A stretch of 64,000 nucleotides of DNA. Origin: Halocatena marina (GTDB lineage: Archaea; Halobacteriota; Halobacteria; Halobacteriales; Haloarculaceae). Of the stretch, positions 1-64,000 are shown piece after piece. Positions within the stretch are counted from its first letter, which is position 1. Every line of letters starts with the position of its first letter. Made by a program: the position numbers and the translations under genes. The stretch spans positions 434,001-498,000 of the forward strand of contig NZ_JALLPK010000001.1 in assembly GCF_023276375.1 (NCBI RefSeq), read 5' to 3'. Below the pieces are notes generated by a model. It did not search any database. It was not told where the DNA came from and was given only the letters and a program-made list of their open reading frames with translations.

Positions 1-173
1 GCATTAGAACACTGTTAGAGCGCCTTCCCGATGGAGGCGGCGACAACGCAGAGAGCAGTGTCGAACACATGTACTCGGGTCACGGTGGTCCCTTCCACGG
101 TGACGTGCGCACTGTCATCGAACGAGCACTGGAGCGAGCAGAGCGCCGAGAACCGAAATATCCTGACGAGTAG
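1..173 (+). CDS. MBL-fold hydrolase, C-terminal fragment (5' end outside window)
   Basis: An open frame enters from the left edge (codons start at base 3) and ends at TAG 171-173, giving 56 residues. The segment MYSGHGGPFHGDVR resembles the C-terminal metal-ligand loop of metallo-beta-lactamase-fold hydrolases, where a GHG(G/x) motif precedes a terminal helix. The tail (ERALERAERREPKYPDE) is charged and helical. Too little is present to assign a substrate. The family call rests on one motif, so it is moderate. Confidence 0.55.
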   Translation, partial: IRTLLERLPDGGGDNAESSVEHMYSGHGGPFHGDVRTVIERALERAERREPKYPDE

Positions 174-220
174 TACCACACCTACAGAAACGGTAGTACT
201 GTAGCAAGCAATCGTCGGGT

Positions 221-352
221 ATGGTCGGTTCTGCCTTTCTCAGGGGAGAAGACGTACGGCTGCGGACGATCGAAAAAGACGACGTCGACTTCCTCTGTGA
301 TCTCATCAACGATCCCGACGGGTGGCCGTATCTGAACAATCACACGCCTTGA
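221..352 (+). pseudogene. GNAT acetyltransferase, N-terminal fragment
   Basis: From ATG 221 the frame reads MVGSAFLRGEDVRLRTIEKD and continues to LINDPDGWPYLNNHTP, then stops at TGA 350-352 after 43 residues. This matches the beginning of haloarchaeal GNAT-family N-acetyltransferases (FLRG..V.LRTIE..D..FL...NDP), which normally run about 180 residues. I could not find the acetyl-CoA-binding part in any frame downstream, so the gene looks broken or deleted. Confidence 0.5.
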
Positions 353-666
353 AATCGCTCCTGGGACAATGAGCCAGCATCTCCGGCGGATCGAAGCGAA
401 GATTTTCTCTGAGTATCCTTCCGACGCCAGCTCGAGCGAATTATAATACAGCGTACGCTGCGATCCACGCAAGAGACATCAAACAGATCGTCCTCCTACG
501 AACCTTCTGAATCAGAACGAGCAGTACGCTGTCGATACGTCCCGACAACACCAGCCATCACGATTCGGTATTTGCTATTCGAGTCGGACTCACGACTCGA
601 TCAGCACTGTTCGCACGATTCTCCGCACAAACAGCTCGTACTGGGGCCATTTCCACCCGCTCTCAA
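353..666. other. Gene-free stretch between GNAT fragment and polC 3' end
   Basis: No convincing coding frame, RNA gene or repeat was seen. It may contain the decayed remainder of the GNAT gene, but I could not align any frame to that family. Confidence 0.4.
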
Positions 667-3600
667 TCACATGAAGTCCTCGATCCCACTTTGTTTATTT
701 TTGTCATTTTCGAATATGCTTTCTAACCGCCGTCGGAGGATGTCGAGGCGCTGTTTCGTGTACTCACGACAGCCAAACTCCTCTGCGACGTGGATCGCGG
801 TGTCCAGATACTTGTTGACGGATCCCTCGTGGACGGTGAGCGTGACGCGGCCATCACACTCACGACACGACCCGGTGAGAGGCATTCGTCGGTACTTCAC
901 CCCACAATCGAGACACCGGGTGTCTTGCCGGGAGAACGCACGAAGGTTTCCGATGAGGTCCGGCAAGAAGTGGTACTCGATGACACGCTCTGCGACATCT
1001 GTTTCATCGACTGCGCGCAGCTTTCGAGCAAGTTCCAGCTGTGCGTCCATCTTGTCCATCATTGATTCGAGCGTTTTGTACGCCGAGAGATCCGGCCCAG
1101 CAGCGAGATCCGTGGTGTCGTGTGTGTGTTTGAATCCGGAGTACTCATCGTCGGTACCGAGCGTTTCCTCGGCGATTGTGATGTCAACTTCGCCGGGATC
1201 GGCCATCCGACGGGTTGCCTCGTAAAATTCGCGGGGATACGTATCGACGATGTCCACATTGTGTGCCTCGTCGTCGATCTCCGTGGGATCAATACGCGAG
1301 GACATGACCAACGGTGCGTCCATCGAGTTGTGGGCATAGAGCCAATTTGCGGTGAAAATAGGCTCACCGCCGACTTGTAGGTCGTACAGATAGCCACTGT
1401 AGTCGACCTGCTCGATGTTCGTGATTCGGAGATACGAGAGATCTCCTTCGACGAGCGGTCGGAGTTCGTCGAGACAGTGCGCTGCCTCGGTCGGTACCTC
1501 GCGCTGGTCGAGTTCAGCGACGATTTCGCTGAGCTTGTCCACTAAGATGGTCTCATCACGCTCGATCGACGCCGGAATGAGCTGTTCGACACCACGGATA
1601 TCCATTTCGCGGAGGTCCTCTAGGGCACTCGGAATACGGACCGTGAGAGGTTCGGTGCCGTCATCGTCTTGCTGGCGAGAATCGCTCGCTCCACGAGAGG
1701 CAGTGAGCGTGTAGACCGACTGCTCTGATTCCTCCTGATCGTGCATTGCTATGTCGGCGACCAGTCCGAGCCGGTGGAGCAAGAATACGATCCCGTCTTT
1801 GACCGCCTCACTCGTCGTGTCGAATTCGACGCTCGAGTCGTTGTCGTCCTCACCATCGTCGATGAATCCACGGAGGAACGACAGGATGATCCTGCGCTCT
1901 GCACGGAGGATGCAGTCGGGAACAGCGTGTGCACAGTCGCTGTCGTTCGCACGCGAGTCAGCTTCGGTTTCTTCGATCCCAAGGTGATTGAGAACGTCTT
2001 TGAACACGGCCGGAAAGCGGACCTCACTGAACGTCTCCGACTGTTCAACAGACGGACTGCAACCGAGTACTGTTGTCGATACCTCAAGGATGCGTTCGGT
2101 GATCGACTCTTCACTACTCGTGAGTGTCGGGTTGTCATCGGAGAGTGATCCATTCGCGAGAACGTACCCAAGGAACCACGCGAAATCCACATCAACAGGG
2201 AGGTATCGATTGATTCCGATTTCTGATTCTTTGCTCCCGACTTCCGTGCTGTCTGGCACGGACTGATGGTCGTGTGTCGTTTCGGGCGTCGAAAACATCT
2301 CGAACGGGAGTTTTTGTCTATTTGTTGAACGATCGTCGTCGGCCGTGTCTGCTGGATCATCGACGAAGACGTACGGTGAATCGATACAATCGGTGACGTC
2401 AATTGTCGTCTCGATTGTTTCGACCTCTAATCGGCGTGGCGCGACGATCACGTCTCCCTCTTCGAGGTCGTCGCCAGCGACGTCCTCTATCCCGTCGTCG
2501 TACCGAAAGAGGCTGTGATTCGCTGTAATTTCCAGTGATCTCCCGAACTGGGTTTCGACGCGGAGCAACTGCTCGTCTTCACCGGCGCGGTATCGAATCG
2601 CCTTCTCGATCGGTTTCGGAGCAGCTTCGTGGTTCTCATCGAACGCGTACGTCGTCCATCCCTCTTCGAGGCAGATTTTCTTCTGGAACTTTCCATCGTG
2701 CTCGACCGGACTATCGAGTTGCGTCCAGAACTCCTCGAACGTGAGACATCTGACCGCACCCTCTGGACCGAACGCGAGCAGTTGAGAGTCCTCCGTCACG
2801 CTTCCCCCGCGTTTGTCCGGGAGATAGAGCTTGCTGAAATTCAACAGTCCGTCCATGAGAAGCATCACACAGTCTTCGTCCCCATCGCACTGTCCGACGT
2901 GAAGATCGTTCGCCACAAGTGTGTGGGTATCCGCAACCGTGAGACAGTACGTGTGGTCGGTATCACTTTCGACGTAGCGGACGTCTGTGACTTCATCGAC
3001 TCGTGCAGTACTTCCATCGACGAATGGTCGCCCACGCTGATCGTTCGAGTCGAGTGACGCACGTGCCCATTCTGTCTCATCGGAGTCGGTTCCGATGAGT
3101 TCGGTGAACTGAATCGCACTCTCATCAGTAATGTGTACGATCCACGTTTCGACTGTCTGTGGATCATCACCGGAGAACGCAGCACCGACATCCCCCTCAG
3201 GCGTTCGTGTGTCACGGGACACCCGTCCAGTAATACCGAACCGTCTAAGCGCGCCAAGGAGATCTTCTTTCAGCTGGTCACTGACTGTGGTCACGCTGAT
3301 CTCACTGGGCGATGCTACTGTGTTCCCATTGCTGTTGAAGTGAGCTGTGAGGAACGACTGGAGCTGACCGGCGGGTGCACCCATTACGCAATCTGGTATG
3401 CATTTGTCACCCATACCTGATCCGCACGCTAGCACGTCACATAATAACAATGAAACGATTCGGCTCGCTACAGTTACTCGCTCGTTTTCCCCGCCGGCTG
3501 CTTCGACTCCGAGTGCCTCCCTGAACGTTTGAATCGTTGCGTTTTGTGCGGCTTTGTGAGGAAGATTGATGACTGTCCGATACTGGTCCGCTTCCTCTCG

Positions 3601-6600
3601 AACGAAGCCCGACGCCGCGTAGTACCCGAGTAGTGATGCGAACGAGCTGTCGATTTCGAGCCACCGATCGACGCTCGTTCTGTCGTCTTCAACCGACAGA
3701 GAGATGTCTGTTGGAAGGAGGCTGAGAAGCGTCGATTCGTCATACTGTTCAAGAAGCGTCGACACCGGAACGCCATCCCGGTCGGTCTGCTCTGTCCACG
3801 TCGGATGGCGCTCGGAGCTTTTCTCGTCTCCGAGTCGTCGTTCGAGCTGTTTGGTCTCGTGACCGAGACCAGTAATGCGCAATTTGTCGTTCTCGATCCC
3901 ATCGTGTGCGAGACACTCAGCAAGAAGATCGAACGACACCGGTTCTCCCTCGAAATCGACCGATTCTGGATGAAGTACGTTATCGCCTGGTTTGACTTCG
4001 CTCGCACTGACGCGCTCGATTTCGTCCGACCAGCGGAGAACCGTGTGGTCGGGCGTTACACGCAGTGTTCGTCCGTCGTTCGTTTCGATCGCTACGAGAT
4101 GGTCGGGCGCGGGATGTTTCGAGACAGCACTGACCGGCTGAATGCCCATTTCACCATCGTTCGAGATCGATGGAACACAGAGCGCGCCGTCGAGATCTTG
4201 TATGAGCGTCCCGAAATCATCCGATCGTGGATCATCGAGACGCGCCTCAACGACGGTTTCGATGCGTTCGTACCGGTAGCGATCGTCTTCCCCCTTGTAC
4301 CAGATCTTCGTTTCTGGATGGAAGCAGTTGCGCCGTTTTGCCGCGTGGAAGTACGGATGAGCGTATCCGACGGCTGCACTAGTGAATCCGACGACGCGTC
4401 CGACGACCGCGGCTGACGTGTGTGGAGCCATTCCGAACACCAGCTCACCAACGAGATCGTCGCGCGTTTCGACCTCGTAAAACGGCTCCAATCCGTAGTA
4501 CTGCTCGAGGAGGTCATCGACGAAATCTGCGGTTCTGAGCATGTGAACCGCCGCGCCATCGGAGAGGACAATGTCCTGAACGCGGAGTTCGACAAGCTGA
4601 TCGTCGTGACGGAGCGGTTCGCCATCAATATCGGTCTCGTATCCCAGCGAGCGAAACTGCCCTGCGGTCACATCGAGTTCGGTTGGTCGGACGGCTGTCA
4701 CCGGCAGGTCTGTCATGTCGTATCGGATCGTGCCATCCTTGAACGTCGAAACACCGTGTTTTGCCCGTAAGACGCCTTTCTCGATCGGTTCGGCGATTTT
4801 CTGCTCCGAGGTGAGTCCCTTTACTCCTTTGAGGATATCGAAGACCCCCGCGCGCTGATTGACGGCTGCAAGCGCATCACGGTACTCACCCGCCACATCG
4901 ATTGGTCGTCGCTCGACCGGTGATGCGAGACTTCCACAGCGGGGACATTCAGCCCGGCCGGCCTCGTCGGGCTCAGCACGAACGTCACAGTCACGACACT
5001 TATAAACTGGGCGAGTGGTATCGTTGCACTCTGGACAACGGGCTTTGAACGTCGCCGTATCACAACTGGTACACTCCCGACGGGCGATCTGTACCTCGAC
5101 CTGTCCGGCAACAGACTGCATCGATTCTGTGTGTGAGGCTGCCTGTGTGACATCGCGCTGGTTGCCACCAGCTTCACCGATCGGGAACAACGTGTGAACA
5201 GCAGGGCTCAGTTCACGCTTTTCCGATTTTTCTGGCCGACCCATTCGGTTACCAATGCGGGTCGGCGCACGCTCACGAACAGTAAACGGCGCAACCTCGT
5301 TAACTGCCTTGATGGCGTTCTGCCCGTCTACGTCTGGTTCGACCGTCTCGTCAGCTCGGTCTGCTCTGCTCTCGTTGTCGTTGTTCTTGCTCTCTCGATC
5401 TTGTTCACTCTCGCTTTTGTTTTCATGATCACGCTGACTTCCCTCCGCGCGTGTTCCCCACGTACGGGCTTCGTCGGACAGATCGGTTATCGACCACGAT
5501 CGTTCGAGCTGTTCGGTGAGTCCGAGCGAACGAACGAGCGCGAGCGCATCGGGGACAGTGACGGTTTCTTCGTTCTGTGTGTGTTGGACGAGAAGTGTTT
5601 CGAGTATGTTACAGACCGTTTCCGTTCGAGGGACGACGAGCGTGTTGGCTGAATCGGCAGCGTCGATCAGACGACCCTCACTGACAGCGTTGGCCAATCG
5701 TTCGAACTGTTTGACCGTGAGATCGTGCCAGAGGTAGGTGTACTTTGGATGCAACGGCGCGTCGTAGTCAGTAGTCCACCCGATCGCTTCGGCTGCATTG
5801 GGTTCAGAGAGATCGACGTGTGGGTCATCACGAAACATCTGTATGTCCGCACCAGCGTGATCAAGATCCTGCACCCACCACTCGACCGTGTAGGAGGCGG
5901 GCGAGAGTGGATGATTGTTCTCGACGAACTCGCCGTAGTTGACGAGATACTCCCCAAGATCGAGGATAGCTTCGACGCCGTTTCGAATCGTGCGTGCTTC
6001 CTCTAGGTCTTCGACGCGGCGCACATCACCGTTTGCAAGCCGGACTGTCGGCCCTTCGATGGTATCGACTGGAACAACGCCAGCGGCCTTTCCAGGACGT
6101 TCGGTCTTGATCTGTGTCCCTGTTGCGAGGAAGTCGTCGACGAGATGCATCGTCGCCGGATGAACGCCGGCGGTTGCGAATCCATGGTTTCGAGCGCGGC
6201 CGTAGCGGAGTCTGAAGCCACCTGCACGACACGGGTGAGAGAAGACGGGTCGACCAGCGATGAGGTCGCGGAGGAACTTCGTCGCTGGCTCGACACGCGG
6301 CGGACCTGTTATCTGGTCAGTCTCATCATCATCGACATCGTCGCCGTCGCCATCACTATCATCCTCTGACGATTCGTTCGTTTCCTCGTCTGTGTCCTTC
6401 CCTCCGATGGTTCCTTCGATGAGATCGTCGAGCCATGGCCAGTCGACCTCATCGAGCTGTGTCGTGTAGCGCTTTATTTTTGGGGCCTTCTGGGCGATAC
6501 CCTCTGCGAGGACGAGACACATCCCGCCACGGGGATTGTTCGTATCGACTCGTTCCAAATCGCGGAATCCAGAGACTTCCTCCTGACCAGTCGCCTCCCC

Positions 6601-7242
6601 GTCGAGCATGATGGGACAGTGCTCTGCGATAAATTTCGTCTCTTTGTCCTTCGGAGAGTACTGTAGCCCCGTCTCTGAATCGTACAGATCAACTTCCTCG
6701 GCGTAGCGCTCGACCTCTTCGTCGTACGGCTTGTACTGATCGAGACCGAGTAACGTTCGGGTGTAGTCTGCAACGAGCACCGAAAGCGCCTGTGCTGTTC
6801 CGCCAGCCGAACGGATCGGGCCGGCATAGAACACACGGACGAACTCGGTCCCATCGCTGTTATCGAGCACCTCGACACGGTCAATCCCCTCGATGGGAGC
6901 GGCGACAACACCCTCTGTGAGGAGCGCCACAGCGGTCCGAACTGCACCCTCCACGACACCGGCTGTTGATTCGTATTCTCCGACGCGCCCTTCGGCGAAA
7001 TCCTCCGCGAGTGCGAGTGTGGCCTCTTCGCGGCTCATCTCTCCTTCGAGCTCGCGGACCCGCTCGGCGACGCCTTCGATGCCGAGGATGTTCTCTACGC
7101 GATCGGCCATGTCTTTTGCAACCGGGATCTCTACGTCCGGTTTGGGGTCTCCTCCACGTTGTTTGGCCTCGCGGGCGACCGCGAACGCCTCGTCGAGACG
7201 ACTCTCGATGCGCTCGAAATACCGTTCGTCGGCGTCCCTCAC
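667..7242 (-). CDS. polC: DNA polymerase D (Pol II) large subunit DP2 with two inteins
   Basis: This 2191-residue product is the catalytic subunit of family D polymerase, the archaeal replicative polymerase that works with the DP1 exonuclease subunit and PCNA. The extein contains the DP2 core (GGTAQALSVLVADYTR near residue 150, HPYFHAAKRRN before residue 973) and the catalytic strings CDGDED and DKRGG-SMDAPLV. It ends with zinc-binding cysteines (CLDCGVKYRR, CRECDGRV). Two inteins interrupt it: residues 973-1451 and 1481-1972. Removing them leaves about 1220 residues, a normal DP2 size. A haloarchaeal acidic insert (SDGDGDDVDDDETD) lies near residues 290-310. The start is GTG at 7240-7242, overlapping the stop of the upstream PPC-domain gene by four bases (GTGA), so the two are probably translationally coupled. 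Identification is secure. Confidence 0.97.
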   Translation of the reverse strand: MRDADERYFERIESRLDEAFAVAREAKQRGGDPKPDVEIPVAKDMADRVENILGIEGVAERVRELEGEMSREEATLALAEDFAEGRVGEYESTAGVVEGAVRTAVALLTEGVVAAPIEGIDRVEVLDNSDGTEFVRVFYAGPIRSAGGTAQALSVLVADYTRTLLGLDQYKPYDEEVERYAEEVDLYDSETGLQYSPKDKETKFIAEHCPIMLDGEATGQEEVSGFRDLERVDTNNPRGGMCLVLAEGIAQKAPKIKRYTTQLDEVDWPWLDDLIEGTIGGKDTDEETNESSEDDSDGDGDDVDDDETDQITGPPRVEPATKFLRDLIAGRPVFSHPCRAGGFRLRYGRARNHGFATAGVHPATMHLVDDFLATGTQIKTERPGKAAGVVPVDTIEGPTVRLANGDVRRVEDLEEARTIRNGVEAILDLGEYLVNYGEFVENNHPLSPASYTVEWWVQDLDHAGADIQMFRDDPHVDLSEPNAAEAIGWTTDYDAPLHPKYTYLWHDLTVKQFERLANAVSEGRLIDAADSANTLVVPRTETVCNILETLLVQHTQNEETVTVPDALALVRSLGLTEQLERSWSITDLSDEARTWGTRAEGSQRDHENKSESEQDRESKNNDNESRADRADETVEPDVDGQNAIKAVNEVAPFTVRERAPTRIGNRMGRPEKSEKRELSPAVHTLFPIGEAGGNQRDVTQAASHTESMQSVAGQVEVQIARRECTSCDTATFKARCPECNDTTRPVYKCRDCDVRAEPDEAGRAECPRCGSLASPVERRPIDVAGEYRDALAAVNQRAGVFDILKGVKGLTSEQKIAEPIEKGVLRAKHGVSTFKDGTIRYDMTDLPVTAVRPTELDVTAGQFRSLGYETDIDGEPLRHDDQLVELRVQDIVLSDGAAVHMLRTADFVDDLLEQYYGLEPFYEVETRDDLVGELVFGMAPHTSAAVVGRVVGFTSAAVGYAHPYFHAAKRRNCFHPETKIWYKGEDDRYRYERIETVVEARLDDPRSDDFGTLIQDLDGALCVPSISNDGEMGIQPVSAVSKHPAPDHLVAIETNDGRTLRVTPDHTVLRWSDEIERVSASEVKPGDNVLHPESVDFEGEPVSFDLLAECLAHDGIENDKLRITGLGHETKQLERRLGDEKSSERHPTWTEQTDRDGVPVSTLLEQYDESTLLSLLPTDISLSVEDDRTSVDRWLEIDSSFASLLGYYAASGFVREEADQYRTVINLPHKAAQNATIQTFREALGVEAAGGENERVTVASRIVSLLLCDVLACGSGMGDKCIPDCVMGAPAGQLQSFLTAHFNSNGNTVASPSEISVTTVSDQLKEDLLGALRRFGITGRVSRDTRTPEGDVGAAFSGDDPQTVETWIVHITDESAIQFTELIGTDSDETEWARASLDSNDQRGRPFVDGSTARVDEVTDVRYVESDTDHTYCLTVADTHTLVANDLHVGQCDGDEDCVMLLMDGLLNFSKLYLPDKRGGSVTEDSQLLAFGPEGAVRCLTFEEFWTQLDSPVEHDGKFQKKICLEEGWTTYAFDENHEAAPKPIEKAIRYRAGEDEQLLRVETQFGRSLEITANHSLFRYDDGIEDVAGDDLEEGDVIVAPRRLEVETIETTIDVTDCIDSPYVFVDDPADTADDDRSTNRQKLPFEMFSTPETTHDHQSVPDSTEVGSKESEIGINRYLPVDVDFAWFLGYVLANGSLSDDNPTLTSSEESITERILEVSTTVLGCSPSVEQSETFSEVRFPAVFKDVLNHLGIEETEADSRANDSDCAHAVPDCILRAERRIILSFLRGFIDDGEDDNDSSVEFDTTSEAVKDGIVFLLHRLGLVADIAMHDQEESEQSVYTLTASRGASDSRQQDDDGTEPLTVRIPSALEDLREMDIRGVEQLIPASIERDETILVDKLSEIVAELDQREVPTEAAHCLDELRPLVEGDLSYLRITNIEQVDYSGYLYDLQVGGEPIFTANWLYAHNSMDAPLVMSSRIDPTEIDDEAHNVDIVDTYPREFYEATRRMADPGEVDITIAEETLGTDDEYSGFKHTHDTTDLAAGPDLSAYKTLESMMDKMDAQLELARKLRAVDETDVAERVIEYHFLPDLIGNLRAFSRQDTRCLDCGVKYRRMPLTGSCRECDGRVTLTVHEGSVNKYLDTAIHVAEEFGCREYTKQRLDILRRRLESIFENDKNKQSGIEDFM
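1327..2802 (-). mobile_element. Intein 2 in PolD large subunit (492 aa)
   Basis: It occupies residues 1481-1972 of the PolD precursor, only 29 extein residues after intein 1. It starts with Ser (SVTEDSQLLAF) after DKRGG. Block B reads EITANHSLFRY. The end is the canonical IFTANWLYAHN, followed by Ser+1 of SMDAPLV, so this is a serine-type splicing junction at both ends. LAGLIDADG remnants are FLGYVLANGSL, where the usual acid before Gly is Asn, and FLRGFIDDGED, which looks one residue short. Homing activity is doubtful; splicing residues are intact. Confidence 0.92.
2890..4326 (-). mobile_element. Intein 1 in PolD large subunit (479 aa)
   Basis: It occupies residues 973-1451 of the PolD precursor. 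It begins with Cys after KRRN (CFHPETKIWYK, splicing block A). A block-B TPDH motif follows at VTPDHTVLRW. It ends TLVANDLHVGQ just before Cys of the catalytic CDGDED string. The last residue is Gln rather than Asn and the penultimate is Gly rather than His. A central LAGLIDADG-type region is visible (LLGYYAASGFV and FLTAHFNSNGN), but the acidic positions expected for catalysis read Ser and Asn. The homing endonuclease therefore looks inactive while the splicing domain appears intact. PolD inteins with C-terminal Gln are known from Pyrococcus. Confidence 0.92.
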
Positions 7243-7661
7243 AGTTCCCAGAGATCGAGGTCCGTCGTTTTATCTCGCTTGCGAACTAACTCGGCGTCGA
7301 ACGCACGGACGTACAGCTCGCCTGCAAACGTCGTGGCTCGGTTCAGGTGCCCCGCGACTGTCGAACCGTCCGCACGAGAGAGCGTCGCGTGCGTGTGTGC
7401 GAATCGCCCGTCATCGAGCCGAGAAATGTTACCAATGCAGGCGGCAACCTCCAGCGGCTCGTTGAACTCGACTGGGTGATACTCCTGATCGTCCTGGTCG
7501 TAAAAAAACAGCTCGGCGTCCTGTACAGCCCCAAGACCGTAGAAGAATCCCGCGTCGATCTCGTTTTCGTCAGCGAATTCCTCGATCTGTGCACGCCAGT
7601 CTGCGCCGTGATCCATCCGTGCGATGAACTCGCGAGTGCTCTCGATGACCGTATAGTCCAT
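7239..7661 (-). CDS. PPC/DUF296-domain DNA-binding protein
   Basis: The 140-residue product (from ATG 7659-7661, MDYTVIESTREFIARM) is a single PPC (DUF296) domain. This fold in prokaryotes is a free-standing homotrimer related to plant AT-hook nuclear proteins. Family features are GADWRAQIEEFADE, FFYGLGAVQDAELFFYD, HTHATLSRADGSTVAGHL and the C-terminal LDLWEL. The two histidines of the HTHATL segment are the usual metal-binding candidates. I chose this start because upstream residues are low-complexity hydrophobic and unlike the family. The stop overlaps the GTG start of polC, so the pair is probably cotranscribed, suggesting a nucleic-acid-related role. The biochemical function is not established. 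Confidence 0.85.
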   Translation of the reverse strand: MDYTVIESTREFIARMDHGADWRAQIEEFADENEIDAGFFYGLGAVQDAELFFYDQDDQEYHPVEFNEPLEVAACIGNISRLDDGRFAHTHATLSRADGSTVAGHLNRATTFAGELYVRAFDAELVRKRDKTTDLDLWEL

Positions 7662-7911
7662 ACCCACCGCGACGAGCGATGGTGGCAAAAGTGTTCCCGA
7701 TAGTAGTGCGAGCGCAAAATTGTGACTCTCCAAAAATGGCTAATGTCGTATGTATTTCCCCATCTACACGAGGAATAGTACGTACGGCACTATTGCAGTA
7801 CTTCAGAGGTTGGTACGGACTCCCTCCGGTTACTGCGTTCTAAACCGCACTATATATCAAATCATAGAATTGTTACATAATTGTTTTAATTCAGTCCAAT
7901 AATGGCAATGT

Positions 7912-9090
7912 GTGATACATACTACTCGACGTCGGTTTTTATCGTTGGCTGGCACGACTGCGCTGGCGACAACTGCCGGAGTCACGAGTGCACGATGCGC
8001 TGAGAGAACGGCTACATTTGCTACGTACAACATCGAGGATCTCACGACAGAGCAGGTACAGTCAACCGGAGACGAGCAGGCGGCTGCCGCAGCGCGCGTC
8101 ATTCAGGAAGTCAGACCGGACGTACTCGCACTCAACGAGCTTGTCAACAACGTTCAGGAGAGTGCGGTCAGGGACGTTCCACGCACACCAACGAACGCCC
8201 GAGCGTTCATCGAGAACTATCTCCGGATTCCACAGCGTGACGGTCTCGATAGCATTGACTACGAATATATCTACGTTCCGAAGAGCAACACCGGTGTTCA
8301 CAGCGGAATGGACCTCGACAACAACGGAACAATCGATAAGACGCCCGGTGATCAAACGTACGGGAACGATGCGTACGGCTTCGGTCGCTATCCCGGTCAG
8401 TACGCGTTGGCGATCGTGAGTCGATATCCGATCGAGAAGAGCGCAGTTCGTTCGTTTCGTACGTTCCGCTGGATGGATATGCCCGACAGCGAGATTGTTC
8501 GTGAATCCGAGGGAATGTCTCTCACTGACGAGGAAGCCGAGCACTTCCGTCTCTCCTCGAAAACTCACGTGGACATTCCTGTCACCATCGGTGAGCACAC
8601 TGTCCACGCGCTGTTGGCACATCCAACCCCACCAGTTTTCGACGGTCCAGAGAACTTCAACGGAAAGCGTTGTCACGACGAAATACGGCTCATGGCCGAT
8701 TACGTCGCCGGTGCGGACTACATCTACGACGACAGCGGTGCGTGCGGCGGTCTGAGTGAGGACGCATCGTACGTCCTTCTGGGTGATATGAACGCCGCCC
8801 CCGGAAACGAAGAGAGCCTCGACGCCGCTGGAACGTACTTCCTCGAAAACGAGAATTTCAACACACGGCGGCTCCCAACGAGTCCCGGCGGTGCACAGGC
8901 CGGATCACCGTATCTGACGGCCGAATTCGGGAAACAGGTGGATTACGTGCTCCCATCACCCGACATTGCGATCCGTAACAGTGCCATCGTGTGGCCGAGC
9001 AAGAACGCACAGAAGAACGGACTGTCTGATGACGTGCAGACAGCCTCCGATCACCGACTCGTTTGGGCTGACATCACGTCGAAAGCATAG
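7912..9090 (+). CDS. Tat-exported endonuclease/exonuclease/phosphatase-family protein
   Basis: The 392-residue protein starts at GTG 7912 with a twin-arginine signal (TTRRRFLSLAG, then an Ala-rich hydrophobic stretch), so it is exported folded. The rest is an exonuclease-endonuclease-phosphatase fold. YNIEDLT supplies the Asn of the first motif, LALNELVNNVQ the metal-binding Glu, LLGDMNAAPG the Asp/Asn pair and ASDHRLVWADI the terminal Asp-His. These enzymes are Mg-dependent phosphodiesterases or phosphomonoesterases. An extracellular location suggests a nuclease or phospholipase-like scavenging role, which is inference. An ATG lies ten bases upstream in another frame and is not used. It stands alone with its own upstream region of about 180 bases. 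Confidence 0.85.
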   Translation: MIHTTRRRFLSLAGTTALATTAGVTSARCAERTATFATYNIEDLTTEQVQSTGDEQAAAAARVIQEVRPDVLALNELVNNVQESAVRDVPRTPTNARAFIENYLRIPQRDGLDSIDYEYIYVPKSNTGVHSGMDLDNNGTIDKTPGDQTYGNDAYGFGRYPGQYALAIVSRYPIEKSAVRSFRTFRWMDMPDSEIVRESEGMSLTDEEAEHFRLSSKTHVDIPVTIGEHTVHALLAHPTPPVFDGPENFNGKRCHDEIRLMADYVAGADYIYDDSGACGGLSEDASYVLLGDMNAAPGNEESLDAAGTYFLENENFNTRRLPTSPGGAQAGSPYLTAEFGKQVDYVLPSPDIAIRNSAIVWPSKNAQKNGLSDDVQTASDHRLVWADITSKA

Positions 9091-9158
9091 AATTACTGTT
9101 AGTGCTGCTCTGACGGAAGTTCACTTTGAGAGTGTGCATACTCGTGAAGCTGTGTTGA

Positions 9159-9209
9159 ATGAAACAAAAACGTGATCGACTCGATCGCAAGCAAGCGGCA
9201 CGCGAATAG
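9159..9209 (+). pseudogene. Possible antitoxin remnant upstream of broken vapC
   Basis: A 16-codon frame (MKQKRDRLDRKQAARE, stop TAG) ends one base before the ATG of the PIN-domain gene. Basic, helical tails like this are typical of VapB-type antitoxin ends, but nothing recognisable precedes it. It is probably a decayed remnant; evidence is weak. Confidence 0.25.
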
Positions 9210-9592
9210 ATGTACCTCGACACCGGCATGCTGTTGGCACTGCTGAAAGAGGATGACTGGTTGCAAACCGACGTTGAGAGCGCCACGTTCACGACCCAAA
9301 AACGTCGGTTATCACCGCTGTCGAAATTCAGTTGGTGCTGTTCGACTCGTGGTCTCGGTCCGAGTCGGCAACCGTCTATGATGCGATCGGAGCGTTCGAT
9401 ATCGACGTAATCCCTGTGACTGCCGAAGCATTCCAAGCCGGTGCCGAACTGCTCACCAACTATCCGGCTTTGAGCGTCTTCGATTCCATTCACGTTGGGC
9501 ACGCACGGGTGCTGGATGAGCCGCTCATCTCGACAGATACACTGTATCCAAAGATCGACGAAATCGAGAACATCGATCCACGAGAACTATGA
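9210..9592 (+). pseudogene. PIN-domain toxin (VapC-like), frameshifted
   Basis: The N-terminal part (MYLDTGMLLALLKEDDWLQ) is in the frame of base 9210. The rest (SVITAVEIQLVLFDSW, then FDSIHVGHARVLDE and LISTDTLYPKIDE) is in the frame of base 9308. The two halves together make a typical 125-residue PIN domain with its acidic residues (Asp of YLDTG, Glu of TAVE, Asp of FDSIH, Asp of STDT). An indel near 9280-9298 splits them, so the gene is inactive unless this is a sequencing error. Confidence 0.75.
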
Positions 9593-9747
9593 GGTTCTTA
9601 CTCCGATAGACACGAATGCTCTCTCCCAGTCCACTGATCGAGTGACATCAACTTCGAAACGTCAAACAATGATTCGATCGAACTAATTTTATGATTTGTG
9701 TGTGAGTCGTCGGAGTGTTAGTTAGTAGGTCTCCGGTCAGACAATCG

Positions 9748-11454
9748 TCAATCTTCTCTGCTCAGAGAGATACTGCTGTCACTGTTCATGCCGCTCTCGT
9801 CCTCTCTCTGTTGGCGCATGCTTTGGCGGGTGAACTGCGGTCGTGCGCGGATTCCGCGCCGCTTTCGGAACGAGCGATAGAGCAACACGCCGATGACACA
9901 GGAGATGGCAGCGACGACGAGTGCCCCAAGAGCGTCATCAGCGATGTACAACAACACGGTCGAGAGCAATCCGACTGTAAGTCCCATCCCGAGGACGAGT
10001 CGTTTTGCGAGTCGGTCGAAAACACCGTCCGGGTCGTTGAGTTCTGCCTGTACCACGAGGCTGTCACGGTCGACGCGGTCGAGCGTTTGTTCGAGTTTGG
10101 GCGGAAGGCGGATCGACGAGCGGACGGCCTGATCGACTTCGTCCACTCGCTCTTCGACGAACTGGCGTGCGCTGGCCTGCAAGTAGCCCTGTTCACGGAG
10201 GAACTCTGTTGCGACAGCGATGAAATCGAAATTCGGATCGAGCGTCACGCACACACCCTCGACAACGGTCGCAACGCGGAGGACGAGTGCGAGGTTGGGC
10301 GGCAAGCGCAGCGGAAACTCGTAGATTGTGTCCTCAACTTGGCCGACGATCTGCTGGACACGGTACTGCTCGATATCCTCACCACGCGCGTCCGCGATGG
10401 CGAGTTCCATCACGTTGGCCATCACCTGCCGATCGGCTTCAGGGCTGAGGGTCCCCATCTCGATGAGCGCATCGAGGATGCCATCGATGTCTTGGTTTGC
10501 GATAGCGATGTAAAAATCGACGATCCGGTTCTGAACGAACGAGTCGACGCGGCCGCTCATTCCGAAGTCATAGAAAACGAGTGTCCCGTCGGGTTTAACG
10601 GCGAGATTCCCCGGATGTGGATCGGCGTGAAACACGCCATCGATAACGATCATCTGGAGGTACACCTCTTGCAGCGTTTTCGCAAGCTGGGTGCGATCGA
10701 CACCGAGCGCGTCGATATCATCGACCTCTGAGATTTTCGTTCCGCCCACGTACTCCATCGTGAGAATTCGACCAGTCGAACGCTCGTCTACGACACTCGG
10801 AATGAGTATGTCGGTGTCGTCGGTGAAGTTCTCTTGAATCTCCCGCAGCATGGTCGCTTCCCGGTGATAATCCATCTCTTGGCGAATGACCGTCGAGAAC
10901 TCGTCGGCGAGCGTCTCCAGAGAAAAGGCCTGTGCTTGGTCGACGAACGGCATTAAAAGCGGGAGTGAGAACTTGATCACACGAAGATCAGTTCGAACGA
11001 GAGACTCGATACCTGGCCGTCGAACCTTCACCGCCACAGTCTCATCATCGTACTCGGCTACGTACACCTGCCCGAGACTCGCACCACTAATACTCTCTGT
11101 GTCAAAGTTGTCGTACGCGTCTTCGAGGGGGCCGAGCTCTTCCTCGATGACGTCCTTTGCGTCGGGCCACGGGGCGGGGGGAACCCGGTCTTGTAACTGC
11201 GTCAACTCTCCGATGTACTCCGGTGGGAGGACATCAGGTCGTGTCGAGAGCAGTTGCCCGAGTTTGATGAACGTCGGACCGAGTGTGAGGAGCGAATCGA
11301 GGAGGGTTTGGGCGCGCTGTCGTCGTTGCTCGCTCGATACGTCCCGAGCCGTCCCGAACACGAGAAAGCGTCGGCGGTCACGAGCGAACGCGACGAGGAG
11401 TGGAAGAAACTGCCACGCGACGACGAAAAACCTCCGGTACGCGCGGAGAGTCAC
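9748..11454 (-). CDS. ABC1/AarF/UbiB-family atypical kinase
   Basis: This 568-residue protein belongs to the UbiB/ABC1/ADCK family of atypical protein kinase-like ATPases, which in other organisms support isoprenoid quinone synthesis or membrane lipid homeostasis. Family landmarks: the KxGQ segment GPTFIKLGQLLSTRPD, the substitute Ala-rich loop SGASLGQVY, the lysine strand VAVKVRRPG, the catalytic loop FHADPHPGNL and the metal-binding FYDFGMSG. Two C-terminal membrane helices (LGMGLTVGLLSTVLLYIA and the following LVVAAISCVIGVLLY) anchor it. The start is GTG at 11452-11454, 12 bases after the stop of the Hsp20 gene on the same strand, so they are likely one operon. The archaeal substrate is unknown. 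Confidence 0.9.
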   Translation of the reverse strand: MTLRAYRRFFVVAWQFLPLLVAFARDRRRFLVFGTARDVSSEQRRQRAQTLLDSLLTLGPTFIKLGQLLSTRPDVLPPEYIGELTQLQDRVPPAPWPDAKDVIEEELGPLEDAYDNFDTESISGASLGQVYVAEYDDETVAVKVRRPGIESLVRTDLRVIKFSLPLLMPFVDQAQAFSLETLADEFSTVIRQEMDYHREATMLREIQENFTDDTDILIPSVVDERSTGRILTMEYVGGTKISEVDDIDALGVDRTQLAKTLQEVYLQMIVIDGVFHADPHPGNLAVKPDGTLVFYDFGMSGRVDSFVQNRIVDFYIAIANQDIDGILDALIEMGTLSPEADRQVMANVMELAIADARGEDIEQYRVQQIVGQVEDTIYEFPLRLPPNLALVLRVATVVEGVCVTLDPNFDFIAVATEFLREQGYLQASARQFVEERVDEVDQAVRSSIRLPPKLEQTLDRVDRDSLVVQAELNDPDGVFDRLAKRLVLGMGLTVGLLSTVLLYIADDALGALVVAAISCVIGVLLYRSFRKRRGIRARPQFTRQSMRQQREDESGMNSDSSISLSRED

Positions 11455-11466
11455 CGACCCGCCACC

Positions 11467-11823
11467 TCATCCCTCCGTAACTGGAATCTGCTCGCCAGAC
11501 GCGGCCGTCGTCTTCGGCAAGTGGAGTTCGAGAACGCCCCGCTCCATGTTCGCTTCTGCATCTGTGTCAGTTGCATCAGGCGGGAGCGGGAGCTGGGCAT
11601 CGATGAAAAGCGAACGGTTTTCGCGGAGAAAGCGAAATGCCGGGGACAGCTCCTTTTCACGCTTGGCTTCAAGCCGGAGCCGACGGCCTTCCACCCACGC
11701 GTCAACTGTCTCCGGAGTTGCCCCCGGAAGATCGACAACGAAGAGGTACGCGTCGTCTGACTCCAGGACGTCAACGAAAACCGAGTCGGAAAGATCCTGA
11801 AGCGCATTGCGTAGGGCAGACAT
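11467..11823 (-). CDS. Hsp20/alpha-crystallin-type small heat-shock protein
   Basis: The 118-residue product (ATG 11821-11823, MSALRNALQDLSDSVF) has the alpha-crystallin core: DAYLFVVDLPGATPETVDAWVEGRRLRLEAKRE as the first strands, then RFLRENRSLFIDAQLPLP, and the conserved ERGVLELHLPK strand. An IPV tail (EQIPVTEG) provides the IxI/V-type anchoring motif. It is an ATP-independent holdase expected to prevent aggregation. It is the upstream partner of the UbiB-family gene, with 12 bases between them. Confidence 0.88.
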   Translation of the reverse strand: MSALRNALQDLSDSVFVDVLESDDAYLFVVDLPGATPETVDAWVEGRRLRLEAKREKELSPAFRFLRENRSLFIDAQLPLPPDATDTDAEANMERGVLELHLPKTTAASGEQIPVTEG

Positions 11824-12070
11824 ACAGAAACCTACTCTCGCAAGGGCGAAAAACCCCCCGGAACACGATCGTTTTGAGCGAACTTTTTTGTGAACAAACA
11901 TCGGCGGACAAGCACACACGACAACAGGCGGTCGGATTTGACTAAATATCTCGATTCGGTCGCGTGATGTGACTGCAGAACACTTCGGTTGCGATCCATT
12001 CTATTTGACCTGACCTGACCTGATACCCTCTTCCCACGACGCTTTTGTCTCGGCAGGTCGATCATCGGGT

Positions 12071-13279
12071 ATGTCTGACGTGAGCCAAGGGTTCGGTTCG
12101 GTGACGCGGGTCGCGGACGCTCGTGATCGGCTGCTCGATGCCGCCGACCCACTCGACCGAATCGACCGAATTCCGCTCTCGAACGCGGTGGGTCGCGCGC
12201 TCGCCGAACCAATCCGAGCGAGCCGTGACGTACCCCAGCACCGGCGGGCAGCAATGGATGGCTGGGCTGTTCGCGCTGCAGACACATTCGAGGCAAGTGA
12301 GCGTTCACCGGCGATCCTCCGCGAAAGCAGTGACGTTGGAGCAGGCAAAGCGGTCCACGTCGACACCGGAAACGCGCTCCCGGACGGCGCTGATGCGGTC
12401 GTTATGATCGAACAGACGGAACGGTACGGAACGGATGTAGAAATTTTCGAAAGCGTTGCAGGCGGTGAGAACGTCACTCCAGTCGGGGAGGACATCAGCG
12501 AGGGACAGCACCTGTACGACGCCGGCCATCAGCTCCGTCCATCTGATCTCGGTCTCCTCAAATCGACCGGGATTACGACTGTTGCGGTGTACGAGCGTCC
12601 GACCGTCGGCGTGATCCCGACTGGTGAAGAACTGGTTCAGTCCGATCCCGAACCGGGAGAGACCATCGAGACGAACGGGATGACCGTCGCGCAGTACGCC
12701 AAGCGATGGGGGGCGGTTCCGACCTACCGCGAGGAAGTCCCAGACGATTTCGATGCGCTCCGGGTCGCCATCGAACGGGATCTCACGAAGGATATCGTCG
12801 TTACCACCGGTGGTTCCTCGGTCGGTGAGCGCGATCTCGTCCCGGACGTGGTTGCAGAGCTCGGTGAGGTCCTCGTCCACGGCGTTGCACTCAAGCCCGG
12901 TCATCCGGTCGCTTTCGGTGTCGTCCGCGATACACCGGTTGTCATGTTGCCGGGCTATCCGGTGGCTTGCATCATTAACGCTGTGCAGTTTCTTCGTCCA
13001 GTAATCAAACACACTGGGAACCTCTCAGACGAGCCGCACCCAACGAGTGAAGCACGACTCTCACGGAAGATCCGGAGCGAACCGGGCGTGAAGACGTACG
13101 TCCGGGTGACGCTCGATCGCTCGGAGGAACTTCCAGTCGCCACTCCGGTTCGCGAAAGTGGAGCGGGTGTGTTATCGAGCGTCGCGCTGGCCGACGGCTG
13201 GGTCGTCGTTCCGGAAGCGCGTGAGGGAATCCCGGAAGACGAACGTGTTTCGGTCGAGAACTGGGAGGCATACCCATGA
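12071..13279 (+). CDS. moeA: Molybdopterin molybdenumtransferase MoeA (first copy)
   Basis: This 402-residue enzyme inserts molybdate (or tungstate) into adenylated molybdopterin to make the cofactor. It shows all MoeA domains: the N-terminal linker with RAAMDGWAVRAADT, the barrel segment with LPDGADAVVMIEQTE, the MogA-like domain with GVIPTGEELVQ and VTTGGSSVGERDLV, the VHGVALKPGHPVAFG motif, LPGYPVACIINAVQF, and a C-terminal beta domain. The start ATG 12071 gives a normal-length N-terminus. Its TGA (13277-13279) overlaps the ATG of the second moeA gene (ATGA), so the two are translationally coupled. Confidence 0.95.
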   Translation: MSDVSQGFGSVTRVADARDRLLDAADPLDRIDRIPLSNAVGRALAEPIRASRDVPQHRRAAMDGWAVRAADTFEASERSPAILRESSDVGAGKAVHVDTGNALPDGADAVVMIEQTERYGTDVEIFESVAGGENVTPVGEDISEGQHLYDAGHQLRPSDLGLLKSTGITTVAVYERPTVGVIPTGEELVQSDPEPGETIETNGMTVAQYAKRWGAVPTYREEVPDDFDALRVAIERDLTKDIVVTTGGSSVGERDLVPDVVAELGEVLVHGVALKPGHPVAFGVVRDTPVVMLPGYPVACIINAVQFLRPVIKHTGNLSDEPHPTSEARLSRKIRSEPGVKTYVRVTLDRSEELPVATPVRESGAGVLSSVALADGWVVVPEAREGIPEDERVSVENWEAYP

Positions 13280-15252
13280 GAAAGGAATTCCGTGATCTCG
13301 CCCCGCCCGAGACCGTCCACGAGACGATCGCGTCACTCGATCTCGCTGGTGAGACCGAACACGTTCCGCTCCGCGATGCCGGCGGCCGCGTTCTTGCAGC
13401 GCGACTCGATGCAGCACTCGATGTTCCGGGTTTCGACCGGGCGAGCGTCGATGGCTACGCGGTGCAGGCGCGGGATACGTTCGAAACCGACGAGAGCGAC
13501 CCAACACTGCTCCAGAAGGTTGGTACTGTCCACGCCGGAACAGAACCGGACGTCGAGATTGCTGCGGGCGAATGCGCCGCAATTTCGACAGGGGCCGTTC
13601 TTCCAGCGGGTGCAGACGCGGTCGTCATGGTCGAACGAACCACCGAAGAAAGCGAAAATGGACGGGTCGAAATTCGTACGAGCGTTGCGCCGGGCGATCG
13701 CGTGATGTTCGCTGGTGCGGATGTGGCGGCTGGTGAGCGCGCGCTCGGTCCCGGAACCCGTCTCACGCCGCGCGAGATCGGTCTCCTGTCGGCGCTCGGG
13801 ATTGACGAAGTGCCGGTCGTTGGCCGACCGCGCGTTGGCATCGTTTCCACTGGTGACGAACTCGTCCGGCCGGGAGAGCAATTGAACAGTGACGCCGGGC
13901 AGATCTACGATGTCAACAGCTACACGATCGCCTCGGGTGTCGAAGAGGCGGGCGGTAGCGTCGTATTCTATCCGCACACGGGTGATGACTACGACGAGAT
14001 GGAGCGTATCCTGCTCGAAGCAGCCAAAGAGTGTGACCTCGTACTTTCTTCGGGTTCGACGAGCGCAGGCGCGGTCGATGTCGTCTATCGCGTCATCGAA
14101 GACCGGGGCGAGCTCCTCGTTCACGGCGTCGCAGTCAAGCCCGGCAAACCGATGCTCGTTGGCGAGCTCGGTGGCGCGGCGTACGTCGGTCTTCCTGGCT
14201 ATCCCGTCTCTGCTCTCACTATCTTCAGGACGTTCGTCGCACCGGCAATCAGGCGCGCTGCTGGTCTCCCAGAACCGCAGACAGCAACGGTAACCGGACG
14301 GATGGCGACGCGAGAGCGTTATAGCGAGGGACGACTGCGCCTCGTGCCGGTCGGGCTGGTCGAAAGCGGTCCATCAGAAACGCTCCAGATCGATTCTAAC
14401 ACCGGAGATGAGAGTGAGACAGTCGAATTACAGGGCGAGACACTCGTATACCCCGTGGATAAGGGCAGTGGCGCAACGACGAGCCTCGTCGAAGCCGACG
14501 GCATCGTCGAGATGCATCCGGACACGCGGTCGCTCACGATGGGTAAGCGCATTGACGTTTCTCTGTTCTCACCGGACGTGCGTCCACCAACGCTGTTCGG
14601 CGTCGGAGAGGACGATCCTGCGCTTTCGCGCCTCCTCGATCACCTCGAACGGCCTCGCTATCTCAGCCTCGGCAGCCGAGAAGGACTTCGTCGCCTCCGC
14701 AACGGCGTTACTGATATCGCGGTCGTCGCATCGGGTGACCCGTCACAGTCCGCCTTGGAATCCAGATTTGAGACCGAATTCGAGACGGTTCCGCTCGGCA
14801 GCTGGGAGCGCGAATGGGGTCTCGCTGTTCAGGCCGGAAATCCTGATGGTATCGAGGGACTGTCTGATCTCATCGAGCGCGATCTCCGGTTTGTGAACCG
14901 ATCGTCACACTCCAGTCTTCGATCAACACTCACTGACGCGATCGCTGTGCTGGCTGCAGAACGCGATGAGACACGCCACGAGTGCATCGATGCGATCGAC
15001 GGATTCGAGATGGCAGTTCGAGCCCACGAGAGTCCGGTCCGAACGGTGCTCGCCGGAACGGCCGACGCAGGACTCGGCCTTCGTGTTACTGCGAATAAGC
15101 TCGATATGGACTTTGTCTCACTCGGGACCGAGCAGGTTCGCGTGCTTGCGAATCCGGATCGGACCGAAAAGGGCGACGTCGCCACGCTCCAGTCCACCGT
15201 CTCCGATGTAGAGGCTCTTTTCGACGAACTCCCCGGCTATCGACGGTCGTAG
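13276..15252 (+). CDS. MoeA fused to a periplasmic-binding-protein-like domain (second copy)
   Basis: This 658-residue protein has a complete MoeA region in about the first 410 residues (RASVDGYAVQARDTFE, LPAGADAVVMVERTTE, SSGSTSAGAVDVVYR, VHGVAVKPGKPMLVGE, LPGYPVSALTIFRTF). It is followed by about 220 residues resembling a type-2 periplasmic substrate-binding (PBP-like, ModA/LysR-effector type) domain (LSRLLDHLERPRYLSLGSREGL, GSWEREWGLAVQAGNPDGIEG, ADAGLGLRVTANKLDMDFVSLG). No signal peptide is present, so the PBP-like domain is cytoplasmic and may sense or hand over oxyanion; that is inference. MoeA-PBP fusions are a known arrangement, often paired with a plain MoeA as here. Confidence 0.92.
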   Translation: MRKEFRDLAPPETVHETIASLDLAGETEHVPLRDAGGRVLAARLDAALDVPGFDRASVDGYAVQARDTFETDESDPTLLQKVGTVHAGTEPDVEIAAGECAAISTGAVLPAGADAVVMVERTTEESENGRVEIRTSVAPGDRVMFAGADVAAGERALGPGTRLTPREIGLLSALGIDEVPVVGRPRVGIVSTGDELVRPGEQLNSDAGQIYDVNSYTIASGVEEAGGSVVFYPHTGDDYDEMERILLEAAKECDLVLSSGSTSAGAVDVVYRVIEDRGELLVHGVAVKPGKPMLVGELGGAAYVGLPGYPVSALTIFRTFVAPAIRRAAGLPEPQTATVTGRMATRERYSEGRLRLVPVGLVESGPSETLQIDSNTGDESETVELQGETLVYPVDKGSGATTSLVEADGIVEMHPDTRSLTMGKRIDVSLFSPDVRPPTLFGVGEDDPALSRLLDHLERPRYLSLGSREGLRRLRNGVTDIAVVASGDPSQSALESRFETEFETVPLGSWEREWGLAVQAGNPDGIEGLSDLIERDLRFVNRSSHSSLRSTLTDAIAVLAAERDETRHECIDAIDGFEMAVRAHESPVRTVLAGTADAGLGLRVTANKLDMDFVSLGTEQVRVLANPDRTEKGDVATLQSTVSDVEALFDELPGYRRS

Positions 15253-15394
15253 GCTCAACATTTTGTGCCACAACCGAGTGTCACGATTCGGACGCTCGTG
15301 CCGCTGACTATAGATTTTGAGTGATAGCAGGGCGCCAAAGACTTCAAACGACTCCCTCACGTTATCTCAGTTGGGACGAGTTCCCGGTGTAAAC

Positions 15395-15613
15395 ATGAGC
15401 TGTGATCACAATCTCGATGCCGAGTACCTGTACCCATCCGACGCGGTCGTACTTGAGTTGTACGACGATTCCGAGGTCGATACTCTCGGTATCCGATTTG
15501 CCCTTCCGTGTCCGGACTGTGATGCAACGCTCGAACTCACTGCTACCGTCGATCACATTGGAGAGACCGAGCTCCAACCACCGATCGAAGAAGAGGATGA
15601 TATCTACGATTGA
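15395..15613 (+). CDS. Small conserved haloarchaeal protein with CPDC motif
   Basis: The 72-residue acidic protein (ATG 15395, MSCDHNLDAEYLYPSD) has a beta-rich middle (AVVLELYDD, LGIRFALPCPDCDATLELT) with one CxxC pair and an N-terminal Cys, so it could bind one metal ion. The tail PPIEEEDDIYD is very acidic. The frame is open further upstream, but the codons before this ATG do not look like a halophile N-terminus. I do not recognise a function. Confidence 0.65.
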   Translation: MSCDHNLDAEYLYPSDAVVLELYDDSEVDTLGIRFALPCPDCDATLELTATVDHIGETELQPPIEEEDDIYD

Positions 15614-15688
15614 CACCGGGGACTACGAGTTGAAGACGAAACGACGGAGGGTTGGTCGTATGCGCGTGTGTCGGGATGTGGCTGTGGG

Positions 15689-16390
15689 TCAGTCTTTTGA
15701 AAGCGTACGGGTTGGTTGGGAAACGAGCTCGTCCAGCTGCGTTACCCGGTGATCGCCGAGAACACATACCCCCCGACGGTCGTGTCCGTGGCGCTCGATG
15801 TGGACGCTGTCCAACCCAGCGTTCCAGGCCGCACCAATGTCCTGTGGACTGTCCCCAACGAGAACACCCCGAGCGCCGTTCCCGTTCCCGTTCCCGTTCC
15901 CGTTCAGTTTTGTGTTGACTCCCATCGCTTGCATTGCTGTTTGTACCGGTTCTGGATCTGGTTTCCAGCCGCTCTCATCGGTGCAACAGAAGACGGTATC
16001 GAACCAATCTCGGATGTCGAGATGATCGAGGACCGGTTCAGTGAGGTACTGTTGACAGTGAGTGACCAACCCAACAGGGCCGTCTATATCTGAGAGGACG
16101 CGATCTGCGTCCTTATACAAAAAGGTCGCTGCTGCGCGCGATTCGGCATCCTCGACCTCGTGAAATGTCGACCAGAAGTTGGCGGGGTCGATACCCATCT
16201 GCGAGAAGAGATCGCCACGCTTGCCATCAAAACCGTACCAGAGCGCGGCCATCTCCCACTCCGAGAACTCGTGACCGATCCGATCTCCAACGATTGTCAG
16301 CACCTCCTTCGTATAGCTTTGCTCGACATCGACGAGTGTACCGTCGAGATCAAACACCCAGAAATCATAGGACGCGGATGACGAAGACAT
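15689..16390 (-). CDS. HAD-superfamily hydrolase (phosphoglycolate-phosphatase-like)
   Basis: The 233-residue protein starts at ATG 16388-16390 (MSSSSASYDFWVFDLDGTLVD). HAD motifs are the nucleophile string FDLDGTLVD, a Thr strand GLVTHCQQ, the Lys region GWKPDPEPVQ and the acidic GVLVGDSPQDIGAAWNAGL. An alpha-helical cap lies between motifs I and II, as in class C1 HAD phosphatases. Between motif III and IV there is an Asn-Gly run (LNGNGNGNGNGARG) encoded by tandem hexanucleotides. That loop lies outside the active site and is probably tolerated. The substrate is unknown; a small phosphorylated metabolite is likely. Confidence 0.85.
   Translation of the reverse strand: MSSSSASYDFWVFDLDGTLVDVEQSYTKEVLTIVGDRIGHEFSEWEMAALWYGFDGKRGDLFSQMGIDPANFWSTFHEVEDAESRAAATFLYKDADRVLSDIDGPVGLVTHCQQYLTEPVLDHLDIRDWFDTVFCCTDESGWKPDPEPVQTAMQAMGVNTKLNGNGNGNGNGARGVLVGDSPQDIGAAWNAGLDSVHIERHGHDRRGVCVLGDHRVTQLDELVSQPTRTLSKD
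15878..15905. repeat. Tandem hexanucleotide repeat inside HAD gene
   Basis: About four to five copies of a 6-base unit (CCCGTT on the plus strand) encode alternating Asn-Gly on the minus strand. Because the unit is a multiple of three, slippage changes loop length without shifting the frame. Confidence 0.85.
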
Positions 16391-16730
16391 TGGACGTTCT
16401 GTTACGCCGCGTATCATCATATGACTTCCGCTAACGGTAGCTGCGCCTGATCAACGGAACTGACTGTCCTTTACAGATCACTGTCCGAACAGAGATTTTC
16501 AGTCTGTTACTGACCAGTTAGTTGACGAAGGAACAGCTTACTGGCCAACTCCACTCAGAACGTGCAAAGCGAAAGATTACGCGCCGTAGACATCGACACC
16601 GTTGGACATGACAATCATTCCGAACGGTGTCTTGCGGAGATAACCTGCGCATACCCTCTGGTCTCCGATTCTCGCGAGAGTGAAGGTTATACGTGTGGGG
16701 TGATAACTCGAACCTGGAGAATGATTGGCA
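16391..16730. other. Intergenic region before small zinc protein
   Basis: This stretch lies between the divergent HAD gene (minus) and the zinc-ribbon gene (plus). A TATA-like GTTATAC (16686-16692) sits about 40 bases before the next ATG. No other structure was recognised. Confidence 0.4.
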
Positions 16731-16934
16731 ATGAAACTTCTCGACCACGTCCGAGGACGCAGTCATGCATCTCCCCCCGAACCATATCAGTGTCAATGCT
16801 GTGACCACCGATTTGCTTACCAACGGCAAGTATGCCCGTTCTGTGGGGGATACACAATCGAACGAACCGATTGGAACTCTCGGGTCAATCCCGATGAACA
16901 CGCACCCCTCGACGAGCAACAGCGTTGCCTGTAG
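16731..16934 (+). CDS. Small zinc-ribbon protein
   Basis: The 67-residue protein (ATG 16731, MKLLDHVRGRSHASPPEPYQ) contains two CxxC knuckles (CQCCDHRF and CPFCGGYTIERT) spaced like a rubredoxin-type zinc ribbon. Many haloarchaeal proteins of this sort carry a single zinc ribbon, with proposed roles in protein contact or redox sensing. The tail is acidic and ends EQQRCL. A TTG two codons upstream is possible, but the ATG is preferred. Confidence 0.65.
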   Translation: MKLLDHVRGRSHASPPEPYQCQCCDHRFAYQRQVCPFCGGYTIERTDWNSRVNPDEHAPLDEQQRCL

Positions 16935-17218
16935 GGTGAAGAAAACTCTCTCCTCGAAACGGAAGCAGTGCCCTATACCAGCGTATGCACCGTATTCGAG
17001 ACAGGCTGGTGTCTACTACCACCAACCAGTACCGACAGCTACCACGTCACACTGAGAAACAGCCGTTTGTCTCGAATGGAATCGTCTGCTAGTCACGACT
17101 TTTTACAGCTCCACGACGCGTTTATGTGGTGAAACGGGCCACGGGACGAGACTGTTCCTGCTTTCGGGAAACGGAGCTCACACAAAGTATATACTCCCAA
17201 TCGGTGAATTTTTCGCAA

Positions 17219-17986
17219 ATGTCTGGTACTCCCGCGATCGAAGCCACGAGGCTAGCGAAACACTACAGCGACACGGTCGCCGTTCAGGACCTCCACTTGT
17301 CGATTCCTCGGGGGACCGTGTATGGTTTTCTTGGTCCCAACGGGGCGGGGAAAACGAGCACGATTCGGATGCTGACGACGCTCACGAAACCCACGAGCGG
17401 CGAGGCAAAAATCGCAGGTCATTCGGTTGAAGACCGTCAGGCAGTGTCACCGCACATTGGCTATCTCCCCGAGGAGCCACCACTGTACGAAGAACTCACT
17501 GCCCGCGAACAGCTCTCCTACATGGCCGGGTTGCGTGATCTGCCCGAAGAAGCGACGACCGAACGCGTCGAAGCACTTCTTGATCGATTCGATCTCGCTG
17601 CCGATGCCGACAATCGGATTTCGACGTATTCGAAGGGAATGAAACAGAAAACCGGTATCATTCAGGCACTGATGCACGAGCCGACGGTGCTCTTTCTCGA
17701 CGAACCAACCAGTGGCCTCGATCCACGAGCGGCCCGAACCGTCCGCGAAACGATCGCTGGTCTCGCAGACGAAGACTCGACGGTGTTTCTCTCGACACAC
17801 ATCCTTCCTGTCGTCGAGGAGATTGCCGACAGGGTCGGCGTACTCCACGACGGTTCGCTGGTCGCCGAGGGAACGCCAGACTCACTCACAGACCGCATCG
17901 AGACCGGTTCCGAGAGCAGTTTGGAGGATGTCTTCCTGAACCTCACGACGGAAGCTGAATTTGCGGCTGCTGGTGCAAGTCGATGA
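17219..17986 (+). CDS. ABC transporter ATP-binding protein
   Basis: From ATG 17219 (MSGTPAIEATRLAKHYSDTV) the 255-residue protein is a complete ABC ATPase: Walker A GPNGAGKTST, Q-loop GYLPEEPPLYEEL, signature YSKGMKQKTGI, Walker B VLFLDEPTSGLD and the switch His in LSTHILPVVEE. The signature is the K/Q-rich variant common in drug-, Na+- or heme-type exporters (ABC-2 class). The open frame runs further upstream, but those codons look non-coding. Its TGA overlaps the ATG of the permease gene (ATGA), so one ATPase and one large permease form the transporter. Confidence 0.93.
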   Translation: MSGTPAIEATRLAKHYSDTVAVQDLHLSIPRGTVYGFLGPNGAGKTSTIRMLTTLTKPTSGEAKIAGHSVEDRQAVSPHIGYLPEEPPLYEELTAREQLSYMAGLRDLPEEATTERVEALLDRFDLAADADNRISTYSKGMKQKTGIIQALMHEPTVLFLDEPTSGLDPRAARTVRETIAGLADEDSTVFLSTHILPVVEEIADRVGVLHDGSLVAEGTPDSLTDRIETGSESSLEDVFLNLTTEAEFAAAGASR

Positions 17987-19686
17987 GTCCACCAGCGACT
18001 GGGGCGAGTGGCGTTCGATCGTCGATCGAACACGCGTGGCTGATCACTCAAGTCGAGCTTCGCCGGAGTTGGCGCCGGATATCAGACACTCCCCGTCAGC
18101 TCGTTGGGCTCGCAATCACCGGACTGTTCATGCTGCCGGTGATGGCTGTCGCGGTTGGTGGAGCGTACGCGTTCGGGGTGGCGGCAGGCACCGATTCGTT
18201 CGTCGATCATCTTTCGATCGCCCGTATGGTTGTCGCGGGACTAGCGGCGTTTGTGACGCTGTTGGTCATCATCGCCACGATTCAGGAGTACGGTAAGCTC
18301 GAAGAACCCGAAGCAGTGTTGACGGCGATTCCGCACTACGAGGCTGTTTTTGGACTCTTGCTGTTGAATTACGTCTCCTTTGTGGGTCTGGCTGCGATCC
18401 CAATCGTTGGGATGGCGATCGCGTTTGCGATCGGTGCTAGCTCATTCGTGAGTGCTCCGATCATTGCCATCGTACTGTTTGCGGTGGTGGCACTTTCGAC
18501 GACCCTCGGATTCGCAGTCGGACAGGCTGTCCGAACTGTTGGTGCTCGGGTCGCCTTCGTCGCACGCTTTAAGACTATTATCGGCGTGCTTGCCTTTATT
18601 GCGTACTTTGGTCTCTTGGCTTCTGGTAGCTTTGCTACCATCTTCGAACCGGTTCTCTCTGTGCTCGAAAAGACGCCACTCGGCTGGCTCGCCGACCTCG
18701 CGCTCGTTGCAGCGCCAGACCCTTCAATTGGAATCGTCCGACCAGCCGCGGCCGCCGTGGTCTTGCTTGCCGGGATTGGTTTGTCGATGTGGCTTGCTGT
18801 TCGACTCAGCGGTGTGCTCTGGTACACCGAATCAGTACGGCCTGCGAGCGAGAACGCTGACAACCGCTCGGCTGACAGAGCAAGCAGTACAGACGGTACT
18901 CCCCGAACCAACATCATGTCAACGGGGATTGCAGGCCAGATATTCGGTGGGTACGTCTCCCAACCGACCCTACAGATCGCTCTGAAGAGCTGGCGACGGA
19001 CGTACCGATCACCACTGAAACTCCAATACGCCGTCATCCCAGTATTTTTTCTGATTGCACCGGTTCAGGAGAGTGTCGAAACTGGAGACGTCGTCGCTGT
19101 ATTACCGGTCTTGATTGCGATCATCGGTGCGTGGGCGACGGGGACAGCGTTCACACTCAACCCGCTGGGTGATGAAGGAAGCGTATTGCCGATCACGCTT
19201 ACGTCGGGAGTATCGGGCCGACGGCTACTCGGTGGGCTGGTGTTCGCTGGCACCGTCGTCGGGGGTTTGTTGACCGTGCTGCTCGCTGTGGGTCTCGGTC
19301 TCGCCAGCCCATTGGACGTTTCGACCACGTTGGTGACCGGAACACTCGCTGGTGTTCTCTGTGTTGGCGCATGTATGATTGGCGTCGGTGTCGGTACCAC
19401 ATTCCCAAAGTTCGAGTATACGCGTATTTCTCGGAGTCGAAAGGCGATTCTCCCGGGATTCTCGGCGTTTGTGGTCTATTCGCTAGTCTTGGTGGTGGTC
19501 TCGTTACCGGGCCTCCTTGGAGGGGTGCCACTGGCGTCCGACTGGCTTAGCGAACTGCTCGGCGTCTCTGCACAGCTGCTCTCGCTGGCTGGACTTACTG
19601 TCACAACCGTGCTGGTGGGTATGACCGGATGGTTCAGTCTCCGATCGGCTGCTGAGAAGATTGATGGCTACACGCCCGATCGTTGA
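17983..19686 (+). CDS. ABC-2-type transporter permease
   Basis: The 567-residue membrane protein has roughly 12-14 hydrophobic helices, for example LAITGLFMLPVMAVAVGG, LLLNYVSFVGLAAIPIVG, IIGVLAFIAYFGLLASG and AFVVYSLVLVVVSLPGLL. A hydrophilic Ser/Asp-rich cytoplasmic loop (residues about 285-320) splits it into two halves. The N-terminal amphipathic stretch (ITQVELRRSWRRISDTPRQ) is typical of ABC-2 exporters. It is translationally coupled to the ATPase. Substrate unknown. Confidence 0.88.
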   Translation: MSPPATGASGVRSSIEHAWLITQVELRRSWRRISDTPRQLVGLAITGLFMLPVMAVAVGGAYAFGVAAGTDSFVDHLSIARMVVAGLAAFVTLLVIIATIQEYGKLEEPEAVLTAIPHYEAVFGLLLLNYVSFVGLAAIPIVGMAIAFAIGASSFVSAPIIAIVLFAVVALSTTLGFAVGQAVRTVGARVAFVARFKTIIGVLAFIAYFGLLASGSFATIFEPVLSVLEKTPLGWLADLALVAAPDPSIGIVRPAAAAVVLLAGIGLSMWLAVRLSGVLWYTESVRPASENADNRSADRASSTDGTPRTNIMSTGIAGQIFGGYVSQPTLQIALKSWRRTYRSPLKLQYAVIPVFFLIAPVQESVETGDVVAVLPVLIAIIGAWATGTAFTLNPLGDEGSVLPITLTSGVSGRRLLGGLVFAGTVVGGLLTVLLAVGLGLASPLDVSTTLVTGTLAGVLCVGACMIGVGVGTTFPKFEYTRISRSRKAILPGFSAFVVYSLVLVVVSLPGLLGGVPLASDWLSELLGVSAQLLSLAGLTVTTVLVGMTGWFSLRSAAEKIDGYTPDR

Positions 19687-19760
19687 ACGACCCACACTGT
19701 CGACCGGTATTCCAGTCTCTCATGGCGTATCTGTTATCAGAATGAACGAGTAATGAACGC

Positions 19761-19928
19761 TTACTTTCCGGGTTTGCGTCGTTGATACGACCGGTAGCTC
19801 ATCGCTACACCGTCTGTGATGACTGTCTCACGGACCTCTTCGTCAGATTCGGAAATTTGCACTGGTTCGTCACTGATCTCAGAATCGTCGAATCGATCAT
19901 AGACGTATGGAGTGTCATTCCATATCAT
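19761..19928 (-). CDS. Small hypothetical protein
   Basis: A 55-residue frame runs from ATG 19926-19928 (MIWNDTPYVYDRFDDSEISD) to TAA 19761-19763. The composition is halophile-like: an acidic middle (SESDEEVRETVITDG) with a basic tail (YRSYQRRKPGK). A TATA-like AT-rich stretch (TATAAAAAATT on the plus strand, 19949-19960) lies upstream. I do not recognise a family; coding is plausible but not proven. Confidence 0.55.
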   Translation of the reverse strand: MIWNDTPYVYDRFDDSEISDEPVQISESDEEVRETVITDGVAMSYRSYQRRKPGK

Positions 19929-19972
19929 ACACCTGTGTTAGATGCAATACTATAAAAAATTTTCCTCGATGA

Positions 19973-20752
19973 TCATAGAATAGAGGTAATATCGGCCAGT
20001 GTATCGATCACGTGATCCGGTGGGGGGCTGGCAGTTTCTGGACCTGTTCCGTTGGCCAGCCCAGAACGGACGAGTGCTGTCGTCATCCCCGCTCGCTCAC
20101 CGAAAGCGATGTCAGTATCGATCTTATCACCCACTACGAGGTAGTCTTCGGGCTGATATTCGAGCGTTTCGAGGACCACCTCGATCGTTTCAGGAGCGGG
20201 TTTACCGAGGACAACGTCTGGTTCACGTCCTGCGACCCCGGCGACAGCGTTGGTGATGGCTCCCGATCCGGGCATTGGACGACCATCGTCGTTCGGATAG
20301 ACGATATCTGGATCGGTGGCGACGAATGACGCTGCTCCATCGAGTGCCCACAACCCGTTTGCCAAATCCTCATACCCGAAACTGTAGTCGTAGGAAGTAA
20401 CGACCACGTCAGCTGCGTCGGGCTCGTCGGTCAGCTTAACGTTGTTGTCTTTCAGTTGTTCGCACAGTCCAGAACTGCCGATGACGAACACCTGGTCTGT
20501 TGCGTGATTGGTGGCCAGATAGCGCGCTGTCACGGTTCCTGCCGAAAGAAGTTCCTCGGGACCGACGCGAACTCCCATCGTGGTAAGACGCTCAGCGTAC
20601 GTTTCGCGCGTCTGTGTGGGATTGTTCGTCAGAAAGAGAACCGAAAGACCCTGTTCACGGAGACGTTCGATGGCATCCGAAACGCCCGGTATCAGCGTAT
20701 TTCCTTGATAAACAGTTCCGTCGAGATCGACAACAACACCCCGGAAGTCCAT
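19973..20752 (-). CDS. HAD-IIA family phosphatase (NagD-like)
   Basis: The 259-residue protein shows the HAD-IIA pattern: nucleophile VVVDLDGTVYQGN, motif II FLTNNPTQTRETYAERL, the C2 cap with VVTSYDYSFGYEDL and FVATDPDIVYPNDDG, then VLGKPAPETIEVVL and the metal-binding VVGDKIDTDIAFGERAGM. NagD-like enzymes dephosphorylate sugar or nucleotide phosphates. Family members in archaea are often labelled 4-nitrophenylphosphatase-like, and the true substrate is unknown. Confidence 0.9.
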   Translation of the reverse strand: MDFRGVVVDLDGTVYQGNTLIPGVSDAIERLREQGLSVLFLTNNPTQTRETYAERLTTMGVRVGPEELLSAGTVTARYLATNHATDQVFVIGSSGLCEQLKDNNVKLTDEPDAADVVVTSYDYSFGYEDLANGLWALDGAASFVATDPDIVYPNDDGRPMPGSGAITNAVAGVAGREPDVVLGKPAPETIEVVLETLEYQPEDYLVVGDKIDTDIAFGERAGMTTALVRSGLANGTGPETASPPPDHVIDTLADITSIL

Positions 20753-21170
20753 ACACTGGCGACGGTCAGCAGCTTGTTAATCATCTCGATCCGAAATGTA
20801 CTCCATTTTCCTATACGATCGAACTGTCCTCTCTATCGGCCGTTATAACCACAATAACAATGGTAATCAATCATTGATTGTGGGCTGGATAGAAATGAAC
20901 AAAGGTGCGGTGGCCCTACGCAACGTCGCTGAGAAACCGGGACGCTGTCCCGGGTGTAGGCATACCGACGTACGAACGTGGGCGATCGATTCTCAACCGT
21001 CAGAGAGACGCTCTCTACGGTTCGAAAATAGCAATACCGAACTAATAGCGTGTTGGATAATTCCGCATAGAGGTCAGGTAGAATGATGTTGGTAACAACT
21101 CAGAGCGAGCAGTTTGACGACCAGTGCGCTGCACCGAGTCTCCGTGGCTCGGGAGATTGGGGTGGTAGTA
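20753..21170. other. Intergenic region with a GC-rich hairpin
   Basis: No secure gene. A perfect 7-bp stem with a 3-base loop (CCGGGAC-GCT-GTCCCGG, 20937-20953) is present. A weak 63-residue frame (20895-21086, one CPGC) covers the hairpin, but I do not accept it as a gene. Confidence 0.4.
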
Positions 21171-21452
21171 ATGAGTGATGTAAGTAACAAGCACGCAGCG
21201 AGCGTACAGCGTGTGTTCGACGAAGAGAAGTGTTGCACCGAGTTCACAACTGAGCATGGGTTAGAGAACCCGCCTGACAGTGCGTTCTGTTTCGGATTTG
21301 TCTGTCCACAGTGTGGGCGAACAAATCCACTCAAGGGTGATCCATCTGAGTTCCGATCTCAGCCAGTCCGGTGCTTCAGCTGTACATGGGTCACGGTGCT
21401 GGATGCAACGGCGCTTAAACAATTTGTTAGAGAGGTGTCCGATGATGAGTAA
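21171..21452 (+). CDS. Conserved small zinc-ribbon protein
   Basis: The 93-residue protein (ATG 21171, MSDVSNKHAASVQRVFDEEK) has four cysteines in two pairs (FVCPQCGRTNPL and VRCFSCTWVT) forming a probable zinc ribbon. An additional CC lies in EEKCCTEF and FCFGF precedes the ribbon. The C-terminus is acidic (VREVSDDE). It overlaps the next gene by eight bases, suggesting an operon. Function unknown; zinc ribbons of this size often mediate protein or nucleic-acid contact. Confidence 0.65.
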   Translation: MSDVSNKHAASVQRVFDEEKCCTEFTTEHGLENPPDSAFCFGFVCPQCGRTNPLKGDPSEFRSQPVRCFSCTWVTVLDATALKQFVREVSDDE

Positions 21453-21756
21453 ACACATGAAACGATCGACGCGGCGCGTCATGCTTCCGCAAACAGTGAT
21501 TGCCGATCGAAACGTCATACAACTGCTCCGTGAGGAACGCATCGTCGTTCATTTCGACCACGGTGATGACAGTATCTACGTCAAAGCACCGCACGAATCG
21601 GAGATCATTCACGAATTTCCCATGCTGTGCGTTCACGACACCGAGAGCTGCGAACGGACGAGTATCGATTCGCTCGCGCTCAAACGAGCACTCCAACAAC
21701 ACGAGTTCAGTCTCGAAGACGAATCGGACACGCCGTTCAACGATACGAGTGAGTAA
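21445..21756 (+). CDS. Conserved hypothetical protein
   Basis: The 103-residue protein (ATG 21445, with another ATG one codon upstream) reads MSKHMKRSTRRVMLPQTVIA, then VIQLLREERIVVHFDHGDDSIYV and an acidic tail SLEDESDTPFND. No catalytic motif is recognised. The basic N-terminus followed by a beta-rich middle could be a small nucleic-acid or partner-binding domain. The 8-base overlap with the preceding zinc-ribbon gene suggests coexpression. Confidence 0.55.
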   Translation: MSKHMKRSTRRVMLPQTVIADRNVIQLLREERIVVHFDHGDDSIYVKAPHESEIIHEFPMLCVHDTESCERTSIDSLALKRALQQHEFSLEDESDTPFNDTSE

Positions 21757-21777
21757 CGTGCCGGGATGCCACCGGTT

Positions 21778-21879
21778 ATGACGGCAACGACCGGTCCCAC
21801 CGTCACCTTTCTCACCGTCGACGGTAGTGCTATTGCTGGGAAAACTACGACTGCACATGCCACTCCTCTCGAGAAGTGA
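21778..21879 (+). pseudogene. Possible ParA/MinD-like P-loop fragment
   Basis: A 33-residue frame reads VTFLTVDGSAIAGKTTTAHA, resembling the N-terminal beta-strand and deviant Walker A (GKTTTA) of ParA/MinD-type ATPases, then stops at TGA. No continuation was found. It may be a gene remnant or chance. Confidence 0.25.
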
Positions 21880-22103
21880 TCATCCATAGTCGAACGCATC
21901 CGAATGGCTATTATACGATATTTGGGTGACGTTCGGGTTGGTAGCAGACGAGTGCACGTAGCCAAACGAACACAATCACTTTCGCTTCCTCTCGTGTGAG
22001 ATCTGGGATACACAGTGGGTTTTCGCTCGAACCGTTCCGTTCAGCTCTCGATGATACTACCGTTGTTTGTTAACCGAGCGTCGGGCCATGTCTTAAGACC
22101 ATC

Positions 22104-22122
22104 CGGTGTTGTTCAAACACCG
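22104..22122. repeat. Hairpin (7-bp perfect stem, 5-base loop)
   Basis: CGGTGTT-GTTCA-AACACCG, in a region without a gene. It could be a structured RNA or a terminator-like element. Confidence 0.5.
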
Positions 22123-22151
22123 ATTGAACTCTTCCATACGGTTTTGCTATA

Positions 22152-22179
22152 CCGACCCATCGAACGTGATGTGGGTCGG
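22152..22179. repeat. Hairpin (8-bp perfect stem, 12-base loop)
   Basis: CCGACCCA at 22152-22159 pairs with TGGGTCGG at 22172-22179, about 30 bases after the first hairpin. The two may belong to one structured element. Confidence 0.5.
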
Positions 22180-22779
22180 CAGCGTCTACGGCAGAGGAGT
22201 AAGCATACCCATCCATCATCGCTGTTGATCCACTCGTCGCGGGTCATCTATCCGTTCCGTATCTCTGTCACCATTAGCAGGGAACTGGGGAGTTGAACGT
22301 GTGTGTGTGGGCTCGCGGCGTCATGTCCTTCATGCCGGTCGGATACGTCCTCATATCGACCGGATTCTTAGCAGTGAATCAGATTGGATTAGACAACTCA
22401 CCACCAACCGAACAGTGACACTAAGTGGCTCACATCGATGGAGGTCATCGAAACGGTCTACGAGTAGCTATCTTTCTTGTGACTCCGATCGCGTGGGTCG
22501 CCAGTTGGATTTCAACTGCTCGCCGACTGACCGTGATCCTTCGACGGTGCGTCCCCTGAGCACAGACCAATATTCTTCGACAGATATCAGTAATATGACC
22601 GATGTGTATGAATATGGATACTATTGCAGTGCCTCGAGCGAAGCTACTAGCAGACAGATCGGCGCTCGATTAAACGATAGTCAACGGGCTGATTCGTGAT
22701 ACATAAATGACGAGGATTTCGGTCGAATTTCGCGGATTTGCGCTTCGAGACCCCTCTCGAAAAAGTGTATCCCGCATGG

Positions 22780-22787
22780 TTTATATG
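22780..22787 (+). promoter_or_regulatory. TATA-like box upstream of dnaG
   Basis: TTTATATG about 83 bases before the dnaG start. It would give a leader of roughly 55-60 bases if used. Confidence 0.4.
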
Positions 22788-22869
22788 TCGATAGCCGCCA
22801 TTTTAGAGTGTCTCATGCGACGCGCATGGACAGCATCACGATCACGCCCAACCGGGCACTCACACAATC

Positions 22870-24279
22870 ATGTACGATACTGCGAAATATCTCATACACG
22901 CCAATATCACTGCAGAGGGGGTGGTCGAGCGTAGTGACGTCGTCGGGGCCATCTTCGGTCAGACAGAAGGCTTACTCGGGGACGAACTCGACCTCCGCGA
23001 CCTGCAGGACTCATCGAAGGTCGGTCGTATCGATGTCGACATCAATTCAGAGCACGGTCAGTCGTTCGGAACGGTCACCATTGCAAGCGGCTTAGATCAG
23101 GTCGAAACCGCGATTCTTGCTGCTTCACTCGAAACAATCGAGCGCGTTGGACCGTGCCGGTCGAGAGTCGAAATAGACCGTATTGAGGACGTCCGAGCCG
23201 CAAAACGCCGGACAATCGTCGACCGAGCGAAAACGCTACTTGGAGAAGCGTTTGACGGAGGGATACTCACGAGCGAAGAACTCGTCGAGGAGGTTCGTCG
23301 CTCGATCCGCGTCGATGACATCACCGAGTATCAGGGCCTGCCAGCGGGTCCTCGCGTCGCGGATTCGGACGCTATCATCGTCGTTGAGGGACGTGCGGAC
23401 GTGCTCACACTCCTCCAGTACGGCGTGAAGAACGCCATTGGCGTCGAAGGCACAAACATCCCCGAACCGATCATTGAACTCACAGACGGACGCACAGTCA
23501 CCGCGTTCTTCGACGGCGACCGTGGTGGTGATCTCATCCTCAAAGAACTCGCGCAGGTAGCGGATGTCGATTACGTCGCCATCACTCCGACCGACCAGAA
23601 CGTCGAAGATCTCTCCCGCGGTGGCGTTATGAAAGCACTCAGGGAGAAAATCCCGTACGAACTGGTTGCCGAGGCAAATACACCGCGCGAAGCAATGGCG
23701 GCAACTGACGGAAGTACTCGCCCTGCACCACCAGCAGCTGCACCACCACAACTCGATCACGAATCCGACGAAACAGCGAACACAGAACCAGACGAAAAAC
23801 GAACAGAAACACTCGGACCAGAACCCGACACAGACGACGAAGGAACCGACGAGGCGGATACCGGACTGGAAACAAGCGAGATAACAGACACTGAGATCGA
23901 TAGAAAAACAGAGTCCAACTCCGACTCCAACTCCAGTTCTACCTCTGCCTCTGATACATCTCCTGCGGTAGCGCCAGAGACGCTTCATGGTCACGTCCGG
24001 CAGGTCATCATTGACGACACTGGAGCGGTCCGCCTGCTCGATGAGATGTTTGTTACGCTTGATGATGCTCCCGCTGTAGAGGCGTTCGATCGGATCAAAG
24101 CAATTGATACCGTTCCCACGTCGGTCGTCCTTGACGATGAACTGAGCCAGCGCGTTCTCGATATCGCTGCCCAGCGTGGGGTGGATCAGATTATCGCAAA
24201 AAGTATGGGCGATTTTGTGAAGCAGCCAGCAACTGTCCGCATCCGAACCGCAGAACAGCTCATTCCGTCGGAAGCATAA
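22870..24279 (+). CDS. dnaG: Archaeal DnaG-type primase
   Basis: The 469-residue protein is an archaeal DnaG, a Toprim-domain protein associated with the archaeal exosome as well as primase-type RNA synthesis. The N-terminus MYDTAKYLIHANITAEGVVE is diagnostic. The Toprim domain shows VVEGRADVLTLL (about residue 170) and TAFFDGDRGGDLIL (about residue 212). A long, acidic, Ser/Thr/Glu-rich linker (about 280-380, with a Ser-Asn/Asp run coded by hexanucleotide repeats near 23910-23945) leads to a conserved C-terminal domain (HGHVRQVIIDDTGAVRLLDE to the end). The linker is probably disordered. Confidence 0.96.
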   Translation: MYDTAKYLIHANITAEGVVERSDVVGAIFGQTEGLLGDELDLRDLQDSSKVGRIDVDINSEHGQSFGTVTIASGLDQVETAILAASLETIERVGPCRSRVEIDRIEDVRAAKRRTIVDRAKTLLGEAFDGGILTSEELVEEVRRSIRVDDITEYQGLPAGPRVADSDAIIVVEGRADVLTLLQYGVKNAIGVEGTNIPEPIIELTDGRTVTAFFDGDRGGDLILKELAQVADVDYVAITPTDQNVEDLSRGGVMKALREKIPYELVAEANTPREAMAATDGSTRPAPPAAAPPQLDHESDETANTEPDEKRTETLGPEPDTDDEGTDEADTGLETSEITDTEIDRKTESNSDSNSSSTSASDTSPAVAPETLHGHVRQVIIDDTGAVRLLDEMFVTLDDAPAVEAFDRIKAIDTVPTSVVLDDELSQRVLDIAAQRGVDQIIAKSMGDFVKQPATVRIRTAEQLIPSEA

Positions 24280-24347
24280 TTCAGAAGTCTGATCCGACCG
24301 AAACGTCACATTCGAACAGCCAACCTCGGTGTTGGTCTCCGTTTTCG

Positions 24348-25439
24348 TTATCCTTCGTTGGTTTCTGATTCGGTTTGTCCGTATCCTTCTGCGCTGATGT
24401 TAGCCTCGGGAACGCCAACTGCTTTGAGTGCCTCGGTAAGGTCGTGTATCATAGTGTTGATACCACACGCATAGACTTCCATGGAGTTCGGATCGAGCTG
24501 GGCGTCGATATCGAGACGAGGCTCTTCGTCGAGATACATTCGAAGGTCTTCATCCAGAGCAGACGAATCGACCGTTTCAGGATCGAAGTATTTCATCATT
24601 GTCTGCTGTACGTACGCATTCTCGCCTTTCCAGAGTGAGAGGTACGTTTCCCGTGTCAGGGTCGGGACGAAATGGAACTGCTCGTATTTTTCCTCAAGGT
24701 CGCGGAATGCATCGCGGTATGGGAGGTCGTCTTCCCACGCTCCTCCGAGGAAGAGCCAGATATCACGTGGCTTATCCTCGAATAGATGATGTTCTTCCTC
24801 GAACGTGTAGTCAATCATTGATTTGAACGGTGCGATACCGGTTCCGGTCGCGCTGAAGACGAGGTCCCGCTCGGATGGGTCTGCAAGGACGAAATCCCCG
24901 CTCGGACCCCGAATCGAAATAGTGTCCCCTTCATCGAGCGTCTCACAGAGTGTCGGCGTCAACGTCCCATCGGGGACACGCTGCACACAGAGCTCCGTTT
25001 CATCGCTGTTGGGTGAGCTTGCAATGGAATACGGCCGAGACGTTCCGTCGTAGCGGAGTGTGACGTACTGACCGGGGACAAATTGTAACGAATCGTCTGT
25101 CTGAAACCGAAGCGACACCAGCATCGGATGATCACGTTCGTAGCGATCCTGTAGTGTATCGAGCTTCGTCGCTAGCACCCCCCGATTTTCACCCTCTGCG
25201 TCGTCCGTGTCGGGTATCAACACGTCTCGAAGACTAGCCCAGTCAAGATTGTTCGCACCATCCACATCATCGAGGTATTCTTTCTCGTTGTATACTTCGA
25301 GAAGAAGTTCCACAGCGTCGATGACCTCTTCATGCCGTACTCGATCCATCGGCTCGATACCGGTGATTGTCGCGGCATCGGAAACGAGCGGCAAGTCCTC
25401 AGCAGCGTCGTGCTGTGAGTTATGCGACGCGATCTGCAT
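24348..25439 (-). CDS. FAD/NAD(P)-binding oxidoreductase of the ferredoxin-reductase fold
   Basis: This 363-residue protein has an acidic helical N-terminal extension of about 100 residues (VIDAVELLLEVYNEKEYLDD). It is followed by an FNR-like module: FAD-binding FVPGQYVTLRYDGTSRPYSI, the phosphate-binding SIRGPSGDFVL, nucleotide-binding SATGTGIAPFKSMI and a C-terminal MEVYACGINTMIHDLTEAL. It lacks a ferredoxin domain, so it must transfer electrons to or from a separate partner. The N-terminal extension could be the partner-binding region. Partner unknown. Confidence 0.85.
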   Translation of the reverse strand: MQIASHNSQHDAAEDLPLVSDAATITGIEPMDRVRHEEVIDAVELLLEVYNEKEYLDDVDGANNLDWASLRDVLIPDTDDAEGENRGVLATKLDTLQDRYERDHPMLVSLRFQTDDSLQFVPGQYVTLRYDGTSRPYSIASSPNSDETELCVQRVPDGTLTPTLCETLDEGDTISIRGPSGDFVLADPSERDLVFSATGTGIAPFKSMIDYTFEEEHHLFEDKPRDIWLFLGGAWEDDLPYRDAFRDLEEKYEQFHFVPTLTRETYLSLWKGENAYVQQTMMKYFDPETVDSSALDEDLRMYLDEEPRLDIDAQLDPNSMEVYACGINTMIHDLTEALKAVGVPEANISAEGYGQTESETNEG

Positions 25440-25610
25440 GACGACGATTGGGTGTGGACATGTTTAAATTGTCGGAGTTATGATTTCAATTGCTGAAATG
25501 ATAATTGTATCGTAGTATGGCGATGATATGCGTGGAAATAGATTCGTAGTCGAATAATGATGGAAGTTTGTAATGATATATGAATGCAGCAGAACGAACC
25601 GAACACTGGT

Positions 25611-26126
25611 TCACGACTGGAACGTGGGCCCGGAGCCGAGCGGTTTCGAGAGCAACAGCCCGTCTCGTCGTTCCGTTTCCTGACCGTGACCGTGTTCGTA
25701 ATGCTCGGGTAGTCTGTCGATCACTTGGAAGCCGTGTGTTTCGTAGAATCCTCGTGCGGTTGTATCGTCAGCCCGTGCGGTTAGTAGGAGTTCGTCGGCG
25801 TCTGTGCGTTCAATGACTGATTTGAGGAGAGATGAGCCGTATCCTTCACGACGATGGTGTGGGTCAACGGCGAGTTCGGCAAGATAACACTGAGCGCCTT
25901 CTGTATCTGTCTCTCTACCTGTGGCTTGATCAACGGCGTCTGTTTCGGGCTGTCCCGTCACCGAGAGCGCGTAACCGATCGGTGTGTCCGTCGTTGTCGT
26001 TGCCACGAGACAGGTGGCTCCCCCGTGGACTGCGCTGTCGAGCAGCGCTGGCCATGGCGAAGTGAGTGATGCCCGCTGAATCGACTTGAGTATCGGCATA
26101 TCCGTGGACACAGCCTCGCGGATCAC
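25611..26126 (-). CDS. GNAT acetyltransferase (RimI-like)
   Basis: The 171-residue protein from GTG 26124-26126 (IREAVSTDMPILKSIQRASL) has the GNAT fold with the acetyl-CoA loop YLAELAVDPHHRREGYGSSLLK and the C-terminal RADDTTARGFYETHGFQVID. It resembles RimI-type N-alpha-acetyltransferases, but a short acidic insert (TGRETDTEGAQC) precedes the core. The start overlaps the stop of the DUF92 gene (GTGA), so coupling is likely and the longer upstream frame is not used. Confidence 0.85.
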   Translation of the reverse strand: MIREAVSTDMPILKSIQRASLTSPWPALLDSAVHGGATCLVATTTTDTPIGYALSVTGQPETDAVDQATGRETDTEGAQCYLAELAVDPHHRREGYGSSLLKSVIERTDADELLLTARADDTTARGFYETHGFQVIDRLPEHYEHGHGQETERRDGLLLSKPLGSGPTFQS

Positions 26127-27508
26127 AGTACCACGACGCTGGTTGCGAGCGACAGCGCGATGGCGACGATCGAGGCAACGAGCGTCGCGAGGAAGTTGAC
26201 AGCCATATTGTCGAGCACTACTCCTTCCATGGTCGCACCGAGAAGGCTGTCGGTGGTCATGCCTGCAATACCAGCAACGACAATAACGCTCACTCCGAGG
26301 GCCGAGAGGTCGAAGAATGCGACAGCGATCCCAGCAACGATTCCGGCCCCGACAACACCAGCGAGTTCTCCTTGCCACGTGACACCGCCGTCGGTGCCCG
26401 GTGGAACGGGTTCCAGCGTAGTGATGAGTCGTGGATTATCGTAGAGTCCACCGATCTCACTCGAAAGCGTATCGCTCATAGCGGCGGCGATTGCTCCGGT
26501 GAATGCGAACAGAAACAGCGTCTCCGGCACTCCGAGGGGATCGCTCGCTGCGCTACCGATAACCGCGACGAGCGCAACAGCCGAGTTTGCGAGGACGTTT
26601 CCGCTCCCTCGTGCGCCCTCGTTGTCTTCTGCAAGCCCACGACTGCGTTTCGTGTCGTAGCGGAACTTGGTTGCCAGACCCCCAACCATGAAAAATGAGA
26701 TCAGAACCGCGAACCACCCATAGCTACCGAGTACGATCGTCAACAGCGAAAGGAGAACCCCCGAGAGCATTCCGGTGACGGATGCGGTTTCGAGCGCGTA
26801 CGAGAGATACCCGAACACGATGGTGATGATGAGCGCACTAATCACCGTCATCGGATCGAGAGAAGGCAGAAGGTCTGCAAACAACCACAGTGCAAACGCA
26901 ACTGTAAGCATCACGAGCGGATCGTCACGATCGAACAACACCGAACGAAGGAGCGCGGCCATCAAGGCACCGCTCGACGCGAGAAAGACGGCAAGCGGGA
27001 CGTCAAACGACTCTCCCGTGACGACTGTCGTCAGCCCTTGTGCTAGCAAGCCAGCGATAAACGCGGCCGTAACGAAAACCGTCACCAGCATGAACGAGTC
27101 GTCTGTCCACTCGGTAGTGAGCTTCTCGGCGAGATTACCGTAGACGAGCAGCAGAACGCTTGCGATGAACACCGCGATCGGCATCCCGAACTGGAGGGTA
27201 ACCACCGTGAGACCAGCAGCAGCGAGACAGAAGCTTGCCAGCCCGTAGAGCCGACCCTCCTCGTAATCACCCGGGAACGCAAAGAGATCGAAGAGCGGAC
27301 CGTGGCTCGTGATCAACGAAAGCAGCGTCACCGCGAGAAACGGGACGCTGACGAGAACCGTCATGGCGTGTGAGTGGCTGAGAATCGACGCGATCGGCAC
27401 GGACTCTACTAGTGACGAGAACCGGTCCAGTTCCACGAATACCGGCACGAGGAGGGCGATTGACCCAACAAAAGCGAATCCTATTGCCCGCCGGACTGTG
27501 GAAGACAC
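26123..27508 (-). CDS. DUF92 multi-pass membrane protein
   Basis: This 461-residue protein has about 12 or more hydrophobic helices, and the conserved DUF92/TMEM19 core is at the C-terminal half: AAAMSDTLSSEIGGLYDNPRLITTLEPV, then PPGTDGGVTWQGELAGVVGA and the ending TTDSLLGATMEGVVLDN. The N-terminal half (about 200 residues) is a separate set of helices. DUF92 proteins are related to CTP-dependent phytol/dolichol-type kinases, and in haloarchaea they often lie close to the cis-prenyltransferase gene uppS, as here. A role in isoprenoid phosphate metabolism is therefore plausible but unproven. Confidence 0.88.
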   Translation of the reverse strand: MSSTVRRAIGFAFVGSIALLVPVFVELDRFSSLVESVPIASILSHSHAMTVLVSVPFLAVTLLSLITSHGPLFDLFAFPGDYEEGRLYGLASFCLAAAGLTVVTLQFGMPIAVFIASVLLLVYGNLAEKLTTEWTDDSFMLVTVFVTAAFIAGLLAQGLTTVVTGESFDVPLAVFLASSGALMAALLRSVLFDRDDPLVMLTVAFALWLFADLLPSLDPMTVISALIITIVFGYLSYALETASVTGMLSGVLLSLLTIVLGSYGWFAVLISFFMVGGLATKFRYDTKRSRGLAEDNEGARGSGNVLANSAVALVAVIGSAASDPLGVPETLFLFAFTGAIAAAMSDTLSSEIGGLYDNPRLITTLEPVPPGTDGGVTWQGELAGVVGAGIVAGIAVAFFDLSALGVSVIVVAGIAGMTTDSLLGATMEGVVLDNMAVNFLATLVASIVAIALSLATSVVVL

Positions 27509-27650
27509 ACCACTCGCTTTCGCTGTTGGTCACTTAATCCCCTCGGTGCCGCATTCATGTGGCGATGAAGTAACGAATATTTGTTGTCATTTTCAACCAT
27601 CCGGTTCGATCGAGTCAGGCCGTGAAGTTTAGGCACCCGGACTGTTCACT

Positions 27651-28265
27651 GTGCATGTGGCACTTTACGACCGATATCTCGCTGCTCGCACGAGATGGAG
27701 TGATGCCGACCTCCCGAAAAACATCGCGCTCGTTATCACTGAACGTGATCTTCTTGAACCCGGGGCGTACGCAACACTCGAGAAGTTCTTTCGGTGGGCG
27801 TTTGAGAGCGACGCAGAGCGAGTCATGGTCTATGTGAGCGTTCTCGACGCTGCTGCTGTTCCGACACTTCAGAGCACGCTGTCGGAAATTGATGCCCCAC
27901 ACGATATTGCTATTCGTGTTCCAAATGACGACGAACGCGTCGATACATCCATACAGATCAGCATCGGACTGGGGGGGAAGTCCGAGTTCGCAAACGCTGT
28001 TCAACGGGTCGCCCGGAGCGTCGAACAGGGCACCGTGTCGTCCGATGAGATCGATGAGACGCATATCGAACAGGAACTCGTCTTTCCAACTGCTCCAGAC
28101 CTCGTCATCAAAACTGGTGCAGAACGCCTATCGGATTTCATGATCTGGCAATCGGTCTATTCAGAGCTCTACTTCACCGACATCAACTGGCGTGATTTCA
28201 GAAAACGCGACTACCTACGCGCAGTACGTGATTTTCAGGAACGACAGCGGCGATACGGAACGTGA
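27651..28265 (+). CDS. Degenerate cis-prenyltransferase family subunit (UppS paralogue)
   Basis: The 204-residue protein (GTG 27651; a GTG at 27657 is also possible) is a UppS-family homologue without the catalytic Asp motif. Where UppS has VIQDGNRR, this reads NIALVITERDLLE (residues 24-36). Its C-terminal half is well conserved: DLVIKTGAERLSDFMIWQS, then SELYFTDINWRDFRKRDYLR, and a terminal RRYGT carrying an RxG motif (R201-G203). The protein is about 100 residues shorter than the adjacent UppS. It lies convergent to and about 30 bases from the uppS gene. Eukaryotic NgBR/Nus1 has the same combination (no catalytic Asp, RxG retained) and activates its catalytic partner, so a heteromeric enzyme is inferred. 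Confidence 0.85.
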   Translation: MHVALYDRYLAARTRWSDADLPKNIALVITERDLLEPGAYATLEKFFRWAFESDAERVMVYVSVLDAAAVPTLQSTLSEIDAPHDIAIRVPNDDERVDTSIQISIGLGGKSEFANAVQRVARSVEQGTVSSDEIDETHIEQELVFPTAPDLVIKTGAERLSDFMIWQSVYSELYFTDINWRDFRKRDYLRAVRDFQERQRRYGT

Positions 28266-28295
28266 GTATTTGAGGTCGCTAATCACGTCTTGTCG

Positions 28296-29204
28296 TTAGT
28301 CACTCAGGGCTGGATCGTCCTCGACATCGATATCGAGATCGGTGTCGAGGTCGTCGAACTGTCTCCGGAGTCGCGCCCGAAGTCCATCGTCGGCACCCAG
28401 CACTCGAAGCAGTGTGATCGCGCGCTGGACACGGGTTTGGTGCCACGATTCCTGTCGTGATTCGTACGTTCGAATGGCTCGTAGGAGATCAACGCGTCGA
28501 AACTCTGGCCAGTAGGGCGTACAGAAAAACACGGCAGCTTCGTTGCCGTTAGCGTGCCACGGCAGGAAGTTGCTCGTTCGCTCGTCACCACCGGTTCGGA
28601 TGATGAGATCGACAGCGCGACCGGAGTGTGAGTACAGTCGGCGTTCGATCTCGTCGACGTCGATCTCGTCCGGTGAGAGCGTGCCGCGTTCGACGGCGCG
28701 GGCGGTATCACGGGCCGCATCGAGCAACTCTGCGCGCCCGCCGTACGCGAGCGCGATGTTTAGATTCAAGTTGTCGTATTCTGCTGTCTTCGATTCGGCG
28801 TAGTTGATCGCCTCGCGGACGCGTTCGGGAAGCCGCTCTGTCTGACCGATCGCGTGAATGTGTACCTCTTTGTCGTGGATCTCTGGCTCGTCAGCAAACG
28901 TTCTGAGTTTGGATTCGATGAGATCAAACAGCTCCTCGCGTTGCTCCGGCGGTCGGTTGAAGTTCTCGGTCGAGAAGGTATAGAGTGTGAGCTCCTCGAT
29001 GCCGAGGTCGGCGCACCATTCGAGCACTGACTCTGTTGTTTTCGCACCGTCACGGTAGCCGACCGCTGTTCCCTTGTCACGCGCGTCCGCGTAGCGACGG
29101 TTCCCATCCTGAATAACTGCTACGTGAGTCGGAACGCCGGAAAATTCTTGTTCGAGATTTCGCTCATAGAGGTCGAGCGCCCACCGACGGACCCGTTGTA
29201 GCAT
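28296..29204 (-). CDS. uppS: Cis-prenyltransferase (undecaprenyl/dolichyl diphosphate synthase family)
   Basis: The 302-residue protein condenses isopentenyl diphosphate onto an allylic primer to make the long polyprenyl carrier lipid for glycosylation. It has the catalytic HVAVIQDGNRRYA (Asp33), EELTLYTFSTENFNRP, and the pyrophosphate-binding DLIIRTGGDERTSNFL. Then comes PYWPEFRRVDLLRAIRTYESRQESWHQ. The RxG motif that follows in E. coli UppS is not present here (ESRQESWHQT instead). A C-terminal extension (RRQFDDLDTDLDIDVEDDPALSD) is acidic. The start at 29204 lies close to the divergent cspA promoter. Confidence 0.93.
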   Translation of the reverse strand: MLQRVRRWALDLYERNLEQEFSGVPTHVAVIQDGNRRYADARDKGTAVGYRDGAKTTESVLEWCADLGIEELTLYTFSTENFNRPPEQREELFDLIESKLRTFADEPEIHDKEVHIHAIGQTERLPERVREAINYAESKTAEYDNLNLNIALAYGGRAELLDAARDTARAVERGTLSPDEIDVDEIERRLYSHSGRAVDLIIRTGGDERTSNFLPWHANGNEAAVFFCTPYWPEFRRVDLLRAIRTYESRQESWHQTRVQRAITLLRVLGADDGLRARLRRQFDDLDTDLDIDVEDDPALSD

Positions 29205-29268
29205 ATCGAGCAGGAATCCTGCCGACCCTATGAGTCTTATGCCCTACCGGCACGCGTCACCCAGAGGA

Positions 29269-29277
29269 TTTTAATAG
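29269..29277 (+). promoter_or_regulatory. TATA box of the cold-shock gene pair
   Basis: TTTTAATAG begins 33 bases before the ATG of the first cold-shock gene, which fits a leaderless haloarchaeal transcript. Confidence 0.6.
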
Positions 29278-29301
29278 TGGCGTCTCCTTCAGTAATACGC
29301 A

Positions 29302-29496
29302 ATGGCGACCGGTACGGTTGATTTCTTCAACGACACTGGCGGTTACGGTTTCATCGATACTGACGAGTCCGACGAGGACGTATTCTTCCACATGGAAGAC
29401 GTCGGCGGCCCTGATCTAGAAGAAGGTCAGGAAGTCGAATTTGAAATCGTTAAGGCTGACAAGGGCCCGCGGGCCAAAAATCTGACGAGGCTCTAA
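29302..29496 (+). CDS. cspA: Cold-shock domain protein, copy 1
   Basis: The 64-residue single cold-shock domain has the nucleic-acid-binding motifs TVDFFNDTGGYGFI (RNP1-like) and EDVFFHMED (RNP2-like). CspA-type proteins bind single-stranded RNA or DNA and act as RNA chaperones. A TATA box at 29269 fits leaderless transcription. Two bases separate its TAA from the next ATG, so copies 1 and 2 form one operon. The two proteins differ at only five positions. Confidence 0.95.
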   Translation: MATGTVDFFNDTGGYGFIDTDESDEDVFFHMEDVGGPDLEEGQEVEFEIVKADKGPRAKNLTRL

Positions 29497-29498
29497 TC

Positions 29499-29693
29499 AT
29501 GGCGAAAGGTACGGTTGATTTCTTCAATGACACTGGCGGTTACGGTTTCATCGACACCGAAGAGTCCGACGAGGACGTATTCTTCCACATGGAAGACATC
29601 GGTGGTCCCGATCTAGAAGAAGGTCAGGAAGTCGAATTTGAAATCGTTAAGGCTGACAAGGGCCCACGGGCATCCGATCTTACCCGATTGTAG
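29499..29693 (+). CDS. cspA: Cold-shock domain protein, copy 2
   Basis: A 64-residue near copy of the preceding gene, with the same RNP-like motifs. Differences are conservative (T3K, D21E, V34I, K59S, N60D). The last third of the two reading frames is almost identical at the base level over about 55 bases (from GATCTAGAAG onward), which suggests recent duplication or gene conversion. It is cotranscribed with copy 1, two bases apart. Confidence 0.95.
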   Translation: MAKGTVDFFNDTGGYGFIDTEESDEDVFFHMEDIGGPDLEEGQEVEFEIVKADKGPRASDLTRL

Positions 29694-29806
29694 CTCAACT
29701 CTTGTTCAAGATATTTTCTTTGAGTAGCCCCAAGTAGCGGCGGCTCGGAGCAGTTGTCTAGAAGATCGACCGTGAGACGTATATCGGTCTGTGTCCGAGC
29801 ATCGGC

Positions 29807-30217
29807 ATGGATACGATGGATTCGAATGTTCTCGATGAGAATCTCTTCGAGCGGACGAAGGCGTTGCTCGAACCCGGCGATATCGAACTGAACGGCGTTA
29901 TTGTCCACACGGATGTCGGAAACGATCAGGAAGCACAGCTTCACCAGACCACGCTCGATATCGGTGAAATCATCGCAACCCACGCCGACAAGGGCGAGAC
30001 GTACGTTTTCTCTGGAAACGACGATCCCGAGTTTGGACTGAACCAGCATCAAGGACTCACGATCGCGGGCGATGAATTCGTCTGGGAATGCCAACAGCTA
30101 CTCCGCGACGGAACCTTCAAAGTCGTGTTCTACTACGAGAGCAACGCCGATCAGGAAGCGATCGTCCGCGATATCGAAGCCGAAGACGTGCGGGTAACGA
30201 GCGTCGAAGGCGACTGA
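29807..30217 (+). CDS. Conserved haloarchaeal hypothetical protein (DUF5778-like)
   Basis: The 136-residue acidic protein (MDTMDSNVLDENLFERTKAL) has a helical N-terminus, beta strands with VIVHTDVGNDQEAQLHQTT and ETYVFSGNDDPEFG, and a central helical FVWECQQLLRDGTFKVVFYYE. A second ATG lies three codons on (MDSNVLD). No catalytic residues are evident. Resemblance to the haloarchaeal DUF5778 family is from memory and should be checked. Function unknown. Confidence 0.7.
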   Translation: MDTMDSNVLDENLFERTKALLEPGDIELNGVIVHTDVGNDQEAQLHQTTLDIGEIIATHADKGETYVFSGNDDPEFGLNQHQGLTIAGDEFVWECQQLLRDGTFKVVFYYESNADQEAIVRDIEAEDVRVTSVEGD

Positions 30218-30375
30218 CACTAACGAGACTGAAACTCGCTACTACTGGGGGATGGTTCGAGCAGTGTGGCACACGCCGAACCAATCAGTTCCAATATAAT
30301 TTCACCCTGCTCGATACTCGAATTCCCCGGTACGAAGACCGAAGTGATTTTGCGCCAGACTGCTAAATCAGCGGT

Positions 30376-30786
30376 ATGCAAAGTAGTGGGAACAGCGACA
30401 TGACGCTCGCGTTTGAGCTTGAAGCGTTGAAACAGCTCGCAGAACCGGATACGGTGTTCACGAATACCAGACAGTGGAGCTCGTACGTCGGTGTCGTTTC
30501 GGAGAAACCAACCTATGTTGTGACGAATTTCACGCGAAAGAAACGCATCAGACAAGATTTTTTCTCTGGGCCCCGCGGCAAACAAGAGAGTCTCACGAAC
30601 GTCAAACAGCAGTTCGATACCAACCGACACGTGTTCATCGGAACAACCGACGAGGACGAGGCCCTCGCCGAGGAAACCGGTTGGGAATATCTCGATATCG
30701 AGGACGCCGCCGAAGCTGCTGAGTGGGAACTCGGCGAGCCAAAGCCACAAACAACAAACAGATCAGAGCGCGACGACTGGCCGTAA
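30376..30786 (+). CDS. Conserved haloarchaeal hypothetical protein
   Basis: The 136-residue protein starts at ATG 30376, though ATG 30400 (MTLAFELEALKQLAEPDTVF) is also plausible and may be the true start. It contains a beta-rich core (SSYVGVVSEKPTYVVTNF), a basic stretch (RKKRIRQDFFSGPRGKQ), then HVFIGTTDEDEALAEETGWEYL and an acidic Asp/Glu C-terminus. I do not recognise a domain. Confidence 0.65.
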   Translation: MQSSGNSDMTLAFELEALKQLAEPDTVFTNTRQWSSYVGVVSEKPTYVVTNFTRKKRIRQDFFSGPRGKQESLTNVKQQFDTNRHVFIGTTDEDEALAEETGWEYLDIEDAAEAAEWELGEPKPQTTNRSERDDWP

Positions 30787-30811
30787 CAATCGCCGATCAC
30801 GAGAGTAATAA

Positions 30812-31696
30812 ATGTCACTTGATATCGGTGATGCGTTGAGAAAGGGTTTGGATCGGTCGACAGAACGTAACGGCGCGATTCTGTTTGCATTGCTTTTTGT
30901 ACTACAAGCAGTGAGCACAGTAGCGAGCCAATCAGCACTCTCTCGTCTTCTTCCTCGGCTTATCCAGAGGATGCAGGAAGCCGCACCGGAACCGATTCCA
31001 CCAGAAGTTACTCAGGCGATGGAACGTACGCCCCCGCTCGCGGTGCCGATTCCAGTCGAGGCGGCGGTTGCGCTCATTCTTGTGATAATGATCTTCGAAC
31101 AGGCTGTGCTGGTAATCTCCGATCGGACGTTTATCAGCGATACAACCGAGCGGCTGCACGAACCAAAACGGTGGCTTGGATGGGCAACGGTGTCGAGTAT
31201 TGGGGCTGTGATTTTCATCTATGCGTTGACTTTCCTTCTGTTTGTTCCGGCATGGATCGTCTCTTTTGTCAGTCTACCACTCGCCATATTTCTGGGACTG
31301 ATTGCGGCTGTCATCGGTCTCTTTCTCGGACTCTCGTTTTTCTTTTTCAGACAGGAGATCGCTGCCGAGGATATCGGGCCCGTCGAAGCGCTGACCGACA
31401 GTTGGTCGCTCGTGAAAGGTGACCGGTTCGAGGTATTCGGTCTTATCATCCTGCTCTCATTCATTACGTTCGTTGTCAACTTCATCAGTGGTCTTCTCTT
31501 CGGATTGTTCGGGCGTGTTCCGGAAGCGGTAGGCACAATTGTCATTACTTCAGCACTGTTCGTATTTAGCAGCGCAGTCGCTGCACAAGCCTACCGGCAG
31601 CTCCGAGCGGCAAAACGCAACGAGGGTTCGACGGAGGCGGACGACAGCACCGATGACTTGGACCCGAATAACGAATGGAACGACCCACCGCTGTAA
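30812..31696 (+). CDS. Multi-pass membrane protein
   Basis: The 294-residue protein has about six hydrophobic segments (LFALLFVLQAVSTVAS, AVALILVIMIFEQAVLVIS, ISSIGAVIFIYALTFLLFV-like stretches, LAIFLGLIAAVIGLFLGLSF, FGLIILLSFITFVVNFISG and the following VITSALFVFSSAVAA). It ends in an acidic tail (EADDSTDDLDPNNEWNDPPL). Haloarchaeal integral membrane proteins of this shape (DUF7847-like) are common and uncharacterised. Confidence 0.75.
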   Translation: MSLDIGDALRKGLDRSTERNGAILFALLFVLQAVSTVASQSALSRLLPRLIQRMQEAAPEPIPPEVTQAMERTPPLAVPIPVEAAVALILVIMIFEQAVLVISDRTFISDTTERLHEPKRWLGWATVSSIGAVIFIYALTFLLFVPAWIVSFVSLPLAIFLGLIAAVIGLFLGLSFFFFRQEIAAEDIGPVEALTDSWSLVKGDRFEVFGLIILLSFITFVVNFISGLLFGLFGRVPEAVGTIVITSALFVFSSAVAAQAYRQLRAAKRNEGSTEADDSTDDLDPNNEWNDPPL

Positions 31697-31755
31697 CAAC
31701 GATTTTGTCGACTCCCTTCATAGCTACCCTTGTGACAGATCACACGGACGCAGAC

Positions 31756-31929
31756 ATGAACATCGATGTCGAAGTTGAAGTCGAAGTTAACGGAAACGAA
31801 CTCGAAATAGAAGTCGGCGATATACGGACTGCAGAAGCCGAACTCGAAGTCGACGGACTCGAAATAGAAGTTGAGATCGAAATCGAACGGAATGCAAACG
31901 AGGAGGACGAAGACGAAGAAGACGAGTGA
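31756..31929 (+). CDS. Small alternating Val/Glu acidic protein
   Basis: The 57-residue protein (ATG 31756, MNIDVEVEVEVNGNELEIEV) is built from alternating acidic and aliphatic residues (VEVEVEV, ELEIEVG, GLEIEVEIEIER) and ends EEDEDEEDE. Net charge is extremely negative, with essentially one basic residue (Arg) near each of two positions. Alternation is the pattern of an amphipathic beta strand. The frame is open 81 bases further upstream, but this start fits the composition break. Function unknown; it could be a secondary-structure artefact of repetitive DNA or a genuine beta-rich acidic protein. Confidence 0.55.
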   Translation: MNIDVEVEVEVNGNELEIEVGDIRTAEAELEVDGLEIEVEIEIERNANEEDEDEEDE

Positions 31930-31968
31930 GAACACGATACTTAACCGTCGGGTCGTCGTAGCGAGACT

Positions 31969-32499
31969 ATGGCAGAACCGCGCGTTCCGGGGGAGCAAAC
32001 GTCCGAGCTCGCGCTACCGTGTGGTGAATCGATTGCGTACCACGAACTCGATATGGGGTTGCGCGAACTCGAATGTTCGTGCGGGGACTCTCACGCGGTC
32101 GTAATGGATATGCATCCTTTGAGTCGGTTTGTTCCCGAGGATCTCGTGTCCATTCTGGACCACGTCGTCGATACGACCGATGGACTCCCGTTTGGAACGA
32201 TGCACGTCATGGGAATGGTCCTTGAGGAGTATCCCGATCAGGTCGTGAGCGCGGACGCAAGCGACGACGGGACGGTTGGCTTCTCACTTGTTTGGATGGC
32301 GGGCTTCAGTGCCCGACGCCTCCATGAAATCGTTGTCGAACTCATTGTCGAACTCATGGAGCACGCCGTCAGCCACGCTGATAACGATCACGCGATGGAT
32401 GACTTCGAAGCTCAGATGCTCGAATTCGATGTTTCTGAGTTCGTCGAAGAGTACCGCACAAAACGGGATTTCGAAGACGAGTACGATACACCGGCGTAA
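31969..32499 (+). CDS. Conserved haloarchaeal protein (DUF5815-like)
   Basis: The 176-residue protein has an N-terminal CSCGDSHAVVMDMHPLSR segment with a CxC pair and nearby His residues, then a helical middle (VPEDLVSILDHVVDTTDGLPFGT) and two long C-terminal helices (ARRLHEIVVELIVELMEHAVSH, MDDFEAQMLEFDVSEFVEEY). It looks like a small haloarchaea-specific family (I recall DUF5815), possibly metal-binding. Function unknown. Confidence 0.68.
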   Translation: MAEPRVPGEQTSELALPCGESIAYHELDMGLRELECSCGDSHAVVMDMHPLSRFVPEDLVSILDHVVDTTDGLPFGTMHVMGMVLEEYPDQVVSADASDDGTVGFSLVWMAGFSARRLHEIVVELIVELMEHAVSHADNDHAMDDFEAQMLEFDVSEFVEEYRTKRDFEDEYDTPA

Positions 32500-32731
32500 C
32501 GTCCCTCGCTCTCCGGTGTCGCCTCAGACGGCTCATTCACGGTGATCTCTGAGCGCTCCTAGCGGAACGTATTTTACCGTCATCTGTCACAGTAACTCTA
32601 TTCATCAGATTGATCAAAGCACCCTAGTTGATATATCAGCACATTATCGACACAGACCATACACAGACGTCCCTTATCACTATTTTAATCACATCAGAAA
32701 ATATATTCGATCAAAACGTACACTATGTGGT

Positions 32732-33907
32732 ATGGTGTCCTCCGATACCTCTTCTTTACGGACGCGCCGCTCGGTCCTCGCTGCATGCGGTACTGCCATG
32801 CTTGCTGGCTGTTCGGACATCTTAGCGCCCGATTCACCCCCACCGTCCATCGAATGCACGCACACGACGTACGATTGGCCCATGTACGGCTACGATGCCG
32901 CCCGCACGAGCCACGTGCGTTCTCACGATTTGCCGGTAGCTGCAGAGGCTTCTCGATTTTCCCAGACTGGTACGCACACGGGTGGTGGAAGCGCTGATGC
33001 ACCACCGGTTGTCCACGATGGAGTCGCCTACATCGCAGGCAGTGTACGGATTGAAGCCCGTGACATTGAGACGGGTGCGCGTTTGTGGGAGAGTGAACCA
33101 GAGGATGGCATCGAGACCAGTCCGGTGCTCGCTTGTGGAACTGTCTATGTGAGTACAGTCAACGAAACGCTCGCGTTTGACCCCGAGGATGGGACCGAAC
33201 TGTGGCGAGCAGACGTTGGGACACACTTCGGCGTGTCTTCCTCTCCCGTCGCGGTCGGTGACACTGTTTATGTCGTTGGGGTGGGAGTCACCGCCCTCGA
33301 CGCCGAGACGGGAACGAAACGCTGGCACGCACAAATCGAACACAGTGCGCTCGGGATTGCTATTGGTGACCACATCTACGTCGGTGCAGGGAGCAACGGC
33401 AGCGGTGAAGTGGCTGCTTTCACGCGCGACGGTGATGATCTGTGGCGCACAACTGCAGCCGGGCAGGTCTACAGCGCCACATCGGTCGTTGGTGACACGG
33501 TCTATGCGATCTCGAAGACAGGAGTGCTGACGGCACTTGCTGTAGCCGACGGGAGTGTTCGTTGGGAGGCGAGCGTCGAACACGGCATCAATGAGCCACC
33601 GGCAGTAGCCAACGGGCGTATTGTCGTTTCGGCAGGCAACGAAAAGCGGACGATGGCCTTCAACGCGGCGACTGGCAACCGCTTGTGGACGTTTGAAACG
33701 GGCGTCAGCACTGGTGCACCGGTCATCACTGGTGATCGGGTGCTCGCCACGGGGGCGAACACTGGTATCCACGTTCTCGACGTCGGAACCGGTAACCGTG
33801 TTCATCATTGGCCTATTGAAAACGTGGGCTCTCAGCCGGTGATTGCTGGTCGTCGACTGTTCTATCGGGGCTGGGACGTTTCGGACGTGTTCGTGATCGA
33901 GCCATAA
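32732..33907 (+). CDS. Tat-exported PQQ-like beta-propeller lipoprotein
   Basis: The 391-residue protein begins SSDTSSLRTRRSVLAACGTA followed by MLAGCSDIL: a twin-arginine motif and a lipobox Cys (LAGC). It is probably lipid-anchored outside the cell. The mature part has six to seven PQQ/pyrrolo-quinoline-type propeller blades (GVAYIAGSVRIEARDIETGARLW, DTVYVVGVGVTALDAETGTKRW, DTVYAISKTGVLTALAVADGSVRW, ATGNRLWTFETGVSTG). PQQ cofactor residues are not evident, so it is likely a structural or binding propeller. The region upstream is AT-rich with an ATATATTC element (32700-32707). Confidence 0.88.
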   Translation: MVSSDTSSLRTRRSVLAACGTAMLAGCSDILAPDSPPPSIECTHTTYDWPMYGYDAARTSHVRSHDLPVAAEASRFSQTGTHTGGGSADAPPVVHDGVAYIAGSVRIEARDIETGARLWESEPEDGIETSPVLACGTVYVSTVNETLAFDPEDGTELWRADVGTHFGVSSSPVAVGDTVYVVGVGVTALDAETGTKRWHAQIEHSALGIAIGDHIYVGAGSNGSGEVAAFTRDGDDLWRTTAAGQVYSATSVVGDTVYAISKTGVLTALAVADGSVRWEASVEHGINEPPAVANGRIVVSAGNEKRTMAFNAATGNRLWTFETGVSTGAPVITGDRVLATGANTGIHVLDVGTGNRVHHWPIENVGSQPVIAGRRLFYRGWDVSDVFVIEP

Positions 33908-34022
33908 CCGACCGATCCGCTCGTTCATCGCTCGCCAACCGCCCGATAGAGACCTCCGAGGAACGTTGTAAAGAGCCTAGCAGAACCGAACAGTTATTCC
34001 ATTGTCACCGGTTGCCTACGGT

Positions 34023-35027
34023 ATGCACGTTCCCGGCTACGAACACAGTCCAGGACGGCACTGCGGGTCGGTCTCGCTCCGAAATCTCGCCAATTTCTAC
34101 GGGTGGGGATTCGATGAACCGACCTGCTTTGGGCTAGCGGGCGGTCTCGGATTCACGTATTTCGATCTCCCGATCAGCCCGCATCGGGGATTCTTTGGTC
34201 GTCCACTCCATCTTGAACGTTCATTCATGGAAACGCTCGATATCGGATACATCGAGCACGAGGGAGAGGAGTGGGAGACTGCGTGGAACGCTGTCACAAA
34301 TCACCTCGAAGACGGCCGACCCGTGATGTTGTTCCTCGACATCTACGATCTCGATTACTTCGGAACGGACACTCACTTTGCACCACACGCCGTGCTCGCG
34401 GTCGGCTACGACGAAGCGCGCGTCATTCTCTCGGACAGTGAGTTTCCGGAGCTCCAGTCGCTCGCACTCGATAGTCTCCGTGATGCGTGGAACTGTGAAC
34501 CGGTGTTTCCGATGCAAAACCGTTATCTAATCGTCACCGACCCGGCTGTGGAGGCGGATTCGTCGCCTGTATTCGAGACTGCTGTTCGCGATGCGACGCT
34601 CTCGGTGGCAACGTACATGCGCGATCCACCGACTGACGGCCTTGGACCAGGGCGACACGGACTCCCCGGAATGCGGGCACTCGCCGCTGATATGCCGACG
34701 TGGCTCTCGCTTCCCGATCCATCGTGGACAACACGGTTTGCATACCAGAACGTGGAGCGACGTGGTACCGGCGGTGGCGCATTTCGTGGGCTCCAGCGCG
34801 ATTTCTTTCAGCGCGTCGATCACCCGTTCGGTACCGACGTCACCGAGCGGATGGCGTCCATCGCTGCCGACTGGACTGAGGCAGGACAGATTCTAAAGAC
34901 CGCGAGCGAGGCAGACGAAGATGGTCTGCAGAGCGGACTAGAGCGCGCAGCAAGCGCGATCGATAATCTCGCAAACCGCGAACAAGCGCTCTATGAAGAT
35001 ATCTGTTCAAGAATACCTGATGGATGA
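34023..35027 (+). CDS. BtrH N-terminal-domain protein with C39-like Cys-His-Asp set
   Basis: The 334-residue protein (ATG 34023, MHVPGYEHSPGRHCGSVSLRN) matches the BtrH_N plus DUF4872 architecture. BtrH is the acyltransferase that moves an acylated side chain from a carrier protein in butirosin synthesis. A papain-like catalytic set is plausible from Cys14, His122 (HFAPHAVLAVGYDEARV) and Asp138 (VILSDSEFPE). The middle (PPTDGLGPGRHGLPGMRALAAD) and C-terminal helices match DUF4872. It stands between the PQQ lipoprotein and the sulfatase-fold gene. No carrier protein is adjacent, so the substrate is unknown. Confidence 0.75.
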   Translation: MHVPGYEHSPGRHCGSVSLRNLANFYGWGFDEPTCFGLAGGLGFTYFDLPISPHRGFFGRPLHLERSFMETLDIGYIEHEGEEWETAWNAVTNHLEDGRPVMLFLDIYDLDYFGTDTHFAPHAVLAVGYDEARVILSDSEFPELQSLALDSLRDAWNCEPVFPMQNRYLIVTDPAVEADSSPVFETAVRDATLSVATYMRDPPTDGLGPGRHGLPGMRALAADMPTWLSLPDPSWTTRFAYQNVERRGTGGGAFRGLQRDFFQRVDHPFGTDVTERMASIAADWTEAGQILKTASEADEDGLQSGLERAASAIDNLANREQALYEDICSRIPDG

Positions 35028-35270
35028 TCTATGATCGAATGGCCGATACAAATATCTGAAGTGCGTATGCTTTCGGTGATCTCCGATTTAGTGTTCTGCA
35101 GTAAACAGATGGATGTTTGTCATATGGTCGTAACGATGATAGATTGGTCCGTTGACTCACGAATACAGAACGAAAAGAACTCCTATAGTCAGTGACTCGT
35201 TGTACGTAACCATGGCACCAGTAATAGCAGATACTCATACTCATCTCTGTTGGGAACATAGGGTGAGAGT

Positions 35271-36803
35271 ATGAGCGATATGTCGGATCAAAATATCGTA
35301 TTCATCGTCATGGACACGGTTCGGAAGGATCGACTTTCTGTCTATGGATACGATCGACCGACCACACCGAAGCTCGAAGAATTTGCCGAGGAGGCTCGAG
35401 TCTTCGAGCAAGCTGTCGCTCCAGCGCCGTGGACGCTCCCTGTTCATGCGTCGTTGTTCACTGGCTTGTACCCGAGTCAGCATGGTGCCAGTCAGGAGAG
35501 GCCGTATCTCGAAGAGAGTACCACGCTCGCGGAGACGCTTTCAGAACTAGACTACGCGAGTGCGTGCTATACATCGAACACGTGGATCACGCCCTATACC
35601 AAACTCACACGAGGGTTTGACGATCAGGATAATTTCTTCGAGGCGCTCCCGAGTGATGTACTCTCAGGACCGTTAGCGCGGGTCTGGAAGGAGATGAACG
35701 ACCGGGAGACACTTCGTACGGCAGCAAACTGGCTTGTCAATGCGGGAAACACGGTCCACGAGTATTTCGCGAGCAACCAGCAGGCAGACTCGAAAACGCC
35801 AGCAGTCATCGACCGGACCATCGAGTTCATCGATGGGACCGATGAACCGTATTTCACTTTCCTCAACCTGATGGATGCCCATCTCCCGTACCATCCACCT
35901 GAAGAGTACCGTGAGATGTTCGGTTCCGATATCGACTCAAATCTCGTCTGCCAGAACTCAAAGGAGTACAACTGCGGTGCGCGTGAGATCGATAACGACG
36001 AGTGGGATGATATCAACGATCTTTACGACGCCGAACTCCGTCACATCGACACCGAACTCGATCGGCTGTTCAAGTGGCTGCAAGCCAACGACGAGTGGGA
36101 GGAGACACTGATTGTCGTCTGTGCCGACCACGGCGAGCTTCACGGCGAGCACGATCTCTATGGACACGAATTCGGGATCTACGACCCCATTGTCAACGTT
36201 CCGTTGCTCATCAAACATCCCAAACTTGACCCCGGACGGGACGAGACGCAAGTCGAACTCGTCGATCTGTATCACACTGTGCTCGATCACGCTGGCGCGA
36301 CTCCCGATGATTCGGCAGCCCTCGGGGACAATGCCTTACCGATCAACCACTACCGATCGATCCTCTCGTCTGACTACCGGACACCGAGCGACGACGATAC
36401 GACGCTCATTGGGGATGGTGAGGTTGCGTTCATCGAGTATTTCCAACCAGTCATCGAATTGAATCAGCTTGAAGGGAAGGCTCAAGCTGCTGGTATCACG
36501 CTCGATACAGATTCGCGGTTCTACTCTCGAATGCGTGCTGCACGCCGCCTCGATGGAAAGTACATCCGAAACGAACGCATCCCTGATGAAGCGTATCGGC
36601 TCGATAACGACCCTGACGAGCAGTTCAACTATGCAGAAGCGGACGACTCCATTATCGAGGAAGTTGAGACGACCCTCTCTGAATTCGAGTCTCGCATTGC
36701 ACGGGAATGGACGGACGCTGTTCCACAGCAAGACGACGCGGCCCTCGACGGAATGAGCGAGGAAGCAAAAGAACGCCTCCAATACTTTGGCTACCGAGAG
36801 TAG
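35271..36803 (+). CDS. Alkaline-phosphatase-superfamily (sulfatase-family) hydrolase/transferase
   Basis: The 510-residue protein (ATG 35271, second ATG three codons on) has the sulfatase fold: metal ligands IVFIVMDTVRKDRLSVYG and ETLIVVCADHGELHGEHDLYGHEFG, plus YLEESTTLAETLSELDYASAC and VNVPLLIKHP. At the nucleophile position, where classical sulfatases have C/S-x-P-S-R, it reads WTLPVHASLFTGLYPSQHG, so the nucleophile is probably Thr. This resembles phosphoglycerol/phosphoethanolamine transferase-type members rather than formylglycine sulfatases. No signal peptide is visible, so it is cytoplasmic or membrane-associated through a partner. The true reaction is unknown. Confidence 0.85.
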   Translation: MSDMSDQNIVFIVMDTVRKDRLSVYGYDRPTTPKLEEFAEEARVFEQAVAPAPWTLPVHASLFTGLYPSQHGASQERPYLEESTTLAETLSELDYASACYTSNTWITPYTKLTRGFDDQDNFFEALPSDVLSGPLARVWKEMNDRETLRTAANWLVNAGNTVHEYFASNQQADSKTPAVIDRTIEFIDGTDEPYFTFLNLMDAHLPYHPPEEYREMFGSDIDSNLVCQNSKEYNCGAREIDNDEWDDINDLYDAELRHIDTELDRLFKWLQANDEWEETLIVVCADHGELHGEHDLYGHEFGIYDPIVNVPLLIKHPKLDPGRDETQVELVDLYHTVLDHAGATPDDSAALGDNALPINHYRSILSSDYRTPSDDDTTLIGDGEVAFIEYFQPVIELNQLEGKAQAAGITLDTDSRFYSRMRAARRLDGKYIRNERIPDEAYRLDNDPDEQFNYAEADDSIIEEVETTLSEFESRIAREWTDAVPQQDDAALDGMSEEAKERLQYFGYRE

Positions 36804-37129
36804 CCGTCTCGGACAGGTCACTGTGCTGGATGGCGACCGATCTGAGCTACATTCCATGCCGATCGGGACTGTTCTACTGCCATCGAGAAAGCGTGGAGAA
36901 CGGGAAGCGTCAGACTTGGGACATAAGGTCGATCGTCTCGGGTCGACAGTAGACAGGTGGATCGTTGCCAGAACTGCAGATGAGACGCCCGATCGACGAT
37001 CGACGATGATCCAGCTGATTGTCAGTGGCTCCGTGAGCCACGGTCTCATATCGAGACGGGCTCTCATAAAGTCCCAGATAACTAAAGCTAGCGTTTCACC
37101 AATTGAGTATGTATACCGTAGTCATACGA
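36804..37129. other. Intergenic region between convergent genes
   Basis: No coding frame or repeat recognised between the sulfatase-fold gene and the arylsulfotransferase-like gene, which face each other. Confidence 0.5.
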
Positions 37130-38521
37130 CTACCAGTAGAGGAGTGGATCGTCACGCAGCCAACCGACAACGAGCTGATAGACGAGACCAGATCCGGAAA
37201 CGAGTCCAAGTAGCATAATGAACAGTTCAGGGAGACGGACCCACATTGGAAAGACGAATCCGGCCCACGATTCGAGTCGATGGAGCTGATCAACGATGGG
37301 CTGTGAACCGGCAATGTTGGTCATCTCGCTGTTATGTGCCGAACCGTTGGTTGGTTCCTCTGGTAGTCCCAAACGATCGGCTTCGTAGATGATTCCCCGT
37401 TTTTCTCGCAGCGAATACCTCCAGACAACTTCACCCGCCGGGTTGATCTCTAGTAGCCGAAAGTTCCGAGAGTCGGTAATGAGTGTGTTTCCGTTCGGGA
37501 GTCGGTCTGCATCGCGCGGCCACTGGAGCCGACGATCGGTGTCGCTCGCATCGTATATCCAAGTGACTGTGTCGGTACTGGTATCAATTTCCACGATGCG
37601 ATTATTCTCACTGTCGGCAACGAGAAGCGTATCACTGCCGAGACGCTGGGGGTTGTGTTGGTGGTTTAAAATCTTCGTGTCGCCGGGACGGCCGACCGTA
37701 TCGACGATCTCGTTTGTCCGGGGATCGACCTCGATCACCATATCAAAATTCCGTATCGACAGCTGGTAGTTTCCGTTTTGAAGTAGATCGATGTCGTTCA
37801 TGTGCGTCCAATCGGACTCGGCTCCCGTTCGCTCTGGGCCACCGTACTGTTCCCGAAAGGTGCTTTTCGGTCCGAGTTTCTTGTTTGCGCTCCATGACCA
37901 CGTTATTTCGCCCCCAGAGTTGACGGTGAATGCACGGTTATTCCCCATGTCAATGATTGCTGTTTCGCCGTTCGGAAGCCGATCGGCATCGTGGACTTCG
38001 TGGTGGGTCTGAAAGGCGTCGTACCATGCATACTGCCAGACGACTGCGTTCGTTTCCGGATTGAGTTCGACGACACGGTTCTGAACACAGCCATCACCTT
38101 CCTGATATCTCACTGGACAATTTTCTGTGTCTACTGCTGTCGCAACCGACACGAGCACAGTCTGATTGTCGGTAACTTCAGCGTCGAACACGCTTGAGTT
38201 CGACGGGGCGTAAGTCCAAACAGTCGTTCCATTCGGGGTGGTGATCAGCGCCTTCCCATTGTTATTACCGAACCATCCATACGTTTGGACAGCAAGCAAC
38301 GTGTTTCCCGAAGCGAGAATACTATCAGTGGACGTATCGTTTCGTGGCGCGTCTTGGGAGGGAGTGAAGGTCGAATTCGTTCTCGCCTGAGGATCAGCAG
38401 TCACGGCCTGCACGGCGAGAAAAGCAGCACAGAGAAGAACGATGGCACCGAGTACGAGAATCCGCCGCCGTCGGTCGGTGGATTCCGACGCTCGAACAGT
38501 CCCCGATGGTCTCAGTCCCAT
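37130..38521 (-). CDS. Membrane-anchored arylsulfotransferase-like protein
   Basis: The 463-residue protein has one N-terminal membrane helix (RRILVLGAIVLLCAAFLAVQA, residues about 20-40) and one C-terminal helix (LPELFIMLLGLVSGSGLVYQ). An extracytoplasmic six-bladed propeller lies between them. It matches the arylsulfotransferase (ASST) family: TTVWTYAPSNSSVFDAEV, HHEVHDADRLPNGETAIIDMG, SDWTHMNDIDLLQNGNYQL, ILNHQHNPQRLGSDTLLVAD and WPRDADRLPNGNTLITDSRN. Histidine-rich repeats such as HNPQ and HHEVHD are the candidate catalytic residues. The substrate cannot be read from the sequence. Confidence 0.8.
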   Translation of the reverse strand: MGLRPSGTVRASESTDRRRRILVLGAIVLLCAAFLAVQAVTADPQARTNSTFTPSQDAPRNDTSTDSILASGNTLLAVQTYGWFGNNNGKALITTPNGTTVWTYAPSNSSVFDAEVTDNQTVLVSVATAVDTENCPVRYQEGDGCVQNRVVELNPETNAVVWQYAWYDAFQTHHEVHDADRLPNGETAIIDMGNNRAFTVNSGGEITWSWSANKKLGPKSTFREQYGGPERTGAESDWTHMNDIDLLQNGNYQLSIRNFDMVIEVDPRTNEIVDTVGRPGDTKILNHQHNPQRLGSDTLLVADSENNRIVEIDTSTDTVTWIYDASDTDRRLQWPRDADRLPNGNTLITDSRNFRLLEINPAGEVVWRYSLREKRGIIYEADRLGLPEEPTNGSAHNSEMTNIAGSQPIVDQLHRLESWAGFVFPMWVRLPELFIMLLGLVSGSGLVYQLVVGWLRDDPLLYW

Positions 38522-38699
38522 ACGCTGCCATATGGATAGCTATCAATAAATTCGTTGTTTCGGTCGACCGATGATTCTAACCAACCTGAATACTGTGCAC
38601 TAAACACGGAATCAAATGGAACAAACCCATACGAAAGACGAGATCAATCCGCCACGTATATCGAGACGTTCATAGCAATGCTCCCAGTTTGTATATCAT

Positions 38700-39716
38700 A
38701 TGCTCAAAGGGAACGCCCGAGCGATATTTATCGGGTTCGTCGGTTCGCTGGCCGTTCTCGGGGGTTTTTACTGGTATGTTGGTATCGATGAGACCCTTAG
38801 CGTGCTTTCGATGGCCGACACCAAGATTCTCGTACTCGTTGTTGTTGGAGCGATGTGTTGGCTCGTCGCGTGGGGTATGGCGCTTCGAACTGTCCTCGGT
38901 GTCCTCGGTTCGACGATCACACCGGTGAAAGCGACAGCCATCTTTTCGGGTGTCCTATTTGCGAATAACGTTACACCGTTCGGACAGGCGGGTGGAGAAC
39001 CGATCAGCGGCCTTCTCATCTCGCATGCGACCGACCGTGAGTACGAAACTGGTCTCGCAGCGATTGCTAGTGTCGATGCGCTCAATTTCGTCCCATCGAT
39101 CATCCTCGCAACCTTTGGATTGGGCTATCTCGCGTCGAGTATAACGTTTGATGGGAATCTTCAGTACGCTGCCTTCACCATCGTGGCACTTGCGGTGGTC
39201 GTTCCTGTGAGTGGCTACCTTGGTTGGCAGAATCGGTACCGACTCGAGCGATTCACTGTCTCTCTGATAACGCCGGTCATACGGACGATCCGGGGCACGA
39301 TCTTACAGCGAGAACCGCTTGCGGAGGGGAGTATCGAAAAGCGCATTGAGGGATTTTTCAGCGCCATCGAGCGTATCGCAACCACTCCCCGTGAGTTGGC
39401 GCTCGCCCTCGGTTTATCCTCGCTCGGTTGGATCGCACAAGGAGCTTGTCTGTGGCTATCGCTGTACGCGCTCGGTCACGTCGTTTCACCGGTTGTTGTA
39501 CTCATCGCTATTCCAATCGGTGCAGTCGCCGGTGTAACCCCACTTCCCGGGGGACTTGCGATGATCGAACTCGTGCTTGCTGCCGTTATCAGTGCGTTGG
39601 TTGTGTCGATCAGCCACCCTGTCATCGCGGCTGCCGTGCTCATTCACCGAGGTGCTGTGTACCTGCTCCCGACGATCGTCGGTGGCGGCGTAACAGCTAT
39701 TCTTGCAAGTCGGTGA
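38700..39716 (+). CDS. Flippase-like membrane protein (lysylphosphatidylglycerol-synthase TM family, UPF0104)
   Basis: The 338-residue protein has about eight membrane helices with the UPF0104 signatures VLFANNVTPFGQAGGEPISG and VTPLPGGLAMIELVLAAVISA. The family includes the N-terminal transmembrane half of MprF and many archaeal flippase-like proteins that sit in glycan clusters. No MprF transferase domain follows. It fits a lipid-linked glycan translocation role, but this is by family only. Confidence 0.88.
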   Translation: MLKGNARAIFIGFVGSLAVLGGFYWYVGIDETLSVLSMADTKILVLVVVGAMCWLVAWGMALRTVLGVLGSTITPVKATAIFSGVLFANNVTPFGQAGGEPISGLLISHATDREYETGLAAIASVDALNFVPSIILATFGLGYLASSITFDGNLQYAAFTIVALAVVVPVSGYLGWQNRYRLERFTVSLITPVIRTIRGTILQREPLAEGSIEKRIEGFFSAIERIATTPRELALALGLSSLGWIAQGACLWLSLYALGHVVSPVVVLIAIPIGAVAGVTPLPGGLAMIELVLAAVISALVVSISHPVIAAAVLIHRGAVYLLPTIVGGGVTAILASR

Positions 39717-39728
39717 GCAGTACCGAAC

Positions 39729-40712
39729 TCACGCGCTGAGTAAAACCGTCGTTCCGACATCGTTCTCGATCGCTGCTTCGTACAGATACGTCGCAGCCGC
39801 AGCGTCAAGTACCGCCGATCCGACGCTCTCGACGAGGAGGATGTCGTCTGTGTTCTCGCGTCCGGCATCTCCGCTGAGTACGGACGCGAACGGAACGAGA
39901 TCCGGCGTTGGTGTGAGGTCTAAGCCGCGGATGTCGCCGATTGTCGCTACTTCTTCTGGGACGTCCGCGAACACCTGTGTCGATCGCTCAACGGTTGCCG
40001 TGTCTATCTCACGCATCTCGCTGGTGTACGCTCCGATGGCGATGACAAGCGTCCCGGACGAAAGTGTCTCTCCGGAAAACACGGGCTGTGTACTCGTCGT
40101 TGCGGTGACGACGACTGTCGATTCAGTCACCGCCGTGGCTGGCGTATCGACCGCTTCGACGGTGGGAGCAATCGCGTCGAGATCGCTTGCACAGTCGAAC
40201 CGCGAGTCGCTCGGTGAATAGACACGAATCGCCTGTACATCGGTCGCTGCCGCGATGGCCCGCGCCTGCCACCGCGCCTGCGTTCCCGCTCCGATCAGTC
40301 CGAGCGTCACCGGTCCGGTCGAAAGTTCCCGTGCTGCGAGCCCACCGATGCAGCCAGTCCGAGCATTAGTGATCCGCGTCCCGGCCATGAACGCAGCTGG
40401 ACGACCGGTCGTGGCGTCGGTCAGCGCAATCTGGGCGTTCACCGTCGGTCGTCCGCGTTCGGCGTTTCCCTCGTGTACGCTTGCGAGCTTCGTGGCGTAG
40501 TATTCCGATCCGTGGATGTACGCAGGCATCACGAGACCCGTTCCAAGCGGTTCGGTCGAGGAATCGAGTCCGATACCGACAGGAAAATGGGGGCGTTCGG
40601 GTCGTTCGACGGCCCCCGATCCTTGCTTTCGGAACGCATCCGCAATCCGTTCGAGGAGAGCATCGATTTCGAGAACCGACGCGATGTCGTCGTCAGAGAG
40701 GGTTATCACCAT
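39729..40712 (-). CDS. Ornithine cyclodeaminase / mu-crystallin family dehydrogenase
   Basis: The 327-residue protein is an OCD/mu-crystallin family NAD-binding enzyme: MPAYIHGSEYYATKLASVHEGN, PAAFMAGTRITNARTGCIGGLAAREL, the Rossmann GLIGAGTQARWQARAIAA, VVVTATTSTQPVF and VIAIGAYTSEMREIDT. Members reduce ketimines or deaminate ornithine, alanine or related amino acids. The substrate cannot be assigned from the sequence. The gene is convergent with the flippase-like gene and 12 bases from it. Confidence 0.88.
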   Translation of the reverse strand: MVITLSDDDIASVLEIDALLERIADAFRKQGSGAVERPERPHFPVGIGLDSSTEPLGTGLVMPAYIHGSEYYATKLASVHEGNAERGRPTVNAQIALTDATTGRPAAFMAGTRITNARTGCIGGLAARELSTGPVTLGLIGAGTQARWQARAIAAATDVQAIRVYSPSDSRFDCASDLDAIAPTVEAVDTPATAVTESTVVVTATTSTQPVFSGETLSSGTLVIAIGAYTSEMREIDTATVERSTQVFADVPEEVATIGDIRGLDLTPTPDLVPFASVLSGDAGRENTDDILLVESVGSAVLDAAAATYLYEAAIENDVGTTVLLSA

Positions 40713-40749
40713 ATTTTATGAGAGAATAATGAAGCAGTCATTCCACGAG

Positions 40750-41736
40750 TCACTGACTGAACTGTTGTCGAACGCTCGATGTGAGTCGCTCGAACACTGA
40801 TGATTGGGGAACGTCGGTCGCTGTTTCGTATTCTCGTTTGAGGGATCCGTCCTGCTGGAGACTCAGTACTCCGATTTCGTGTCTCCGTGCAAGCTCTTCG
40901 GCCTGTTCGGAAACCGCTCCAGATGTCGTGATCAGCACACCACGCGCGCCTGCCACCTCTACGGAATTTTGAAGTCGCTCGACATCATCGCTAATGGGTC
41001 GTTCGTGGACAGCCACAATGACGCGATCTCCAAGCAGCTCGTCTTCCCCACGGATGTGGACGGGGATCTCTTCGTTTCCTGCTTCGTTGGTGATCGTCGT
41101 ATCCACTTCGACATTGAAGTCTCTCTCTCTGAGCATCCCTGCCATCGACCGACGAGCCGACAGCTGTGTTTCGAGCCAGCTCTCCCCGTCTCGTTCGAAC
41201 CCGTAGCTGTAGAGAACCCATTCGATCGTCTCTTCGGGTTCGTAGATCGACACGCACTCTCGACATCGGAGTGAATTCACGGGATCAGCGGCTCGTTCGC
41301 CGCAGGTTTGACAGACGTGCTGGCTTAGTGTCTCAATGTGCTCAGGATGCAATGAGAGATCACACTCAGGACACATATACTCGCCATCGTTGGCCTGAAA
41401 CGCATCTCGTGGCGCGACTCCCCCGCACTCGATATGTTCGAGTAGCTCTTGCTCAATCGTGTTCGGAGAGCCACACCCCGGACAGATCGTCATAAACCGC
41501 ATCCCGTCCGCGCCACAGTCTGGACAGACGTACACTTTATCTCGGAACTCTCTGTACAGAATCCCCCTGCTGGCTAGCGTTTCCAGTACCTCAAAGGGAT
41601 CCCCATCACGCGCATCGAGATGCTGCTGGGCGTCTGGGTAACTAACCCGGCCATCTTCGTCGATCAACGGCGTGAACTCCTCGATTGTTCCGTCTGCCAG
41701 TTCAGCTAGCAGCCGAAGTACCCCTGGAGTAGCCAT
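40750..41736 (-). CDS. Multi-zinc-ribbon protein with TackOD1-like and Mrr-like regions
   Basis: The 328-residue protein starts with a helical N-terminus (MATPGVLRLLAELADGTIEE, about 65 residues). A zinc-ribbon block follows with six Cys pairs or singles: YVCPDCGADG, ICPGCGSP, HIECGGVAPRDAF, YMCPECDLSLHPEHIETLSQHVCQTCGE and LRCRECVSIY. This arrangement resembles the TackOD1 domain. The C-terminal 130 residues (NEEIPVHIRGEDELLGDRVIVAVHERPISDD to ELARRHEIGVLSLQQDG) resemble an Mrr/PD-(D/E)XK fold, but the active lysine position reads HER, so catalysis is doubtful. A sensor or DNA-associated role is inference. Confidence 0.6.
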   Translation of the reverse strand: MATPGVLRLLAELADGTIEEFTPLIDEDGRVSYPDAQQHLDARDGDPFEVLETLASRGILYREFRDKVYVCPDCGADGMRFMTICPGCGSPNTIEQELLEHIECGGVAPRDAFQANDGEYMCPECDLSLHPEHIETLSQHVCQTCGERAADPVNSLRCRECVSIYEPEETIEWVLYSYGFERDGESWLETQLSARRSMAGMLRERDFNVEVDTTITNEAGNEEIPVHIRGEDELLGDRVIVAVHERPISDDVERLQNSVEVAGARGVLITTSGAVSEQAEELARRHEIGVLSLQQDGSLKREYETATDVPQSSVFERLTSSVRQQFSQ

Positions 41737-41944
41737 AAGTCATCACTATGCCGTCTGGCACCATAGTATTAATTCCTATTCAATGCTTTTTGATAGCATT
41801 TTCATACAACTTCGAGATCAAAAGATATGAACTGTGGGTTAGCTAGATTGAATTCGATACACTTGATTCGATCTTCGATGTCGACACGTGGATTGTTGGT
41901 GCCGATCGGTGGATTATCCTTCGTTGCTCTCGACGACTGAGGCG

Positions 41945-42955
41945 ATGAGCGCGGATCGATTGCATGTGCTGTGGCTCACCCCGGATAAACCCGAGCACAT
42001 CAGTGTCGGACGGCGACGAATCGCAGAGCAACTCCGACAGCAGGGCTACGACGTAACGCTTCGGGGAACGACACTACGCACGCTGTTCGCCGCCCTCCGA
42101 GAGCGCGGCCAGTACGATCTGGTGATCGGCACGACCAGAGCCGGAGCCATCGCCGGTACAACCCTAACACTCGTTGATGGTCCTCTCATCGTTGATCACG
42201 TCGATCCGATCCGTCAGTTCGAGGCAACGCATCCGTGGTGGCTGTTCGGTCCTGTCCGCTGGCTCGAACAGTTCGCGTTCACCGTTGCCGATCACGTTCT
42301 CTACGTGTATTCCGAGGAGAAAGAGCGAGTAGAACGATTCGCATCTGCCGCTTCGAAGACAGATCTTGGTGTGGCGTACGAACGATTCGCCGATCCTCCC
42401 GACGAAATCGTCGCAACCGCACGCTCAAAACTGTCTGCGTTCGACTCTGAGAATATTCTCATCTATGTAGGTGGTCTCGAACCGATATATCATATCTCTG
42501 ATCTTCTGGCTGCCATTCGACAGCTCGATGACTGGACGCTCGTGGTGCTCGGGACTGGATCGCTCGAACCCGAAGTACAACGGGCTGCTCAGAAGCACTC
42601 GAACGTCTCATATCTCGGGACAGTTCCGCACGAAGAGGTACCGGGATATCTCCACGCTGCTACTGTCGGCGTCTGTCTGGTCGATGATCCACACACGCTG
42701 AAAGTGCTCGAATACGGCGCGGCCGGGCTGCCCGTGGTGCAACTCGCCGGACGAGCCGAACCACGGTTTGAGGATCGAGTGACGTTCTGCGAACCGACGC
42801 CCTCAGCTATTGCACACGCTGTCCGAACGGCAGCGCAATCGACTGAACCCGAGTCACTTCAAACGTTCGTACAGCAATTCGACTTCGAAGAAATCGCCGC
42901 AGACTACGCAAACGCCATTGCACAGGCAGTAGATGCGCACGGCGAATCGGAATGA
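41945..42955 (+). CDS. Glycosyltransferase, GT-B fold (GT4-like)
   Basis: The 336-residue protein (ATG 41945, MSADRLHVLWLTPDKPEHIS) has two Rossmann-like halves. The N-terminal half contains GRRRIAEQLRQQGYDVTLRG. The C-terminal half has ENILIYVGGLEPIYHISDLL, LGTVPHEEVPGYLHAATVG and LKVLEYGAAGLPVVQLAG, typical of GT4 retaining transferases. The open frame extends upstream, but this ATG gives the family N-terminus. It is convergent with the next glycosyltransferase (48 bases apart). Confidence 0.85.
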   Translation: MSADRLHVLWLTPDKPEHISVGRRRIAEQLRQQGYDVTLRGTTLRTLFAALRERGQYDLVIGTTRAGAIAGTTLTLVDGPLIVDHVDPIRQFEATHPWWLFGPVRWLEQFAFTVADHVLYVYSEEKERVERFASAASKTDLGVAYERFADPPDEIVATARSKLSAFDSENILIYVGGLEPIYHISDLLAAIRQLDDWTLVVLGTGSLEPEVQRAAQKHSNVSYLGTVPHEEVPGYLHAATVGVCLVDDPHTLKVLEYGAAGLPVVQLAGRAEPRFEDRVTFCEPTPSAIAHAVRTAAQSTEPESLQTFVQQFDFEEIAADYANAIAQAVDAHGESE

Positions 42956-43003
42956 CTGTTCGGTAGAACGGGAACAATGAGCGCACTGGTATTCACCTCA
43001 AAC

Positions 43004-44005
43004 TTAATCGAGAAGATCGGTCCAAACGTCGAGGTACTGTTGGGCGGCGTGTTCGTTGTAGTGATTCATCTTTTCGTGGCTCGCTGCTGCGAGCTCGGAA
43101 AATTGGTCAGGATCTGATAGTACCTCGTCGACCGCGTGCTCGATGCCTGTTGGCGTTGGTGGACAGATGCGCCCAGCGGTTCCAACCGCTTCAGGAACGC
43201 CCGCAGTGGCTCCACAGACGACGGGTAAGCCGGCTGCTTGCGCCTCCAGAACAGCCATCGAGAGCGAGTCGAGGTAGCTGACGTAGACGAACAGATCGGA
43301 TGTCGCCAAGAGATGTGGAACATCGTCTCGATACCCGAGAAGATCGACACGGTCGCGGTGCGGATACGACTCGAGATACGCTGCTACCTCGTCGAACGCA
43401 CGACCGTCGCCAGCAATCGTATACTGGAGCCGTTCGTCACGATCGAAGAGTGGTTGGAGCCCGTCGAGAATCGTCATAATTCCCTGTGCCTTCTGTTGAT
43501 ATCTGAGGTTTGTTACCGTCAGGATTTTCATATCCCCGTCGCATGTCGGCTGTGCGTTCGAAAATCGGGTGGTGTCAAACGGCCGCCTCACGATACGATT
43601 TGCTCCAAAGGAGTAGTGACGGCGCATTGTCTCTCGGCAGACGGAGCTAACAAAAAGTGCACGATCAGCGTGTTGAAACACGAGCTTCCCACGACATCTG
43701 ATTGAACGGTGTGTCAGCCACCCGTGTTGACCGTGGGCGTTCGTATAATCTGCCCATCCCCGGATACAGTTCACGAGCGGTGTCCCTCGTTGTCGTTTTT
43801 CGAGGACAGCAAGCAGTCCGTTTCGAACCATTTCATCCACTTGTAGCAGGTCATAGCGTTCGGTGAGCACTCGATGCACACGCGAGTGGACTGACTCTGG
43901 TTGCGAGAGGACATCGACCTCGTATGCTGAATCGATCCGCTCGACAGCGGCAGCGAGCGCCTCAGCAAAATCTCTCTGTGCGTGGAGCAGTGCTATTCGA
44001 GGCAT
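43004..44005 (-). CDS. Glycosyltransferase, GT4 family
   Basis: The 333-residue protein (ATG 44003-44005, MPRIALLHAQRDFAEALAAA) has the GT-B C-terminal half: MKILTVTNLRYQQKAQGIM, LQYTIAGDGRAFDEVAAYL, VDLLGYRDDVPHLLATSDLF and SLSMAVLEAQAAGLPVVCG with a nucleotide-sugar-binding E. The upstream frame extends 17 codons further, but MPRIALLHAQ is the conventional family start. Sugar donor and acceptor are unknown. Confidence 0.88.
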   Translation of the reverse strand: MPRIALLHAQRDFAEALAAAVERIDSAYEVDVLSQPESVHSRVHRVLTERYDLLQVDEMVRNGLLAVLEKRQRGTPLVNCIRGWADYTNAHGQHGWLTHRSIRCRGKLVFQHADRALFVSSVCRETMRRHYSFGANRIVRRPFDTTRFSNAQPTCDGDMKILTVTNLRYQQKAQGIMTILDGLQPLFDRDERLQYTIAGDGRAFDEVAAYLESYPHRDRVDLLGYRDDVPHLLATSDLFVYVSYLDSLSMAVLEAQAAGLPVVCGATAGVPEAVGTAGRICPPTPTGIEHAVDEVLSDPDQFSELAAASHEKMNHYNEHAAQQYLDVWTDLLD

Positions 44006-44368
44006 ACTATCATATGATGTCGGATACGGAACGGTGTGCACGAGCAACGATCGCATCGGATGTCGTGCATCCGTTGTCGTATTGGTTGATCGCGGTCATG
44101 GTCGCTGGTTCGAAGCACGATCGTATAAGTGATATCACGATACGTCCCTCGAGGGATGTATAATAGATCTTTAGACTCATTCGCACCATATCTATCATAT
44201 GTGGTTTTGTACGTGGTCGGTGGTGTAGTTCTCCCGGCCACATTTCTGGCTTCCAGAGAACACCAGTATCGTCGGGAACTGTTGGCTTTCTTATACTCAC
44301 ACGACGTGCAGTATCTCATCGAAACACGATCCACAACGACTACCACAAGCCGACGCATATCGTGAGGC
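44006..44368. other. Divergent intergenic region with a near-palindrome
   Basis: It separates the glycosyltransferase (minus) from the Wzx-type flippase (plus). A near-perfect 18-base palindrome centred at 44150/44151 (ACGTCCCTC-GAGGGATGT, one mismatch) is present. No gene is accepted. Confidence 0.5.
44142..44159. promoter_or_regulatory. Near-palindrome, possible operator
   Basis: Arms ACGTCCCTC and GAGGGATGT, with one mismatch, between two divergent glycan genes. Such dyads can be operator sites, but there is no direct evidence of binding. Confidence 0.3.
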
Positions 44369-45904
44369 GTGGCTTCCGATTCGGACGATGCACTCAAGAC
44401 TGTATTCACGGGCGGGAGTGTCATATTTCTCGGATTGATCGTCGAACTTGGTGTTTCGTTTCTCGCAAAGCTCGCCATCGCTCGTGTTCTCGGTCCCGTC
44501 AACTACGGTGTGGTGTCGCTCGGTGTCACCACGATGCTGATCGTCTCGACTCTCGTGTTACTCGGATTGAACACGGGAATCGGCCGTTATCTTCCACGAG
44601 ACGACGAGCCCGAGTATCGTCGTGGCGTCCTCGTTTCGGCCTTTCAGATTGCACTTCCGCTCGCCGTCCTCGCCGGACTCGGTGTGTACGTGTTTGCACC
44701 GACGATTGCTACAGACGGCTTCGGTGATCCCTCAGTTACGCCCGTTCTTCGCGTCTTCGGACTCATTGTGCCACTCGCGGCGGTGGTGAAACTCGCTGTC
44801 GGTGGCGCACAAGGACTCCAGCGTGCGCTCCCGAAAGTGTATATCAGGAATTTAGTACTGCCATTAACACGATTCGGTGCGGTGCTCGTCGCGCTGTCGC
44901 TCGGGTTCGGCTCACTCGGGATCGCGTGGGCGTACGCCGCTGCCTACGCTGGTGCTGCTGCAGTTGGTCTCTACATTCTGTTCCGCAGAACACCACTGTT
45001 CTCGCGTGAGATCGACGCAGTCCCGATGCACCGAGAACTGCTCTCTTTCTCTGTTCCGCTCGTTATTTCGACGACGATGACGTTCGTCTTTTCAGACATC
45101 GATACGTTCATGCTCGGCTACTTCGCCTCTACGGGGGATGTGGGTGTCTACAACACGGTGTATCCGCTTGCACAGTTGCTCATCGTGGGGATGAGTTCGT
45201 TTGGATTCATCTTCATGCCCGTCGTCTCGGAGTTGCACGAGCACGGCGACAGCGAGAACATGCGTCGGATATATCAGATTGCTACAAAGTGGATCTTCAT
45301 CGCGACGTTCCCGGTATTCGCTGTTGTGGCGCTTTTTCCGACACAAACAATTCAGCTGACGTTCGGCTCCGAATACGTCGGGGGTGACCTTGCGCTCGTC
45401 GTACTCTCTGTCGCATTCTTCACGCACGCAGTCGCCGGTCCAAACCTAGATGCACTCACATCGATTGGTCGCACGAGGATTATCATGTACGATGATACCC
45501 TCGTGGCCATCGTCAATTTCGTGCTCAATCTCGTGTTGATCCCGCGGTACTCGTTTTTCGGAGCCGCATTCGCAACAGCCGCTTCGTACGTTCTGTTGAA
45601 CGTCCTCTACACGCTCCAACTGTATCTCGAAACCGGTATCCATCCGTTCACATCCACGCTCGCTCGGGCGGGTCTCATCGGTTCGGTCATCATTGCGATG
45701 CTCTACGGACTCGCAACGTCGTTGTTCGAGATGACTGTGTTCGTGTTTGTCGCGACTATTAGCGTATTCGTCCTCGTATACTCATTTGCCATCATCCGAT
45801 TCGCCATCGAACGCGAGGAGATCATGCTCGTGTTGAGCTTCGAAGAACGATACGGCGTTGATCTCGGTCCACTCAAAACACTGGCCCAGCGAGTGATGGC
45901 GTGA
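44369..45904 (+). CDS. Wzx/MATE-type polysaccharide flippase
   Basis: The 511-residue protein (GTG 44369) has about 12-14 hydrophobic helices and the Wzx/PST fold signatures: ITVFTGGSVIFLGLIVELGV-type N-terminus, LAIARVLGPVNYGVVSLG, LLGLNTGIGRYLPRDDEPEY, FGAVLVALSLGFGSLGIAWAY and FSVPLVISTTMTFVFSDID with TFMLGYFASTGDVGVYNTVY. It would translocate lipid-linked sugars, consistent with the adjacent glycosyltransferases and flippase-like gene. Confidence 0.9.
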   Translation: MASDSDDALKTVFTGGSVIFLGLIVELGVSFLAKLAIARVLGPVNYGVVSLGVTTMLIVSTLVLLGLNTGIGRYLPRDDEPEYRRGVLVSAFQIALPLAVLAGLGVYVFAPTIATDGFGDPSVTPVLRVFGLIVPLAAVVKLAVGGAQGLQRALPKVYIRNLVLPLTRFGAVLVALSLGFGSLGIAWAYAAAYAGAAAVGLYILFRRTPLFSREIDAVPMHRELLSFSVPLVISTTMTFVFSDIDTFMLGYFASTGDVGVYNTVYPLAQLLIVGMSSFGFIFMPVVSELHEHGDSENMRRIYQIATKWIFIATFPVFAVVALFPTQTIQLTFGSEYVGGDLALVVLSVAFFTHAVAGPNLDALTSIGRTRIIMYDDTLVAIVNFVLNLVLIPRYSFFGAAFATAASYVLLNVLYTLQLYLETGIHPFTSTLARAGLIGSVIIAMLYGLATSLFEMTVFVFVATISVFVLVYSFAIIRFAIEREEIMLVLSFEERYGVDLGPLKTLAQRVMA

Positions 45905-46208
45905 GCGAAACGTGTTGATAGCATAAGAACTGTCCTCTGGACTCTGTGGATGCTGGTCGGTGAGTCTCTGTTTTCATAGTTTCTACGAGCGATTCGGTAG
46001 CAGGGAGAGCCAGCGTGCAACCAGACAGTGCAGGAATATCGAGGCAGTCTGCTCGGTACTCACGCGAATCAGGCTGACCCCGGTTGTATGTCGTCTGTTC
46101 TGCCGTCTCCGAACTGGCATTTGTCCATATCGGCACGGACAAACCACAAATATATTCGAATATGTTTAATAACGGACTGATCATCGTATCGTTGGTGTAA
46201 TTGAATCT
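45905..46208. other. Intergenic region upstream of UPF0145 gene
   Basis: No gene accepted. It holds the likely promoter of the UPF0145 gene (TTTAATAA at 46165-46172). Confidence 0.5.
46165..46172 (+). promoter_or_regulatory. TATA-like box of UPF0145 gene
   Basis: TTTAATAA about 37-44 bases before ATG 46209, preceded by an AT-rich stretch. Confidence 0.5.
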
Positions 46209-46523
46209 ATGATCCTGACGACGACGGAGACGGTTGAAGCCCGGGAAACAGTGGAGGTGCTGGGAATGGTCCGCGGCAACACGATCCGTGCCCGGAATGT
46301 CGGTCGTGATATCACGCAAGGGTTGCGAAATATTGTAGGCGGTGAACTCAAAGCCTACACGACACTGTTGTCTGATTCTCGTGAGGAGGCGCTCAAACGC
46401 ATGGAGGATGCGGCCGAAGAACTCGGTGCCGACGCGGTGGTAAACGTGCGTTTTGAAACGAGCGGGGTAGCAAACGGTGCAGCGGAGCTCCTCGCGTACG
46501 GCACGGCTGTGAAACTCAAATAG
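46209..46523 (+). CDS. YbjQ/UPF0145 family protein
   Basis: The 104-residue protein (MILTTTETVEARETVEVLGMV) is a UPF0145/YbjQ member: VLGMVRGNTIRARNVGRDIT, YTTLLSDSREEALKRMEDAAEELGADAVVNVRFETS and a beta-rich ending. Family structures are pentamers; a possible metal-binding role is reported, but the function is not established. Confidence 0.9.
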   Translation: MILTTTETVEARETVEVLGMVRGNTIRARNVGRDITQGLRNIVGGELKAYTTLLSDSREEALKRMEDAAEELGADAVVNVRFETSGVANGAAELLAYGTAVKLK

Positions 46524-46617
46524 CCGAATGGCGTGCTCTGAGTCATCGCTGTGACTCGTGCTATCGCGGTAGCTGTGAACCACCCAACATAAGAATCACT
46601 CGGTCATACCACCGTGT

Positions 46618-47682
46618 ATGTCCAACCCGGATTCCGATCCCGATCCCGATCCCGATCCCGATCTCGGGAAGATTGACCGTACATTCTTCGATGAATATAT
46701 TTATCCGCATCTCGGTGCTGACCGGGATGACGTGGTGCTTGCGCCGCAACACGGCGTCGATTTCGGAACGATTGACGCTGACGGAACGGCGGTTGTCGTG
46801 GCCACTGACCCGGTGTTTATCATGCCGTCGCTTGGGTTCGAGCGAGCAGCGTGGTTCGCCTTTCACATCCTCATGAGCGATGTGGCGGTGTCTGGACTGA
46901 CTCCGACGCATCTGAGTATCGACCTCAATCTTCCTCCGCAGATCACGGATGCGGAGTTCGAGACGGTCTGGTCGACGATAGACGAGGAAGCGAGTGATCT
47001 CGGTGTTAATGTCGTCACCGGACACACCGCTCGGTACGAAGGGTGTAACTATCCAATGGTTGGCGGTGCAACGGCGATTGCAGTGGGCGAACATGCTGAT
47101 CTCGTTCGGCCTGATGGCGCGCAAGTTGGCGATCGCATCGTGATCACGAACGGTCCCGCTGTCGAGGCGACAGGGCTGCTCTCGATTCAGTTCGCGTCTC
47201 TCATGCGCGAGGAACTCTCCGAAGAGGTCATCGAACAGGCGAACGAACGATTCTACGATATGAGTCCTGTCCGGGCTGCGCTGACAGCAGCCGCAGCTGG
47301 ACCGGTGACTGCGATGCACGATGCAACTGAATGTGGCGTCTACGGTGGACTCTATGAGATTGCACGTGCTGCCGGCGTCGGTCTCGACATCGACCAGAGC
47401 GCGATCCCAGTCCAGCCGGGAGTACAGGAAACGTGTGACTTCTTCGATATTGATCCGTGGGCGTCGATCAGCGAAGGGACGCTCATTGCAGCGGTGCAAC
47501 CGGACAGATGCGATGACGTGGTCGACGCGCTCGATGCGGAAGGTATTCCAGCCGCAGATGTAGGACAAGTGATCGAGGGAGAGGGTGTCATCATCGACGA
47601 CGAACCGATCGAACACCCTGGTGTCGATCCGTTCTGGGGAGCGATGGAAGAATACGCTGCGAAACTAGAACAGAATACATGA
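46618..47682 (+). CDS. AIR-synthase-related (HypE-like) protein
   Basis: The 354-residue protein has the PurM-type fold used by AIR synthase, ThiL, SelD and HypE: VVATDPVFIMPSLGFERAAW with HILMSDVAVSGLTPTHLSIDLNLP, GHTARYEGCNYPMVGGATAIA, GDRIVITNGPAVEATGLLSI and HDATECGVYGGLYEIARAAGVG. The HypE C-terminal Cys motif (PRIC) is absent, so it is not a classical HypE. The N-terminus carries a (Asp-Pro)n run encoded by GATCCC repeats. Its stop overlaps the next gene's ATG (ATGA at 47679-47682). The downstream partner is ThiD-ThiN, so a ThiL-like or thiamine-linked role is possible but unproven. Confidence 0.8.
   Translation: MSNPDSDPDPDPDPDLGKIDRTFFDEYIYPHLGADRDDVVLAPQHGVDFGTIDADGTAVVVATDPVFIMPSLGFERAAWFAFHILMSDVAVSGLTPTHLSIDLNLPPQITDAEFETVWSTIDEEASDLGVNVVTGHTARYEGCNYPMVGGATAIAVGEHADLVRPDGAQVGDRIVITNGPAVEATGLLSIQFASLMREELSEEVIEQANERFYDMSPVRAALTAAAAGPVTAMHDATECGVYGGLYEIARAAGVGLDIDQSAIPVQPGVQETCDFFDIDPWASISEGTLIAAVQPDRCDDVVDALDAEGIPAADVGQVIEGEGVIIDDEPIEHPGVDPFWGAMEEYAAKLEQNT
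46635..46662. repeat. Tandem hexanucleotide repeat coding Asp-Pro
   Basis: Four to five copies of GATCCC near the start of the AIR-synthase-like gene, coding (Asp-Pro)n. Length change by slippage would keep the frame. Confidence 0.85.
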
Positions 47683-49064
47683 GATCTCCGGCACCGGTCA
47701 CGAAGCCGGTTACGCTAACGATCGCGGGGAGCGATTCGGGTGGCGGCGCAGGTATTCAGGCCGATCTGAAGACGATGGAAGCATGCGGTGCGTTCGGAAC
47801 GTCCGTCATCACGGCACTCACCGCACAGAACACCCTCGGCGTCGACTCCTCTTTCGTCGTTCCCACAGAAGAAATCGAGGCACAGCTAGACGCAGTGCTC
47901 GCCGATTTCGACGTCGCGGGCGTCAAGACAGGAATGCTCGCCACAGCTGATGTCATCGAAGTGGTCAGTGAGTACGCACAAGCGCTTGGCTGTCCGCTTG
48001 TCGTCGATCCAGTGATGGTCGCCACCTCCGGTGATCGCTTACTGGACGAGGAAGCGGCGGACGCATACGAGGACCTCATCTCGGAAGCGACGCTCGTTAC
48101 TCCCAACACCGACGAAGCAGCGGTGCTCACCGGTATCGAACCGACGAACGAAAGCGAAGCACGCGATGCGGGCGAACGCTTGCTCGATATCGGTGTTGAT
48201 GGTGCACTCATAACAGGCGGACATCTTCCGACCGATGAGGTGCTGGATATTCTCCTCACTGATCAGTCGGTCGAAACGTACCGTCATTCACGCATCGAGA
48301 CCGATGCAACCCACGGCTCTGGCTGTACGCTATCGAGTGCGATCATCGCTCGACTCGCCAGCAATACTGACGAAAACGAACCCACACACGAAGATGATCT
48401 GTTCGCGGCTGTCGAGTACGCCACGACGTTCATGCAACGAACGATTCGGTACCATCACGACGTCGGGGACGGTCCGGGCGCAGTCCACCATCTCGCTGCG
48501 CTGCGTGAGCAGGCGGCTCGGCAGCCGGTCCAAGAGTCAATCGAGTCTCTTGTCGGTGCATTCGTAGAACAAAACGTCCGCCCACTTGTTCCCGAAGTTG
48601 GGATGAACGTTGTTGGTGCGACTTCCTATGCGGAAACAGCAGACGAGATCGCAGCCGTCGAGGGACGTATCACAAAAACGATCGACGGAATCCATCCGAA
48701 TCGTGGTGTCCGCTTCGGTGCGTCGAGTCATATGGCCCGCTTTCTCCTCTCGCTGCGTGAGCACGATCCAAGCGTTCGCTTTGCCGTGAACTGCCGGTTT
48801 GCGGACGATATCGAACGTGCGCTCGCTTCATTCCCGTGGACTATCGGAGAGTACAGCCGGGACAAAGAGCCAGCACCTGATGAGGAGAACTCCACAATGG
48901 GATGGGGAGCACGGCGTGCGTTCGAATCAGTCGAGGGAACCCCCACCGCTATCATCGATCGTGGTGATCTTGGCAAAGAACCAATCGTAAAACTACTCGC
49001 TCCAAATCGACAACAGCTCTACGATCGCACAATGATGCTTCTCGATACCCTCTCGAATAGATAA
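47679..49064 (+). CDS. thiD: Bifunctional HMP kinase / HMP-phosphate kinase ThiD fused to ThiN
   Basis: This 461-residue fusion has an N-terminal ThiD (residues about 1-265): TIAGSDSGGGAGIQADLKTMEACGAFGT, VGVKTGML-like AGVKTGMLATADVIE, the DPVMVATSGDRLL motif and ATHGSGCTLSSAIIARLA. The C-terminal ThiN domain (about 285-461) reads LVPEVGMNVVGATSYAETADEIA and HPNRGVRFGASSHMARFLLSL. ThiD phosphorylates hydroxymethylpyrimidine twice and ThiN couples it to the thiazole phosphate. ThiD-ThiN fusions are typical of archaea. It is coupled by a 4-base overlap to the AIR-synthase-like gene. Confidence 0.95.
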   Translation: MRSPAPVTKPVTLTIAGSDSGGGAGIQADLKTMEACGAFGTSVITALTAQNTLGVDSSFVVPTEEIEAQLDAVLADFDVAGVKTGMLATADVIEVVSEYAQALGCPLVVDPVMVATSGDRLLDEEAADAYEDLISEATLVTPNTDEAAVLTGIEPTNESEARDAGERLLDIGVDGALITGGHLPTDEVLDILLTDQSVETYRHSRIETDATHGSGCTLSSAIIARLASNTDENEPTHEDDLFAAVEYATTFMQRTIRYHHDVGDGPGAVHHLAALREQAARQPVQESIESLVGAFVEQNVRPLVPEVGMNVVGATSYAETADEIAAVEGRITKTIDGIHPNRGVRFGASSHMARFLLSLREHDPSVRFAVNCRFADDIERALASFPWTIGEYSRDKEPAPDEENSTMGWGARRAFESVEGTPTAIIDRGDLGKEPIVKLLAPNRQQLYDRTMMLLDTLSNR

Positions 49065-49384
49065 GGGATACAATGAGAGGGGGAGGGGCGAAGCAGTGCA
49101 GGTAAAGCCTTAATGCACGATCACCGGGCTACCACCCAACTGTACCGTCCCGGCGATGTCAACTGTGGTATGCGAGTGTGACCAAACACCCCAACCCCAT
49201 CTATATAAGAGATCTACCCCAGTAAGTGCTTTCTGGTTACGGGAGATAGTGTTTTATTTCTAACTAATCAACAGCCTGGAACTTCATCTGAGGTTGATAC
49301 CGTTACCCAGTCCCACAATATACGAGCAACTCATCGCCGTATCATATCCCAAACGATTATTACACATCTCTAATAGTAGATAGT
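49065..49384. other. Intergenic region upstream of HEAT-repeat gene
   Basis: No coding frame recognised. A TATATAAG sequence (49202-49209) resembles a promoter, about 175 bases before the HEAT gene, so the leader would be long; otherwise nothing identifiable. Confidence 0.45.
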
Positions 49385-52300
49385 ATGGATCCGGGAAACT
49401 CCTCCGGTGAATTTGATGCTTTCCTCAACCAGATCTATACTGATCAGGATGATACGACCCACACTGAGATCCCCCAAATTGACGCTGTATTTGATGCAGA
49501 GGCTGACGAACGAGCTGTTGAATTCGACAGAGCGACCGAGAAGTCCGTCTTTAATCACGACAGGACCGACTCCGACGATGCACATTTCATCGTGGCTGAT
49601 CGCTTGCGTCAATTCGCCGCCAAAGACCGACGTGATGTCTTAATCGAACACGTTGGCACACTCTTCGTGCAGCTTACTGCACCGAATACAGACATTCGTC
49701 GCCACGTCGCCCAGACCGTCATTGTTCTCTTTGATGATGCTGATGAAACCAACTCGTTAATCACGGATTCATTCATCGAGTATACGTCCGAACTTACCGC
49801 TCTCCTCGGCGACGAATTACTGTCCGTCAGGCGCGCGGCAGTGTACGCAATCGAGACGATTGCGATGAATTCGCCGGGTGCTATCGTCCCGGCTATCGAT
49901 GCCCTCATCCCGCTTCTCTCGGCTGAAGAATCGGACATCCGACAGACCGTCGTCAACACGATCACAGCAATCATCGAAATTTCTCCGAGCGACGCAGTCC
50001 CTACCATTCGAGCGCTTACGACGCTTCTTGGTGACGATGTGAGAACAATCCGATTGCGAGCAGAGCGCGCGTTGACATTATTAACTGAAACCGCTCCGGA
50101 TGCAGCGGTACCCGCTGTCGATGCCCTCATCCCGTTGCTCGAAACCGAGAACACATATGCCCGAAAGACTGCACTAGAAATCATCGCACGGATCACACTG
50201 TTCGCCCCGGGTGCGGCGGTGCCTGCCGTCGACGAACTTGGCTCTCTTCTTACGTCTAATAATCAATATAGTAGAAAGGTATCAGCGTGCGCACTCGCTG
50301 AGATCGTCGAGCATTCCCCTGAAGACGTGATACCAGCCGTGAGTTCGTTCGCGTCAGTGCTCACTTCGTCCGAACCAATCGTCCAAAACGCAGCGGCACA
50401 CGCGCTTGCGGAGATTGCTGAGCACTCCCCCGAAGATGTAGCACCCGCTCTCGATTCGCTTCTGCTTCTTCTTGATGCCGATGATCCGAGTGTTCAGAAA
50501 AACGCAGTACGCGCAATCATATCGATCGCAGAGAGTACTCCAGAAGCGGTAATTCCCATTATCGAGTCGCTCTTTTCTCCGCTTGACCCCGATGAGTCAT
50601 TCGTTCGAGAGCAGACTGCACAAACGATCGCAGCAATTGCTCAGAACTCGACGAAACCAGCGGTGCCTGCTGTCGATGCTGTCACGACGCTTCTCAACAC
50701 AGACGAGTCGATTGGCCGAAAGCTAGCGGTGCGTGCGATTGTCGAGATCGCAACGGAAGTGCCGGAAGCGGCTGTTCCTGCCATCGATCCGCTTCTCCTC
50801 TTCCTCGATTCTGATCGACCACTGGTTCGAAAGTACGTAATCGCTGCGATCGCCGTGGTTGCGGCTGCCTCTCCGAAGACAGCAGTCCCTGCTGTCGATC
50901 CACTCGTGCCCTTTCTCGACGCCGACGAGCCGAACATCAAGAAGCTAGCAGTGCGTGCAATCACCGAAATTGCCGAAGAGTCCCCCGAAGATGTCGTTTC
51001 TGTTGCCGATGGCCTCGTTCCGCTTCTCGATGACGAGGATGAACACGTTCGAGAGAGAGCAGTGCGTGCAATGGCTGCGATTGCTACTACTTCCCCGAAG
51101 GATGCGGCACCAGCCGTTACTGCGCTCGGATCGCTTCTCGACAGCGATGACGGTCTCGTCCGAAAGAAAGCGGTGTGTGCACTCATGGAGGTTGCCATTG
51201 CCCGCCCGAAGGACGCAGCACCAGCCGTTACTGCACTCGGATCGCTTCTCGACAGTGATGACGGTCTCGTCCGAAAGAAAGCGGTGCGCGCGATCGCGGC
51301 AGTTGCCAAGAACTCACCTGAAGACGTGGTCCCTGTCGTCGATGCCCTCTCGTTGTGCCTCGATGCAAACGAATCGGCTGTCCGGAAGAACGCGGCGTGT
51401 GCAATCACCGATGTCGCTAAGAACTTTCCGGACGCAGCGGTGTCTGCGACCGATCCGCTGATGCGTTGTCTTTCTGTCGATGATGTCTACCTCCAAGAGA
51501 AAGCGGTACGCTCGATTGCAGAGATTGCTTCTGTCTCCCCGGAGACGGTTGTTCCTGCTGTCGACTCTCTCGCAAAATTCTTCGATTCAGATAAGCCCTA
51601 TGTTCAGGAAAACTCGTTGTACGCGGCCTCGGAGGTCGCCAGAGCTGTCCCAGAGGCGGTGATTCCCGTTGTCGGTTCGCTACTCCCGCTCCTCGATACT
51701 GATGACGTAGCCGTCCAGAAGTCCGCGATTCGCACGATTGTGTCAGTCGCACTCTATTCACCAACGGGCATGGCTCCTCCTGTCGATTCGTTCCTTCCTC
51801 GTTTCAGTGCCAATGAATTGGCTGATCAAAAGAGGGCAGTGGCTGCAATCGCGGCGATGATTGAAGCACCCCCTGAGGATATGATTCCTGCCGTCGATTC
51901 GCTCTGTGAGCTTCTCGACGATGAGACACTCGGTGCGAAGCTTGCAGTAACTGCAGTTACAGTGATCGCCGAGGACGAACCGTTTGTTGCTGCAACTGCT
52001 ATTCACGGACTCGTACCGCTCTTCGAAAGCGATGATCCGTACATTAAGGAACTGGCGGTACAGGCGACCGTACTGATCGCGCACGGCTCGCCAGCGTCGG
52101 CGATTCCTGCCGTGGAGGCCTTTATTTCTCTTCTCGATGATGACAATGCGTTCATTCAGCACGGTGCGGTGATCGGAATCGGGTGGATCGCGAAAGGATC
52201 GCCGAAGGCGGCGGTATCAGCTGCCGAGCCTCTTATTCCGTTTCTCACTATGGGTGACGTAGCAGTACAGAAGACAGCAGCATACGTGATTGCACGAGTT

Positions 52301-52870
52301 GCCGAGCACGCACCGGAAGCAGCGGCTCCCGCCATCGATGCGCTTGTTGCCTGTCTCGCTGCCGAGACTCCGTATGTCCGAAAGCACGCTGCCGAGGCGA
52401 TTGGAGCGCTTGCTCTCTCATCGCCAAAAGATGGCGACACTGCTGTCAAATCTCTCGCACTACTCCTTGATGACGAGGACGAACGCGTTCGGGAGAAAGC
52501 AGCGCGCACGATCGCAACGATTGCAAAGGGTGACTCTGAGTACACGCGACCTGCTATCGATGCGCTGATTACCCATCTCGATGCCAGTGATCCAAACATC
52601 CGAGAACTGACGGTTCGAACGATCACGGAGATCACGAAAGACGCACCACGTGCAGTGATTCCCGCTGTCGATCATCTCGTTCCTCTCCTCGGAGACGAGA
52701 CGCCAGTTATTCAGAAGAGTGCAGTCACCGCGATTGCGGCGATCGCCGAACATTCGCCCGAAGCAGCGATGCCCGCTGTTGATCAGCTCATTACCCTCAT
52801 CGAAGGTGAGAACGTATCCATTCAGGAGAAAGCAGTGCGCGCGATCATGCCGATCACCGAAGACTACTGA
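49385..52870 (+). CDS. Giant HEAT-repeat solenoid protein (1161 aa)
   Basis: The 1161-residue acidic protein has a non-repeat start (about 60 residues, MDPGNSSGEFDAFLNQIYTD), then roughly 28-30 HEAT-like repeats of 37-39 residues. The repeating pattern is AVPAVDALIPLLDxDDxxVRKxAVRAIxEIAxxSPE. No signal peptide or membrane helix is visible, so it should be a cytoplasmic curved superhelix used as a protein scaffold. No enzymatic domain is fused. Two adjacent repeats (coding 51095-51175 and 51206-51286) are nearly identical, a recent 37-codon duplication. Long HEAT proteins in haloarchaea are known but lack assigned partners. The gene stands alone, with psmB convergent downstream. Confidence 0.92.
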   Translation: MDPGNSSGEFDAFLNQIYTDQDDTTHTEIPQIDAVFDAEADERAVEFDRATEKSVFNHDRTDSDDAHFIVADRLRQFAAKDRRDVLIEHVGTLFVQLTAPNTDIRRHVAQTVIVLFDDADETNSLITDSFIEYTSELTALLGDELLSVRRAAVYAIETIAMNSPGAIVPAIDALIPLLSAEESDIRQTVVNTITAIIEISPSDAVPTIRALTTLLGDDVRTIRLRAERALTLLTETAPDAAVPAVDALIPLLETENTYARKTALEIIARITLFAPGAAVPAVDELGSLLTSNNQYSRKVSACALAEIVEHSPEDVIPAVSSFASVLTSSEPIVQNAAAHALAEIAEHSPEDVAPALDSLLLLLDADDPSVQKNAVRAIISIAESTPEAVIPIIESLFSPLDPDESFVREQTAQTIAAIAQNSTKPAVPAVDAVTTLLNTDESIGRKLAVRAIVEIATEVPEAAVPAIDPLLLFLDSDRPLVRKYVIAAIAVVAAASPKTAVPAVDPLVPFLDADEPNIKKLAVRAITEIAEESPEDVVSVADGLVPLLDDEDEHVRERAVRAMAAIATTSPKDAAPAVTALGSLLDSDDGLVRKKAVCALMEVAIARPKDAAPAVTALGSLLDSDDGLVRKKAVRAIAAVAKNSPEDVVPVVDALSLCLDANESAVRKNAACAITDVAKNFPDAAVSATDPLMRCLSVDDVYLQEKAVRSIAEIASVSPETVVPAVDSLAKFFDSDKPYVQENSLYAASEVARAVPEAVIPVVGSLLPLLDTDDVAVQKSAIRTIVSVALYSPTGMAPPVDSFLPRFSANELADQKRAVAAIAAMIEAPPEDMIPAVDSLCELLDDETLGAKLAVTAVTVIAEDEPFVAATAIHGLVPLFESDDPYIKELAVQATVLIAHGSPASAIPAVEAFISLLDDDNAFIQHGAVIGIGWIAKGSPKAAVSAAEPLIPFLTMGDVAVQKTAAYVIARVAEHAPEAAAPAIDALVACLAAETPYVRKHAAEAIGALALSSPKDGDTAVKSLALLLDDEDERVREKAARTIATIAKGDSEYTRPAIDALITHLDASDPNIRELTVRTITEITKDAPRAVIPAVDHLVPLLGDETPVIQKSAVTAIAAIAEHSPEAAMPAVDQLITLIEGENVSIQEKAVRAIMPITEDY
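51095..51286. repeat. Tandem near-identical 111-base repeats within HEAT gene
   Basis: Two copies offset by 111 bases (for example GATGCGGCACC at 51101 and GACGCAGCACC at 51212) differ at only a few third positions over about 80 bases, giving the repeated APAVTALGSLLDSDDG-type unit. Confidence 0.8.
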
Positions 52871-52953
52871 AGGACACTCACCAACTCTGGATGCAGAAAA
52901 GAGTAGAAAAGCGAGTTAATGTAACGATAAAATCGAATCGGACGGTGCTGGCT

Positions 52954-53685
52954 TCAGAGTACGTCCCCGAAGTCTTTGTGACCTTGGATTGACACTCCTT
53001 CCTCGGTAACTTCAGCGAGGAAGACACCGTTGCCCGAGCCTGTATCACGCTCGACAGCGGCTTTGACACCACTTGCGGCGACGCTTTTTGCTTCTTCGAT
53101 CGAGAGATCATCGCTGTATTCTCGTTCGAGGGTTCCGTACGCGACCGTCAGCCCAGATCCGGTGACCGTGTAGTCATCTTCCATAACACCACCCGCGGGA
53201 TCGATAGAGTAGACGTGTGATCCTTCGTCGTCGAGCCCACCGAGGATCGGATTGATGGCGAAAAACGGTCCACCACGGGCGTAGTTGCCCGCAATGGTCG
53301 AAAGCGCGCGCATCGACATCTCTTCGTCGCGGCGCACTTCGTAGAGGTTGACCTCGGCGCGGATGTTCCGAATGAACGACTGAGCACCACCGACGCTTCC
53401 GACGAGCGTCATCGCTGCCTTCGGGTGGATCTGCTCGACTTTCTGGACGTTCTTATTCGAGACGAACCGACCGCCGAGACTAGCGCGCATGTCCGTTGCG
53501 ATAACGATTCCGTCGGTTGCCGTGATGCCGATGGTAGTCGTTCCAGTCTGGTTCACCTTCTCGACATCTGCATCCGAAACGTCCGGAAGCGAGCCAAGCT
53601 CTGGCTCGTAGATCGGAGGTTCATAATCACGCCTATCGTGTATTGAGCCGTGTCCCAGTCCTTGCGAGAGCTGTGTTTCGCGCAT
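52954..53685 (-). CDS. psmB: Proteasome beta subunit
   Basis: The 243-residue precursor (ATG 53683-53685, MRETQLSQGLGHGSIHDRRD) is the archaeal 20S proteasome catalytic subunit. A 48-residue propeptide ends at G, and the mature enzyme starts at Thr49 (TTTIGITATDGIVIATDMRASLGGRFVSNKN). Family features: the Asp17-equivalent in ATDMR, Lys33-equivalent in NVQKVEQ, GSVGGAQSFIRNIRAEVNLYE, GGLDDEGSHVYSIDPAGGV. A haloarchaeal acidic propeptide is normal. A leaderless promoter is visible upstream at 53711-53717. It lies convergent to the HEAT gene (83 bases apart). Confidence 0.96.
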   Translation of the reverse strand: MRETQLSQGLGHGSIHDRRDYEPPIYEPELGSLPDVSDADVEKVNQTGTTTIGITATDGIVIATDMRASLGGRFVSNKNVQKVEQIHPKAAMTLVGSVGGAQSFIRNIRAEVNLYEVRRDEEMSMRALSTIAGNYARGGPFFAINPILGGLDDEGSHVYSIDPAGGVMEDDYTVTGSGLTVAYGTLEREYSDDLSIEEAKSVAASGVKAAVERDTGSGNGVFLAEVTEEGVSIQGHKDFGDVL

Positions 53686-53710
53686 TACTACCGGGTAGCC
53701 GGCGTGCGCT

Positions 53711-53717
53711 GATAAAA
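53711..53717 (-). promoter_or_regulatory. TATA box of psmB
   Basis: TTTTATC on the minus strand, about 26-32 bases before the psmB ATG, as expected for a leaderless transcript. Confidence 0.55.
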
Positions 53718-53751
53718 GCACCCCTTCGAACACTCAACACCTGCTTCGGGC

Positions 53752-53892
53752 ATGGTTGTGAGCGTCGTCACACCACCGGATTGCCCGGTGGAATGGGAAC
53801 GGAAGCCCCACCTGCCGGGCAAGAACGCCGACCGGCAACAACAGGAGACCGGTGACGAGGATTACTTGGTACAGTGCGAACAGGACTATTGA
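53752..53892 (+). CDS. Possible small acidic protein (46 aa)
   Basis: A 46-codon frame (MVVSVVTPPDCPVEWERKPH, ending EDYLVQCEQDY) lies divergent from psmB. It has halophile-like acidic composition at the C-terminus and two Cys, but no match to a known family. It may be non-coding. Confidence 0.25.
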   Translation: MVVSVVTPPDCPVEWERKPHLPGKNADRQQQETGDEDYLVQCEQDY

Positions 53893-54205
53893 TCGTAACC
53901 GTGCGAGCATGTCCGTACAGACCGGGAATCCATAGTGGATATATAACTATTACGCCACGGACTTTCGGTCAATCCGGCTGCAGTCGTGCGATTTTCTCGA
54001 TAGCCCGCCGAACAATCTGTGAAGCAGACGTTGCTGACGATCGGCGGTATTCACAGTGGATGAACCACGAGGGAGAGAGGAGTAATCCAAATAACTTATC
54101 GGCGCTATCGGTGTGACGTGCGCATTCAATCGGACCGATCTATGTAGCCAATCAGACCGATCGACGAACCACAAAGACCGATATGATCGAATCCGAAGGT
54201 ACGTC

Positions 54206-54568
54206 ATGAGCAACTATCTCGTCGCTGTTGAGGCAGCGTGGCTCGTCCGGGATGTCGAGAGTATTGATGACGCAATCGGTGTCGCAGTGAGTGAGGCTGG
54301 AAAGCGCCTGAACCAGACCGATATGGACTACGTAGAAGTCGAAATCGGTGCCACGGAATGTCCGGTCTGTAGCGAACCGTTCGACTCGGCGTACATCGCC
54401 GCTGACACCGCTCTCGTCGGTCTGATCCTCGAAATGGATGTTTTCAATGTTGATAGCAAACAGCACGCACAGCGCGTCGCAAAAAGTGAGATTGGTGGTG
54501 CACTCCGGAACGTCCCGCTCAAGGTGGTTCACGCGGTCAAAACCGAATCTGATTCCGAAACAGAGTAA
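54206..54568 (+). CDS. UPF0212/DUF555 family protein
   Basis: The 120-residue protein (ATG 54206, MSNYLVAVEAAWLVRDVESI) contains the family signature IDDAIGVAVSEAGKRLN, the Cys pair of TECPVCSEPFDSAYIAADTALVGL, and DVFNVDSKQHAQRVAKSEIGGALRN. This archaeal UPF0212 family has no established function; the CPVC pair may bind metal. It lies immediately upstream of the XRE-CBS regulator on the same strand. Confidence 0.9.
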   Translation: MSNYLVAVEAAWLVRDVESIDDAIGVAVSEAGKRLNQTDMDYVEVEIGATECPVCSEPFDSAYIAADTALVGLILEMDVFNVDSKQHAQRVAKSEIGGALRNVPLKVVHAVKTESDSETE

Positions 54569-54620
54569 CGGCGACCCACGCACCGATAACATTTTTGTAT
54601 AACCACCGGTTATCTCGCGT

Positions 54621-55166
54621 ATGGAACTTCCGACGCCGGAGGATCTTCGCGAGAACCGGCACGAACTCGAACTCACACAGAGCGAACTGGCAGACATGGC
54701 TGATGTTTCTCAGCCACTCATTGCACGCATCGAGGGTGGTGATGTCGACCCACGGCTATCGACGCTCCGGCGCATTGTCACCGCGCTCAACGAGGCAGGA
54801 GGAGCACTCCGTCGTGCCGAAGACATCATGCACAGTCCCGTTATTGGGGTCGCTCCGGACGACAATGTCGGTGACTCGATCGACCGTATGAGTCGGGAAG
54901 GCTACTCACAGCTCCCGGTTATTCGGGACGGCTATCCTGTCGGCATCATTAGCAACAGTGATATCCGGCGCATGAATGAAGACGCCTCACCCGCTGAACT
55001 CCCGATCGCCGACGTCATGCGCGAGTCAATCACGACGGTAACGCCCGATGCCACGCTCAGTGAGGTCGATACCCACCTAAATCACCACGACGCTATCATT
55101 GTTATCGATAGCGGCGAGATGGTCGGAATCATCACCGAAGCGGACGTGGCCACACACATCTCCTGA
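54621..55166 (+). CDS. XRE-type helix-turn-helix regulator with two CBS domains
   Basis: The 181-residue protein has an N-terminal HTH_3 domain (LPTPEDLRENRHELELTQSELADMADVSQPLIARIEGG, residues about 3-45), then two CBS motifs (MHSPVIGVAPDDNVGDSIDRM with YSQLPVIRDGYPVGIISNSD, and VMRESITTVTPDATLSEVDTHL with IIVIDSGEMVGIITEADV). CBS pairs usually bind adenosyl ligands such as AMP or SAM. Its stop abuts the purM stop without spacer (convergent genes), so it could sense purine status; this is an inference. Confidence 0.9.
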   Translation: MELPTPEDLRENRHELELTQSELADMADVSQPLIARIEGGDVDPRLSTLRRIVTALNEAGGALRRAEDIMHSPVIGVAPDDNVGDSIDRMSREGYSQLPVIRDGYPVGIISNSDIRRMNEDASPAELPIADVMRESITTVTPDATLSEVDTHLNHHDAIIVIDSGEMVGIITEADVATHIS

Positions 55167-56180
55167 TTATTGCAACGTTAGTCCTCGTATTGTTACGCGG
55201 CCAGTCTCTTCCTGATCTGATTCGACGTGGCCGATGATCCGTCCATCAGTGTTATCACAGAGTTGTTCGGCGTCTTCAGGCGAAAGCGCGGCGACAAAGC
55301 CCGTTCCCATGTTGAACGTTCGGTGCATCTCCTCGCTCGTGACGTTGCCCTCGTCCTGTACGAACTCGAAGACTGGCTGTGCATCGAATGGATCGGTAAT
55401 GTCGTAGTGAAACGCGCCCATGCGCACGAGGTTCGTCCAGCCACCACCGGTAACGTGTGCTGCAGCGTGTGTATCGAGTTCGCACAGTGAATCGAGGAGG
55501 TAGGTGTAGATCCGCGTTGGTTCGAGTAACACCGACCCGATCGTCCGTGGTTCCGATTTCGCTTCTGCTGTCGATTCATCACGTGGGAACGGGTCCTCGT
55601 ACTCGTGGCGTTCCAGTGCTGCCTTCCGGGCGAGTGTCAGTCCATTCGAGTGAATTCCGTTCGATGGAAATCCGACGATTGCGTCGCCCGGCTCGGCTTC
55701 ACCTGGAAAGACCCCATCTTTCGGCGCGAGACCGGCACACGTCCCAGCAAGATCGAGACCACTGACGACTTCGGGCATCACCGCCGTTTCACCGCCGACG
55801 AGCGCACAGCCTGCCTCTGCTGCTCCTGCAGCAAGCCCCTGACCAATCTGTGCTGCGGTCTCGTCGTCCGGCTCGTCGATCGCGAGATAATCCACGAACG
55901 CGACCGGGTCGATACCTACTGCGGCGAGATCATTTGCGTTCATCGCTATGCAGTCGATACCGACCGTGGAGTAATCGTCAAGCGCCTCTGCCACGAGGAG
56001 CTTCGTCCCGACACCGTCGGTCGCAAGCGCGAGATACCGGTCGCCGATATCGATGACGCCAGCGTAATCACCCTCGGTATTGAGGTCCTCCACTGCACCG
56101 ACCAGCGCAGCCGTTGCCGCCTCACTGTCCGAAATATCGACGCCTGCCCCAGCGTACGTCATCCGCTCCTCGTCGGTCAT
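55167..56180 (-). CDS. purM: Phosphoribosylformylglycinamidine cyclo-ligase (AIR synthetase)
   Basis: The 337-residue enzyme closes the imidazole ring in purine synthesis (FGAM to AIR, ATP-dependent). Start ATG 56178-56180 (MTDEERMTYAGAGVDISDSE). Motifs: YLALATDGVGTKLLVAEALD, DCIAMNANDLAAVGIDPVAFVDYLA, GCALVGGETAVMPEVV, FPSNGIHSNGLTLARKAAL, HVTGGGWTNLVRM, and MHRTFNMGTGFVAALS. Upstream residues in the open frame look like non-coding. It is convergent with the XRE-CBS gene at zero spacing. Confidence 0.95.
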   Translation of the reverse strand: MTDEERMTYAGAGVDISDSEAATAALVGAVEDLNTEGDYAGVIDIGDRYLALATDGVGTKLLVAEALDDYSTVGIDCIAMNANDLAAVGIDPVAFVDYLAIDEPDDETAAQIGQGLAAGAAEAGCALVGGETAVMPEVVSGLDLAGTCAGLAPKDGVFPGEAEPGDAIVGFPSNGIHSNGLTLARKAALERHEYEDPFPRDESTAEAKSEPRTIGSVLLEPTRIYTYLLDSLCELDTHAAAHVTGGGWTNLVRMGAFHYDITDPFDAQPVFEFVQDEGNVTSEEMHRTFNMGTGFVAALSPEDAEQLCDNTDGRIIGHVESDQEETGRVTIRGLTLQ

Positions 56181-56431
56181 ATAACTGAGTGAGAGGGCAG
56201 CGGTCGCAAAAACACTGCGGTTGTTCGGAACGGAGAGACAGCTAATTCGTGGTTGCGTTGAATCCATTGTGGATCTGTGAAAGCAGATGAGCGCCCCTCT
56301 CGATGGGACTCGAACTGTTCGAGCATTTCACCATTACTCACCGGGAGCAGCGTGAAGACCGTTCGTCAGCGGAGTGAAACACTGGTACATGTGGCGTAAC
56401 ATGTATACTGCAAGGCGATCTATTCTCGAAT

Positions 56432-56692
56432 ATGTCGACGAACGATGCGGGGGAGACGAAGGTAAATGACAAAGGGATGGTAACGATCCCAGCAGGTATC
56501 CGTCGACGGCTCGATATTGATGGGGGAGACAAACTCCGGTGGGACGTCACCGACGAGGGGGAGTTGACCGTCAGGGTCGTCCGGCAGCGCTATGAGGCGT
56601 TTGCAGACGATAGCTTGAAAGCAGATCTCGGTGGTGATAGCGACACCTACGATCTCGCTGGCTACGAGCCTGAGTTCCCGGAGGACAGGTAA
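56432..56692 (+). CDS. vapB: AbrB-type antitoxin (VapB-like)
   Basis: The 86-residue protein has an AbrB/SpoVT swapped-hairpin domain (GETKVNDKGMVTIPAGIRRRLDIDGGDKLRWDV, ELTVRVVRQRYEAF) and an acidic C-terminal tail (DLGGDSDTYDLAGYEPEFPEDR) that would block its toxin. Its TAA overlaps the ATG of the next gene by one base (56692). Confidence 0.9.
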   Translation: MSTNDAGETKVNDKGMVTIPAGIRRRLDIDGGDKLRWDVTDEGELTVRVVRQRYEAFADDSLKADLGGDSDTYDLAGYEPEFPEDR

Positions 56693-57123
56693 TGGCGGTC
56701 GCAGTCGTTGATACTACCATTCTCATCGACTACAAGAATACTGGCGCTGGTGAGCGTCACGACCGAGCAGAGGCGATCGTTCGGAGTATCGACACTGGAA
56801 CACTCCCGATCGGTCGGGTAACGAACTACATCCTGTCAGAGACGTTGAACTGGCTCAATGAACGACAACGACACGATATCGCTGTCGATCTCCGCCGCCG
56901 ACTCGCTGAGTCAGCAGGATTCGAACTCGTTCACGCCGCACAAAAGGACTTTCATCGTGCTGTAGAGCTGTTCGAGACCTACGAAGGGCTTGCTTTCGGC
57001 GATGCAACCCTCATCGCGTATATGGAACGCGAAGGGATCGAGTATCTCTACAGCTTCGACGACGATTTCGATGTTGTCGATCACTGCACTCGTCTGAAGA
57101 GCGCCGACAATCCTCTCGGATAA
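56692..57123 (+). CDS. vapC: PIN-domain ribonuclease toxin (VapC)
   Basis: The 143-residue protein has the PIN acidic residues: VVDTTILIDYKN (Asp7), YILSETLNWL (Glu), FGDATLIAYME (Asp) and YSFDDDFDVVDH (Asp cluster). VapC toxins cleave RNA. It is translationally coupled to VapB (1-base overlap), so it forms an intact TA pair, unlike the broken one at 9.2 kb. Confidence 0.9.
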   Translation: MAVAVVDTTILIDYKNTGAGERHDRAEAIVRSIDTGTLPIGRVTNYILSETLNWLNERQRHDIAVDLRRRLAESAGFELVHAAQKDFHRAVELFETYEGLAFGDATLIAYMEREGIEYLYSFDDDFDVVDHCTRLKSADNPLG

Positions 57124-57154
57124 CGGCTGGGACTAGATACTATTTCCGTCCTTG

Positions 57155-58120
57155 TCATTTCCAAGGTATGTCTTCTTCCGAGAATGCCCATTCATTCGGA
57201 TTGTTCGTTAACCATTCGACGTACGATTCGACCATTTCCTGCAGGGAATACCGTGGTTCCCAGCCCAAATCGGTTCGAATCCGTGTCGAGTCTGTTGGTG
57301 GATGACTGTTCCTATCGCCAGCCCACGTCGTGTCTGCGCTTTTTTCTTGAAGCTGAATGTCTGTATCGGGAACGGTTTTCGAGACCAGATCGACGATTTC
57401 TTCGAGCGTTGCATGTTGATCGGTTCCGACCAGGTAACGGTCGTACGAAAGATCATCGTTAGTTACGGCAGACACGAATGCTCGAGCACTATCTTCTGCG
57501 TACAGAAACTCGTCCCGAATCCCCGTCTGGGGCACCTCCAGAGCGATCCCACTAACCGCTGCCTTCACCACTGCTACATCGTAGGAGTTCCCTCGGAGTC
57601 GGTCCGGACCGAAGCCGTGTACAGATTCTAAGGCGGCAAACTCGGTGTCGAAGGTAGTACCGAGCCATTCGATGGCATATTTGGTCATCGCATAGGTGCT
57701 GTTTGGTCGCCGGACGGTCGTTTCAGTAATACGTTCGGCGTCTGGTGGACCGTTCCCATATACGTTGACCGATGAGCCAGCAACGACTCGGTCGACATCG
57801 AGGGACTGTGCTGCTTCGAGAACGTTGATCGTCCCACCCACGTTCACGTCGAACGCCTTTCGCGGATTCGATCGGGAATCAGGAACCAACAACGAGGCCA
57901 AGTGAATAATGCAATCCGGGTTGGTGGAACCAATTGCATTGTACACGGCCACCGGATCGGTGACGTCTCCTCGAATGATTCGCACTCTGTCCTTTACGCT
58001 CAGAGCAACTGGTCCTAATGCTGCAATATCAAACGCGACAACATCGTGTCCTGACGACGTCAGCAATCGAAGGACGTGCCCGCCAATGAACCCGCTAGCA
58101 CCGGTAACAACAACACGCAT
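57155..58120 (-). CDS. NAD-dependent epimerase/dehydratase (SDR-extended)
   Basis: The 321-residue protein starts at ATG 58118-58120 (MRVVVTGASGFIGGHVLRLL) and has the extended SDR NAD fold: TGASGFIGGHV, YGNGPPD, active-site YAMTKYAIEWL (YxxxK) and the substrate-binding GFGPDRLRGNSYDVAV. It probably acts on a nucleotide-sugar, consistent with glycan genes elsewhere, but substrate is unknown. The open frame extends seven codons upstream. Confidence 0.9.
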   Translation of the reverse strand: MRVVVTGASGFIGGHVLRLLTSSGHDVVAFDIAALGPVALSVKDRVRIIRGDVTDPVAVYNAIGSTNPDCIIHLASLLVPDSRSNPRKAFDVNVGGTINVLEAAQSLDVDRVVAGSSVNVYGNGPPDAERITETTVRRPNSTYAMTKYAIEWLGTTFDTEFAALESVHGFGPDRLRGNSYDVAVVKAAVSGIALEVPQTGIRDEFLYAEDSARAFVSAVTNDDLSYDRYLVGTDQHATLEEIVDLVSKTVPDTDIQLQEKSADTTWAGDRNSHPPTDSTRIRTDLGWEPRYSLQEMVESYVEWLTNNPNEWAFSEEDIPWK

Positions 58121-58282
58121 ATCCCGGATACAACTCATCACTTAAAGATAACTTCGATCTAAATACATAGAAATAAATACAATTCCATTTCCCACAATTA
58201 ATTGTCATTATACGACGATATAAACACTGTATCGAATCGTGGTGAATAGCCTGTTCCAAGATCTGCCGCCTTCAAATCGATA

Positions 58283-58933
58283 TCAGTATCCGAAGCCGAC
58301 GAACAGCGCTGCCCAGATAGCGAGTCCGACGGAGACGAGAAAGACGACGCTGAAGACGATAATGCTCCAGCTGAGCACCTTCCGACCGTCGAGCGGGCCG
58401 AAGGGAATCATGTTAAATCCCGCGAGCAAGAGATTGACGGAGACACCGAGTTGGCCGGCTTGTTGGAGGATTCCATCGGGCGAAAACAGGACGAGCGGGA
58501 AGAAGACGGCGGCGAGTGCGAGGTTTGTCAGTGGGCCAGCAACAGCGATGAGGCCGTTCTGGCGCGGTGTGATCTCTCGTCCAGCGTGATAGACTGCGCC
58601 GGGCGCCGCGAACAGGAATCCGACGAGACCTGCACCGATCGCAACCGCGAGCATCGTGTAATCGGCCCGAAATTCTGCGATCCGACCGAACTGTATTGCG
58701 ACGACCTTGTGTGCGAGTTCGTGCAGCAAGAACCCGATTCCGACGGTCCCCATGCTCAATGCGAGTGTTACGATGGCCGTCTCGACCGAGAAGATGCCAG
58801 CAAGCAGATCGGACGCAAGATCGCGCCGGAAAAAGAACGTGAACGCGATGCCAAGCGCGAGCCACGCCGCACCGAGATCCCGAATCTCACGCTCGCTGAA
58901 CTCGATACCATCCGAATGTCGCTGATACGTCAC
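58283..58933 (-). CDS. M50 / site-2-type membrane metalloprotease
   Basis: The 216-residue membrane protein has the HExxH-type motif FLLHELAHKVVA (HELAH) within a hydrophobic helix and the second metal motif NMIPFGPLDGRKVLSW (DG as in the S2P family). Several helices (LAVAIGAGLVGFLFAAPGAV, NGLIAVAGPLTNLALAAVFF) complete the core. GTG start 58931-58933 overlaps the upstream TraB gene stop (GTGA), so they are coupled. Confidence 0.9.
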   Translation of the reverse strand: MTYQRHSDGIEFSEREIRDLGAAWLALGIAFTFFFRRDLASDLLAGIFSVETAIVTLALSMGTVGIGFLLHELAHKVVAIQFGRIAEFRADYTMLAVAIGAGLVGFLFAAPGAVYHAGREITPRQNGLIAVAGPLTNLALAAVFFPLVLFSPDGILQQAGQLGVSVNLLLAGFNMIPFGPLDGRKVLSWSIIVFSVVFLVSVGLAIWAALFVGFGY

Positions 58934-60402
58934 AGGAGTCCCCCCATGATGATGTCAATACTTCTTCGTGCTCCTTTGAGCATCAGCTTAACGACCTCCA
59001 CGTCGCCAATGACGTACGGGACTGTCGCGACGAATGCCGCAGATCCGATCGTACTCCCGAGGTTCGTCATCGCAACGACGAGAATGAGTTTGAACAGTGG
59101 CACCTGTTTCATTCGGGCGAAGAGGTCACCGAGTGGACTCTCTTCGTCACTTAGAATCTCGTTGAGCTTTGCGATGTCCGTGACGTTTACCGTCGTATAG
59201 CGCAGTTCGACGTAGCCCGAAAACCAGCCTGGTGCGAGCAACGGATTGACCGATGTTAACCACGCGACTGCGCCACCGACAGTAGCGCTCGTCCAGTGTG
59301 CGCCACTCAACCGCGAGAGCGTGAACGTGCAGATGCCGTTGAAAAGGAACCACGCACCGAAGAGCTTGAGGAGAAACGTGTTCCGAACGCCGGCCATCGC
59401 AATGAGGGCGAAAAACGAGAGAAAGCCAAGCATGATGAGATAGCCGACCATTTTATACAATGAGAACCGCGAGCCGGTCTGTCGTCCAGCGATCGATTCC
59501 ATCGGTGGGAGTGTCTCCGGTGCCGTGAGATACTGCTCAATTCCTGCTTGATGGCCTGCACCAACGACCGCGACAACATGCTTTCCCGACTCGCGGAGCG
59601 AGACGAGTTTGTGCGCGATGTAGGCGTCTCGCTCGTCGATGAGCGCCTCAGCACCACCCGGGGAGAATCGACGGAACTCTTCCATCATCGCGGTTACGAC
59701 ATCTCCGTCGGTCAGTTCGTCTATGTCAAACACCTCTGTCTCATCGATCTCCTGTGGATTGTGTAACAGGGAGAATAGAAGCCCGAGTCCGAGTCCCAGC
59801 GTTGTCCCACCGGCAAGCGAGACGATGACAACATCGATGACGACGCCGATGAATCCCATTCCGGAATCAGTGAGAACGAACGGTCCAGCGATTCCCTCTG
59901 CGATGACTGTGATGAACGTACCGACGAATAGACCGATTGAAAGACCAAGTAGCAACGCACCAACGAGATCAAGCGCGAGACCACCAACTAATCTAAGCTT
60001 CTCGATGACCGAGAGACGAGTCCAAAAGCGTTGGATGGTAACCTGTATGTCTCGGTCGACGAGCGCAACGTCGATTCCGGACTCTTCTGCAGCATCGATG
60101 GCGGCCATCATGTCCGCACCGGGCTCGATATCGAACTGATCTCCGAGCCGGGACTGGATGTACGAGAGCATCCAGTACGCAAGGAACTGGTAGACAGTAT
60201 TCCCGCGGAGGAGATCACCTGCATCGAGATCGTCAGGGTGTTCACCCTTGATCTGACGGTAGCGTCCTTCGTCGAGTTCAACCGCAACAACGTCTGGACG
60301 CTCCTCAGCGACGACCGCCTCGACTTCTTCAACACTCTTCTCGGAGACGTGGGCCGTCCCAACGACACGGACTGACCCCTGCTCCGTAACCCGCTCACTC
60401 AT
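58930..60402 (-). CDS. TraB/GumN family membrane protein
   Basis: The 490-residue protein starts at ATG 60400-60402 (a further ATG about ten codons upstream is possible). The N-terminal TraB domain has GSVRVVGTAHVSEKSVEEVEAV, RPDVVAVELDEGRYRQI, and HVVAVVGAGHQAGIEQYL, the GTAHV and AGH motifs that define the family. Membrane helices fill the middle and C-terminal end. TraB domain proteins are related to Tiki and EreA-type hydrolases; the archaeal role is unknown. It is coupled to the M50 protease gene. Confidence 0.9.
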   Translation of the reverse strand: MSERVTEQGSVRVVGTAHVSEKSVEEVEAVVAEERPDVVAVELDEGRYRQIKGEHPDDLDAGDLLRGNTVYQFLAYWMLSYIQSRLGDQFDIEPGADMMAAIDAAEESGIDVALVDRDIQVTIQRFWTRLSVIEKLRLVGGLALDLVGALLLGLSIGLFVGTFITVIAEGIAGPFVLTDSGMGFIGVVIDVVIVSLAGGTTLGLGLGLLFSLLHNPQEIDETEVFDIDELTDGDVVTAMMEEFRRFSPGGAEALIDERDAYIAHKLVSLRESGKHVVAVVGAGHQAGIEQYLTAPETLPPMESIAGRQTGSRFSLYKMVGYLIMLGFLSFFALIAMAGVRNTFLLKLFGAWFLFNGICTFTLSRLSGAHWTSATVGGAVAWLTSVNPLLAPGWFSGYVELRYTTVNVTDIAKLNEILSDEESPLGDLFARMKQVPLFKLILVVAMTNLGSTIGSAAFVATVPYVIGDVEVVKLMLKGARRSIDIIMGGLL

Positions 60403-60561
60403 TGGGGGCGCTACCGTCTCCTGACGCATCAAGATTTCGAGGCCGAAACTTTTCGCTCAACGAACCGACTAATCCCGTGCATACTGTCCCATTCTATCAC
60501 AGAAATGAGTGAGCATCAGTTTCGCATCGGTGAACCGAACAGCAGCCACCAACGACCGTCC

Positions 60562-61971
60562 TTATGAATGAGTCTCTTCGTGGTTGGTCTCCACGACGTG
60601 GTTTTCGTCGTTCAACGGGGGATCGTGGATGATCCGTGCCTTCATGATGCGGGTGTTGTCTACCTGTTCGACTTGAATCGTGATTCCGTCGTACTCGATC
60701 TCTTCTCCTGGCTCGACGAGACGACCGGCACGGTTGAAAATGAATCCTGCAATCGTCTCGAACTCCTCGCCTTCAGGGAGATCAATGCCGAGAGCGTCGT
60801 TCACGACGTCGATGTTCACTTCTCCTCGAACGAGAACGGTGTTCTCATCGATGAATTCGACTGGTTCTTCCTCGCCTCCTTCGAGGATCTCACCGACGAT
60901 CTCCTCGACCACATCTTCCATCGTGATGAGTCCTTCTGTCGTGCCGAACTCGTCAATGACGACAACCATATGCATCCGATTCTCGCGCATTTCGCGCAGG
61001 AGTTCGTCGACGTTTTTCGACTCCGGAACGTGAAGAACTGGCTGGATGAGATCGTCTAGATCGAGAGCATCCGACTCCCCGTAGTTGAGATCACGAACGA
61101 GATCACGAATGTGAACGACGCCGATGACGTTGTCGAGTTCACCGTCGTAAACGGGTAACCGCGCATGACCACTCTGAATGCATTTTTCTATTCCTTCCTC
61201 GATGCTGGACTCTTTACTGAGTGCCGTCATATCGAGTCGCGGGGTCATGACCTCCTTTGCAATGGTGTCGTTGAATCTGAGTGTGCGTTGGAGTATATTG
61301 CGTTCTTCCTCGGCAAGAACGCCCTCTCGTTCGCCCGTCTCGATCATATCCTGAATCTCCTGACGAGTGACGTAGGACGTTTCGATGGCCGATCGACCAC
61401 CAGTCACGCGATTCACCTGCCGGGTGAGGAAGTCGAACATGACGACAAGCGGGAGCAAAACGTACTCTGCGAGCTTCAGCGGTCTTGAAACGCGCAGTGC
61501 CCACGATTCTGTATTCTCGATCGCGTATGATTTCGGAGAGCTTTCACCGAACAGGAGAACGAGGGCAGTGATTCCGAACGTGGCGACAGCGACCGCCATT
61601 CCACCCGAGAAATAGAGCGAGAGCAGCCCGGTTGCGATCGAAGACATCGCAATATTGACGAGGTTGTTACCGACAAGGATTGTCACGAGCAATCGGTGCG
61701 GGTCTGATTTGAGCTTTTGTAACGTCTCCCCGGACCGTCGTTCCTGAGAAAGTGCTTCGACACGATGGGAAGCAATCGAGAACATGGCGATTTCCGACGA
61801 GGAGAAAAACCCAGACAGTCCGAGTAGAATAAAGATGACGACAAGACCGAGACCAGCGGTCGCGCCCTTATCGAGAGTAAACAGTCCAAGGAGGTCTATT
61901 TGTACTTCGGTCGGTGTGGCATTCCCCAACGCGACGGATAATGCATGCACAGCTGAAGAACTATGGCCCAT
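60562..61971 (-). CDS. CNNM/CorC-type membrane protein (DUF21-CBS-CorC)
   Basis: The 469-residue protein has an N-terminal DUF21 membrane domain (residues about 35-200, GLSGFFSSSEIAMFSIASHR, NNLVNIAMSSIATGL), a CBS pair (VMTPRLDMTALSKESSIEEG and DLIQPVLHVPESKNVDELLREM) and a C-terminal CorC_HlyC domain (FIDENTVLVRGEVNIDVVNDAL, FETIAGFIFNRAGRLVEPGE). The family covers Mg2+/Co2+ efflux-type transporters, formerly hemolysin-like. Orientation and ion specificity cannot be read. Confidence 0.93.
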   Translation of the reverse strand: MGHSSSAVHALSVALGNATPTEVQIDLLGLFTLDKGATAGLGLVVIFILLGLSGFFSSSEIAMFSIASHRVEALSQERRSGETLQKLKSDPHRLLVTILVGNNLVNIAMSSIATGLLSLYFSGGMAVAVATFGITALVLLFGESSPKSYAIENTESWALRVSRPLKLAEYVLLPLVVMFDFLTRQVNRVTGGRSAIETSYVTRQEIQDMIETGEREGVLAEEERNILQRTLRFNDTIAKEVMTPRLDMTALSKESSIEEGIEKCIQSGHARLPVYDGELDNVIGVVHIRDLVRDLNYGESDALDLDDLIQPVLHVPESKNVDELLREMRENRMHMVVVIDEFGTTEGLITMEDVVEEIVGEILEGGEEEPVEFIDENTVLVRGEVNIDVVNDALGIDLPEGEEFETIAGFIFNRAGRLVEPGEEIEYDGITIQVEQVDNTRIMKARIIHDPPLNDENHVVETNHEETHS

Positions 61972-62055
61972 TCCCGTCCATTCTTCTCACTCAGTCAGAT
62001 TAAACGTTGTCATGGAGGCGAAGAACTTAGGCTGCTTTCGGTCGAAATCGGCGGC

Positions 62056-62283
62056 ATGATCAGTCCACCAATCACACTCCATCGACTACAGACGTGTCAT
62101 TTCTGTGAGCGCGTTGTCCGTCGCCACAACGAACTTGATCATGGGATGGCTGGTATTGCGGATCCACGGCCAGCCGTTTCTCTCATCGACAGCGATGGCA
62201 GCATCAATCACGCGTGGGTTGCTGGCGCTTGGCCCAAGTTCCCTGACTACAAGGCAATCGAAGCAGCTATCGAAGAACTGTGA
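62056..62283 (+). CDS. Glutaredoxin-like small protein
   Basis: The 75-residue protein (ATG 62056, MISPPITLHRLQTCHFCERV) has a thioredoxin-fold CxxC (CHFC) at the start of a helix, resembling glutaredoxin/GST-N domains. The expected TVP (cis-Pro) strand is not clear, and the second half reads SLIDSDGSINHAWVAGAWPKFPD. Its stop overlaps the next gene's GTG (62280-62283), so it is coupled to the Sua5-type gene. Confidence 0.65.
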   Translation: MISPPITLHRLQTCHFCERVVRRHNELDHGMAGIADPRPAVSLIDSDGSINHAWVAGAWPKFPDYKAIEAAIEEL

Positions 62284-62867
62284 CCGTAGAACAAGCTGCG
62301 ACAGCGATCAAAGAAGATGGTGGATGCGTTATCTATCCCACAGAGACTGTGTATGGACTCGCGGCCGACGCATTGAACCCAGAATCGATCAATCGTGTGT
62401 TCGAGCTGAAGGGACGCTCCCGAGACAACCCGATTTCGTTCGCTGTTCCTGACATCGAAACAGTCGATGAGTACACACGACCGACCGACCGCGAGCGCGC
62501 CTTCATGAGAGCGTTTCTTCCGGGACCGATCACGGTCGTGCTCGAACGGCGGTCGGGGGCTGGCGTACCGGACGTTCTCACGGGCGGGCGTGAGCGCGTT
62601 GGTGTCCGGATCCCAGATCACCCGATTGCACTCGATCTGCTCGAACGCGTCGCTCCGCTCACGGCCACGAGTGCCAACCGGAGTGGTGCTGGGAGCGCCC
62701 GTCGCGTTGAGGAGATCGCACCCGATTTCCGAGACGCTGTCGACGCTATTCTCGACGACGGGGAAACACCGGGAAGCGAGAGCACAGTTGTCGATGTTTC
62801 TACGGACACCATCCATCGACGAGGAGCCCTCGCAAACGAAATCGAGGCGTGGCTAACCGAGGAGTGA
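62280..62867 (+). CDS. Threonylcarbamoyl-AMP synthase (Sua5/YrdC)
   Basis: The 195-residue protein starts at GTG 62280 (MTVEQAATAIKEDGGCVIYP). YrdC signatures are VIYPTETVYGLAADALNPESI, FELKGRSRDNPISFAV and LTATSANRSGAG, with the C-terminal TPGSESTVVDVSTD. It makes threonylcarbamoyl-AMP for the t6A37 tRNA modification. The C-terminal Sua5 domain is absent, so this is a YrdC-type short form. Convergent overlap of 15 bases with the Cas4-like gene. Confidence 0.93.
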   Translation: MTVEQAATAIKEDGGCVIYPTETVYGLAADALNPESINRVFELKGRSRDNPISFAVPDIETVDEYTRPTDRERAFMRAFLPGPITVVLERRSGAGVPDVLTGGRERVGVRIPDHPIALDLLERVAPLTATSANRSGAGSARRVEEIAPDFRDAVDAILDDGETPGSESTVVDVSTDTIHRRGALANEIEAWLTEE

Positions 62868-63500
62868 ACGCAGCGAACGCGTCCGTACTCCACACTGTGG
62901 ACGGTATTCACAAGATTCACACTTGCTCGTGTTGCGCGTCCGTGATGGCGGTCCATCGACGCTTGCTGCTGTCCGCAGCGCGCGACGATACTGTCCCACG
63001 CGCCGCGCGGTGAGTTCTATCTCGCGGACCACACCGTGTGTCGAGTACTCGATGAACGCTCGATCGACAGGTGTCTCACGCTCCCACGCAAGTGCCTTCG
63101 CAGCTGCGACCGCTCGCACGTTTTGCGGACCCCACACACCTGTTTCGGGTGGCTCACCGACGGAAACGATCGACGGTGCGAGTGGATCTTCGAGAACTTT
63201 GTGGGCGATCCCTCGCGCCTGCCGGCCGGTGAGGAACGTTTCGCGCGACGACGGCTCGCAGAGCGAATCGAACGCATCGATGCGCGCCCGCGCCCGACCG
63301 AGATTGCATCGGTAGGTTACTGGCGTAACGGCAATCGGTTCGGTCTGTAAGCGTCGATCCGGATCGAGCAGCTCCGGGTAGCGAAACGCAAGTTCGAACC
63401 GTTCGTCACGCTTCGGCGGATCGTACTCATCTTCGTGCCACCGATAGTACAGTTTACGGGGGCAGTACGCTGCCAACGCAATGTCAGTGAACGCATACAC
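62853..63500 (-). CDS. Orphan Cas4/Dna2-like PD-(D/E)XK protein
   Basis: The 215-residue protein has the Cas4-type iron-sulfur cysteines: Cys13 in LAAYCPRKLYYR, and Cys194, Cys197, Cys203 in CESCEYRPQC. It has motif II RARIDAFDS and the QxxxY-like GQYRRAL. However, the ExK motif position reads FIEYSTHG, lacking the active lysine. No CRISPR array or other cas gene is in the window. It overlaps the Sua5 gene by 15 bases at the 3' ends. Confidence 0.7.
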   Translation of the reverse strand: MYAFTDIALAAYCPRKLYYRWHEDEYDPPKRDERFELAFRYPELLDPDRRLQTEPIAVTPVTYRCNLGRARARIDAFDSLCEPSSRETFLTGRQARGIAHKVLEDPLAPSIVSVGEPPETGVWGPQNVRAVAAAKALAWERETPVDRAFIEYSTHGVVREIELTARRVGQYRRALRTAASVDGPPSRTRNTSKCESCEYRPQCGVRTRSLRSLLG

Positions 63501-63593
63501 GCGTTCGCGTGGCTGCGTGCTGGCATTTGAATGTTCGGTCGTTCACACATCAGAACAATGGTAAAAATGAAGGGAGAATGAGTGAACGATAAC

Positions 63594-64000
63594 TTAGAGT
63601 GAAACGTCTGTTTCCATCCCTTCTGTCGCCTCGTCGAGGCCGTCTTCTGTTACGTCTTCGGTGTGCTCTTCGAGGTCGGCATCGGTGAGCAACTCCTCGA
63701 ACTCATCCGAGTACCGGCTGTTGACGCGGCGGATCTCGTCCTGCGTCTCGACGATACGGTGGTATTCCCGGACCGACGACTCGGGGACGTCGAGTGCATC
63801 CGCAATCTCGCTGTCCGTCCGCTCCTCGACGAGCAGTCGCCGGAACGCCTCGGGAGCGAACGAAACGTCTGTTTCACGCTCGCGGATGAGATGAAGATCA
63901 TGACGGGCCAGAACGACCCTTTTTTGATCAATGTCGAGCCGATCAGAGAGAGCAGTATCCTCTTCGTCCTCGTAGAATCCACGCACTATCGTTTCGTACT
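63594..64000 (-). CDS. CMI4-like HTH regulator (5' end beyond window)
   Basis: The frame reaches the right edge, so the start is missing. The visible 135 residues (YETIVRGFYEDEEDTALSDRL) contain two HTH-like segments: FYEDEEDTALSDRLDIDQKRVVLARHDLHLI and LVEERTDSEIADALDVPESSVREYHRIVE. The tail is acidic (DGLDEATEGMETDVSL). From memory it matches the haloarchaeal conditioned-medium-induced protein 4 family, linked to cell-density response. Name certainty is moderate. Confidence 0.6.
   Translation of the reverse strand, partial: YETIVRGFYEDEEDTALSDRLDIDQKRVVLARHDLHLIRERETDVSFAPEAFRRLLVEERTDSEIADALDVPESSVREYHRIVETQDEIRRVNSRYSDEFEELLTDADLEEHTEDVTEDGLDEATEGMETDVSL

Follow-up and report, generated by a model that had tools for sequence, protein, structure and literature searches.

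Organization of the locus

The window, i.e. the whole 64,000 bp stretch of DNA analysed here, belongs to a haloarchaeal genome of 5.3 Mb and contains two genes of the cis-prenyltransferase (cPT) family, which were the only two genes of the entire genome matching PF01255. P0002, annotated as uppS, is located on the reverse strand (28296..29204, 302 aa), and P0001 on the forward strand (27651..28265, 204 aa as an ORF). The ORF coordinates agreed with the initial annotation in placing the genes convergently, with 30 bases separating the stop codons, an orientation in which the two are not co-transcribed. The 204-residue ORF of P0001 beginning at 27651 was likewise recovered, but the gene probably starts slightly further in: its orthologues begin with MGLY, in register with codon 3 of the ORF, also a GTG, which puts the probable true start at 27657 (202 aa). 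Divergently from P0001, a DUF92 integral membrane protein is encoded on the reverse strand (26123..27508; PF01940, 1e-57). Searches of the full 64 kb (positions 1-64000) detected neither a tRNA nor an Rfam family at the gathering threshold.

Sequence and structure of the two proteins

P0002 scored 229 bits against TIGR00055 (cut-off 109.55) and matched PF01255 over profile positions 1-216 (1.5e-67), and is thus a full-length cPT. In the alignment to E. coli UppS, residues D26, G27, N28, R30, F70, S71, E73, N74, R77, R194, R200 and S202 (E. coli numbering) were all retained, D26 corresponding to Asp33 in the motif VIQDGNRRY (codon 29106..29108, reverse strand). Where E. coli UppS has RERRFG, P0002 reads RQESWHQT, with ESWH in the position of RRFG; the codons of S253-W254-H255 (28440..28448, reverse strand) accordingly mark the site of the R-x-G of homodimeric enzymes, and the motif itself is absent. 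Retention of Asp33 and loss of RxG, as proposed in the initial annotation, were thereby confirmed. The chain continues for 47 residues beyond H255 (residues 256-302; 28299..28439, reverse strand), versus just 0-8 residues after the RxG position in many of the catalytic proteins from Halobacteriota outside the haloarchaea.

The AlphaFold2 single-chain model of P0002 was confident (pLDDT 88.7), with the C-terminal extension predicted as partly helical and confidence falling along it. The top PDB match was human DHDDS (6z1n_A), aligned over 296 columns including the extension with an rmsd of 8.7, which hints at a shifted tail, and matches to homodimeric UppS and single-gene cPTs reached TM-scores of up to 0.94-0.95 on the target. 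Tetramer-forming C-terminal helices are a feature of DHDDS and not general to heteromeric cPTs.

P0001 matched PF01255 only over profile positions 115-219 (1.2e-26), and its N-terminal half was about 50 residues shorter in the alignment. At the position of DGNRR it reads VITERDLL, with T-E-R for D-G-N; the codons of T30-E31, which replace Asp-Gly, lie at 27738..27743 on the forward strand. The stretches around R39 and R77 are missing and R194 is replaced by Lys (E. coli numbering), and the protein ends in RRYGT, in which R201-Y202-G203-T204 (28251..28262, forward strand) constitute RxG and one terminal residue, as aligned with the orthologues. A paralogue without the catalytic motif but with a terminal RxG had been noted in the initial annotation, and the alignment bears this out. 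The AlphaFold2 single-chain model of P0001 (pLDDT 85.2) had a cPT fold, and a Foldseek search with it returned cPTs in general, at TM-scores of 0.6-0.7 on the query, and not NgBR in particular.

Distribution of the motifs in Halobacteriota

Alignment of sequences from about 56 Halobacteriota genomes comprised 68 catalytic (C-type, as P0002) and 64 non-catalytic (N-type, as P0001) proteins. DGNRR was present in all 68 C-types, the Asp being invariant, and none of them had RxG at the aligned position. The N-types were the converse: DGNRR was absent from the aligned position in 64/64, and RxG was present in 63, the remaining one having KFG. After the final Gly, exactly one residue followed in every N-type, as in human NgBR. 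RxG was also sought as plain text close to the end of the C-types; none of the four matches was at the aligned position, the one in locus L043 being off by a single residue. The substrate-binding residues S71, E73, N74, R77, R194, R200 and S202 were conserved in 68/68 C-types and F70 in 66/68, while in the N-types and NgBR positions 39 and 77 were mostly deleted and R194 was mostly Lys. Conservation on this scale rules out both chance and mis-annotation as the origin of the motif split.

Second catalytic copies in three haloarchaea (L106, L108 and L127) likewise lacked RxG, and one further haloarchaeal genome (G098) carries a second catalytic copy. One haloarchaeon has a divergent third member (L094, G002:C1:478000-480500), with the motif LIPDGHRRY and the terminus RRNEGR.

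Among 145 Halobacteria genomes, including the one studied here, PF01255 matches numbered two in 139, three in five, and one in a single draft. The paralogue, whose absence from close relatives the initial annotation had named as the contrary outcome, is thus kept, with at least two family members in nearly all of these genomes. In the phylum as a whole (197 Halobacteriota genomes) two matches were found in 179, three or four in ten, one in five fragmented drafts, and none in three. The latter three (G151, G160 and G169, all of family f17 and 86-91% complete) may be without any cPT. The partner gene was present in all genomes with the catalytic gene among the 55 listed. The complementary division first noted at this locus, with the catalytic Asp in one paralogue and RxG in the other, therefore holds across the phylum. 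A third cPT able to act as a homodimer was also considered for the genome studied here and was ruled out, as the PF01255 search found none.

Gene order and the DUF92 neighbour

Among genomes having both genes, the C-type and N-type were within 5 kb of each other in 40 of 56 from Halobacteria and in 18 of 54 from the rest of Halobacteriota, and all 58 close pairs were convergent; in the other 16 and 36 genomes, respectively, the genes were far apart. In most haloarchaeal loci whose flanks were long enough, a DUF92 gene was again upstream of the N-type gene and divergent from it, and the same neighbour was seen in a few other Halobacteriota (L035, L037 and L039). The plant phytyl-phosphate kinase VTE6 is a DUF92-family protein. 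The neighbour is probably isoprenoid-related, and the family membership of VTE6 would fit an isoprenoid-phosphate setting.

Cis-prenyltransferases of other archaea

At named archaeal loci outside Halobacteriota (Thermoplasmata, Thermococci, Hadesarchaea, Methanobacteriaceae, Bathyarchaeota and Asgard lineages) both motifs were in one chain in 54 of 55 cases, the exception being a KYG in Thermoplasmatota (L212), whereas the split was seen in the named Halobacteriota loci (Archaeoglobus, Methanolobus, Methanosaeta, Methanoperedens and others). A single PF01255 match was obtained in 37 of 41 outside genomes; the same search recovered a C-type and an N-type in 9/9 Halobacteriota genomes. Human NgBR scores 40.6 bits against PF01255, which is over the cut-off, so an NgBR-like partner should have shown up outside Halobacteriota.

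In the Asgard phylum, 114 of 119 genomes had a PF01255 match, about 105 of them exactly one and usually full length, and no N-type was found in the 119 genomes except fragments at contig ends. Both motifs were present in 29 of the 30 best Asgard sequences; the other one (L242) has NFG, the Asn of which recalls yeast Nus1. The picture was similar in 81 genomes from the phylum of a Bathyarchaeota genome, and in Thermoproteota both motifs were in one chain in 10/10 sequences. One genome (G508, of the phylum of G343) had two members, of which the first ends at profile position 216 and the second covers positions 25-219, possibly an independent split or a mixed MAG.

Phylogeny

Under the mixture model the C-types formed one clade (support 99/91 without and 98/92 with the N-types), as did the N-types (100/100). 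Constraining N- and C-types together to one clade was not rejected (AU p 0.4), which is consistent with a single duplication at the base of the phylum having given rise to both, although this is unproven. The pairing tracks a single clade and therefore represents few independent events.

Human DHDDS was placed outside the C clade, by path closest to Asgard single-gene enzymes; forcing it into the C clade was not rejected (AU p 0.289), and the tree is thus neutral on whether the archaeal and eukaryotic catalytic subunits share an origin. A grouping of NgBR with the archaeal N-types on the tree was dropped, the NgBR branch length of 6.66 making its placement untrustworthy. The single-gene Asgard and TACK enzymes suggest, without proving, that the eukaryotic split was separate. 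We lean slightly towards the Halobacteriota split being an invention separate from eukaryotic DHDDS/NgBR, with both derived from a single-gene, two-motif archaeal enzyme and the non-catalytic subunits having converged. The convergent traits would then be, with the same narrow preference, the change of Asp-Gly to Thr-Glu and of Arg to Lys, the deletion of substrate-contacting segments, and a C-terminal RxG followed by one residue.

Comparison with known cis-prenyltransferases

Homodimeric UppS (E. coli, S. aureus) and the single-gene archaeal cPTs have their core fold and catalytic residues in common with P0002, but they carry DGN.R and RxG in one chain, which P0002 does not. Closer is the human enzyme DHDDS/NgBR (6z1n, 6w2l), in which, as here, the catalytic subunit lacks RxG and has a C-terminal extension, and the C-terminus of NgBR contributes to the active site of DHDDS (PMC7573591). 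Human NgBR, whose sequence was verified against PDB, resembles P0001 in three respects: VITE stands in place of Asp-Gly, Lys takes the place of R194, and the chain ends in RxG with one terminal residue (R-L-G-K). It differs in length: NgBR has 293 aa with a long N-terminal region, whereas the model of the 204 aa P0001 ORF begins directly with the cPT-like domain. The eukaryotic parallel drawn in the initial annotation therefore holds for the human pair and not for yeast Rer2/Nus1, as Asn replaces the RxG Arg in Nus1 (PMC7573591). In plants, CPTs without RxG require the RxG-bearing LEW1 (PMC13247534).

An archaeal heteromer, mentioned in general terms in the initial annotation, is on record in PMC8131916, which cites Emi 2019 for MM_0618/MM_1083 of Methanosarcina mazei as a heteromeric cPT with C45-50 products, probably for a glycosyl carrier. 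The species belongs to the same phylum, and the Methanosarcina C- and N-type genes (L057 and L059), by exclusion the counterparts of MM_0618/MM_1083, group with P0002 and P0001 in the single C and N clades. A genome with a third copy matching MM_0014 over its full length (453.9 bits) had, besides it, one C-type and one N-type, which by exclusion are the orthologues of MM_0618/MM_1083; P0002 and P0001 are thus very probably orthologous to that pair. P0001 and P0002 are adjacent, convergent and alone, whereas the Methanosarcina genomes examined have the pair widely separated and may carry a third copy of MM_0014 type.

MM_0014 itself lacks RxG, as does P0002, and crystallises as a homodimer (PMC8131916). 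The MM_0014-type enzymes (7caq) are, however, a separate subfamily with the motif IPDGNRRW and a C-terminal LGG, which form homodimers and occur as a third copy in only some Halobacteriota genomes. Assignment of P0002 to this type was ruled out by its IQDGNRRY motif and 47-residue extension.

Proposed function and alternative explanations

Both proteins belong to PF01255; P0002 has the catalytic Asp and the substrate-binding residues without RxG, and P0001 is non-catalytic with a C-terminal RxG, as in the heteromeric type, and P0002 does not combine Asp and RxG in one polypeptide in the manner of homodimeric UppS. Judged from sequence, P0002 and P0001 can be regarded with considerable confidence as the catalytic and the structural or regulatory subunits of one heteromeric cPT. 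The motifs are complementary, the pairing is nearly universal in the phylum, no other copy is present in the genome, and both models have a cPT fold; from these observations we infer a physical complex, a mutual requirement of the two proteins, their product and their pathway. The heteromer would make the polyprenyl diphosphate precursor of a glycosyl-carrier lipid (a dolichyl-type phosphate for N-glycosylation). P0002 would provide Asp33, the residues that bind diphosphate and IPP, and the tunnel for chain elongation, and the shorter P0001 would have lost the catalytic features while keeping the dimer fold. The C-terminal R-x-G of P0001 would cross the interface and complete the diphosphate sites of P0002, as NgBR does for DHDDS.

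A missing RxG alone is not proof of a heteromer, because MM_0014 works as a homodimer without it. P0002 might in the same way be a self-sufficient homodimeric synthase, with P0001 as a regulator or in a drifted role, and homodimerisation of MM_0014 and its relatives without RxG (PMC8131916), together with the placement of the two genes outside a common operon, speaks for this. We consider it improbable, as the MM_0014-type signature is absent from P0002, the Methanosarcina orthologue can by exclusion be assigned to a heteromer that has been proven, and nearly all genomes keep the RxG and one-residue tail of the partner, for which a drifting paralogue would have no need. Somewhat less probable still is that both proteins homodimerise and that P0002/P0002 and P0002/P0001 give different chain lengths, the partner tuning the product without being required: homodimers of the isolated subunits have been reported for yeast Nus1 and DHDDS (PMC7573591), and longer products tend to come from heteromeric cPTs (PMC7839719), but the genome studied here has no homodimer-competent copy with RxG. 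That P0001 is a degenerate, pseudogene-like copy with coincidental complementarity, as the loss of about 50 residues and of all catalytic residues might suggest, is hardly credible for an open reading frame with 58-66% identity across haloarchaeal orthologues, an invariant C-terminus and a place in almost every genome of the phylum.

Significance

Heteromeric cPTs were already known from eukaryotes and one methanogen, and our literature search returned no Halobacteria-specific report of the pair. To the heteromeric reading of P0002 and P0001 the present analysis adds the distribution over the phylum, the grouping of each subunit in a well-supported clade of its own, and the single-gene enzymes of Asgard and TACK archaea; how the pair is distributed and how single-gene archaea differ may already be described in Emi et al. 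2019.

The results indicate that the haloarchaea, and nearly the whole of Halobacteriota, produce their glycosyl-carrier lipid by a two-subunit enzyme, the human counterpart of which is mutated in glycosylation disorders. It should not be assumed that genes annotated as uppS in these archaea act alone. The small partners, which lack the long N-terminal region found in NgBR and occur in genetically tractable organisms, offer a handle on how RxG works in trans and on the reasons for which a homodimer comes to be divided into one catalytic and one dead subunit. With the single-gene state of the examined Asgard genomes, the origin of the eukaryotic split becomes testable.
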